Shown piece by piece: positions 1 through 35,211 of a stretch of DNA of 35,211 nucleotides. The notes under the pieces were generated by a model. The model was not told the origin of the DNA and made no database searches. It saw only the letters and a program-made list of their open reading frames with translations. This stretch comes from a virus. The translations under genes were made by a program, and so were the position numbers. Location of the stretch: the IMG/VR virus record IMGVR_UViG_3300027972_000036, positions 1 through 35,211 of that record; one strand, written 5' to 3'. Position 1 is the first letter of the stretch. Each line of letters begins with the position of its first letter.

Positions 1-1695
1 GACCTATCAAATAATCTCCAAACATTGGAGTTATCTGCTGCAATAGATGAAGGTGATAATAGATTAACCGAATATATAAACACACTATCAGATTCATTAT
101 CCGCAAGTGCTAAAGAGGATGACAATAGGTTATATGAATATATAGACCAAAACTTAAATACATTATCCAATAATCTATCGGGAGCAATAGATGAAGGTGA
201 TAATAGGTTATATGAGTATATAGATTATGCTTTATCAACCTTATCTACCAGTATTTCAGGAGCAATAGATGAAGGTGATAATAGATTAACCGAATATATA
301 GACCAAAACTTAAATACCTTATCTACCAACCTTTCAGGGGCAATAAATGAAGGTGATAATAGATTAACCGAATATATAAACACATTATCAGATTCGTTAT
401 CTGCTGCAAGCATTGAAGGTGATAATGCTGTTAGAAATTATATAGATAGTAAGACCATCAGTCTTTCAGGAGCAATAGATGAAGGTGATAATAGGATTTA
501 TGAATATATAGACCAAAATTTAAATACTTTATCTAATAGTCTATCTGCTGCAATAGATGAAGGTGATAATAGATTAACCGAATATATAGATAATAATATA
601 TCAACCACATCAACAAGTTTATCTGCATCTTCAAAAGAGGAAGATAACAGACTATATGAATATATAAATCTTGGTTTAAATACATTATCTACCAGTATTT
701 CAGGAGCAATAGATGAAGGTGATAATAGGTTAACCGAATATATTGATAGTAAGACTGCCAACTTATCTGCATCTTCAAAAGAGGAAGATAATCGTCTATA
801 TGAATATATAGATTATACTCTATCAACAATTAACCTTTCAGGAGCAATAGATGAAGGTGATAATAGGTTATATGAGTATATTGACCAAAATTTAAATACA
901 TTATCTATAAACTTATCTGCATCTTCAAAAGAGGAAGATAACAGACTATATGAATATATTGACCAAAGTTTAAATACATTATCTACCAACCTATCTGCTG
1001 CAATAGATGAAGGTGATAATAGATTAACCGAATATATTGATAGTAAGACTGTCAACCTTTCAGGAGCAATAGATGAAGGTGATAATAGGTTATATGAGCA
1101 TTTATTAACATCATCAAGTATATTATCTGCATCTTCAAAAGAGGAAGATAACAGACTATATGAATATATAGACCAAAGTTTAAATACATTATCTACCAAC
1201 CTATCTGCTGCAATAGATGAAGGTGATAATAGATTAACCGAATATATTGATAGTAACATATCAACCTTATCTACCAACTTATCTGCAAGTTCTAAAGAGG
1301 ATGTTAATAGATTAACCGAATATATAAACACACTATCAGATTCATTATCTGCCGCAAGTGTTGAAAGTGATAATGCTGTTAGAAATTATATAGATAGCAA
1401 GACCATCAATCTATCTGCTTCTATAGATGAAGGTGATAATAGGTTATATGAGTATATTGACCTATCAAATAATCTCCAAACATTGGAGTTATCTGCTTCT
1501 ATAGATGAAGGTGATAATAGGTTAACCGAATATATTGACCAAAGTTTAAATACATTATCTACCAACCTATCTGCTGCAATAGATGAAGGTGATAATAGAT
1601 TAACCGAATATATTGATAATGAGAATAACCTTCAAACATTAGAGTTATCTGCAAGTGCTAAAGAGGATGTTAATAGATTAACCGAATATATTGTA
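1..1695 (+). repeat. Tandem in-frame repeats encoding the fibre shaft
   Basis: About 23 imperfect units of 66 or 78 bp. Units carry DEGDNR, KEEDNR or KEDVNR cores and alternate L-T-E-Y and L-Y-E-Y. The long units have four extra residues (for example in QNLNTLSTN). Blocks of several tens of bases recur almost identically, for instance around 990-1040, 1200-1250 and 1570-1620, which is enough homology for recombination to change shaft length. Confidence 0.9.
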
Positions 1696-2676
1696 GATAC
1701 CTATACACATAAAAATCTAATCATAAATGGAAATTTTCAAGTTTGGGCAAGAGGAGCAACATTTACATCACCAGCATCAAATGCTTATACTTCTGATAGA
1801 TGGAGATATGTTGCAAGTAGTGACGCCGCATGTACTATTACATCCAATTCAGATGTTCCTGCAAATCAAGGAGCACCTACAACATCACTTAATGTTCAAA
1901 TTACAACAGCAGATTCAAGTATTGGTGCTACTCAATATTTTATGATTGGTTACAATATTGAAGGTTATGATTTCAAATATATTCAAGGTAAAACTGGTGT
2001 ATTATCATTTTGGGTTAAAGCATATAAAACAGGAACATACTGTATATCAATGAGAAATAGTACTAATGATGCATCTTACGCAACAGATTTTACTATAGAC
2101 TCATCTGCTACTTGGGAGAAAAAAGAAATATTAATAGTATTTGATGGTGGTGGTATTGGAACTTGGAATTACACAAATGGTAGTGGATTAGAAATCTTTT
2201 TTGTTCTTGCTTGTGGTTCTGATAGACATGTTTCAAGTGTGGATACCTGGGAAAATGCAAATAAATTAGCAACATCTAATATTGATAATAATATCAATAG
2301 TACATCTAACTATTTCAGATTGGCACAAGTTCAATTGGAACCAGGAACGATTGCAACACCATTTGAGTTTAGACCTACGGTAGTAGAAACTGCAATGTGT
2401 CAACGATATTATATGAATAGTTATGCAACTGGTCAAGGTTATGGTTATAGATATGGTTTAGCAGGTGTTGTTTGTGGAATTGATGGTGATACATTTCATA
2501 CAAGAATGCGAGATAATCCTGATGCTGCTATTGTAACAGCACCAACATATAATAACTGTGCGGACTATGATTTAGTTTCTAATACTATTGGTTGGATACA
2601 TAGAGTAACAGTAACAGCAAATGGTTCTTTTAGAGCATATGCGGGTTTATATTCTTTTGATGCGGAGATAATGTAA
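1..2676 (+). CDS. Long tail fibre protein, 5'-truncated by window edge
   Basis: The reading frame is open from base 1, and the first codons (DLSNNLQTLELSA) repeat a segment seen again near 1460-1500, so the gene begins upstream and the TTG at 25 is not its start. Of 891 visible residues, about 570 form 23 tandem units of 22 or 26 residues with the core I-D-E-G-D-N-R-L-x-E-Y-I-D. These should form a long trimeric coiled-coil-like shaft. From about residue 571 (NLIINGNFQVW) a non-repeated, beta-rich C-terminal domain of ~320 residues follows. The N-L-x-I-N-G-N-F-x-V-W opening is common in phage tail-fibre/receptor-binding proteins, including the later Q-x-E-x-G-x-x-A-T-P-F-E-x-R-P stretch. The role is probably host receptor binding at the virion periphery. 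The next gene overlaps the stop codon by one base, as for a fibre/assembly-protein pair. Confidence 0.85.
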   Translation, partial: DLSNNLQTLELSAAIDEGDNRLTEYINTLSDSLSASAKEDDNRLYEYIDQNLNTLSNNLSGAIDEGDNRLYEYIDYALSTLSTSISGAIDEGDNRLTEYIDQNLNTLSTNLSGAINEGDNRLTEYINTLSDSLSAASIEGDNAVRNYIDSKTISLSGAIDEGDNRIYEYIDQNLNTLSNSLSAAIDEGDNRLTEYIDNNISTTSTSLSASSKEEDNRLYEYINLGLNTLSTSISGAIDEGDNRLTEYIDSKTANLSASSKEEDNRLYEYIDYTLSTINLSGAIDEGDNRLYEYIDQNLNTLSINLSASSKEEDNRLYEYIDQSLNTLSTNLSAAIDEGDNRLTEYIDSKTVNLSGAIDEGDNRLYEHLLTSSSILSASSKEEDNRLYEYIDQSLNTLSTNLSAAIDEGDNRLTEYIDSNISTLSTNLSASSKEDVNRLTEYINTLSDSLSAASVESDNAVRNYIDSKTINLSASIDEGDNRLYEYIDLSNNLQTLELSASIDEGDNRLTEYIDQSLNTLSTNLSAAIDEGDNRLTEYIDNENNLQTLELSASAKEDVNRLTEYIVDTYTHKNLIINGNFQVWARGATFTSPASNAYTSDRWRYVASSDAACTITSNSDVPANQGAPTTSLNVQITTADSSIGATQYFMIGYNIEGYDFKYIQGKTGVLSFWVKAYKTGTYCISMRNSTNDASYATDFTIDSSATWEKKEILIVFDGGGIGTWNYTNGSGLEIFFVLACGSDRHVSSVDTWENANKLATSNIDNNINSTSNYFRLAQVQLEPGTIATPFEFRPTVVETAMCQRYYMNSYATGQGYGYRYGLAGVVCGIDGDTFHTRMRDNPDAAIVTAPTYNNCADYDLVSNTIGWIHRVTVTANGSFRAYAGLYSFDAEIM

Positions 2677-2963
2677 TGGCAAAATATAAAATAAAAGAAT
2701 TTAATATATTAGATACAGAAACAGGTAAATATATTCCGCTAAGTGAAGGTAATAGAAGTTATAAAGAATATCTAAAATGGTTAGCAGAAGGTAATACACC
2801 TGATCCATTTGAAACACAACAAGAAATAGATGAAAGACTTGCAAGAGAAGCTGACCAAATAATAGAAAACAAAATACAAGATAAAATAAGAGAACTTGCC
2901 ATTAACGATTTAAAAGATAAAGGTGAATTACCACCAGATTATGTTGATAAGTATAAAAAATAA
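2676..2963 (+). CDS. Small tail-fibre assembly-like protein
   Basis: 95 residues; the start ATG overlaps the fibre stop codon (TAATG), so the two are translationally coupled. The central segment Y-K-E-Y-L-K-W-L-A-E-G-N-T-P-D-P resembles the short conserved stretch of tail-fibre assembly chaperones (Tfa type) and of small proteins often encoded just after phage fibres. The C-terminal half (residues 45-95) is charged and helical. Such chaperones help fold and trimerise the fibre tip. Assignment rests on position plus this short motif; it could instead be a small fibre-bound structural protein. Confidence 0.5.
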   Translation: MAKYKIKEFNILDTETGKYIPLSEGNRSYKEYLKWLAEGNTPDPFETQQEIDERLAREADQIIENKIQDKIRELAINDLKDKGELPPDYVDKYKK

Positions 2964-2973
2964 AAATCCGTAG

Positions 2974-2987
2974 AATAAATATAAATA
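2974..2987 (+). promoter_or_regulatory. Candidate late promoter upstream of portal gene
   Basis: The sequence AATAAATATAAATA contains an exact TATAAATA (2980-2987), the -10-like element of T4 late promoters. It lies about 28 bases before the portal start. The core AATAAATATA recurs upstream of the scaffold, gp13 and sheath genes. Background AT-richness makes single occurrences weak evidence; the recurrence in front of structural genes is what supports it. Confidence 0.45.
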
Positions 2988-3014
2988 TGTTTATAACTTA
3001 AAAAGGAAAATAAT

Positions 3015-4592
3015 ATGGGCTGGTTTTTTAATAAAAACAATGACGAAGTAAGAGGTATTGTACAAGAAGAATTAAAGGCTTTCCAAAGCAAGGCCGAAAT
3101 ACCCACCGAAGTAGATTTAAAATCTGCTACTGGTGAAGGTTGGGAAAATCTACATGAATTTCCTGGTATAGGTCATTTAGCTATAGGTTCATTTAATTTA
3201 TTCTATAACAAATATGTTAATCCATCATGGGCAAATGAAAGACAGAAAATTTTTGGTTATAGAGAAATGGCATTAATGACAGAAGTTGCTGATGTTATAG
3301 AAGATGCCACAAATGAAGCAACACAAGAAGATATAAATGGTGATTTATTAACATTGGAAATAAGAGATGCGGTTTTAAGTAAGAACGAAAATATAGTTAA
3401 TAATATAAACAAAGAATTTAAATATCTATTTGAAAATACAATTGATGATTTTTCAGACTTTTTGTGGGATGCTTTTAGAACCTATATGATTGATGGTAGA
3501 TTTTATTATGAAAGAATAATTGACACAAGAACACCTAAAAATGGTATAATAGGTTTAAAGAAACTTCCTTCTGAAACAATGGATTATTTTTATGAACCAA
3601 AATCGGGACACATATATAATTATGTTCAGTATTTAACCGAAACACCAACAACATTAAACAACATAGAAGAAGCAAAGGCAAAAGATGGAAGAGAATTAAT
3701 ATTATTTAATCCTGAACAAATAGGTTTTATTAACAGTGGTATATATGGCATATCAAGACATGATATTTTAGGTTATCTTGAAAAGGCAAGAGTTCCATAT
3801 AATCAATTAAAACTTTTGGAAACATCTGTTATTATATACAGACTTATTAGAGCACCTGAAAGATTGGTATTTAGAATTGATACAGGAAACATGCCAAAAG
3901 ATAAAGCATTAAAATATGTTGAAAAGGTAAAACAAAAACTTTCTAAAAAACAAACATACAATCCAACTACAGGACAACTTACAAACGAACCTGAAATATT
4001 TAGTATGCTTGAAAATTATTATCTACCACAATCAGCAGATGGTCGTGGATCACAAATTGAATCTGTTGGTGGTAATGCAGCCGGTTTTGCTGAGTTGGAT
4101 GACATTTATTACTTTGCAAGAAAAATGTATAGAGCATTAAAATACCCAGCATCAAGAGTAACAGCATCACAAGAAAAAAGAGAAGGTGACGTTCTTTTTG
4201 GTGGAAGTAATACAGGTGAAATATCCCGTGATGAAATAAAATGGAGTAAATACTTAGAAAAACAACAAGATAAATTTTGTAAAGAATTTGAAAAAGTATT
4301 CTTACTACATTTGGATTTCAAAGGTCTAAAAAAACAATATGACTTAGATCATAAAAAAATAAAAATTCATATGACCGCTCCATCTAATTACAAAGAACAA
4401 ATGGAACAAAACTTTTTAGAAACTCGTTTTAATAACTATTCAAGTATTGCAGATAGAGAAGAAATGAGTAAATATTATTTGATGAAAAGGTATCTTAAAT
4501 GGTCTGATGAAGAAATAGATTTAAATCTTGAAGGTAAAATAAAGGATAAACAATTGGGTCTTGTTCCTAAAGAACCAGAGGAAACATATTAA
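3015..4592 (+). CDS. 20: Portal vertex protein, gp20-like
   Basis: 525 residues, close to T4 gp20 (524 residues). It would form the dodecameric ring through which DNA enters the head and on which prohead assembly starts. Recognised features are the E-V-A-D-V-I-E-D-A-T-N-E-A segment near residue 95, the L-L-E-T-S-V-I-I-Y-R-L-I-R-A-P-E-R-L-V-F-R-I-D segment near residue 275 (the portal-family core), and A-S-R-V-T near 380. Start chosen at ATG 3015, preceded by AAAAGGAAAA. It is followed by a small core-like ORF, protease, scaffold and capsid in the T4 order 20-(67/68)-21-22-23. Confidence 0.93.
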   Translation: MGWFFNKNNDEVRGIVQEELKAFQSKAEIPTEVDLKSATGEGWENLHEFPGIGHLAIGSFNLFYNKYVNPSWANERQKIFGYREMALMTEVADVIEDATNEATQEDINGDLLTLEIRDAVLSKNENIVNNINKEFKYLFENTIDDFSDFLWDAFRTYMIDGRFYYERIIDTRTPKNGIIGLKKLPSETMDYFYEPKSGHIYNYVQYLTETPTTLNNIEEAKAKDGRELILFNPEQIGFINSGIYGISRHDILGYLEKARVPYNQLKLLETSVIIYRLIRAPERLVFRIDTGNMPKDKALKYVEKVKQKLSKKQTYNPTTGQLTNEPEIFSMLENYYLPQSADGRGSQIESVGGNAAGFAELDDIYYFARKMYRALKYPASRVTASQEKREGDVLFGGSNTGEISRDEIKWSKYLEKQQDKFCKEFEKVFLLHLDFKGLKKQYDLDHKKIKIHMTAPSNYKEQMEQNFLETRFNNYSSIADREEMSKYYLMKRYLKWSDEEIDLNLEGKIKDKQLGLVPKEPEETY

Positions 4593-4658
4593 TACCAATA
4601 ATATCCGAAAGATGTATTAAATAAAAGAGTAATAAATAAATAATATAAGGAGTTAGTT

Positions 4659-4826
4659 ATGAATATTGAGTCAATTAAAAAAGCTTTAGATCACTTTGAA
4701 AATGATGAATTTGTAAATGCAAAGGAAATTCTACAAAAAGAAATTCATACACATAAAAATGAATGGCTGAAAAATAAATTGGGTTTAAAAAATGATATTG
4801 ATATTGAACCTAAATCGGGAGAGTAA
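4659..4826 (+). CDS. Small prohead-core-like protein (55 aa)
   Basis: A 55-codon ORF from ATG 4659 to TAA 4826, preceded by a good ribosome site (ATAAGGAG at 4645-4652). It ends 3 bases before the protease start. The protein begins MNIESIKKALDHFENDEFVN and is charged and almost wholly helical. In T4 the position between genes 20 and 21 is held by the small prohead core proteins gp67 and gp68, so a scaffold-core role is inferred. No sequence identity to gp67 is claimed. The good ribosome site and tight packing between neighbours argue that it is a real gene. Confidence 0.7.
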   Translation: MNIESIKKALDHFENDEFVNAKEILQKEIHTHKNEWLKNKLGLKNDIDIEPKSGE

Positions 4827-4829
4827 TAC

Positions 4830-5606
4830 ATGAAACTTATTACTGAAACATCTTATGAACTTCAATTAGTAGAAAGCAAATCAGATAAAAACATGCATAT
4901 TGTTGGTATCTTTTCATCTGCTGAAATTGAAAATAACAATAAGAGAAAATACAAAAGAGATATACTTGAAAGAGAAATTAAAAAGATTAATGAAAAAGTA
5001 GATAAAGGTTCTCTATGGGGTGAACTTGGACATCCACCAAATCCAGAAATTAATATGGACAAAATCGCTATATTAACCAAGATGGTTGAGTGGAAAGGTG
5101 ACCATGTTTATGGTAAAGCAAAAGTACTTGACACACCTATGGGACAAATAGCAAAAACATTAGTAAAAGAAGGTAGTTTAGGTATATCATCACGAGGTCT
5201 CGGAACAGTATCAGAAAATGGATATGTTAATGAAGACTTTAATTTGATAACATGGGACCTTGTAACAGACCCATCAAATAATCCTTCTTGGATTAATGGA
5301 ATATATGAAGGTAAGGAGTTTAATATGAAAAATGAGGAATCAGCATATCAAAAATTCTTCCAAGAAAAATTAAAGAAATATAATGTATCATCTCCAAGTG
5401 AGTTATCACCTGAAGAAAAAAAGAAATTTTTTGATGAAGTTGAAAAAGAATGGAAGGGTGATACCAAAAATGAGAATGTTATGGATAATGTAGTTGAATA
5501 TCTACAAGCATTCATTTTCAAAGGTAAAACAAAAGAACAAATTAAAAGAATTGTTGAATCAAATAAAGAAGGTATAATTGAATTTTACTTGAACAGAGGT
5601 TTATAA
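4830..5606 (+). CDS. 21: Prohead core serine protease, gp21-like (family S77)
   Basis: 258 residues. It would mature the prohead by cutting scaffold, capsid and internal proteins after (I/L)-x-E. Visible motifs are N-K-R-K-Y near residue 37, the catalytic-His loop G-E-L-G-H-P with His68, and the nucleophile loop G-S-L-G-I-S-S-R-G with Ser120/Ser121, matching T4 gp21 (GELNHPP and GVSSRGLG). A downstream D-L-V-T-D-P-S matches the third conserved block. The C-terminal ~70 residues are a charged helical tail, expected to be removed by self-processing. The N-terminus M-K-L-I-T-E also ends in an I-x-E site. It lies between portal and scaffold genes, as in T4. Confidence 0.92.
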   Translation: MKLITETSYELQLVESKSDKNMHIVGIFSSAEIENNNKRKYKRDILEREIKKINEKVDKGSLWGELGHPPNPEINMDKIAILTKMVEWKGDHVYGKAKVLDTPMGQIAKTLVKEGSLGISSRGLGTVSENGYVNEDFNLITWDLVTDPSNNPSWINGIYEGKEFNMKNEESAYQKFFQEKLKKYNVSSPSELSPEEKKKFFDEVEKEWKGDTKNENVMDNVVEYLQAFIFKGKTKEQIKRIVESNKEGIIEFYLNRGL

Positions 5607-5815
5607 TGAAATTACTAAGTAAAATAGATAGATTTATATCCGAATCAAGTGAGATGGCTTTCAATACTTGGTGGACTAAACAAACACAAGTATATCTGAA
5701 AGGAAACGAAGTATTGTGGACTCAAAGTTGGGATTATCCTATCGGCTCTATTGTAACAGAAGAAGATATTGACGATATGAATAAAAAAGGGTACACCGTA
5801 ATTCATTGGAAATAA
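5606..5815 (+). CDS. Hypothetical protein, possible packaged head protein
   Basis: 69 residues, start overlapping the protease stop (TAATG). No family recognised. The first 13 residues, MKLLSKIDRFISE, resemble the T4 capsid-targeting leader (MKTYQEFIAE) and end in I-S-E, a gp21-type cleavage site, so it may be an internal head protein carried with the scaffold. The rest is aromatic-rich (several Trp) and looks like a small folded beta domain. The position between protease and scaffold fits a head role. Confidence 0.6.
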   Translation: MKLLSKIDRFISESSEMAFNTWWTKQTQVYLKGNEVLWTQSWDYPIGSIVTEEDIDDMNKKGYTVIHWK

Positions 5816-5842
5816 ATGGAAATCAAGATATTTGGTTTCTAT
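5816..5842 (+). other. Weak hairpin before the scaffold gene
   Basis: ATGGAAATC (5816-5824) can pair with GGTTTCTAT (5834-5842) over 9 bp including two G-U pairs, followed by TATTTTAATAAA. It could be a weak terminator or processing site closing the 20-21 transcript before the candidate late promoter at 5851. Confidence 0.25.
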
Positions 5843-5850
5843 TATTTTAA

Positions 5851-5863
5851 TAAATAAATATAA
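5851..5863 (+). promoter_or_regulatory. Candidate late promoter upstream of scaffold gene
   Basis: TAAATAAATATAA, identical over 13 bases to the element upstream of the gp13-like gene (16242-16254) and over 12 to that before the sheath gene (27062-27073). It lies 33 bases before the scaffold start. Inferred to be a T4-type late promoter -10 element. Confidence 0.45.
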
Positions 5864-5895
5864 TTATAGTAATACATTTAGGAGGAAGATATTAT

Positions 5896-6897
5896 ATGGA
5901 TAAACTTTTACAATTGCTTGGTGCAGATAAGCTTAATGAATCTACTCAAGCAGAAATCAAAACAAAGCTACAAGATGTAATCGACATCAAGGCTAAAGAA
6001 ATTTCTGAAAGCAAACTTGATGAAGAAAAGGAAGCTTTAGTTGAGAAGTATGAACAAAAATTTGAAGAATATAAGAAAGATGTAACAACCAAATTCTCAA
6101 ATTTTGTTGATAACATTCTTGAAGAAGAACTTGCAATTCCTGAAAAAATTTTGGAGTTCGCAAAAAAGGGTGAACTTTATGATGACCTTATTGAACAATT
6201 TAAAGTTCGTCTTGGTGTAGATCAAGGACTTTTGGATGAAGAAGTTAAAAGTCTTTTGAAAGAAGCAAAGGAAGAAATTCTTAAACTTCGCAAAGAAATG
6301 AACTCAATAACAGAAAAGAATTTGGAAGTTGTTTCTGATGCACAAAAAATGGCAGCACAACTTTATTTGTATGAGAAATGTGAAGGCTTGACCGAGAAAC
6401 AAAAGGGTCATGTTATGGCAGTTCTCGAAGGTGTTCAAGACAAAGCAGAAATTGATCGTAAATTTTCAATTATAGTTGAACAATATGAGGAAAAAGACGA
6501 TGAAAAAGACACCAAAAAAGACAAAAAAGACAAAAAAGCCGAAGACGGAAAAGAAGTAGATGAAGAAGATGATGAGGACGAGGACGAGGATGATGAGGAC
6601 GAGGACGACGAAAAGAAAGAAGTAGATGAAGAAGATGAAAAAGAAGATGATGAGGACAAAGAAGAAGTAGATGAAGAAGATGATGAAGAAGATGAAAAGA
6701 AAGATAAGAAAGAAGTAGACGAAGAAGACGACGAAGACGAAGAAGACAAAAAGAAAGAAGACAAAAAAGAAAAAATGTCTGAAGGTCATTCCGAAATCAA
6801 AAAACGTAAAAAGAAAAAAATGATTAAAGAAGATACCAGTCCTTTCGCATCATTCAAAAAACAATACTTAAATATTTTAAGAACAAATAAAATCTAA
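5896..6897 (+). CDS. 22: Prohead scaffold protein, gp22-like
   Basis: 333 residues. It would form the internal core around which the capsid assembles and then be degraded by the gp21-like protease. Residues 1-200 are charged, predicted alpha-helical/coiled-coil (M-D-K-L-L-Q-L-L-G opening). Residues ~200-295 are an extreme acidic tract of E-V-D-E-E-D-D type repeats, separated by short lysine runs. A basic, conserved-looking tail follows (S-E-I-K-K-R-K-K-K-K-M then S-P-F-A-S-F). Position between protease and major capsid genes identifies it; T4 gp22 is also acidic and helical (269 residues). Ribosome site TTTAGGAGG is strong, as expected for an abundant protein. Confidence 0.85.
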   Translation: MDKLLQLLGADKLNESTQAEIKTKLQDVIDIKAKEISESKLDEEKEALVEKYEQKFEEYKKDVTTKFSNFVDNILEEELAIPEKILEFAKKGELYDDLIEQFKVRLGVDQGLLDEEVKSLLKEAKEEILKLRKEMNSITEKNLEVVSDAQKMAAQLYLYEKCEGLTEKQKGHVMAVLEGVQDKAEIDRKFSIIVEQYEEKDDEKDTKKDKKDKKAEDGKEVDEEDDEDEDEDDEDEDDEKKEVDEEDEKEDDEDKEEVDEEDDEEDEKKDKKEVDEEDDEDEEDKKKEDKKEKMSEGHSEIKKRKKKKMIKEDTSPFASFKKQYLNILRTNKI

Positions 6898-6947
6898 AAC
6901 TTGTTTATAATAAAAAGGTGAAAATATTAATAGGAGAATATATATAA

Positions 6948-8150
6948 ATGGAAATTAAAGACTTGTTAGTTAAGTGGAAAGAAGTTCTTAATGAAGGTAA
7001 TGAAATTAAGAACTATAATGTTCGTAGAGCAACAGCAATCATGCTTGAAAATGAGCATAACTTTCTGATGGAAGCAACAGCATTCGGTAATGACTCTCTT
7101 GGTACACAAGCTGGTTACGCTGGATCAGGTATGTTCCACAAAATCGCAGTACCTATGGTTCGTAGAACCTTCCCTGAATTAGTAGCACACGACCTCGTTG
7201 GTGTTCAACCAATGACAGGTCCAGTTGGTTTGGCATTCGCAATTCGCTTTAGAGCCGGTCAAGATTACGACTCAACAGCAAATGTTGAACTTGGATATAA
7301 TACAATTGATTCAACTTATTCTGGATCAGTTATTACATCCGCTGGTGAAACTTTGGGTTCCGATGCAGGCACAAATAACCGTGGTCTTGGTATCGGTACA
7401 AACGCAGAAATTAAAGAAGTAAACATGACAGTTGAAAAAGCACAAATCGAAGCAAAAACAAGAAAGTTGAGAAGTAGATGGTCTCTTGAAGTTGCACAAG
7501 ATTTGAAGGCTATGCACGGATTGAATCTTGAAGAAGAAATGATGGACATTCTGGCTTATGAAATCACAGCAGAAATTGACCGTGAATTGATTCAAAAGAT
7601 TGACTCAGTTTGTGTTGCCGGTGGTGCACTTTTTGACAGAACTTGGAACTACCAAGCAGCTTCAGGTACAGGCGTTCCAGGTGGTAGATGGGAACTTGAA
7701 AGATATAGAGAACTTTATCACTATATCCTAAGACGTTCACAAGATATTGCAATTAATACTCGTAGAGGTTCTGGTAACTGGATCGTTGGTAACCCATACG
7801 CCGTAGCAATTTTTGAAGCAATGGCCGGTTTTACTATCGCACCAGTCGCTGGTAATGTTAATACATCACAAGTTGGTATCGCAAGAATCGGTTCTATTGA
7901 TGGAAGATTGAGTGTTTATCGTGACACCTTCCAATCATCAAATCAATTCCTTATTGGTTATAAAGGACCTTCAGAATATGATACAGGTGTTATTTACCTG
8001 CCTTATGTTCAATTGCTGGCATCCCGTGCAGTATTTGAAGATTCATTCCATCCAACAGTTGGCTTGATGTCAAGATATGGTATTCACGATCATCTATATG
8101 GATCAAAGAATTACTATCAAAAAGTTTCTTTGACAAATCTACCTGCCTAA
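6948..8150 (+). CDS. 23: Major capsid protein, gp23-like
   Basis: 400 residues, HK97-fold major head protein of the T4 gp23 family; shorter than T4 gp23 (521). Recognisable segments include G-M-F-H-K-I-A-V-P-M-V-R-R-T-F-P-E-L near residue 63, D-L-V-G-V-Q-P-M-T-G-P-V-G near 85, and the Y-T-G-like C-terminal fold ending in S-R-Y-G-I-H-D-H-L-Y-G near 375. A likely maturation site is N-F-L-M-E|A-T (Glu42/Ala43), which fits the (I/L)-x-E rule of the gp21 protease and implies removal of a 42-residue propeptide. Codon use is richer in C-ending codons than in the neighbours, typical of a highly expressed gene. Ribosome site TAGGAGA. Confidence 0.95.
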   Translation: MEIKDLLVKWKEVLNEGNEIKNYNVRRATAIMLENEHNFLMEATAFGNDSLGTQAGYAGSGMFHKIAVPMVRRTFPELVAHDLVGVQPMTGPVGLAFAIRFRAGQDYDSTANVELGYNTIDSTYSGSVITSAGETLGSDAGTNNRGLGIGTNAEIKEVNMTVEKAQIEAKTRKLRSRWSLEVAQDLKAMHGLNLEEEMMDILAYEITAEIDRELIQKIDSVCVAGGALFDRTWNYQAASGTGVPGGRWELERYRELYHYILRRSQDIAINTRRGSGNWIVGNPYAVAIFEAMAGFTIAPVAGNVNTSQVGIARIGSIDGRLSVYRDTFQSSNQFLIGYKGPSEYDTGVIYLPYVQLLASRAVFEDSFHPTVGLMSRYGIHDHLYGSKNYYQKVSLTNLPA

Positions 8151-8182
8151 TTTTTATCAAAGAATAAATGAATAACAAAGAG

Positions 8183-8208
8183 CCCATTTCCTCGGAAATG
8201 GGTTTTTT
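8183..8208 (+). terminator. Rho-independent terminator after capsid gene
   Basis: CCCATTTC (8183-8190) pairs perfectly with GAAATGGG (8195-8202) around a CTCG loop, then TTTTTT. It ends the head-gene transcript. Confidence 0.9.
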
Positions 8209-8213
8209 GTTTA

Positions 8214-8242
8214 TTTACATTTTTCATAATTTATGTTATAAT
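8214..8242 (+). promoter_or_regulatory. Strong sigma70-type promoter (HAD-terS unit)
   Basis: TTTACA (8214-8219), 17-base spacer, TATAAT (8237-8242) with an extended -10 TG (8234-8235). Near-perfect match to the bacterial housekeeping consensus, located immediately after the capsid terminator and 31 bases before the HAD gene. Confidence 0.85.
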
Positions 8243-8272
8243 GATTTTATAAAAATAAGAAGGGATATATAA

Positions 8273-8773
8273 ATGAAAAAATTTAAAATCTATTGTGACA
8301 TGGATGATGTATTGGTAGATTGGAAAACAAATGTAACAAATTTTTGTGAAAATTTTTGGGACATAGATGATATGGAGAAAAGGTTTTTTCTACTGGTTAA
8401 AGCAGGTAGAAAATTCTGGGCAAGTAATCCTTGGACAATAGATGGTAAAAATCTATGGAAAGGTATAAATACATATAAACCAACTTTACTATCAGCTGCT
8501 GCTCGTGGTAATTTTACAGTACATGAAGATGTAAGAAACGGTAAGTTGGACTGGATAAAAAATAATCTTGGTTATGAATTTTATAAAGATGCAATTATAT
8601 GCCATAGAAAAGAAAAAAAGTTATATTCAAATTCTAATTCTATTTTAATTGATGATTTTGAACAAAACATAAATGAATGGGAAGATAACGGAGGTATTGG
8701 CATATTACACAAATCAAGTGATGAAACCATAGAAAAATTGAATAGTATTGTTAAGGAAAAAATACAATGTTAG
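8273..8773 (+). CDS. HAD-family 5'(3')-deoxyribonucleotidase-like protein
   Basis: 166 residues. Motif I is Y-C-D-M-D-D-V near the N-terminus (Asp9 nucleophile, Asp11 acid/base). A later N-G-K-L-D-W-I-K-N-N-L-G segment and motif IV I-L-I-D-D-F-E-Q-N-I near residue 125, followed by G-G-I-G-I-L-H, match the HAD nucleotidases common in large phages. Expected activity is dephosphorylation of nucleotides or a related small phosphate ester in the cytoplasm; the substrate cannot be told. It is first in a short unit with the small terminase, from the promoter at 8214, and overlaps that gene by 7 bases. Confidence 0.8.
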   Translation: MKKFKIYCDMDDVLVDWKTNVTNFCENFWDIDDMEKRFFLLVKAGRKFWASNPWTIDGKNLWKGINTYKPTLLSAAARGNFTVHEDVRNGKLDWIKNNLGYEFYKDAIICHRKEKKLYSNSNSILIDDFEQNINEWEDNGGIGILHKSSDETIEKLNSIVKEKIQC

Positions 8774-9222
8774 ATAGACAAAATTTAGAAGAAGAATTTA
8801 ATATGCAAGACAACCAACATGATGAAACTATTGAGTTGGAACCAGAAGTATCTGAAAGTGGACCAGATAAATTTGAAGAAGAATGGGAAAAAGAAAATAA
8901 CCCAAGAAATATAATAAGAGATAATATAGAAAGAGCAAATAAAATATTAGATACTGTTGAAGAAGAATTAAATAATGGAAATATAACAGCGAGACTTGTT
9001 GAAGTAGCAACAGGTTTAATAAACTCAGTAACACAAGCAAGTAAAGAATTAATAACAGATGAAAATTACCAAGTATATTTACAAATAAGAAACCGTATGT
9101 TATTATTAAAAGATAAAGAAATTGAAATGAAAAGAAAAAAGAAAGAGGCACCAAAAAATCAAAATCTAATAATTGCCTCCAGAGAAGATGTTTTAAAATT
9201 GTTAAAAGAACCAAAAGAATAA
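8767..9222 (+). CDS. 16: Terminase small subunit, gp16-like (inferred)
   Basis: 151 residues. An acidic N-terminus (residues 1-45) is followed by helices I-R-D-N-I-E-R-A-N-K-I-L-D (about 57-69), A-R-L-V-E-V-A-T-G-L-I-N-S-V-T (about 80-95), a basic stretch K-R-K-K-K-E, and a C-terminal N-Q-N-L-I-I-A-S-R-E-D-V-L-K-L-L. The layout parallels T4 gp16: central helical pair with an E-V-x-x-x-L core, then an N-I-Q-N-A-x-V-F-like strand and a D-E-I-type helix. The small subunit recognises DNA and stimulates the large-subunit ATPase during packaging. The large subunit lies about 5.5 kb downstream, separated by the kinase/SpoVR insert. Assigned by pattern and context rather than strong identity. Confidence 0.7.
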   Translation: MLDRQNLEEEFNMQDNQHDETIELEPEVSESGPDKFEEEWEKENNPRNIIRDNIERANKILDTVEEELNNGNITARLVEVATGLINSVTQASKELITDENYQVYLQIRNRMLLLKDKEIEMKRKKKEAPKNQNLIIASREDVLKLLKEPKE

Positions 9223-9229
9223 AAAAATA

Positions 9230-9258
9230 TTTACAATTTTTATTCCGTGTGTTATAAT
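9230..9258 (+). promoter_or_regulatory. Strong sigma70-type promoter (prkA)
   Basis: TTTACA (9230-9235), 17-base spacer, TATAAT (9253-9258) with extended -10 TG (9250-9251). Same -35, spacer and -10 as the promoter at 8214. It lies in the 87-base gap before the PrkA gene, so that gene has dedicated transcription. Confidence 0.85.
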
Positions 9259-9309
9259 GTTTTTAAAGAGTGAGAGATAAAATAAAAAACAAAAGAAAGG
9301 AGTTTTTAG

Positions 9310-11286
9310 ATGTTATCACCTTTAATGGAAGACTTCAAGCAAGCAATTCTTTCCCAAAAGAAAATTAATCCGTTTCATAAATGGGAAGGAAACTCGCTTG
9401 ATTATTTAGAATTAGTTCATAAAAATCCTGAGGTTGCTAATTTTGCCCCAGGTCGTATTTTCAATATGATTATGAAATACGGTGTTAATGATGTACCAAA
9501 TGATGTTAAATTAGCGGGGTATGAAGACCTCGTGGAGTATAAGTTTTTTGATGGAAAAATCTTTGGTCTTGAATCAAAGATGGCTATCCATGATGTTATG
9601 AAATTCTTGAAAGCGTCTGCACGTAGGACTGAAACAGGAAAAAGAATTTTAATCATGGTGGGCCCAGTCGCGAGTGGTAAGTCTACAATCGCGGCGCTAT
9701 TAAAGCGAGGTCTTGAAAAAGATGATACACCAATGTTTGCAATCAAAGGTTGTCCGATCAATGAAGAACCTTTGCATGCAATTCCAATCAATGACCGAGC
9801 ATATTGGGAAGAAAAGTTGGGTATTAAAATAGAGGGTTATCTTTGTCCTCATTGTCGTCAAGTTGTTAAAGAAAATTATACTGACGATGATGGAACTGTT
9901 CGTTGGTCTGAAATCCCGGTTACAGCAGTAATACCATCCGAACAGGAAAGAATTGCAATTGGCACATTTCAACCATCCGACCCAAAATCTCAAGATATTA
10001 CCGAGTTAATCGGTCGGGTAAATATGGCTAAGATTGCTCGTTACGGTGAAACCGATCCCCGAGCATTTAGCTTTGACGGTGAATTGCAAGTTGCCAACCG
10101 TGGATTGATTGAATATATTGAAATTTTAAAAGCAGATATTAAATTTCACTATGTTCTTATTTCAGCGGCACAAGAACAAGTAATCAAGTCACCTGGTTTT
10201 CCACAGATTTATCTTGATGAATTGATTCTTTCGCATACAAACCAAACAGAGTATGATACATTTAAATCGGACAAGAAAAATGAAGCACTTCATGACCGTA
10301 TGTATAAAGTAATCGTACCCTGGAATTTGAATGTATCCGAAGAAATTGAAATTTATAAGAAAATGATTCAAGAATCTGATTTTAGGAATATTCATATCGC
10401 TCCAGGTACCCTTGAATTGGCAGCACAGTTTGCCGTATTAACAAGGCTAAAGAAATCTACCAAAGTTTCCTCTTTGATTGAAAAAATGAAACTCTATGAT
10501 GGTAGAACATCTAACGAATTTAAAAAGGAAGAAGTTGATATTAAAAAGATTCGTGAGGATGGGAGAAGAAATGGTGAAGGTATGGACCAAGGTATATCTC
10601 CAAGGTTTATTATCAATGCACTTAATATAGCACTCGCATCAAAAGAAGATAAAAACTGTATCAATCCAATTGATGTTCTGCGAGCACTTAAACAAAACTT
10701 TGATCACCACACTGGTATTGAAGAACAGGATATTAAGAACTTTACAAACCTGTTGGTTGCTGAAAAAGATTCAGCACTTGCTGAGTTCCGTGAGTTTGCC
10801 AAAAAAGAAATCAATATGGCATTCCTTCACGCTTATGACGAACAAGCAACCGAATTGTTTAACCGATATATGTTGAATGTCGGAGCTTACTGTAGAAAAG
10901 AAAAGATTGAAGATACAGCAACGGGTGAATATAGTTCACCTGATGAAAAACTGATGCGATCACTTGAAGAACTTATTGGCGTTCCTGTAAATTCCAAAGA
11001 TGAATTTAGAAACGGTATATTTGTTCATAAATCAAGTTGCGGAGATCGTGGCAAGGAATTTAAATATGATTCTTATGCACCTTTGAAAGAAGCGATTGAA
11101 AAGAAACTAATGAGTGATCTTAAAAATGTGGTCAATCTGTCAATTGTAAATACCACAAGTACCGATCCAAAGAGGATGAAAGCGAGAAGTAAAGCGTTTA
11201 AGACCTTGATGGAAAAAGGTTACTGTGAACACTGTGCAAATGTTCTTCTTTCATTTGTCGGTGAAATACTGAGAAAACAATCGTAA
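9310..11286 (+). CDS. prkA: PrkA-family serine protein kinase / AAA+ protein
   Basis: 658 residues, the usual length for bacterial PrkA/YeaG (about 630-680). The N-terminal AAA+ domain has Walker A G-P-V-A-S-G-K-S-T (residues 118-126), the C-P-I-N-E-E-P-L-H segment typical of PrkA, and S-F-D-G-E-L-Q-V-A-N-R-G-L near residue 256. A C-P-H-C pair (179-182) and a C-E-H-C pair (639-642) may bind metal. The C-terminal half carries the PrkA kinase-like region. Bacterial homologues act in stress, starvation and sporulation responses and are usually encoded with a DUF444 protein and SpoVR, both present just downstream. The strong ribosome site AAAGGAG, own promoter (9230) and terminator (11307) make it an independent unit. 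Cellular targets are unknown. Confidence 0.93.
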   Translation: MLSPLMEDFKQAILSQKKINPFHKWEGNSLDYLELVHKNPEVANFAPGRIFNMIMKYGVNDVPNDVKLAGYEDLVEYKFFDGKIFGLESKMAIHDVMKFLKASARRTETGKRILIMVGPVASGKSTIAALLKRGLEKDDTPMFAIKGCPINEEPLHAIPINDRAYWEEKLGIKIEGYLCPHCRQVVKENYTDDDGTVRWSEIPVTAVIPSEQERIAIGTFQPSDPKSQDITELIGRVNMAKIARYGETDPRAFSFDGELQVANRGLIEYIEILKADIKFHYVLISAAQEQVIKSPGFPQIYLDELILSHTNQTEYDTFKSDKKNEALHDRMYKVIVPWNLNVSEEIEIYKKMIQESDFRNIHIAPGTLELAAQFAVLTRLKKSTKVSSLIEKMKLYDGRTSNEFKKEEVDIKKIREDGRRNGEGMDQGISPRFIINALNIALASKEDKNCINPIDVLRALKQNFDHHTGIEEQDIKNFTNLLVAEKDSALAEFREFAKKEINMAFLHAYDEQATELFNRYMLNVGAYCRKEKIEDTATGEYSSPDEKLMRSLEELIGVPVNSKDEFRNGIFVHKSSCGDRGKEFKYDSYAPLKEAIEKKLMSDLKNVVNLSIVNTTSTDPKRMKARSKAFKTLMEKGYCEHCANVLLSFVGEILRKQS

Positions 11287-11304
11287 AAGTTTCTTATGAT
11301 TGGG

Positions 11305-11340
11305 AAAGGCTGGGTGTATCTATATTCACCCAGCCTTTTT
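11305..11340 (+). terminator. Rho-independent terminator after prkA
   Basis: AGGCTGGGTG (11307-11316) pairs perfectly with CACCCAGCCT (11327-11336), extendable by A-T pairs, 10-base loop, then TTTTT. It separates prkA from the next unit. Confidence 0.92.
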
Positions 11341-11347
11341 TATTTAG

Positions 11348-11376
11348 TTTACAACTTTTGATAAATATAGTATAAT
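11348..11376 (+). promoter_or_regulatory. Sigma70-type promoter (YeaH-SpoVR unit)
   Basis: TTTACA (11348-11353), 17-base spacer, TATAAT (11371-11376). Third copy of the same -35/spacer/-10 arrangement, just after the prkA terminator. No extended -10 TG here. Confidence 0.82.
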
Positions 11377-11407
11377 ATAAAAAAGAAAAGAAAGAGAGGA
11401 TAATATA

Positions 11408-11662
11408 TTGATTAGAATAACTGTACAAATCGGAGATGTTGAGGACGAATCAAAAACAACTGTGATAGCCTCTTCCTTTGATAATTTTGATGAAGTTGAA
11501 GAAACAGAGTTCTTAAATAAAATAAGAATGTTTGATGATGATGATTGCTATGAAAATAAAAAGAAAAAGAAAAAACATAAAATGGGCTTTTCTACAAATG
11601 ATAAATGTTCTAAAAAGAAAGAGTCTGTAAAGAATGAAGATGTTGAAGAATCAGAAGATTAA
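11408..11662 (+). CDS. Hypothetical small charged protein (84 aa)
   Basis: 84 residues from a TTG start at 11408, supported by GAGAGGA (11394-11400) seven bases upstream; the next in-frame ATG would remove half the protein. Residues 1-45 look folded (M-I-R-I-T-V-Q-I-G-D opening, a likely beta strand). Residues 46-84 are a lysine-rich then acidic, probably disordered tail (K-K-K-K-K-K-H-K). No family recognised. As first gene of the YeaH-SpoVR unit it may be an accessory or regulator of that system. Confidence 0.6.
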   Translation: MIRITVQIGDVEDESKTTVIASSFDNFDEVEETEFLNKIRMFDDDDCYENKKKKKKHKMGFSTNDKCSKKKESVKNEDVEESED

Positions 11663-11686
11663 AATTTAAACGGAAAGGGTTTTAAA

Positions 11687-12979
11687 ATGGGTATTATATT
11701 ACACGATGATTGGGATTTATCCGAAAAAGGTATAAAGGATGCCGAAAGACACCAGAAAAAGATTGATAAATCCATCAGAGAAAATGTAAAGGATGTTATT
11801 GGTGAAGAATCAATTATCACAAACAAGGGTAATAGAAAGGTAAAAATACCCGTTAGAGGTTTAAAAGATTATCGTTTCATATATGGCCAAAATGAAAAAG
11901 GTGATAAAGCTGGTATTGGTCAAGGTGATACAGATGGTGATATAATTGATTCTATTCCAAAACCCGGCCAAGGTAAAGAAGGTGAACCCGGTAAAAGACC
12001 TGGAATTGATTATCTTGAAGCAGAGGTTGATATTGACTATTTAATCAAAATCATGTTTGATGATCTTGGTCTTCCTTGGATTGAAGAAAAAACAAAAGCA
12101 CAAGATTTGGTTACAAAAGGATGGAAATTTGAAACTACATCCAAAAAAGGTATAATGCCACGTATTCATAAAAAGAAAACCATGATGGAAGCAATTAGGA
12201 GAATGGTTTCCTATTCAATTGAAATTATGAATGAATGTGGTTGTACTCAAGAAGAAGCACACTCATCTTTGATTCAAGCACGGGGTGATATTGAAGAAGC
12301 CATTGATATTATAAAGAATAATAAATTAGAAAAGATTTATGATAATGATGTTTTTATTGAAGATGATGATATGAGATTCAAACAAATTGAAGAAGATGTT
12401 GAATATCAATCAAAGGCTGTAATCTTCTGTATGATGGATGTATCTGGTTCAATGACAATTAATAAAAAATATTTAGCAAGGTCAATGTTGTTCTGGCTTG
12501 TTGAATTTCTTAGAAAAGTATATGACAATGTTGAAGTTGTATTTATTACACATACAACAGAAGCAAATGAAGTTGATGAAGATACATTCTTTCATAAAGG
12601 TGAATCTGGTGGTACAAATTGTTCATCAGCATTTAAATTGGTAAATTATAAAATAGAAACTGAATTTCCAGTAAGTGAATGGAATACTTACTGTATCTAT
12701 ATCTCCGATGGAGAAGATTTTAATCCAAAAGATACTGTAATTGAAATTGAAAGAATGCTACAAAAAAACATTAACATGTTATCATATGTTGAAATTGATG
12801 TTGGAAATACCTGGAGAGTTTTACTAAAAGAGATTTTAGGTAAATTCAAATTTGGTAAAACAAATGTAGATGGATTAGAAGCTTATATAGATATACATCA
12901 TAGATTTCTTGTATCCATTATACGGGGAAAAGAACATATTTTTCCAGCACTTAAACATATGTTGTTTAAAAAACGATAA
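11687..12979 (+). CDS. yeaH: DUF444/YeaH-YhbH family VWA-domain protein
   Basis: 430 residues, matching the size of bacterial YeaH/YhbH. The C-terminal VWA domain has a MIDAS site: D251-V-S253-G-S255, then G-G-T-N-C-S-S around residue 309, and a later S-D-G-E-D. The flanking V-I-F-C-M-M-D-V-S-G-S-M and H-T-T-E-A-N-E-V-D-E text is nearly that of E. coli YeaH. The N-terminus keeps the family's G-Q-G-D-T-D-G-D-type glycine-rich segment and the D-Y-L-I-K-I-M-F-D-D-L-G-L-P motif. Residues ~178-212 read like a UBA/TS-N three-helix segment (G-C-T-Q-E-E-A ... A-R-G-D-I-E-E-A-I-D-I), which I do not recall in the bacterial family. It presumably acts with PrkA and SpoVR. Confidence 0.9.
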   Translation: MGIILHDDWDLSEKGIKDAERHQKKIDKSIRENVKDVIGEESIITNKGNRKVKIPVRGLKDYRFIYGQNEKGDKAGIGQGDTDGDIIDSIPKPGQGKEGEPGKRPGIDYLEAEVDIDYLIKIMFDDLGLPWIEEKTKAQDLVTKGWKFETTSKKGIMPRIHKKKTMMEAIRRMVSYSIEIMNECGCTQEEAHSSLIQARGDIEEAIDIIKNNKLEKIYDNDVFIEDDDMRFKQIEEDVEYQSKAVIFCMMDVSGSMTINKKYLARSMLFWLVEFLRKVYDNVEVVFITHTTEANEVDEDTFFHKGESGGTNCSSAFKLVNYKIETEFPVSEWNTYCIYISDGEDFNPKDTVIEIERMLQKNINMLSYVEIDVGNTWRVLLKEILGKFKFGKTNVDGLEAYIDIHHRFLVSIIRGKEHIFPALKHMLFKKR

Positions 12980-12997
12980 GAAAAGGAAACACATAAA

Positions 12998-14581
12998 ATG
13001 AATAGATCAGAACTACAAAAACTTATCAAAGTTGAAGATAGACTGAACCAACTGGCCCGTGAAAAATATGGTCTTGAATATTGTGATATTGAATGGGATG
13101 TTATTCCTGATCAAAAGATGTTAGAGATTATGGCATATCATATTCCAGGAAATTTATCTAACTGGAAATTTGGTCGTGACTATGAACGTCTCCGAACAAT
13201 AAATGAACATGTTCATGCTGGTCTACCATATGAAGTTGTTATTAACTCGGACCCAGCAAGAGCATATTTAATGAAGTCAAATACATTTGGTGTTCAAAGT
13301 CTTGTTATGGCCCATGTTATTGGACATGTTGCATTTTTTACAATGAATAAATATTTCCAACAATCTCGGAGAGATATTATCTCATATATGCAAATGTCAT
13401 CTGAAAGAATTATGGAATACGAACGTCATTTTGGTATTGATAACATTGAAAGAATTGTTGATGCCGGACACTCTATTCAATTCCATTCATCACCATTTGA
13501 TAATGAAACAGAAGATGAAAAAAGAAAGAAAGCATTTGAATATAGTAAGAAAACATTTCATAAAGTATCAAAATCAGAATTTAGAGATATATTTCAAAAT
13601 CTAACTGAAGACCTTGTAAAGAAAGATGTTGAGTTATTTAATCAAGAATTATGGAAGTCTTTATGTGATAAGACTCCAGTTGAACCGACCGGAGATTTAT
13701 TAAGATATATAATTGATAACTCAAAAAATCTTGTTGATTGGGAAAAAGATATTCTTGAAGTTCTACGACAAGAAGGTAGGTATTACTGGCCTCAAATTAA
13801 AACAAAATATATGAATGAAGGTTTTGCCACATATTGGCACCAAAAACTTCTTCAAGATTTAATTGAGGACGGCACTCTTGATAGTAAAGACCACGCAGAA
13901 TATAACTATGCAAATTCACTTGTTAAGGCAATGGGTCCAACACAAATGAATCCATATTTAATTGGATGTGAAATATGGAATGATATAGTTGAAAGATGGG
14001 ATAAAGGTCGTCATGGTGATGAATATGAAGAATGTCAAAATAGAAACCAGGTAGCTAACTGGGATACAAAAGAAATGGGTGGTCATCAAAAGATGATGGA
14101 AGTAATGAAAAGTTATACTGATTGGTTTTTCCTACAGGACTTCTTAACACCTGAACTTGTAGAAAAACTTAAAATGTATATCTATGTATTAAAAGAAACA
14201 CGAGACACTATTGATATTGTTAGAACTAAACATGAAAGTAAAACAGTTGCCAAAGTTATTATAAATAGTTTTTCACATTCACATATACCGAATATTGAAA
14301 TAGCAGATGGTAATTATAAAGGTGGTAATCTATATATGATACACTCACATAGTGGTGTTGACCTTGATCTTGAATATGCAAAAAGAACAATGAAACATAT
14401 TAGAACTCTATGGGGTAAAGATGTATATTTAGAAACCATAATAAATGAAAAAGTGGAAGTTCTGGATTTAAATGCTAATAAAAATATACCTGAAAAAAAG
14501 GATAATAATATCTGGTCAGTCTTTAAAAGTGGTTCATCAACGCCATTTGAGAAACCAAATCCTGTAATAAAATTAATATAA
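12998..14581 (+). CDS. spoVR: SpoVR family protein
   Basis: 527 residues; bacterial SpoVR/YcgB is about 470-520. Family landmarks include the Y-D-I-E-W-D-V-I-P-D-like segment near residue 29, V-M-A-H-V-I-G-H-V-A-F-F near residue 105, E-R-I-M-E-Y-E-R-H-F-G near 138, and M-N-E-G-F-A-T-Y-W-H near 270 (N-E-G-W-A-S-F-W-H in bacteria). In Bacillus SpoVR is needed for normal spore cortex; in enterobacteria YcgB is starvation-induced; the biochemistry is unknown. It is the last gene of the unit, 19 bases after the YeaH homologue, and is followed by a terminator. The protein is full length with conserved motifs, so probably functional. Confidence 0.92.
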   Translation: MNRSELQKLIKVEDRLNQLAREKYGLEYCDIEWDVIPDQKMLEIMAYHIPGNLSNWKFGRDYERLRTINEHVHAGLPYEVVINSDPARAYLMKSNTFGVQSLVMAHVIGHVAFFTMNKYFQQSRRDIISYMQMSSERIMEYERHFGIDNIERIVDAGHSIQFHSSPFDNETEDEKRKKAFEYSKKTFHKVSKSEFRDIFQNLTEDLVKKDVELFNQELWKSLCDKTPVEPTGDLLRYIIDNSKNLVDWEKDILEVLRQEGRYYWPQIKTKYMNEGFATYWHQKLLQDLIEDGTLDSKDHAEYNYANSLVKAMGPTQMNPYLIGCEIWNDIVERWDKGRHGDEYEECQNRNQVANWDTKEMGGHQKMMEVMKSYTDWFFLQDFLTPELVEKLKMYIYVLKETRDTIDIVRTKHESKTVAKVIINSFSHSHIPNIEIADGNYKGGNLYMIHSHSGVDLDLEYAKRTMKHIRTLWGKDVYLETIINEKVEVLDLNANKNIPEKKDNNIWSVFKSGSSTPFEKPNPVIKLI

Positions 14582-14602
14582 AAAACAGGTGAAAATAAAT
14601 AA

Positions 14603-14640
14603 AGGGGAATGTTATTTTACATAACATTCCCCTTCTTTTT
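14603..14640 (+). terminator. Rho-independent terminator after spoVR
   Basis: AGGGGAATGTTAT (14603-14615) and ATAACATTCCCCT (14621-14633) form a perfect 13-bp stem with a TTTAC loop, followed by TCTTTTTT. It insulates the insert from the large terminase gene. Confidence 0.93.
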
Positions 14641-14642
14641 TA

Positions 14643-14650
14643 TATAAATA
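14643..14650 (+). promoter_or_regulatory. Candidate late promoter upstream of large terminase
   Basis: Exact TATAAATA directly after the spoVR terminator and 40 bases before the terminase start. Because the terminator blocks read-through, a promoter is needed in this short gap, which strengthens the call. Confidence 0.5.
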
Positions 14651-14689
14651 TCCTTATATAATTAAATATAATGGAGGATAATTTGTAAA

Positions 14690-16231
14690 GTGCCCGTAAA
14701 GTATGATGATAAATTTATTAAAAGGCCAAGAGAGGAATTAGAATACTCTCCTGAAAACATACAAGAATTACAAAAATGTTCAGAAAGTGTTAATTATTTT
14801 ATAAAGTATGTAAAGATTGTAAATCCAGATAAAGGTGAAATCTTTTTTGAACCTTATGATTATCAATTAGAACTACTACAAAAATTTCAAGATTATAGAT
14901 TTAATGTTGCACTTTGTTCCCGCCAATCAGGAAAAACCACTATTGTTTCTTCATATGTTATATGGTATGCTATATTTAATGAGAATAAAACAATTGGTAT
15001 TGTTTCAAATAAAGAATCATCTGCTAAAATGATTCTCCATCGTATTAAAAAATCTTATGAATGTTTACCTACATGGTTAAAACCGGGTGTTACAGAATAC
15101 TCAAAAACATTTATTTCTTTTGATAATGGAACAAGAATAGTTATATCAGCAACATCAGCAGACGCATTTCGTGGTGAGACAATGAATCTATTGGTCTGTG
15201 ATGAATTTGCATTTGTTCCCGGAAGTCAAGCAGAAGAGTTTTGGTCTGCCAACTATCCTACAATTTCAGCCTCAAAAGAAGCAAAGATTATTATCATATC
15301 CACACCAAATGGATTGTTTAATATTTTTCATAGAATATATACAGAAGCAGAGTTTGGTAAAAATACTTTTGTATATACAAAAGTATCATGGGAAAAGGTT
15401 CCAGGTAGAGATAAAAATTGGGCAATAGAACAAATTAAAAACCTTGGTCAGAAACAATTTGACCAAGAATTTGCTGTTCAGTTTATTGGATCAACAAACA
15501 CTGTTATATCACCTGATGTTCTAAGGGTCATATTAAGAAAAAATGTGGACCCCGTAATGAGAGACTTAAATGATAGACTCCTTATATGGGAAAAACCAAA
15601 AACGGATTCTCTATATGTTATGGGTGTTGATGTTGCTAAAGGTTCGGGCGAAAATTATTCAGTCATTCAAATTATAAAAATAGAAAGTGTTAAACCAGTA
15701 GGTATGGTCCAAGTTGGTGTTTTTTATGATAACATGACAGATATTTATGATTTTGCGGATATCATTCATAGACTTTCCATTTATTATAATAATGCCTATA
15801 TAATGGTTGAAAACAACTCAGAAGGTTCAGCTGTTGTTAGAAGACTTTGGTGGGAGCATGAAAATTCAAATCTTGTAAACTCAGGTTCAAAAGAAGTATC
15901 ACTTGGAATAAGAGCATCTCGTTCAACAAAACCAAAAGCGGTTCTTCTTATGAAAAAAATTATTGAAGATGGTTGTTTGGAAATCAGACATGAAAAAACA
16001 TTAAAAGAACTTGGTTCATATATAGAAGAAGGTGGAAAATTTTTTGGTAAAGATTTAAATGATGACCTTGTATCTGCTCTATATTGGGCTTGTTATATCT
16101 TTGAAATGGATATTCTTGATGAAACTTTTGAATTTAAGAAAAATGATGAAGATGAAGATGCCTGGGGTATATTATCTGATATAAATACTATAATAGAGGA
16201 TTGGTCTTGGTTGACAAATAGAGATATTTAA
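14690..16231 (+). CDS. 17: Terminase large subunit, gp17-like
   Basis: 513 residues (T4 gp17 610). It is the packaging motor ATPase plus headful nuclease. ATPase: Walker A C-S-R-Q-S-G-K-T-T (residues 76-84), Walker B L-L-V-C-D-E with Asp171/Glu172, coupling motif I-I-I-S-T-P-N-G. Nuclease (RNase H fold): M-G-V-D-V-A-K-G-S-G with Asp314, M-V-E-N-N-S-E-G with Glu374, and N-D-D-L-V-S-A-L with Asp458/Asp459. The start is GTG 14690: GGAGG at 14673-14677 lies 12 bases upstream, rather far, but no better in-frame start is visible. It docks on the portal encoded ~12 kb upstream. Confidence 0.95.
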   Translation: MPVKYDDKFIKRPREELEYSPENIQELQKCSESVNYFIKYVKIVNPDKGEIFFEPYDYQLELLQKFQDYRFNVALCSRQSGKTTIVSSYVIWYAIFNENKTIGIVSNKESSAKMILHRIKKSYECLPTWLKPGVTEYSKTFISFDNGTRIVISATSADAFRGETMNLLVCDEFAFVPGSQAEEFWSANYPTISASKEAKIIIISTPNGLFNIFHRIYTEAEFGKNTFVYTKVSWEKVPGRDKNWAIEQIKNLGQKQFDQEFAVQFIGSTNTVISPDVLRVILRKNVDPVMRDLNDRLLIWEKPKTDSLYVMGVDVAKGSGENYSVIQIIKIESVKPVGMVQVGVFYDNMTDIYDFADIIHRLSIYYNNAYIMVENNSEGSAVVRRLWWEHENSNLVNSGSKEVSLGIRASRSTKPKAVLLMKKIIEDGCLEIRHEKTLKELGSYIEEGGKFFGKDLNDDLVSALYWACYIFEMDILDETFEFKKNDEDEDAWGILSDINTIIEDWSWLTNRDI

Positions 16232-16241
16232 ATATGTTAAA

Positions 16242-16254
16242 TAAATAAATATAA
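16242..16254 (+). promoter_or_regulatory. Candidate late promoter upstream of gp13-like gene
   Basis: TAAATAAATATAA, identical to the element at 5851-5863, starting 11 bases after the terminase stop and 22 bases before the next start codon. Confidence 0.45.
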
Positions 16255-16275
16255 CATAAAAGGATTTATAAAAAT

Positions 16276-17106
16276 ATGAGTATAACAAAACAACAATTAG
16301 CCCAAAAAATAAAAAGAAGACTTGGTCACCCAATGATCAAAGTAGAAATTGATAATACTCAAATCTATGATGCTATTGATTATGCAAGAGATAAGTTTAT
16401 AAAATGGGCCGTTGGTCAAGCAACCAATGAGGTGTTCTTTACACTTGCTCTATCCGGTGGTCAAACAATATATGAATTACCATTAGGTGTAACGGAAATA
16501 ATCTCATATGATGATACAGGAAGTGCAGGCGGTGGTATAAACACCCTATTCACAGTTGAAAACTTTTTATTTAATCAAGGTATGTATCAATCTCTTTTTA
16601 ACACAGCAGATGGTGGTTATACATTGGTATCATATCATATTGCAAGAGATTTTCTGGAAAACATTAAAAAATATACTCCATCACAATACACATATACATA
16701 CCATAAATATCAAAATGAACTTGAGGTACATCCAGAACCAGAGACAGGAAATTCATTAACATTCTGGAAAGATGGACGAGAATGGACAATTGATTCACCC
16801 GGCTGGATTTTATTAAGGTCATATATGATTGAAGGCTCAACAAATGTCAGTAATTGGACTAATGGTTCAAGTAATAATGATTTTTATATAAGTGATTGGA
16901 TTTATGATTACGCAACAGCGGAAACAAAAGAAATATTAGGTAGAATAAGAAGTAAATTTGCAAATTTTGCATCAATCGGTGGTACTGGTGTTTCTTTAGA
17001 TGGTAGTGAATTGATTTCAGAAGCAAAAGAAGAAAAAAGAGAATTAGAAGAAAAATTAAAACTGGAAGAGGCGTATGAAGGATACGGAATCTCTATAGGA
17101 TGGTAA
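16276..17106 (+). CDS. 13: Neck / head-completion protein, gp13-like
   Basis: 276 residues (T4 gp13 is 309). It would bind the portal after packaging and connect head to tail. The opening L-A-Q-K-I-K-R-R-L-G-H-P-M-I-K-V-E-I, then Q-I-Y-D-A-I-D-Y-A-R-D, reads as the helical N-terminus of the T4-type neck family. The C-terminal G-G-T-G-V-S-L-D-G-S-E-L-I-S-E-A-K-E-E-K and terminal Y-E-G-Y-G-I-S-I-G-W also fit family members in other T4-like phages. It directly follows the large terminase. The last codons (G-W-stop, GGATGGTAA) recur upstream of a downstream paralogue, see findings. Confidence 0.72.
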   Translation: MSITKQQLAQKIKRRLGHPMIKVEIDNTQIYDAIDYARDKFIKWAVGQATNEVFFTLALSGGQTIYELPLGVTEIISYDDTGSAGGGINTLFTVENFLFNQGMYQSLFNTADGGYTLVSYHIARDFLENIKKYTPSQYTYTYHKYQNELEVHPEPETGNSLTFWKDGREWTIDSPGWILLRSYMIEGSTNVSNWTNGSSNNDFYISDWIYDYATAETKEILGRIRSKFANFASIGGTGVSLDGSELISEAKEEKRELEEKLKLEEAYEGYGISIGW

Positions 17107-17112
17107 TAAAAA

Positions 17113-17538
17113 ATGGCAAATTTTATTTATGATAAGTTTGGACAAAAAGTAGGAAATAAAGAAATTGATTTGGATACAGATAATTTAAAAGTATGTTTAT
17201 TAACAAACACATATACTCCATCAAATGCACATGAATTTTATGCACAATTAACAAATGAAGTTGCAAGTGGAAATGGATACACCACAGGTGGTAATTTATT
17301 AACAGGTGTTACATGGACCGAATCTTCTGGTATAACAACATTAAGTGCAAATGACCCAGCTTGGACTCTTGCCACATTTACAGCAAGATATGCTGTAATA
17401 TATGATGATACTGCATCTGGTAAACCATTGATTTGTTTATATGACTTTTTAAGTGATAAAAACGTCAACTATGGTACATTTACACTTTATTTTAATGTTA
17501 ATGGTGTTATGAGATTTAGAAGTGAATCCGGTGCATAA
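17113..17538 (+). CDS. Putative virion protein, paralogue A
   Basis: 141 residues; first of three paralogues (also 19601 and 20929). Conserved features are F-I-Y-D-K-F-G-Q-K-V-G-N-K-E-I-D-L-D at the N-terminus, G-Y-T-x-G-G-x-L-L-T-x-V-x-W-T-E in the middle and V-I-Y-D-D-T-A-S-G-K-P-L-I-C-L-Y-D-F near residue 96-113. The pattern (short beta-rich protein whose C-terminal half reads 'Y-D-x-T-x-G-x-P-L-I') is a family seen repeatedly among phage structural genes, mostly without known function. Position between gp13- and gp14-like genes suggests a head decoration, collar or whisker component. It starts 7 bases after the gp13-like stop. Confidence 0.65.
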   Translation: MANFIYDKFGQKVGNKEIDLDTDNLKVCLLTNTYTPSNAHEFYAQLTNEVASGNGYTTGGNLLTGVTWTESSGITTLSANDPAWTLATFTARYAVIYDDTASGKPLICLYDFLSDKNVNYGTFTLYFNVNGVMRFRSESGA

Positions 17539-17549
17539 GGTAGGTTAAA

Positions 17550-18764
17550 ATGGCTATAGAAAGATTAATTGCAAAACCTGTTTTGAATACTGCTGACGCT
17601 TTAAGTTATATAGTTACTGCAATGGTTGCTGCGGGTTGGACATTAGTTGATAACCAATGGTCAGCAAGTAAATATTATGTATTAAAAAATAATGGCGGTG
17701 AAGATGGTTCAGAATTGGATATGTATTTTGAATTAAACAATGCAACAGCTAATAGAATAAACTTTGCAATGTATACATATTGGAATGCAACAACACATGT
17801 TGGTACATTTAAACATTCCGCAACATCATATTATTTGGCTACTTATGATGCTGACCCATTTACTATATGGTTTTCAGGTAACAAAAATTTTGGTTTTGTT
17901 ACACTTAAATTAGGTGTTACATATTATTGTCTCTATTGGGGAAAGTTTACAAGATATTGGAATACATTAGGAACATTACAATCCAGTGTAACAGCAGGAA
18001 CAGGTGTAACTCTACAATTAGGTTCTGGTCAAGCAAATGATTTCTATGTTGGTGAATCCCATTTAATGTTAGAAAATAGTACAAATACAATGGAGAGAGT
18101 AACAATAACAGGTGTTAATAAATCAGCAAACACGGTTACTGTAACAACAGCACAAAACTGGAGTGCAGGTGCTAAAATTGGTAATACACCATACCCATAT
18201 TGCTTTACAAACAATATAAACGGCAATACAGCATACGCTTATTGTCTTTCTTATAATGTTTATACAAATGCAGCACAAAATAATGTGTCTTCATCCGTAG
18301 CGTCTATAGGTACAATGACAACAGTTGACCCAGATGAAAATTCCCTATATAATGGATCATTTCCAGTATATATATATTATAGTTCAACAAGTACTTATGG
18401 ATTTCTTTATGAATATATAACATTCTGGAAAATTCCAAACTCAACGGCTCAATTTTATGAAAATACTGTAGAAATATATAGATTGGATACAGGAACAACA
18501 ACATCTGCAGGCGCAGCTAATCTATTAACAGATACAAGTAAAAGTTGGTCAACTAATGAATGGATTGGAAAAGCTGTTATAATAATGAGTGGTCCTGGCC
18601 AGGGACAAATGGCAAGAGTTGTAAGTAACACAAGTGATACATTAACTTTTGATGTAAATTTTGCTGTTTCATTAACAAATGAATCAACATATACAATTTG
18701 CGAAGAAGCATGGATACAATGGCAATATAGTGGTACAAGTTGTTATATTATAAGGTTTATATAA
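17550..18764 (+). CDS. Putative virion structural protein (404 aa)
   Basis: 404 residues, rich in Thr, Ser, Asn and Tyr, as is usual for exposed beta-rich virion proteins. The N-terminal D-A-L-S-Y-I-V-T-A-M-V-A-A-G-W-T-L-V-D resembles the start of many phage particle proteins. The middle contains V-T-A-G-T-G-V-T-L-Q-L-G-S-G-Q-A-N-D-F. The C-terminal segment L-L-T-D-T-S-K-S-W-S-T-N-E-W followed by G-P-G-Q-G-Q-M-A-R-V-V is a recurring small beta module in phage structural proteins. No enzymatic motif seen. Probably part of the collar, head fibre or similar surface structure, given its neighbours. Confidence 0.6.
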   Translation: MAIERLIAKPVLNTADALSYIVTAMVAAGWTLVDNQWSASKYYVLKNNGGEDGSELDMYFELNNATANRINFAMYTYWNATTHVGTFKHSATSYYLATYDADPFTIWFSGNKNFGFVTLKLGVTYYCLYWGKFTRYWNTLGTLQSSVTAGTGVTLQLGSGQANDFYVGESHLMLENSTNTMERVTITGVNKSANTVTVTTAQNWSAGAKIGNTPYPYCFTNNINGNTAYAYCLSYNVYTNAAQNNVSSSVASIGTMTTVDPDENSLYNGSFPVYIYYSSTSTYGFLYEYITFWKIPNSTAQFYENTVEIYRLDTGTTTSAGAANLLTDTSKSWSTNEWIGKAVIIMSGPGQGQMARVVSNTSDTLTFDVNFAVSLTNESTYTICEEAWIQWQYSGTSCYIIRFI

Positions 18765-18765
18765 A

Positions 18766-18975
18766 ATGGCACATTTCTATATAAAAAAGAATACAAATTC
18801 TTTTTATAATACCTTAATATCATTTAAAAAATTTCTTAGAGTGAGTTATTTTTATAATCCATTCTGTGTAAATTTTAATAATTTTTCTGGATGGACATCC
18901 ATTACAAAAGCAATATGTAATAAAACCAATGATTTTAGTTCAAAATATAGAATAGTAAATAAAAAAACTAAATGA
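18766..18975 (+). CDS. Hypothetical protein (69 aa)
   Basis: 69 residues, basic and aromatic-rich, beginning M-A-H-F-Y-I-K-K-N-T-N-S-F-Y. No family recognised. It begins one base after the preceding stop codon (TATAAAATGG context) and its stop overlaps the next ATG (ATGA), so it is probably translated in the same message. It could be a decayed remnant of a larger virion protein. Confidence 0.5.
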   Translation: MAHFYIKKNTNSFYNTLISFKKFLRVSYFYNPFCVNFNNFSGWTSITKAICNKTNDFSSKYRIVNKKTK

Positions 18976-19580
18976 CACATTATTATACAACAAAAACAAT
19001 AATAGAACCTATTACAAATACTATTAATGTTGCTACATATTTAGCAGAACAAAAATTCAAAATTTATTTATTTGATATTGAATTAGGTATTACAACAAAC
19101 ATATATTTAGAAAATCAACCTGATTTTATAATTGAACAACCTGATTTAATTGATTTAAGAATTAGTAGTAATATATTTTTAGAAGAACATAACCTTATAA
19201 TAGACCAATTATCATTACAAGAAAAAGTCTATTTAGATACACAAGAAGTTATAATCAATTTAAATAATTATGAGGGATTTTCAATTGGTGATGGTGTTCC
19301 ATTAGATACAATTGAGTTAATAATTGAAATACTTGATTTAAAACGAGATGAGAGTCAACTATTATTAACACCTGAACTTATTATATCACAACTTGATATA
19401 ATAGTAGAAGCAATAGAAAAATTAAAATTTCCTTTAGTTGAAGGTCTAACAAATACAAGAGGTATAACTTTTACTAAAGGTTTAACAAATACAAAAAGCA
19501 ATACAGTTTTTGTGAAAGGTTTAACAAATACAAAAAGCAATACAGTTTTTGTGAAAGGTTTAACAAATACAAAAAGATAA
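18972..19580 (+). CDS. Hypothetical repeat-tailed protein (202 aa)
   Basis: 202 residues overlapping the preceding gene by ATGA. Residues 35-155 alternate short beta-like stretches of the type L-E-x-x-x-L-I-I (for example Y-L-E-N-Q-P-D-F-I-I and F-L-E-E-H-N-L-I-I), which suggests a repetitive beta structure. The C-terminus consists of tandem repeats K-G-L-T-N-T-K-S-N-T-V-F-V. No family recognised. Its place among virion-type genes and its repeats suggest an exposed fibre-like or connector element. Confidence 0.55.
   Translation: MTHYYTTKTIIEPITNTINVATYLAEQKFKIYLFDIELGITTNIYLENQPDFIIEQPDLIDLRISSNIFLEEHNLIIDQLSLQEKVYLDTQEVIINLNNYEGFSIGDGVPLDTIELIIEILDLKRDESQLLLTPELIISQLDIIVEAIEKLKFPLVEGLTNTRGITFTKGLTNTKSNTVFVKGLTNTKSNTVFVKGLTNTKR
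19443..19577 (+). repeat. Tandem 39-bp coding repeat
   Basis: Copies start at 19479, 19518 and 19557 (the last partial), with a diverged 36-bp copy at 19443. The full units are identical at DNA level (GGTTTAACAAATACAAAAAG core) and encode G-L-T-N-T-K-S-N-T-V-F-V-K. Recent, expandable array at the 3' end of the 202-aa gene. Confidence 0.92.
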
Positions 19581-19600
19581 AAATGGGATGGTAATAAAAA

Positions 19601-20899
19601 ATGTCAAATTTTATTTATAATAGTGTTTCTGCAAAATTAGGTAATAAAGAAATTGATTTAGATAACGATACTCTAAAAATTTGTTTATTGACAGCAGCAT
19701 ATATGCCTTCACAATCCCATATTTATTATACAGATTTAACAAATGAAATAAACACAGGTTTTGGTTATACACTTGGTGGTGCCACACTTACAGATATTAG
19801 TTGGACAGAAGTCCCCAGTTCATCAGGTGTAACACGATTAACTATAGGAACAAGTCCATCATGGTCATTCGCCACATTTACAGTTAGATATGCTGTTATA
19901 TATGACAATACAGCTTCAGGCAAACCATTGATTTGCCTATATGATTTCTTAGAAAACAAAAGTCCAGTAAATGGCACATTACTGTTAAATTTTAATAATG
20001 ATATAATATTACAAATGGGTAAGGATGTTGTTATACCTGAAGCACCACCTGAAGAACCACCACCCGAAGAACCTGTATGTTTAGGTTCTAATGATGCAGC
20101 AACAGCAATGGGTAGTATTAATGTTGAAATAAGTTTTTCATATAGTGAATTTGGTGGTGAAGGAGGAGAACCAAGTCTTTATGATGTTGAGGCTAATAAA
20201 TTCTTAGCAGTGAATTATACTGACCTTACCGAAATAAGTGAATTAGATTATATAGATACTTATTATACAGCTTCTTCCGAAGATGGTCCTTTTACTATAC
20301 ATTGCTATAAAGTTGGTGATATTCCTGATAATATACTTGATACTACAAATACTGATTACTGGGGTGCATGGGAGATTATACCTGATAACTTCGTAGGTGA
20401 ATGGATTCCAAGTGGTAGTTATTGGTTAAGTACTACAGATGGCGCATATGAGTTGTGGTTAAGAGAAGAAGATAAATTAGGTTCTGATTGGATAACAGAT
20501 TATAGGCCAACGCATATGCGTATAACATTTACAGGTGCACCAAATTTTGCAATGATTTTAAGAGACAAAAATGGTGATTATATTTGCTCAGAAAGTTATT
20601 ATGAAAGTGGAATGATTTTAGAATTAACTTGGGGCACTTATGATATAGATGAAATCTCAATGATTGCAGATGCACTACAATTTAGAGTTAGTGCAATAGA
20701 ATTTTTTGATGTTGTTGAAGGTGAAACATTAGATATTAGTTGGGAAGCAGTAGAAGATGGTGGTGTTTGGAGTATAGAAGGTGAAGAATATACACCTGGA
20801 ACCGATGTGAATGCAATTTATACAATTATAGAAAACACAAATGAATCCTGTTCTAATATAAGTATATATGCAGAATGGGAAATATTTGTACAAACTTAA
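19601..20899 (+). CDS. Putative virion protein, paralogue B with added C-terminal domain
   Basis: 432 residues. Residues 1-~140 are a paralogue of the proteins at 17113 and 20929 (G-N-K-E-I-D-L-D, V-I-Y-D-N-T-A-S-G-K-P-L-I-C-L-Y-D-F). A Pro/Glu-rich linker (P-E-E-P-P-P-E-E-P) at about 150 leads to a ~270-residue domain (about 159-430). This domain is homologous to residues ~327-605 of the gp15-like protein at 23739: shared landmarks are K-(F/Y)-L-A-V, Y-x-L-W-L-R, P-x-x-M-R-I-x-F and Y-T-I-(I/L)-E-N-T-x-x-S-C-S. The domain is acidic, beta-rich and likely exposed. Together the architecture suggests an anchoring module plus a surface module. The upstream 18 bases copy the gp13 3' end. Confidence 0.65.
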   Translation: MSNFIYNSVSAKLGNKEIDLDNDTLKICLLTAAYMPSQSHIYYTDLTNEINTGFGYTLGGATLTDISWTEVPSSSGVTRLTIGTSPSWSFATFTVRYAVIYDNTASGKPLICLYDFLENKSPVNGTLLLNFNNDIILQMGKDVVIPEAPPEEPPPEEPVCLGSNDAATAMGSINVEISFSYSEFGGEGGEPSLYDVEANKFLAVNYTDLTEISELDYIDTYYTASSEDGPFTIHCYKVGDIPDNILDTTNTDYWGAWEIIPDNFVGEWIPSGSYWLSTTDGAYELWLREEDKLGSDWITDYRPTHMRITFTGAPNFAMILRDKNGDYICSESYYESGMILELTWGTYDIDEISMIADALQFRVSAIEFFDVVEGETLDISWEAVEDGGVWSIEGEEYTPGTDVNAIYTIIENTNESCSNISIYAEWEIFVQT

Positions 20900-20928
20900 T
20901 AAAAATTAATGTGATGGAGTAAAAAATA

Positions 20929-21357
20929 ATGGCAGATTTCCTTTATGACAAACTTGGACAAAAATTAGGTAATAAAGAAATAGATTTTGATAATGATGAT
21001 TTATATATGGTATTATTAACAGATTCATATAATCCGTTATCATCAGATGAATTTTATTCTGACCTAACAGGTGAATTAACAACTGGTAGTGGATATACCG
21101 CAGGCGGTCAATTACTAACAGATGTACTTTGGACAGAATTAGATGGTATCGCAACATTGACAGCTACAAATCCTGCATGGTCAAATGCAACTTTCACTGT
21201 TAGATATGGTGTAATATACGATGATACAGCAACAGGTAAACCATTGATTTGTTTATATGATTTTTCAGTAGATAGAAGTCCTTATAATGGCACATTTACT
21301 GTTCATCATAATGTTGATGGTATTCTTAGAGTAAGAGTGGAACTTATTGAAGAATAA
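20929..21357 (+). CDS. Putative virion protein, paralogue C
   Basis: 142 residues; third member of the family, again with F-L-Y-D-K-L-G-Q-K-L-G-N-K-E-I-D and V-I-Y-D-D-T-A-T-G-K-P-L-I-C-L-Y-D-F. It lacks the C-terminal extension of paralogue B. Ribosome site TGATGGAGTAAAAA. Its closest relative by eye is paralogue A (shared Y-D-K-x-G-Q-K). Likely a second, unextended version of the same virion component. Confidence 0.65.
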   Translation: MADFLYDKLGQKLGNKEIDFDNDDLYMVLLTDSYNPLSSDEFYSDLTGELTTGSGYTAGGQLLTDVLWTELDGIATLTATNPAWSNATFTVRYGVIYDDTATGKPLICLYDFSVDRSPYNGTFTVHHNVDGILRVRVELIEE

Positions 21358-21384
21358 AAATTAATAAATTCAAAGAGGTAAAAA

Positions 21385-21690
21385 ATGACAGTACAATCAA
21401 TTTATGAAAATATGTTAAAAAATCCTAAAAACAAAATAAGGACACAAATAAAACAACCGACACCTTTTGATAATGGTGGTAATGTAAATATACAAACGAA
21501 AAAAGATGATGAGCAAGAATCATTTCTTAGAAACATAGATGAAAGAATTGAAAGAAAGAAAAATTTATCCGGTAATATAGTTGAACAAACATCATTAGAA
21601 AAAATATCAAAACTGGAAGAAAAAGTAAAAGAGTTAGAAGGTCTAATGACCATAATGATGAAACAACAAATAAAGTTAATGGAAAAATAA
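21385..21690 (+). CDS. Hypothetical coiled-coil protein (101 aa)
   Basis: 101 residues. The N-terminal half is basic and probably disordered (P-K-N-K-I-R-T-Q-I-K-Q-P-T-P-F-D-N-G-G-N). Residues ~65-100 form a clear heptad-type helix (L-E-K-I-S-K-L-E-E-K-V-K-E-L-E-G-L-M). No family recognised. Its stop overlaps the next start (TAATGG), so the two are co-translated. Small coiled-coil proteins here could be neck assembly or packaging accessory factors. Confidence 0.6.
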   Translation: MTVQSIYENMLKNPKNKIRTQIKQPTPFDNGGNVNIQTKKDDEQESFLRNIDERIERKKNLSGNIVEQTSLEKISKLEEKVKELEGLMTIMMKQQIKLMEK

Positions 21691-22031
21691 TGGATAAAAT
21701 ACAAGAAATATATAACAAAATAATAAAAGATGATATTGAGAAGATAAATGAAAACTTTCTTTCTAAAATAAAAAATAGTATTAAGAAAAGAGTGCAAGAA
21801 AGAAAAGATATGAAAGATGCTTCTGATGATTGTTATAAATACACCATAGATATAATGGATATATTAACGGATGATAAAATAGATTATTCACGAAAAACAA
21901 ATAATTTATTAAAATTAAGAGACCAGATATACACAAAAACTAAGGTACAAAATCCAAAAGTTAAAAAAGAATATCTTGATGTAATAAGTATTTTAGATGA
22001 AACCATTAGAGAGATTAGATCAGCAGAATAA
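21690..22031 (+). CDS. Hypothetical helical protein (113 aa)
   Basis: 113 residues, highly charged and predicted entirely helical (opening M-D-K-I-Q-E-I-Y-N-K-I-I-K-D-D; closing I-S-I-L-D-E-T-I-R-E-I-R-S-A-E). No recognised family. It overlaps the preceding gene by one base and precedes the gp14-like gene by 10 bases with an AAGGAAA ribosome site, so it belongs to the neck-gene message. Confidence 0.6.
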   Translation: MDKIQEIYNKIIKDDIEKINENFLSKIKNSIKKRVQERKDMKDASDDCYKYTIDIMDILTDDKIDYSRKTNNLLKLRDQIYTKTKVQNPKVKKEYLDVISILDETIREIRSAE

Positions 22032-22041
22032 GGAAACATAA

Positions 22042-22686
22042 ATGGCAAATTCAAGTAGATATGTCCGTCCTAAATTAAGATTATATGATATAAATGATAA
22101 CCCAGAACATGAGTTGTGGGATGAATATATTGTTGAGTTTGTTGATATTTCTGGTGTTGAAATTGAATATTATGTTGTCAACTATGCCGATGTTGATAAA
22201 GATGATTTATATGGTGAACCAAAATATCAAAACATTGCATATAGTGGACCTTATAAATCAAGTATGGTTTATGAAGTTACAGATGAACCATCAATGATAA
22301 CATCCTTCGGCTTAAATTCTGAAGAAATGGTTATGTTTGGCTTTATTCCAATTAAAATGTTTATAAGAGATATATCAGAAACATTTCAACCAAAAACAGG
22401 TGATGTTATAAAAACTCTATGGAATACAAGAACTTATGAAATTGTAACAGTTAAAAAAGAAGTAAGTATATTTCAAGTAAGTAAGAATGTATATTCTTTT
22501 ATTATGAAACCATTCAGATTCTCCGAGGAATCCGAAAGTGCAAGAGATATTAGTTCTAAACCTACATTATCCCTATCTATAAGTCCTTCAGGTATTGAGT
22601 CCTTTGGTGACAATGAATTTATAGAAGAAAAGAGTAATGAGATTGATAATTATAGTGATGTTGATACCAAAATTTATGGTTATTAA
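22042..22686 (+). CDS. 14: Neck protein, gp14-like
   Basis: 214 residues (T4 gp14 256). The region I-S-G-V-E-I-E-Y-Y-V-V-N-Y-A-D-V-D-K-D-D followed by L-Y-G-E-P parallels the T4 gp14 'G-F-E-V-E-Y-Y-L-L ... D-D-L-F-G-E' block. The remainder (S-F-G-L-N-S-E-E-M-V, P-K-T-G-D-V-I, F-I-M-K-P-F-R-F) fits the small beta-barrel head-closure fold. gp13 and gp14 together close the portal after packaging and form the tail docking site. Here the two genes are separated by about 5 kb of accessory virion genes, whereas in T4 they are adjacent. Confidence 0.65.
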   Translation: MANSSRYVRPKLRLYDINDNPEHELWDEYIVEFVDISGVEIEYYVVNYADVDKDDLYGEPKYQNIAYSGPYKSSMVYEVTDEPSMITSFGLNSEEMVMFGFIPIKMFIRDISETFQPKTGDVIKTLWNTRTYEIVTVKKEVSIFQVSKNVYSFIMKPFRFSEESESARDISSKPTLSLSISPSGIESFGDNEFIEEKSNEIDNYSDVDTKIYGY

Positions 22687-22700
22687 AGGATTAAAAGATT

Positions 22701-23135
22701 ATGGCAAATTATGATCGTGATAAAATTTATGAAGTTTATGAAAGAAGTGTTTTAAAAAAGAAAAAATTAAATGAAATGGATATGGAAAATATTCATAATA
22801 AAATAAAAGATTTTTTTAAAAAAAATCCTAAACCATCGGATGGACAAGTTCATTCATTCGCTAAATCATTAGATATAGATGAGCATGAATTTGAAGAACA
22901 TATTTACATGATTCTTGGTTCTATGTTAAAGGAAGATAAAATAAAAGGTGGTTTAGCCGATAAAAAGAAACCTGAAGATTTTGATCCCAAAGAATTAAAA
23001 ATAGGTATTAAAATTGAAATGGAACATACAAATGATGAAAAATTAGCAAAAGAAATTGCCATGGATCATCTTACAGAAATACCTGATTATTATACAAGAT
23101 TAAAAGATATGGAAAAAAATGTAGAGAAGGAATAA
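22701..23135 (+). CDS. DUF5661-like protein
   Basis: 144 residues. The N-terminal ~75 residues are helical (D-R-D-K-I-Y-E-V-Y-E-R-S, then P-S-D-G-Q-V-H-S-F-A-K-S-L). The C-terminal part G-L-A-D-K-K-K-P-E-D-F-D-P-K-E-L plus I-G-I-K-I-E-M-E-H-T and A-K-E-I-A-M-D-H-L-T-E-I-P-D-Y-Y is the pattern I associate with DUF5661, a small phage/bacterial domain of unknown function. Its His/Glu/Asp content would suit metal binding. It sits 3 bases before the ferritin-like gene, so the two may work together. Confidence 0.65.
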   Translation: MANYDRDKIYEVYERSVLKKKKLNEMDMENIHNKIKDFFKKNPKPSDGQVHSFAKSLDIDEHEFEEHIYMILGSMLKEDKIKGGLADKKKPEDFDPKELKIGIKIEMEHTNDEKLAKEIAMDHLTEIPDYYTRLKDMEKNVEKE

Positions 23136-23138
23136 CAA

Positions 23139-23453
23139 ATGAGATTATCACAATTTTTAAGTCCAAAAATAAATGAAATTATTGAGATAAATCCGGAAAA
23201 AATTAAAGGTTTATCACCTAAAGTTGCCAATCTACAAATGCTTAGATTTGCAATTATAGCAGAACTTGATGCTGTAAATATATATGAACAATTTGCAGAT
23301 ATTACAAAAGATGAAAACATTAAAAAGGTTATGTTAGATGTTGCAAGAGAGGAAAAAGTCCATGCAGGTGAATTTAAAAAGCTTATGAAACAAATTGATC
23401 CTGATTATGAAAAAGCCGAAGAAGAAGGTGAAGCTGAGGTGAAGGATATATAA
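23139..23453 (+). CDS. Encapsulated-ferritin-like (EncFtn/rubrerythrin-type) protein
   Basis: 104 residues, two-helix ferritin-like protein. Helix 1 carries A-I-I-A-E42-L-D-A-V-N-I-Y-E; helix 2 carries D-V-A-R-E-E72-K-V-H75-A-G-E-F. The Glu-30-Glu-3-His spacing equals the ferroxidase ligands of encapsulated ferritin (Glu32, Glu62, His65 in the Rhodospirillum protein, from memory). Such half-ferritins dimerise to build a di-iron site, oxidise Fe(II) and normally act inside an encapsulin, a shell with the same HK97 fold as phage capsids. The N-terminus M-R-L-S-Q-F-L-S-P-K-I-N-E resembles a capsid-targeting leader with an I-N-E cleavage site. Its stop overlaps the next ATG (TAATG). Iron storage or oxidation, possibly within the phage head, is inferred. 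Confidence 0.75.
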   Translation: MRLSQFLSPKINEIIEINPEKIKGLSPKVANLQMLRFAIIAELDAVNIYEQFADITKDENIKKVMLDVAREEKVHAGEFKKLMKQIDPDYEKAEEEGEAEVKDI

Positions 23454-23722
23454 TGAATATATTAGATAAGTTAAATATTATCTTAGAAGAAAAAGATAAT
23501 ACAAAATTTAAAAACGGACAAACAACTGATGTTCCAAAAGAGTTGATAAGTAAGGCTCAAAAGGAATTAGCAAGAAAACATGGTAGAAAACCAGATGAGT
23601 TTAAATTCTATTCAGTTTATGTTCCTGGTTTTAAAAACAAAGTATTTCTCCTTTTTAATGTTAAATTATTTACAGATAAACCAACCACAATAAGTTATGA
23701 ATTAAATGACAAAGAAAAATAA
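23453..23722 (+). CDS. Hypothetical protein (89 aa)
   Basis: 89 residues, translationally coupled to the ferritin-like gene. The opening MNILDKLNIILEE contains an I-L-E site that could be cut by the prohead protease. The core P-K-E-L-I-S-K-A-Q-K-E-L-A-R-K-H-G (helix) and K-F-Y-S-V-Y-V-P-G-F-K-N-K-V-F-L-L-F-N-V (strands) look like a small alpha/beta domain. No family recognised. It may be a further packaged or accessory protein of the ferritin cluster. Confidence 0.6.
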   Translation: MNILDKLNIILEEKDNTKFKNGQTTDVPKELISKAQKELARKHGRKPDEFKFYSVYVPGFKNKVFLLFNVKLFTDKPTTISYELNDKEK

Positions 23723-23738
23723 ATCAGTAAGGTGATGA

Positions 23739-25997
23739 ATGAGAACCTATTATTATTATCAAGCATTAAGAAAAACTATAACTCAGTTTCTTGATATTTT
23801 TAACGATATAAAAATAAAAAGATATGATGAAAATGGTGTTTTTACAAACCATATAAATGTTCCAATAAAGTTTGCTCCAAAAGAAAGAGCGTATTATTAT
23901 ATATTTGAAAATCATCAAGATGAAATGTTACCTATGATTAGCGTAACAATGAACTCTGTATCATTTGCCAATGATAGAATGGGTAGTAATTATCACATAC
24001 TGACAAAAGCTTCCCAGATTGATGCTGGTATTATGCAACGATTTTTAAATCCTGTTCCATATAATCTTGGTTTTACTGTATTCCTTTGGACAAAATATAT
24101 GGCGGATGTTGATCAAATACTTGAACAAATATTAGCATATTTTGCACCACATATCTTTATAAGAATTTATATGCCTGAAGTTGATTTCTTCTTTGATGTA
24201 AAAGTGGTATTTGCCGGAGCAAGTCCTGATATATCAACAGATTTAGGTGAAGAAGAAAGAAGAATAATAAAATATACAATGGACTTTACAGTTCAAACAT
24301 ACTTATTCAGACCAGTAGAAGATTATGGATTAATTAAACAAATTTTTATCAATTACTATACAAATGAAGAAGGATGGGCAGAAGCATTTAGAGATACAAC
24401 TTCAATGTTTTCTTCTGCAGCATCCGGTGAATCACAAGTATTTACTGGAATAAGTCCATATTTAAATGAAGAAGATGAAAAGATTTATACATATGAAATA
24501 TTCCAATTTGGTGAAAGAGTTGGACCACCAATTCCTAAAATAATCATGCCAGGTCCACCACGAAATGAAACACCTGAAGGTGTTAATGGAAGTGTTAATT
24601 TAGGATATTCTGATTTAATATCAGAAACATTTGAAACAACTATAGGTACAGGTGTAGGTATTAACTTAGGATATTCTGATTTAATAACAGAACTATCAGA
24701 TATTATTACTAATATTATCTGTATGGGTTATAATAGTGAAACATTAGCAATACAAAACTTTAGTGAAGAAATCAGCGTGGAATTTAATATCAGTACAGAA
24801 GATTTTGAAATTGAGAGTGGTAAATATTTAGCAGTAACAGAAAATCTTTCACCAAGTGCAACATATGATTTAAGATATAATGCAATTTCTGATAATCCAT
24901 TTACCTTGGAATTATATAAAGAAATAAATGATGTATCTACAGTAGCTCTTAATAGAACAAGTAATCTTTACTGGGGTAGACTAACTTATGGAACTTGGGT
25001 GGATCCATATTGGATAGGTGGTTTAAGTGGCGGTAATTATAATTTATGGTTAAGAACAAGTTTAGCACCCGATCTTGGTGAATGGTCGGCTAATTACTTT
25101 CCTAATAGTATGAGAATAAATTTCAGTACTGCAGGTTCAAATACACTTACCGGCACTTTAATATATACACCCAGAGACCCAGATGGATATGATCAAGGTT
25201 TATTTACATTATATACTGGACCAATAGTAAATAATGAAATTATAAGTTTAGATTGGTCATCTAAAGATGGTGATGATCCAGCATGGGAATGGACATATTA
25301 TATTAGAAGACTTCATTTTTCAATGCCTACTGATAATTACCAAATTAACAGTATAGAATTTATTTCTGAAGAATTGACCTTAGTTTTTACTTTACATCAA
25401 AGCTGGGATGCAAATTTAGTTGGTGAAACATACACTATAGAAAATGCAACATCTACAATAACAACAAGTGCATCATCCTTCTATACAATATTAGAAAATA
25501 CTCATGATAGTTGTAGTGTTATAAGTATAACACCAAGTGCATCTATTGTTATTGAAGAAGGTGATGGTGGAGATGAAGAAGAATTAATTACACAAAATTT
25601 TGAAACCGCACAAGAAGCTATGGTATGGGCAGAAGAAAACCTGACACATGATGGTTATAATACTGAAGAAGATGTATCTGTTATGTCAATAGGATCGGGT
25701 GCTTGGGGTGCTATATATTACTATAATTTAAATAATGGTTCAGTATGGGATGGTGAAGGTTCAACATTAAAATCAACAGATGCAAGTTCAACAGATGATA
25801 TATATTGGGCCAGTTATATAAAAACAGGATTACAAGCATACAGTGAACAATGGAGTAGTCCATTAGAAGATATAGGAACAACAACATATAATATTACTCC
25901 TTGGCATTGGAGTCAATCATGCTTTGTAATACGAAACGATGGGCCAACTACATTAACATTTAATGTTAAACTTGTTTCTGGTGAAATTATCGGCTAA
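23739..25997 (+). CDS. 15: Tail terminator / sheath stabiliser gp15-like, with large C-terminal extension
   Basis: 752 residues versus 272 in T4 gp15. Residues 1-~225 match the gp15 pattern: Y-Y-Q-A-L-R-K opening, D-I-F-N-D-I-K-I-K-R, I-N-V-P-I-K-F-A-P-K-E-R, V-D-Q-I-L-E-Q-I-L-A-Y-F-A-P-H and E-E-R-R-I-I-K-Y-T-M-D-F-T-V-Q-T-Y-L. This domain caps the finished tail and joins it to the neck. Beyond it lie a Pro-rich linker (~255-280), two N-L-G-Y-S-D-L-I repeats (~290-315), a ~280-residue domain (~327-605) shared with the protein at 19601, an acidic linker and a further ~135-residue domain (615-752). The extension should decorate the neck surface. Homology at the N-terminus is convincing; the role of the extension is unknown. 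Confidence 0.8.
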   Translation: MRTYYYYQALRKTITQFLDIFNDIKIKRYDENGVFTNHINVPIKFAPKERAYYYIFENHQDEMLPMISVTMNSVSFANDRMGSNYHILTKASQIDAGIMQRFLNPVPYNLGFTVFLWTKYMADVDQILEQILAYFAPHIFIRIYMPEVDFFFDVKVVFAGASPDISTDLGEEERRIIKYTMDFTVQTYLFRPVEDYGLIKQIFINYYTNEEGWAEAFRDTTSMFSSAASGESQVFTGISPYLNEEDEKIYTYEIFQFGERVGPPIPKIIMPGPPRNETPEGVNGSVNLGYSDLISETFETTIGTGVGINLGYSDLITELSDIITNIICMGYNSETLAIQNFSEEISVEFNISTEDFEIESGKYLAVTENLSPSATYDLRYNAISDNPFTLELYKEINDVSTVALNRTSNLYWGRLTYGTWVDPYWIGGLSGGNYNLWLRTSLAPDLGEWSANYFPNSMRINFSTAGSNTLTGTLIYTPRDPDGYDQGLFTLYTGPIVNNEIISLDWSSKDGDDPAWEWTYYIRRLHFSMPTDNYQINSIEFISEELTLVFTLHQSWDANLVGETYTIENATSTITTSASSFYTILENTHDSCSVISITPSASIVIEEGDGGDEEELITQNFETAQEAMVWAEENLTHDGYNTEEDVSVMSIGSGAWGAIYYYNLNNGSVWDGEGSTLKSTDASSTDDIYWASYIKTGLQAYSEQWSSPLEDIGTTTYNITPWHWSQSCFVIRNDGPTTLTFNVKLVSGEIIG

Positions 25998-26011
25998 AAG
26001 GAATTATAAAA

Positions 26012-26545
26012 ATGGATTGGAAAAAATATCTAAAGAAAGATGAATCAACAATAACATATGGATATCCTAATACCGGTATACATGCTATGGCTGGTGATGA
26101 TGATTATCCAATAGGTAATATTCTTATTGGTGGACCATATGTTAAGAAAGATTATTATAATAGATTAACAACATTTAATATCAACTGGGAACCTGATGAT
26201 AGCGATTGGCAATGGGGTGGATTTGATTCCGCACATGGTCAAGGAACAATGCAAAACTATTGTGATACACTAAAAAATTTCTTTTTAACCGATAGGTTAT
26301 TTAAACATATGCATAATGGAGTGGCTAAACCTATACCAAAAAGATCACGATGGTTAAAAAATGATTTAGGTCCATTTACTGATGGTTGGGGTGATGAAGA
26401 AATGCATCAAAAAACTGCCAATATGGAATACACAGATAACACAAATAACACAAATGATGAATATGTAAAAGATGATGAAGTACATGAAGATATAAATATA
26501 GAAGATAAAATAATTTCCTTATTAGCAGAAGATAAATATAAATAG
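26012..26545 (+). CDS. Hypothetical tail-region protein (177 aa)
   Basis: 177 residues. The first ~130 residues are Gly/Trp/Tyr-rich and look folded (Y-P-I-G-N-I-L-I-G-G-P-Y-V-K-K-D-Y-Y; D-W-Q-W-G-G-F-D; R-W-L-K-N-D-L-G-P). The last ~45 are acidic and Asn/Thr-rich, ending in a short helix. No family recognised. Position between the tail terminator and the tube-like gene suggests a tail completion or assembly role. The final codons contain a TATAAATA (26537-26544). Confidence 0.5.
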   Translation: MDWKKYLKKDESTITYGYPNTGIHAMAGDDDYPIGNILIGGPYVKKDYYNRLTTFNINWEPDDSDWQWGGFDSAHGQGTMQNYCDTLKNFFLTDRLFKHMHNGVAKPIPKRSRWLKNDLGPFTDGWGDEEMHQKTANMEYTDNTNNTNDEYVKDDEVHEDINIEDKIISLLAEDKYK

Positions 26546-26557
26546 AAAGAGATATAT

Positions 26558-27058
26558 ATGCCATTAAATGTACAGTTAAATAAATCAACACCATCAAACT
26601 TTAGATTGGTTTTTCCATTGTTACCAAATCAAGTTGCTATAAATGCATCGGAAGAATTGATATTAAACATTCACGGAACTATTTTACCTGGTGTTGGTTT
26701 GGAACCAGGAGATTTAAATTGGCATAATACTAAATCCAAAATGGCTATGGGCCCAATGGCATTTGATGAATTTACAGTTGAATTTATCGTAGATACAGAA
26801 TTTAAAAACTGGAAAGTTATTTGGTATTGGTTAAATTATATAACCAATTTCAAAGAAAAACCCTTAGAAAAATGGAGAAATTTTAGTGTTGATAGTTCAC
26901 TACAAATATTGAATAATTTTAATGATGAGATTATGAGAGTTGGGTTTGTTAGAATGTGGCCCGTGAATTTGGGTGCCGTAACATTATCAAATAGGGATGG
27001 TGAATCTCTATTAGAATGTTCAGCAACATTTTCATATGATTATTTTGAGATAAAATAA
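26558..27058 (+). CDS. Tail-tube-fold protein (second gp19-like copy)
   Basis: 166 residues, size of T4 gp19 (163). Features of the tube fold are F-R-L-V-F-P-L-L-P, I-H-G-T-I-L-P-G-V-G-L, F-D-E-F-T-V-E-F-I-V-D (the W/F-T-V strand), and the closing strand E-C-S-A-T-F-S-Y-D-Y-F-E-I matching gp19's C-terminal F-E-V-T-L-A-L-D-Y-W. It precedes the sheath gene, while a second tube-like gene follows the sheath. It may be a specialised ring at the tube end, such as a gp3/gp54-like initiator or terminator, rather than the main tube subunit. Confidence 0.6.
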   Translation: MPLNVQLNKSTPSNFRLVFPLLPNQVAINASEELILNIHGTILPGVGLEPGDLNWHNTKSKMAMGPMAFDEFTVEFIVDTEFKNWKVIWYWLNYITNFKEKPLEKWRNFSVDSSLQILNNFNDEIMRVGFVRMWPVNLGAVTLSNRDGESLLECSATFSYDYFEIK

Positions 27059-27061
27059 AAA

Positions 27062-27073
27062 TAAATAAATATA
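27062..27073 (+). promoter_or_regulatory. Candidate late promoter upstream of sheath gene
   Basis: TAAATAAATATA, the same 12 bases as at 5851 and 16242, starting 3 bases after the preceding stop codon and 42 bases before the sheath start (27116), which has a strong TTAGGAGGAA ribosome site. Confidence 0.45.
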
Positions 27074-27115
27074 TACGATAAATAGATATTGTATTATGAA
27101 ATTAGGAGGAAATAG

Positions 27116-28918
27116 ATGGCACTTTACCTTTCACCGTTAGTTGATGTTAAAGAAATAGATTTAACAACAACAATTCCAGCTGTTGCAACTTCAATAGCCG
27201 TTACTGTAATTAGGGACCCATATAAAGGACCTGAATTAAAGCAACAACTTATAACAACAGTTGATGAGTTGATAACAATCTTTGGTGAACCAACTTCAGG
27301 TTCATTTAAAGATATTTTATCATCTGTAGGTTATCTAAATTATGGTAACAAATTATATGCTACAGCCGCATATGCAGTAAGTGCAACATTTGCTGGTTGT
27401 CATGGTGTTTTCGCATCTGCCGGCGAACTTGACGGTTACAATATAACACCCAGTGGTGCATATATGATTGATGATTTTGAAGCAAAAGATCCTGACCAAT
27501 ACCATACTGAGTCCGTTCCATTTGATGAAAACAGAGAAGATTATGGGTCAAGTATATCTTTCATTGCAAAATCAAGAGGTAAATGGGGTAATTATATAAA
27601 AGTCGCATTAGTTGGTAAAAATCTATATAATAGAATAAGAAGCCAAGCATATACATATACACAACTTAATATATCAAGTGAGTTATATGATGATATAGAT
27701 AGTGTTGATGTTTCATTTGACTCATCAACAGATACAGAATTTATTGTAATAGTAAAAAATGCAGACCAAGACCAAATAACAAAAGCAAGTCCAGTTTTCT
27801 TTGTTAGAGAAGCTATGTTTGTTTCAACTAATGAAAGAAAACTTGATGATGAAGGTGGTAATATTTATTGTGAAAACTTTATAAATCAAACATCAAATTT
27901 CATAAGATGTAAACTTGCTTCAGTAGCAAAGAATACTGATATGTCAAATATTTTTACAGATTATGAAAACATGTCCGGTGGTCAAAATAGACCAAGTACA
28001 GAAGTTACAGATGCGGCAATTATTGAAGCATTTGAAATATATGAAGATGCTGAAACAGTTGATGTTAATATTCTAATTGATTCAGATAAATCAATCACAG
28101 TAAAACAAACACTTATGGCAATAGCCGAAAGTAGAAAAGATTGTATAGCAATTCTTGATGTTCCTTCATCACTTGTATTAAACAACAGTGGTCAAGAAGC
28201 AACAGATATGAGAGATTTTAGATTAGGTTTACATTCAACATATAACTTAAATGAAAATACAAGTTACGCAGCATTGTATGGTAACTGGTTAGAAATTTAT
28301 GATAAGTGGAATGGTAAATATAGATGGATTCCAGCATCAGGACATATAGCAGGTATCTATGCAAACACAGACGATGTAACCGATCCTTGGTTTGCACCTG
28401 CAGGTTTGAATAGAGGTATTATCGGTAATATTAGAAAACTTGCATTCAATCCAAATCAAGGCAAAAGAGATATTATGTATAAGAATGGTATCAATCCAAT
28501 TGTATCATTCGCTGGTCAAGGAAAAGTTGTTTGGGGTCAAAAAACATATTTAGATAAATCATCCGCATTCAACAGAGTCAATGTTAGAAGATTGTTTATC
28601 ATTCTTGAAAAAGCAATCTCAACTGCGGTTAAATATTTCTTATTTGAACCAAACGATTCATTTACAAGGCTTCAACTTATAAATATGATTGAACCTTTCT
28701 TGAGGGATGTTAAATCAAGACGAGGTATTTATGACTTCTTGGTTGTATGTGACTCAACAAACAATACACCAGAGAGAATTGATAGAAATGAATTATGGTG
28801 TGATATTTATATCAAACCAACAAGAGCCGCTGAATTTATTGTACTTAACTTTATCGCAACAAAAACAGGCGCCTCATTTACAGAAATTGCAGCAACAGCT
28901 GCAGGAGCAACTGCCTAA
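27116..28918 (+). CDS. 18: Contractile tail sheath protein, gp18-like
   Basis: 600 residues (T4 gp18 659). N-terminal S-P-L-V-D-V-K-E-I-D-L-T-T-T-I-P starts the sheath signature (x-P-G-V-x-x-x-E-x-D). The C-terminal third contains the conserved N-P-I-V-S-F-A-G-Q-G-K-V-V-W-G-Q-K-T and the R-R-L-F-I-I-L-E-K-A-I segment, diagnostic for myovirus sheath proteins. A hexameric ring around the tube contracts to drive injection. Strong ribosome site and C-ending codons suggest high expression. It is followed by a 9-bp hairpin and the tube gene. Confidence 0.95.
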   Translation: MALYLSPLVDVKEIDLTTTIPAVATSIAVTVIRDPYKGPELKQQLITTVDELITIFGEPTSGSFKDILSSVGYLNYGNKLYATAAYAVSATFAGCHGVFASAGELDGYNITPSGAYMIDDFEAKDPDQYHTESVPFDENREDYGSSISFIAKSRGKWGNYIKVALVGKNLYNRIRSQAYTYTQLNISSELYDDIDSVDVSFDSSTDTEFIVIVKNADQDQITKASPVFFVREAMFVSTNERKLDDEGGNIYCENFINQTSNFIRCKLASVAKNTDMSNIFTDYENMSGGQNRPSTEVTDAAIIEAFEIYEDAETVDVNILIDSDKSITVKQTLMAIAESRKDCIAILDVPSSLVLNNSGQEATDMRDFRLGLHSTYNLNENTSYAALYGNWLEIYDKWNGKYRWIPASGHIAGIYANTDDVTDPWFAPAGLNRGIIGNIRKLAFNPNQGKRDIMYKNGINPIVSFAGQGKVVWGQKTYLDKSSAFNRVNVRRLFIILEKAISTAVKYFLFEPNDSFTRLQLINMIEPFLRDVKSRRGIYDFLVVCDSTNNTPERIDRNELWCDIYIKPTRAAEFIVLNFIATKTGASFTEIAATAAGATA

Positions 28919-28924
28919 ATATAA

Positions 28925-28948
28925 ATGGGGGATGTTATTATCCCCCAT
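28925..28948 (+). other. Hairpin between sheath and tube genes
   Basis: ATGGGGGAT (28925-28933) pairs perfectly with ATCCCCCAT (28940-28948), loop GTTATT. No T-run follows, so it is not a typical terminator; it may be an mRNA-processing or 3'-end-stabilising element. It lies 7-30 bases after the sheath stop and before the tube ribosome site (ATAAGGAG). Confidence 0.75.
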
Positions 28949-28975
28949 CTATGAAAATATAAGGAGAATTAAGAA

Positions 28976-29512
28976 ATGCCAAATTTTGACATTGAAAGTT
29001 ATAAATCTAATTTTAGAGATGGAGCAAGAGCGAATCTGTTTTATTTTTTGCCAATGATTCCAGGAGATTGTATTGAAGGTGATATGACAAATGGTAGAAC
29101 TTCATATTTGGTTAGATCAACAAGTCTACCAGCATCAACAATAGAAGAAATAAATTTAAACTGGCAAGGTTTTGATTTCTTTGTTGGTGGTAAACATACA
29201 TTTTCTGATTTTACCGTAACATTCAACCTTGATGATAAGGGTTTATTGAGATTATGCTTTGAGAACTGGATTAATAAGATTCACGACCCAGTAACAAATG
29301 AATATGGTACAATCGCATTCTATATGTTCCCACAAAGATTGCAATTACTTGGATATGATGGAACTCCAGTTATGGAATATCTATTACACCACGCCTGGCC
29401 AAGAGAAGTTGCAGCTGCAACTTTGGATTATAGTACAAATGATAATGTTCAATTTGATGTTACATTTAGATATGCATATCATACATTGACAACAAGACCA
29501 ACTGGTTTATAA
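28976..29512 (+). CDS. 19: Tail tube protein, gp19-like
   Basis: 178 residues (T4 gp19 163). Tube-fold pattern: A-N-L-F-Y-F-L-P-M-I-P near residue 19, S-T-S-L-P-A-S-T-I-E-E-I, the F-S-D-F-T-V-T-F-N-L-D strand, H-A-W-P-R-E-V-A-A-A-T-L-D-Y near 140 (gp19 'G-L-W-P-T-N-V-G') and a closing Q-F-D-V-T-F-R-Y-A-Y-H. Directly follows the sheath gene, as in T4. It polymerises on the tape measure/baseplate hub to form the DNA channel. Confidence 0.88.
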   Translation: MPNFDIESYKSNFRDGARANLFYFLPMIPGDCIEGDMTNGRTSYLVRSTSLPASTIEEINLNWQGFDFFVGGKHTFSDFTVTFNLDDKGLLRLCFENWINKIHDPVTNEYGTIAFYMFPQRLQLLGYDGTPVMEYLLHHAWPREVAAATLDYSTNDNVQFDVTFRYAYHTLTTRPTGL

Positions 29513-29541
29513 AAATAGAATAAAAACAAGAGGTTATATAA

Positions 29542-30348
29542 ATGAGTAATAAAAATGTTCATCAGAATGGTCCACCCATTCAAAGAGTTGTTAAGAAAGA
29601 AAAGAGTACATTTGATGTATCCAAATTTCAAGAAATATATGAGTTTGATACCACACTACCTGGCACTGGTATACCAGTAAGATTTAGACCACTGAAAACT
29701 GGTCAAATTAAAAAGATGTTGGCATATGAAAATGAAAAAGACCCATTAGCATTATCAAAGATGATGAATATGGTTATAACCGAAGCGGTTATAAACAAAG
29801 ATGATTTTGATATTAATGATATTCTTATTAAAGATAGGGCCTTCTTACTTTGGGAAATGAGAAACAAAACCAAAGGCAACATGTGGGAAACAGAATATAA
29901 ATGTGAGAAATGTGGATCACAAAATTTATTGGTAAAAGATTTATCAAAATTTCCAATAAAGAAAATAGATTTTGTTAATACGAATTATATTATTGATGTA
30001 TTTGAAGATGTAAAGATTCAAATGAGGTTTTTAAAAGTAAGTGATGAATTAGAAGCTCTTACTTTTATTGATAATAAAATGAGTGACATGCAAAAACAAG
30101 CAGAGATAACAATTATATTACATTCTGCTGGTATTGATAAGATTATAAAAGGTGATGAAGAATATACCGATCTACAATTAATTGATAAAAAATTCTTTGT
30201 AGAAGAAATGCCAACAGTTGTCTATGAAAAAATATCACAATGGTATAAAGACAATGATTATGGTACCAATTTTACCATAAAAAATAGTTGTATAACATGT
30301 GGTAATGAAATTGAATTTGAAGCAACGCCAGACAATTTTTTTTTCTGA
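29542..30348 (+). CDS. Baseplate hub assembly / tail chaperone, gp26-like
   Basis: 268 residues. R-F-R-P-L-K-T-G-Q-I-K-K-M-L-A-Y-E-N-E near residue 50 matches the T4 base plate protein family (gp26 type, Pfam T4_baseplate). Two C-x-x-C pairs, C121-E-K-C124 and C250-I-T-C253, probably bind one zinc. In T4 such proteins act with the tape measure in hub assembly. The gene sits between tube and tape measure genes, the place held by the G/GT chaperones of other tailed phages. It ends in nine T's and C, then TGA: a T-TTT-TTC slippery heptamer directly before the stop. A -1 shift would extend the protein by 67 residues. Confidence 0.75.
   Translation: MSNKNVHQNGPPIQRVVKKEKSTFDVSKFQEIYEFDTTLPGTGIPVRFRPLKTGQIKKMLAYENEKDPLALSKMMNMVITEAVINKDDFDINDILIKDRAFLLWEMRNKTKGNMWETEYKCEKCGSQNLLVKDLSKFPIKKIDFVNTNYIIDVFEDVKIQMRFLKVSDELEALTFIDNKMSDMQKQAEITIILHSAGIDKIIKGDEEYTDLQLIDKKFFVEEMPTVVYEKISQWYKDNDYGTNFTIKNSCITCGNEIEFEATPDNFFF
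30339..30345 (+). other. Candidate programmed -1 frameshift site
   Basis: Heptamer T-TTT-TTC at the end of a nine-T run (30336-30344), immediately followed by the zero-frame stop TGA (30346-30348). A -1 slip continues as CTG ATT AAA TTA CTA CAA ACC AGT ATG and stays open to TAA at 30546-30548. T-TTT-TT(C/G) sites are used for tail-chaperone frameshifts in other myoviruses (P2 E/E+E' type). Confidence 0.65.
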
Positions 30349-30368
30349 TTAAATTACTACAAACCAGT

Positions 30369-30548
30369 ATGCCAAAAATAACAGAGGAACAGTTTATTTT
30401 GGCAACAATGGGAATAAGTCTTTCAGAATCGGAAAATTTAGTAGACTTTGAAAGAGAAGCATATGTAAATATGGCTATAAAAGAAAAGAAAATGCAACTT
30501 GATATAGCTACGATGATGGCAGGTGGCCATTTGTCACGCTTATCCTAA
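30369..30548 (+). CDS. Frameshift extension of the hub chaperone (GT-like), 59 codons from first ATG
   Basis: Open in the -1 frame from 30345; from ATG 30369 it encodes 59 residues: M-P-K-I-T-E-E-Q-F-I-L-A-T-M-G then a helical, Met/Lys-rich stretch ending G-G-H-L-S-R-L-S. No ribosome-binding sequence precedes the ATG (upstream is AAATTACTACAAACCAGT), unlike nearly every other gene here. Expression by frameshift from the preceding gene is therefore favoured, giving a ~335-residue fusion. The small helical extension resembles the T part of G-T chaperones, which binds the tape measure. It could still be an independent, coupled small gene. Confidence 0.6.
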   Translation: MPKITEEQFILATMGISLSESENLVDFEREAYVNMAIKEKKMQLDIATMMAGGHLSRLS

Positions 30549-30569
30549 TATAAAGGATATGGATCATAG

Positions 30570-30633
30570 AAGGTCTAAAGGACAAAAACACATTATCCGG
30601 TGTTGATGTAAACTTTAGACCTTTTTATTTTGG
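30570..30633 (+). terminator. Long hairpin with T-tract before tape measure gene
   Basis: AAGGTCTAAAG (30570-30580) pairs perfectly with CTTTAGACCTT (30613-30623), followed by TTTATTTT. The 32-base loop holds a smaller AACAC/GTGTT hairpin. It fits an intrinsic terminator or attenuator lowering tape-measure message relative to tube and chaperone; it overlaps the start of the tape-measure ribosome site region. Confidence 0.55.
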
Positions 30634-30644
30634 AGATAAAATAT

Positions 30645-32291
30645 ATGGCAACAAGCATTCCAACAAACCAACCACAAACACCAGCAGCAGCAGCGGCTGC
30701 AGCAGCGGCTGCAGCAAAAGCAGCAGCAAAAGGAAGAGAAACTGTAACCAGAAATCCATTTTCCGGTACTAAACAAATAGTCAGTGATGGTATAAAAACC
30801 TTAGTTGAAAATTTAAGTGGTACTTTAAAAGGATTAGCTGGTGATGTATCCGGAAAATTTCAAGAAATATTAAGTGATGAACTACAATATGGTCTTGATA
30901 TTGCCAAAACAGGATGGGCAAGAATGACCGGCTTTATATCACCAATAACAAAACCATTTACACAATTAATAAAACATTGGATATTACAAGTACCAATGTT
31001 TAAAAGAATGACTGGATGGATTGGCGATTTAGCTGGTATAGAAAAAATGAGAAGAAAAGAAGAACTTGCTCAACGAGGTATAAAGGCAAAAGGTTGGCTT
31101 GCAGAATTACTTGACCTTTTATTTCTACCATTAGCTTTGATACTTGGTATGATAGGAGCAGTTGTAAGAAAAATACTTCTTCCTTTTGAAATTGTATTTA
31201 AACTTTGGAAAGCATTTTTACTTACACCTGGTAAATGGGCTTGGGCTAAAATTGCATTATTTAAAAAAATGTTTGAATCTGTATGGCATGCAATAATAGG
31301 ACAAAAAAATATCGGTCAATTAAGTTTAGCAATAGAATGGTATTATAGAAAATTTATGAAAACTATACGACACAATAAAGCAATAAATTTTCTTTTTATT
31401 GTTATTGAAAAAGTATTTAAAACCATTGGTTGGATTGCTGGTTGGATTGGTAAAACAATAGGTGGAACATTTAAAATGATAATGGCTGCTGGTAAAAAAT
31501 TAGTAGATATTTTTAATTGGTTTTCAAAAATTCCAGGTCTTGGTATATTATTCAGAGCATTAAAAGTAGGTTTCAAATTTCTTGGATGGCCACTTCAAAT
31601 TTTACTATCAGCAATTGATTTCATTAAAGGTTTTGTAAAAACAGAAGGAAATTTTCTTGAAAAATTAAAAGGTGGTTTAACAAGTATGATAACAAAATTT
31701 TTAGAATTTCCTGTTAGACTACTTGCCGGTGTATATGATTGGATTATGGAACAATTAGGTCTTAGAAAAAAAGGTGATCCAGGTTCTGGTGATAAAGCAA
31801 TGAACATATTAACTGACCTTGTTAGTAGAGCTATAGGTGGTCTGGGTAATTTAGTACAAAGTTTTATTGATTTAGTTAAAGATGCTATTGTATGGATACA
31901 AGAATCCATAATGAATATAAAAGTATGGTGGTATAATTTCTTAACAGAATATCCAACAATCGGTAAAATGATATCCGGTGGTGAAGAAGGTTATAAGAGT
32001 AGATTAGCTTCATTTGGTGATGATGTAAAACAACGATCTGCTGAATTAAAACAACAAAACGAAGAAGAAAAGAAAAAGTTTAATGAAGAAACTCAAAAGA
32101 AAGCAGCAGCAACAACTACCACAAATTGGGGTGGTGGTTTTGGTGAAAATCCATTAGATACAAATAAAAATACTATTATAAATAATAGTAATGTAACTAA
32201 TAATACATCAACAGCACCAACATCTATACCATCATCACGATATACATCTCAAAATCCACGGGATATGGGATTCGCAGCAACACATCCTTAA
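30645..32291 (+). CDS. 29: Tape measure / tail length protein, gp29-like
   Basis: 548 residues. ATG 30645 is chosen over an in-frame TTG at 30630 because GGAG (30632-30635) lies nine bases before it. An alanine run (residues 14-24) is followed by long amphipathic and hydrophobic helices across residues 45-430, rich in Trp, Gly, Lys and Ile (for example I-G-W-I-A-G-W-I-G-K-T-I-G-G). The C-terminus is polar, Asn/Thr-rich. This composition is typical of tape measures, which are stretched inside the tube and leave with DNA. T4 gp29 (590 residues) is similar in length; at the usual ~0.15 nm per residue a tail near 80 nm would be expected (inference). Confidence 0.75.
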   Translation: MATSIPTNQPQTPAAAAAAAAAAAKAAAKGRETVTRNPFSGTKQIVSDGIKTLVENLSGTLKGLAGDVSGKFQEILSDELQYGLDIAKTGWARMTGFISPITKPFTQLIKHWILQVPMFKRMTGWIGDLAGIEKMRRKEELAQRGIKAKGWLAELLDLLFLPLALILGMIGAVVRKILLPFEIVFKLWKAFLLTPGKWAWAKIALFKKMFESVWHAIIGQKNIGQLSLAIEWYYRKFMKTIRHNKAINFLFIVIEKVFKTIGWIAGWIGKTIGGTFKMIMAAGKKLVDIFNWFSKIPGLGILFRALKVGFKFLGWPLQILLSAIDFIKGFVKTEGNFLEKLKGGLTSMITKFLEFPVRLLAGVYDWIMEQLGLRKKGDPGSGDKAMNILTDLVSRAIGGLGNLVQSFIDLVKDAIVWIQESIMNIKVWWYNFLTEYPTIGKMISGGEEGYKSRLASFGDDVKQRSAELKQQNEEEKKKFNEETQKKAAATTTTNWGGGFGENPLDTNKNTIINNSNVTNNTSTAPTSIPSSRYTSQNPRDMGFAATHP

Positions 32292-32318
32292 AATTTTTAA
32301 GAAAGGAATTTATTATAT

Positions 32319-33308
32319 ATGTCAATACCTGTTCAATTTAGTAATTTAAGACGACCATCAATAATAAAAGGTGGTTATAGTCATTATAAATCAATTAAGA
32401 AAAGGATAAATGACACCAAGGATGAGAATCTAATTCAAGTACCTCATTGGTATTTTCCTCATGCAGGTCATACTGGGTCAATTTGGATAGAATTGCAACC
32501 ACTTGAATTAAAATCAATAAATTCAGCCGGTAGAGGTGGAAATTATGATGTATCAAAATTTGGTCCATTATATAAATTCTTAGCTCCAGATGATGGTATT
32601 CTTGAAGCAAGTAACCATGAATGGAATACTTATGAAACAATATTTTCTAAATTATTGGCAATGGAAGCAAAACTTGGTACAGCATGGACACAAGGCCAAC
32701 AAATAGCAGGAAGTCTTTGGGGGTCAGTAGTAAGAGCCTTTGAAGCAGGTGATTTTCCTTCAGGTGAACAAATGCTTGCAGCCTTACATGCAGCAGTGGC
32801 AGTAGATATACCAAAAAAGAAAGTTGATGCACCACTTTCATATACAAATTCACCACGAAGACAATTTATGTTTACCTTCCAATTATTATCAGAAGGATTA
32901 AAAACAGATTTGGTTGAAATTGTAAAAAACATTTCAGCATACTCAGCACCATCATCAGTTGGAAATATACATATTAAATGGCCACATTTATGGTCAATAC
33001 AAACTGACCCAAAAGGTGTTTTAGATGTTGACCTTGCAGCATGTACTTCTGTTCAATCAACTTGGAAACATCCTTATAAAAATGGTATTCCGCAAAGATG
33101 TGAGTTGACTCTAAACTTTACAGATATATCACCACTTTTTGCAGATACCATTAGGGTTGGTTCACTTGTTAGAATTGCAAAAAATCTTGATAGAAAATCA
33201 TTCGCAGAAGATGTAAAGGATAGAACAACATTCTCAGCAACAAAAGAGATAAATAAAGTAAAAGATAGGGCAAAATGGGTTGCAGGTAAACTTGGATATC
33301 CAAGTTAA
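32319..33308 (+). CDS. Baseplate tail-tube cap protein, gp48/gp54-like
   Basis: 329 residues (T4 gp48 364, gp54 320). An amphipathic, Ala-rich middle (residues ~115-165) separates two beta-rich parts. The C-terminal half has R-R-Q-F-M-F-T-F-Q-L-L-S-E-G, W-P-H-L-W-S-I-Q-T-D-P, Y-K-N-G-I-P-Q-R-C-E-L-T-L-N-F-T-D-I-S-P-L, a pattern of the T4 gp48/gp54 family that sits atop the hub and starts tube growth. It follows the tape measure gene, as expected. I cannot decide between gp48 and gp54. Confidence 0.75.
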   Translation: MSIPVQFSNLRRPSIIKGGYSHYKSIKKRINDTKDENLIQVPHWYFPHAGHTGSIWIELQPLELKSINSAGRGGNYDVSKFGPLYKFLAPDDGILEASNHEWNTYETIFSKLLAMEAKLGTAWTQGQQIAGSLWGSVVRAFEAGDFPSGEQMLAALHAAVAVDIPKKKVDAPLSYTNSPRRQFMFTFQLLSEGLKTDLVEIVKNISAYSAPSSVGNIHIKWPHLWSIQTDPKGVLDVDLAACTSVQSTWKHPYKNGIPQRCELTLNFTDISPLFADTIRVGSLVRIAKNLDRKSFAEDVKDRTTFSATKEINKVKDRAKWVAGKLGYPS

Positions 33309-33323
33309 AGAAGGAGGAATATT

Positions 33324-33623
33324 ATGTTGGATAATGAAACTACTAATATCAATTTACCACCTGAAGGTGATATGTATGTAACAAAAGCTATGGAAGAAAT
33401 AAATATAGATAGAGAAAGATGGAAAAATAGAAGACATATGGCTTGGCTATCTTTAGTATCCATGATAGTTCTAACCACTTTAATTATATTTTTACCAGAA
33501 AGTTTATTACCGGTTGCAAAGGTAGCAGTTGTATCAGATTTTATAACATGGTATTATTTTGCATGTACTGGTGTTATAGGTGCATATATGGGTGTAACAA
33601 CTTTTGCACATGTTAAAAAATAG
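33324..33623 (+). CDS. Small membrane protein, holin candidate
   Basis: 99 residues with two predicted membrane helices (about 39-58 and 72-95) separated by a short loop, a charged N-terminal domain (residues 1-38, with R-W-K-N-R-R just before the first helix) and a short basic tail. A strong AAGGAGGAA ribosome site precedes it. The sequence M-A-W-L-S-L-V-S-M near the first helix and G-A-Y-M-G-V-T-T-F in the second resembles small membrane proteins frequent in T4-like phages. A holin is possible from topology, but no endolysin gene is nearby. Confidence 0.65.
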   Translation: MLDNETTNINLPPEGDMYVTKAMEEINIDRERWKNRRHMAWLSLVSMIVLTTLIIFLPESLLPVAKVAVVSDFITWYYFACTGVIGAYMGVTTFAHVKK

Positions 33624-33632
33624 GAAATATAA

Positions 33633-34370
33633 ATGAGATTAGATGATTATATATTAGAAGATACAAAAATATCAACTGAAGAAGGTTTAGAGGATATTAA
33701 AAAGAATTGCTCCGAATATATAAGGGAGTTGAGGTCTGGTAGAAACCTTTTTGTTAGATTATCAGAAAGTTATAAACCAATAGATCATAATAAAATACTC
33801 ATTATACCTCCTAAATCGGATAGAATACCGATTGATACTCCTAAAGATGTTCACCATGTTATAGATAACTTACTAAAAGCTAAATTCGGTTGGAAGCCAC
33901 GGTCCGAAGCACTCTTTGTATGGATAACAGAACAAAAGAATCCAAGATGGAATTGGTACTCATTTTGGAAAGAAGTGAGATTAATCTTTCCAATAGATGG
34001 ATATAAATATGTTTATTCATCCATGATAGGTGACCTCTTTTTAAAATATGAAACTTTTTTAAATGATTATGATTATCCTATATATCCAGATTCCTATGAT
34101 GATAATAAAATTAATAATGATATAAAAGATAAATTTTTTGAGTGGTTTAAAAATAAGGGTTTACCAACATATACAAAACTTAATGCGTTAAGAATGGGTG
34201 CAACTAAACATAAAAGAACTGAGTGTATGTTGAAAGCAAAAAAATATTATGCAATATCATCACTCCATATACCACGATTAAATGACCTTTTTAATCTTGA
34301 TATACAACCATCACGGTATAAAATAACCGATTTAGAACCAAAGCATGAATTTAACATGGATGAAACTTAA
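33633..34370 (+). CDS. Tandem-array protein 1, possible ADP-ribosyltransferase-like, leader-bearing
   Basis: 245 residues; first of at least three tandem paralogues. The N-terminus M-R-L-D-D-Y-I-L-E resembles the T4 capsid-targeting leader and ends with an I-L-E protease site. Conserved blocks are N-C-S-E-Y-I-R-E-L-R-S-G-R-N-L-F-V-R, L-L-K-A-K-F-G-W-K-P-R-S-E-A-L-F-V-W-I and F-P-I-D-G-Y-K-Y-V-Y-S. Their order (Arg-ended strand, R-S-x-x strand, later Y-S/D block) recalls a phage protein family with an ADP-ribosyltransferase-like layout, but no clear catalytic E-x-E is visible. May be packaged in the head and injected, as T4 Alt is; this is inference. Confidence 0.6.
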   Translation: MRLDDYILEDTKISTEEGLEDIKKNCSEYIRELRSGRNLFVRLSESYKPIDHNKILIIPPKSDRIPIDTPKDVHHVIDNLLKAKFGWKPRSEALFVWITEQKNPRWNWYSFWKEVRLIFPIDGYKYVYSSMIGDLFLKYETFLNDYDYPIYPDSYDDNKINNDIKDKFFEWFKNKGLPTYTKLNALRMGATKHKRTECMLKAKKYYAISSLHIPRLNDLFNLDIQPSRYKITDLEPKHEFNMDET

Positions 34371-35110
34371 TGAAACTTAATGAATATCTAATAACAGAAA
34401 CACAAAAAATTAGTTTTGAAGGGTTCTTACATATAGTTAAAAGAACTTGTTCGGAATATATAAGGGAGTTAAAGGCTGGTAAGAACTTCTTTATAAGAAA
34501 CCGTGTAGGTTTCACTTCTATCAACTCAAGTGATGTTATACTTATTCCCGCAAGAGAGGACAGGGTTCCTCGTGATATGAGTATAACATTACATAACGAA
34601 ATGGATGCTTTACTAAAAGCTAAGTTTGGTTGGAGACCACGGTCCGACTCGCTCTTTGTATGGATAACTCCGCAATCAGAAACAACAACCCGAAAAGGTA
34701 ATGGAGCAGATAGAAACAGAATTATCTTTCCATCTAATGGTTATAAATATGTATACTCACCAGAAGTTAATGATGTTTATTTTGAATATGAAAATATAAT
34801 GTCAAATATGCCAGATAATAATGACCGTGATGGTGTATATGGTGAGTTTGATGAGGACGAAGTTGAGGATGAGTTTTTAAATTGGTTCACAAAGGAAGCA
34901 CTACCAACATACACCGATAAAGGTGCATTAAAAACCAAGTTAGCACGATTTGATGGAAATGTAGAGTGTATGTTAAGAGCAAATAAAATATATGTTGTTT
35001 CCCAAAACTATATAGAGGTACTTAATAAACACCTTGGTATAAATATAAAACCAATAGAAAAAGAAGTTCCACATAAATCACTCCGATATAACAGTGAGAT
35101 TAATAAATGA
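34370..35110 (+). CDS. Tandem-array protein 2, paralogue of 33633 gene
   Basis: 246 residues, one-base overlap with the preceding gene (TAATG). Leader M-K-L-N-E-Y-L-I-T-E ends in an I-T-E site. Shares C-S-E-Y-I-R-E-L-K-A-G-K-N-F-F-I-R, K-F-G-W-R-P-R-S-D-S-L-F-V-W-I-T and G-Y-K-Y-V-Y-S-P-E-V-N-D with its neighbour, and the C-terminal L-P-T-Y-T-D-K-G-A-L. DNA identity is high in the C-S-E-Y-I-R-E-L block, so the duplication is fairly recent. Function as for array protein 1: unknown, possibly ART-like. Confidence 0.6.
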   Translation: MKLNEYLITETQKISFEGFLHIVKRTCSEYIRELKAGKNFFIRNRVGFTSINSSDVILIPAREDRVPRDMSITLHNEMDALLKAKFGWRPRSDSLFVWITPQSETTTRKGNGADRNRIIFPSNGYKYVYSPEVNDVYFEYENIMSNMPDNNDRDGVYGEFDEDEVEDEFLNWFTKEALPTYTDKGALKTKLARFDGNVECMLRANKIYVVSQNYIEVLNKHLGINIKPIEKEVPHKSLRYNSEINK

Positions 35111-35211
35111 GGTTAAATAACTATCTAACAGAATTTAAAGTTATAAAAATGGAGGATACTTTAACTCTATTAAAAAGAAATTGTTCGGAGTATATAAGGG
35201 AGTTGAGGTCT
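35107..35211 (+). CDS. Tandem-array protein 3, truncated by window end
   Basis: Starts at ATG 35107, overlapping the preceding stop by ATGA; 35 codons are visible. The leader M-R-L-N-N-Y-L-T-E ends in an L-T-E site, followed by L-K-R-N-C-S-E-Y-I-R-E-L-R-S, clearly the same family as the two preceding genes. The gene continues past the window. Confidence 0.75.
   Translation, partial: MRLNNYLTEFKVIKMEDTLTLLKRNCSEYIRELRS

What the first reader, a model, noticed from the sequence alone, without database searches (positions are those of the whole stretch)
33633..35211. Recurring T4 CTS-like leader ending in a gp21-type cleavage site on several unrelated proteins
Starts of the form M-(K/R)-L-x-x-(Y/F)-(I/L)-x-E occur on all three array proteins (MRLDDYILE, MKLNEYLITE, MRLNNYLTE). 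Looser versions begin the 69-aa protein at 5606 (MKLLSKIDRFISE), the ferritin-like protein at 23139 (MRLSQFLSPKINE) and the 89-aa protein at 23453 (MNILDKLNIILE). T4 internal proteins carry MKTYQEFIAE, cut by gp21 after (I/L)-x-E, and this phage has a gp21-like protease. This predicts a set of head-packaged, co-injected proteins found from sequence alone.
Basis: partly seen in the sequence, partly recalled or inferred. Interest (0 to 1): 0.75.

Follow-up and report, generated by a model that had tools for sequence, protein, structure and literature searches.

The report
Head-packaging tags on phage enzyme array
A run of related virus proteins all begin with the same short removable-looking tag, and giant relatives of phage T4 put their own version of that tag on many otherwise unrelated proteins, which most likely marks enzymes to be packed into the virus head and injected with the DNA to disarm or take over the bacterium.

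Summary
The leader on the array proteins is real. A sister contig extends the array from three to five paralogs: MRLDDYILE, MKLNEYLITE, MRLNNYLTE, MRLNEYLTE, MNLLRYIKE. The three looser examples (5606, 23139, 23453) do not hold up as the same leader. Relatives make the case stronger. In several T4-like giant phages, homologous arrays carry a leader that is nearly uniform within a phage, differs between phages, and ends in [I/L]-x-E. The same leader starts unrelated proteins: 21 starts in one contig (0 of 624 internal Met; 12 body clusters), 20 in Atu_ph07 (0/2377), 16 in SCTP-2 (0/2189). Searching the leader alone in 2.9 million viral contigs hit open-frame starts in 33 of 41 distinct proteins, against 3 of 32 for the reversed motif. 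Array bodies look like ADP-ribosyltransferases; other tagged bodies include an Acb1 anti-CBASS enzyme, ART-PolyVal enzymes and Zeta-toxin-like kinases. Atu_ph07 gp53-63 lie inside its mass-spectrometry virion cluster. Best reading: phage-specific T4-type capsid targeting sequences, cut by the gp21-type protease, on head-packed, co-injected effectors. Packaging, cleavage and activity are not shown directly. The principle is known from T4; the array, per-phage leaders and cargo range appear unreported in the papers searched.

The parts
33633..34370 (+). Array protein 1, 245 aa; leader MRLDDYILE = 33633-33659
   Evidence: (phrog_11975 E 5e-15)
34370..35110 (+). Array protein 2, 246 aa; leader MKLNEYLITE = 34370-34399; modelled by AlphaFold2 (pLDDT 85; residues 1-8 below 50)
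35107..35211 (+). Array protein 3, cut off by the window end; leader MRLNNYLTE = 35107-35133; complete (224 aa) in L003, followed there by two more copies
4830..5606 (+). gp21-type prohead protease (Peptidase_S77); begins MKLITE, kept in most relatives, a possible self-cleavage site
5896..6897 (+). gp22-like scaffold protein with many [IL]xE sites
6948..8150 (+). gp23-like major capsid protein; predicted cut L-M-E42|A at about 7065-7073, an LxE kept in relatives
5606..5815 (+). 69-aa protein MKLLSKIDRFISE: leader not conserved in relatives, [IL]xE-[SA] site mostly conserved; possible processed head protein, not a clear leader
22701..23135 (+). DUF5661 protein; no clear leader here, but its homolog in G006 begins MKLKNFLTE and a G003 leader-bearing protein is a DUF5661-ART fusion
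23139..23453 (+). Ferritin-like protein (rubrerythrin / encapsulin-cargo-like), MRLSQFLSPKINE: leader undecided
23453..23722 (+). 89-aa protein MNILDKLNIILE: leader undecided

Best explanation
The first 9-10 residues of the array proteins are a phage-specific capsid targeting sequence of the T4 type. During late infection the leader binds the prohead core, and the gp21-type protease then cuts after [I/L]-x-E, freeing the folded body inside the head. The body is injected with the DNA. The bodies are ADP-ribosyltransferase-like enzymes that probably modify host proteins or counter host defences, as T4 Alt modifies RNA polymerase. Shown here: the leader, its recurrence on unrelated proteins within single phages, the matching protease and capsid-cut motif, and the leader lying outside the confidently folded part. 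Supported but not proven: the ART fold. Inferred: targeting, cleavage, injection and catalytic activity.
For: Leader uniform within phages and different between them: residues 1-9 are 61% vs 27% identical within/between, bodies 37% vs 28%, 0 of 5000 label shuffles reach the difference. Same leader on unrelated bodies: G003 21 starts / 0 of 624 internal Met, 12 body clusters; Atu_ph07 20 / 0 of 2377, 8 clusters; SCTP-2 16 / 0 of 2189, 7 clusters. T4 positive control: MKT[FY]xEF picks ipI, ipII, ipIII and 61.1 out of the whole genome. Leader-only DNA search: 33 of 41 distinct proteins at open-frame starts, including four further array-family proteins in other contigs; reversed motif 3 of 32 and none. 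S77 protease and gp23 in Atu_ph07, G004, G005, SCTP-2 and an L-x-E at the predicted capsid-protein cut in each, as in T4 gp23. Synonymous codon differences among leader copies point to selection on the peptide. gp53-63 of Atu_ph07 lie within CDS 31-76, where 29 proteins were found in virions by ESI-MS/MS. Two AlphaFold2 models put residues 1-8 and 1-7 below pLDDT 50. Tagged proteins include Acb1 (E 2.6e-19), ART-PolyVal, Zeta-toxin-like kinases and an amidoligase.
Against: No virion or cleavage data for this phage. The Atu_ph07 supplement naming the detected proteins could not be read, so no single array protein is confirmed in virions. Outside gp53-63, leader enrichment in Atu virion clusters is not significant (3 of 122 vs 1 of 191, p 0.17). 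In the window itself the leader is clear only on paralogs. ART structural matches are weak for the window protein (best Z 3.5) and Foldseek finds no significant PDB match. G003 is a fragment without a detected protease or gp23.
Confidence: 0.82

Rival explanations
1. The shared starts are a remnant of tandem duplication or gene conversion at the 5' end of the array genes, with no targeting role.
For: The window's array copies are paralogs in overlapping or abutting frames.
Against: The same leader starts unrelated proteins, several at scattered loci: 12, 8 and 7 body clusters in three phages. Leader copies differ at synonymous positions. The leader changes wholesale between phages while bodies stay recognisable.
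Confidence: 0.06
2. The leader docks proteins to another virion part (tail, baseplate, outer fibres) or to an infection compartment; the proteins are virion parts but are not head-internal or injected.
For: Atu_ph07 array genes lie in a virion-protein cluster of mostly unassigned function, and the phage has hair-like fibres.
Against: The [IL]xE ending matches the prohead protease site and the capsid-protein cut; T4 leaders of the same layout are head-targeting; bodies are enzyme-like and include an anti-CBASS protein rather than fibre proteins.
Confidence: 0.08
3. The leader is cut and packaged as proposed, but the array bodies are not active ADP-ribosyltransferases (a degenerate ART fold, for example binding or inhibitor proteins like T4 IPs). 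This is compatible with the targeting part of the best explanation.
For: Window copies have lost the Y-R-G and S-x-S-like context (FIR, SLFVWIT); weak fold match for the window protein.
Against: R43 and E199 are invariant over 21 diverse members; nearly all structural matches of the canonical member are ART superfamily.
Confidence: 0.35

Closest known systems
T4 capsid targeting sequence (internal proteins IPI, IPII, IPIII)
   Same: N-terminal leader of about 10 residues, hydrophobic/aromatic then [IL]xE, on otherwise unrelated proteins; gp21-type protease in the genome
   Different: Leader sequence differs (MRLNxYLTE vs MKTYQEFIAE) and is mostly one residue shorter; here it sits on an enzyme-like array, and each phage has its own version
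T4 Alt, head-packaged ADP-ribosyltransferase
   Same: ART-type enzyme proposed to be packaged and cut near the N-terminus by a gp21-type protease
   Different: No curated ART family model matched the array proteins and a PDB sequence search gave no match; smaller; five copies here, eleven tagged genes in the main Atu_ph07 run
Jumbo-phage ejection/inner-body proteins of phiKZ and SPN3US
   Same: Prohead protease cuts after a Glu motif, and head proteins are ejected into the host
   Different: Distant from the gp23-type phages here; no short uniform leader noted in the passages read
Agrobacterium phage Atu_ph07 gp53-63
   Same: Homologous tandem array with a near-uniform leader M[KR]W[HEQD]QL[TIN]E
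   Different: Different leader; includes fusions to a Zeta-toxin-like kinase and a weakly GNAT-like domain; annotated hypothetical

Membership tests
T4-type capsid targeting sequence | Short N-terminal leader ending in [LI]-x-E, the gp21 cleavage motif | tested here: met
   All five array copies; strict motif at 3 window starts and no internal stretch
T4-type capsid targeting sequence | Same leader on otherwise unrelated proteins of one phage | tested here: met
   Met in relatives G003, Atu_ph07, SCTP-2; inconclusive inside the window, where the clear cases are paralogs
T4-type capsid targeting sequence | gp21-type (S77) protease in the same genome, with matching L-x-E at the capsid-protein cut | tested here: met
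   PF03420 E 1e-25; capsid protein FLME|A, LxE kept in relatives; other phages
T4-type capsid targeting sequence | Hydrophobic/aromatic residues at the targeting positions (T4 residues 4 and 7) | tested here: met
   L3 and Y6 invariant in the five copies, matching T4 positions 4 and 7 with a one-residue shift; T4 data from PMC9026906
T4-type capsid targeting sequence | Leader directs the protein into the head and is cut there | not testable with these tools
   Needs virion proteomics or a fusion assay
ADP-ribosyltransferase superfamily | ART fold | tested here: inconclusive
   Canonical member: 2aua (unknown function) Z 6.8, then exotoxin A Z 3.6, diphtheria toxin 3.4, Arr 3.3, PARP, DarT, Tpt1. 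Window protein: CteC Z 3.5, OspC3/CopC about 2.5. All below 8; Foldseek none significant
ADP-ribosyltransferase superfamily | Conserved catalytic-type Arg and Glu | tested here: met
   R43 and E199 invariant in 21 sequences; their role is inferred from position
ADP-ribosyltransferase superfamily | NAD-dependent transfer activity | not testable with these tools
   Needs an enzyme assay
Acb1 anti-CBASS (tagged protein in G003, not in the window) | Family profile and the two histidine motifs | tested here: met
   PF23474 E 2.6e-19; PDB 7t26 E 3.7e-6 with HTT and HLS motifs aligned

The most novel reading that the evidence does not exclude
Giant T4-like phages use a private, phage-specific N-terminal leader as a cargo code that loads a whole set of effectors (ADP-ribosyltransferase-like arrays, kinases, anti-CBASS Acb1, and others) into the head for co-injection, so a phage's pre-loaded effector set can be read from sequence by finding its leader.
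Probability: 0.65. Interest if true: 0.85.

Novelty: new variant of a known kind. Interest (0 to 1): 0.74.

Why it matters
Which proteins a phage injects with its DNA is usually known only from proteomics of a few model phages. Here a short leader, different in each phage, separates a candidate set of injected effectors from the rest of the genome with almost no background, in phages where most genes have no assigned function. It predicts that counter-defence proteins such as an Acb1 anti-CBASS enzyme can arrive with the DNA rather than being made later, and that some jumbo phages deliver a dozen ADP-ribosyltransferase-like enzymes at once. These predictions can be tested in the isolated phages Atu_ph07 and SCTP-2.

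Tried and rejected
The three looser window leaders were tested and not accepted. Rubrerythrin proteins with a leader in 22 related records: only two matches, neither with a clear leader; a G007 leader protein with a weak ferritin hit is unrelated to the window's ferritin. PDB sequence search with the array profile: nothing. Foldseek against PDB for both models: nothing significant. Pfam on array proteins: no convincing family. Presence of gp23 or the S77 protease among leader-only contigs: found in 9 of 31 records (8 each), not informative because many are short fragments. A general regex alone (M[KRIN]...[IL]xE) is only about two-fold enriched in T4, so the phage-specific leader, not the general rule, carries the signal. 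In Atu_ph07, virion-cluster enrichment rests on the array itself. Failed calls: wrong coordinates (4, 5), a file path (16), pattern length (76), region length (95), report format (114).

Full report
What is in the window. The window is the whole held record, a 35.2-kb virus fragment. It carries a T4-like structural module: a gp21-type protease at 4830-5606 (PF03420, E 1e-25), a gp22-like scaffold, a gp23-like capsid protein (E 5e-92), and what look by size and order like portal and tail genes. At its right end three consecutive genes start with MRLDDYILE, MKLNEYLITE and MRLNNYLTE. A contig that differs at 1 of 1579 bases over this stretch completes the third gene and adds MRLNEYLTE and MNLLRYIKE copies. 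L3, Y6 and the final E are invariant in the five.

How good is the observation. A strict motif matches the three array starts and no internal stretch of the window's 40 proteins. The looser examples are not convincing. The 69-aa protein's start is not kept in relatives whose capsid protein is 78-92% identical, although an [IL]xE site followed by Ser or Ala mostly is. The ferritin-like protein has no independent relative to test. The array proteins are paralogs, so the claim 'unrelated proteins' could not be made from this window alone.

Relatives. The array family is phrog_11975/15932 with a second branch phrog_12810, all of unknown function. In Agrobacterium phage Atu_ph07 eleven consecutive genes (gp53-63) carry such leaders, mostly MRWEQLTE-like. 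G003 (114.7 kb) uses MRAIELYE-like starts, G004 and G005 use MITFKQFLSE-like starts, close to the T4 leader MKTYQEFIAE, and SCTP-2 uses MKINDLLKE-like starts. Within a phage, residues 1-9 are 61% identical and bodies 37%; between phages 27% and 28%; no label shuffle in 5000 matches this.

The leader is not confined to the family. In G003 the leader pattern starts 21 genes and matches none of 624 internal methionines; the bodies fall into 12 clusters with no detectable similarity. In Atu_ph07 the figures are 20, 0 of 2377 and 8; in SCTP-2 16, 0 of 2189 and 7. The patterns were written after seeing the leaders, so array genes match by construction; the unrelated bodies and the empty internal background are the test. 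In T4 the same approach returns ipI, ipII, ipIII and 61.1, which recovers the known internal proteins. Tagged bodies include a Zeta-toxin-like kinase, ART-PolyVal enzymes, a DUF5661-ART fusion and an Acb1 anti-CBASS protein whose domain begins right after the leader.

Blind test. The window leader alone, as a degenerate DNA pattern, was searched in 2.9 million viral contigs. Of 41 distinct proteins, 33 matched at an open-frame start, median length 128 aa, and six belong to the array family, four of them from other contigs. The reversed-order pattern gave 3 of 32 (median 52 aa) and no array member. Besides array proteins the leader hits include a Zeta-toxin-like kinase, an HSP20 protein, an NT5C nucleotidase and a portal protein. 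The portal protein shows that some matches may have another meaning.

Link to the protease. The leader ends in the motif that gp21 cuts (PMC9026906). The capsid proteins of the window phage, Atu_ph07, G004, G005 and SCTP-2 all carry L-x-E near where T4 gp23 has LTE|A, and each of these phages has an S77 protease. T4 mutants assign targeting to residues 4 and 7 and cutting to 8 and 10; the window leader keeps this layout, one residue shorter in most copies.

What the bodies are. An AlphaFold2 model of array protein 2 has pLDDT 85 with residues 1-8 below 50, so the leader lies outside the confident fold; the same holds for a G003 member. R43 and E199 are invariant over 21 members. For the G003 member, after a protein of unknown function (2aua, Z 6.8), nearly all listed matches are ADP-ribosyltransferase-superfamily structures, at Z 2-4. 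For the window protein the top match is also an ART, Z 3.5. These Z values are too low to settle the fold; with the conserved residues I hold an ART-like fold at about 0.7 and activity at about 0.5.

Virion evidence. Counting annotated genes gives gp215 as the capsid protein and gp288, gp292 and gp293 as published, so gp53-63 are inside CDS 31-76, a cluster with 29 proteins found in virions by ESI-MS/MS (PMC6102473). Which of them were found is in a supplement that could not be read. Over the first 324 genes, leader genes are enriched in the virion clusters (14 of 133 vs 1 of 191, p 2e-5), but not once gp53-63 are removed (p 0.17).

What is known. T4 leaders, their use to spot ip genes in T-even phages, and IPs as type IV restriction inhibitors are known (PMC9026906, PMC12373910). 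ARTs in jumbo phages are known as a class (PMC7824862). I found no paper describing phage-specific leaders in T4-like jumbo phages, leader-tagged ART-like arrays, or a tagged Acb1; only open-licence papers were searched.

Conclusion. The leader is most likely a T4-type capsid targeting sequence in a phage-specific form (0.82). It looks and is distributed like the T4 CTS; membership in the strict sense awaits packaging and cleavage data.

Noticed in passing
L041 13945-15033 (- strand), contig G003: Acb1 anti-CBASS protein with the G003-type leader MRYQELLE directly before the domain; suggests a pre-packaged anti-CBASS enzyme.
   Followed up: partly
T4 NC_000866 18966-19130: T4 61.1 (54 aa) begins MKTFKEFIKE, a full CTS-like start, but is not in the T4 head-protein table of PMC9026906.
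   Followed up: no
window 23139-23453: Ferritin-like protein closest to the encapsulin ferritin-like cargo family EncB (NF058679 E 1.7e-18, below its cut-off; EncFtn-like PF22277 above cut-off): a cargo-like ferritin in a phage.
   Followed up: partly
L286 (contig G017, 294 kb): Three nearby proteins begin MQKFSEFVNE, MKNLKTFSEFVNE and MKNLQTFNEFINE: yet another phage-specific T4-like leader.
   Followed up: no
L091 3113-5074 and L115: A portal protein (phrog_18178) begins MRLNNYLPE, a leader-like start on a structural protein.
   Followed up: no
L125 1369-1869 and window 8273-8773: An NT5C-type nucleotidase carries the leader MKLNKYLKE in L125, while the window's weakly similar protein right after the capsid gene has none.
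   Followed up: no
PDB 8hds (Pam3 portal protein): Its C-terminal part matches the tagged Acb1 protein weakly (E 0.0046), hinting at an Acb1-like fold fused to a portal.
   Followed up: no
window 1-2676: 891-aa open frame made largely of imperfect copies of EGDNRLTEYID-type units, probably a fibre protein.
   Followed up: no
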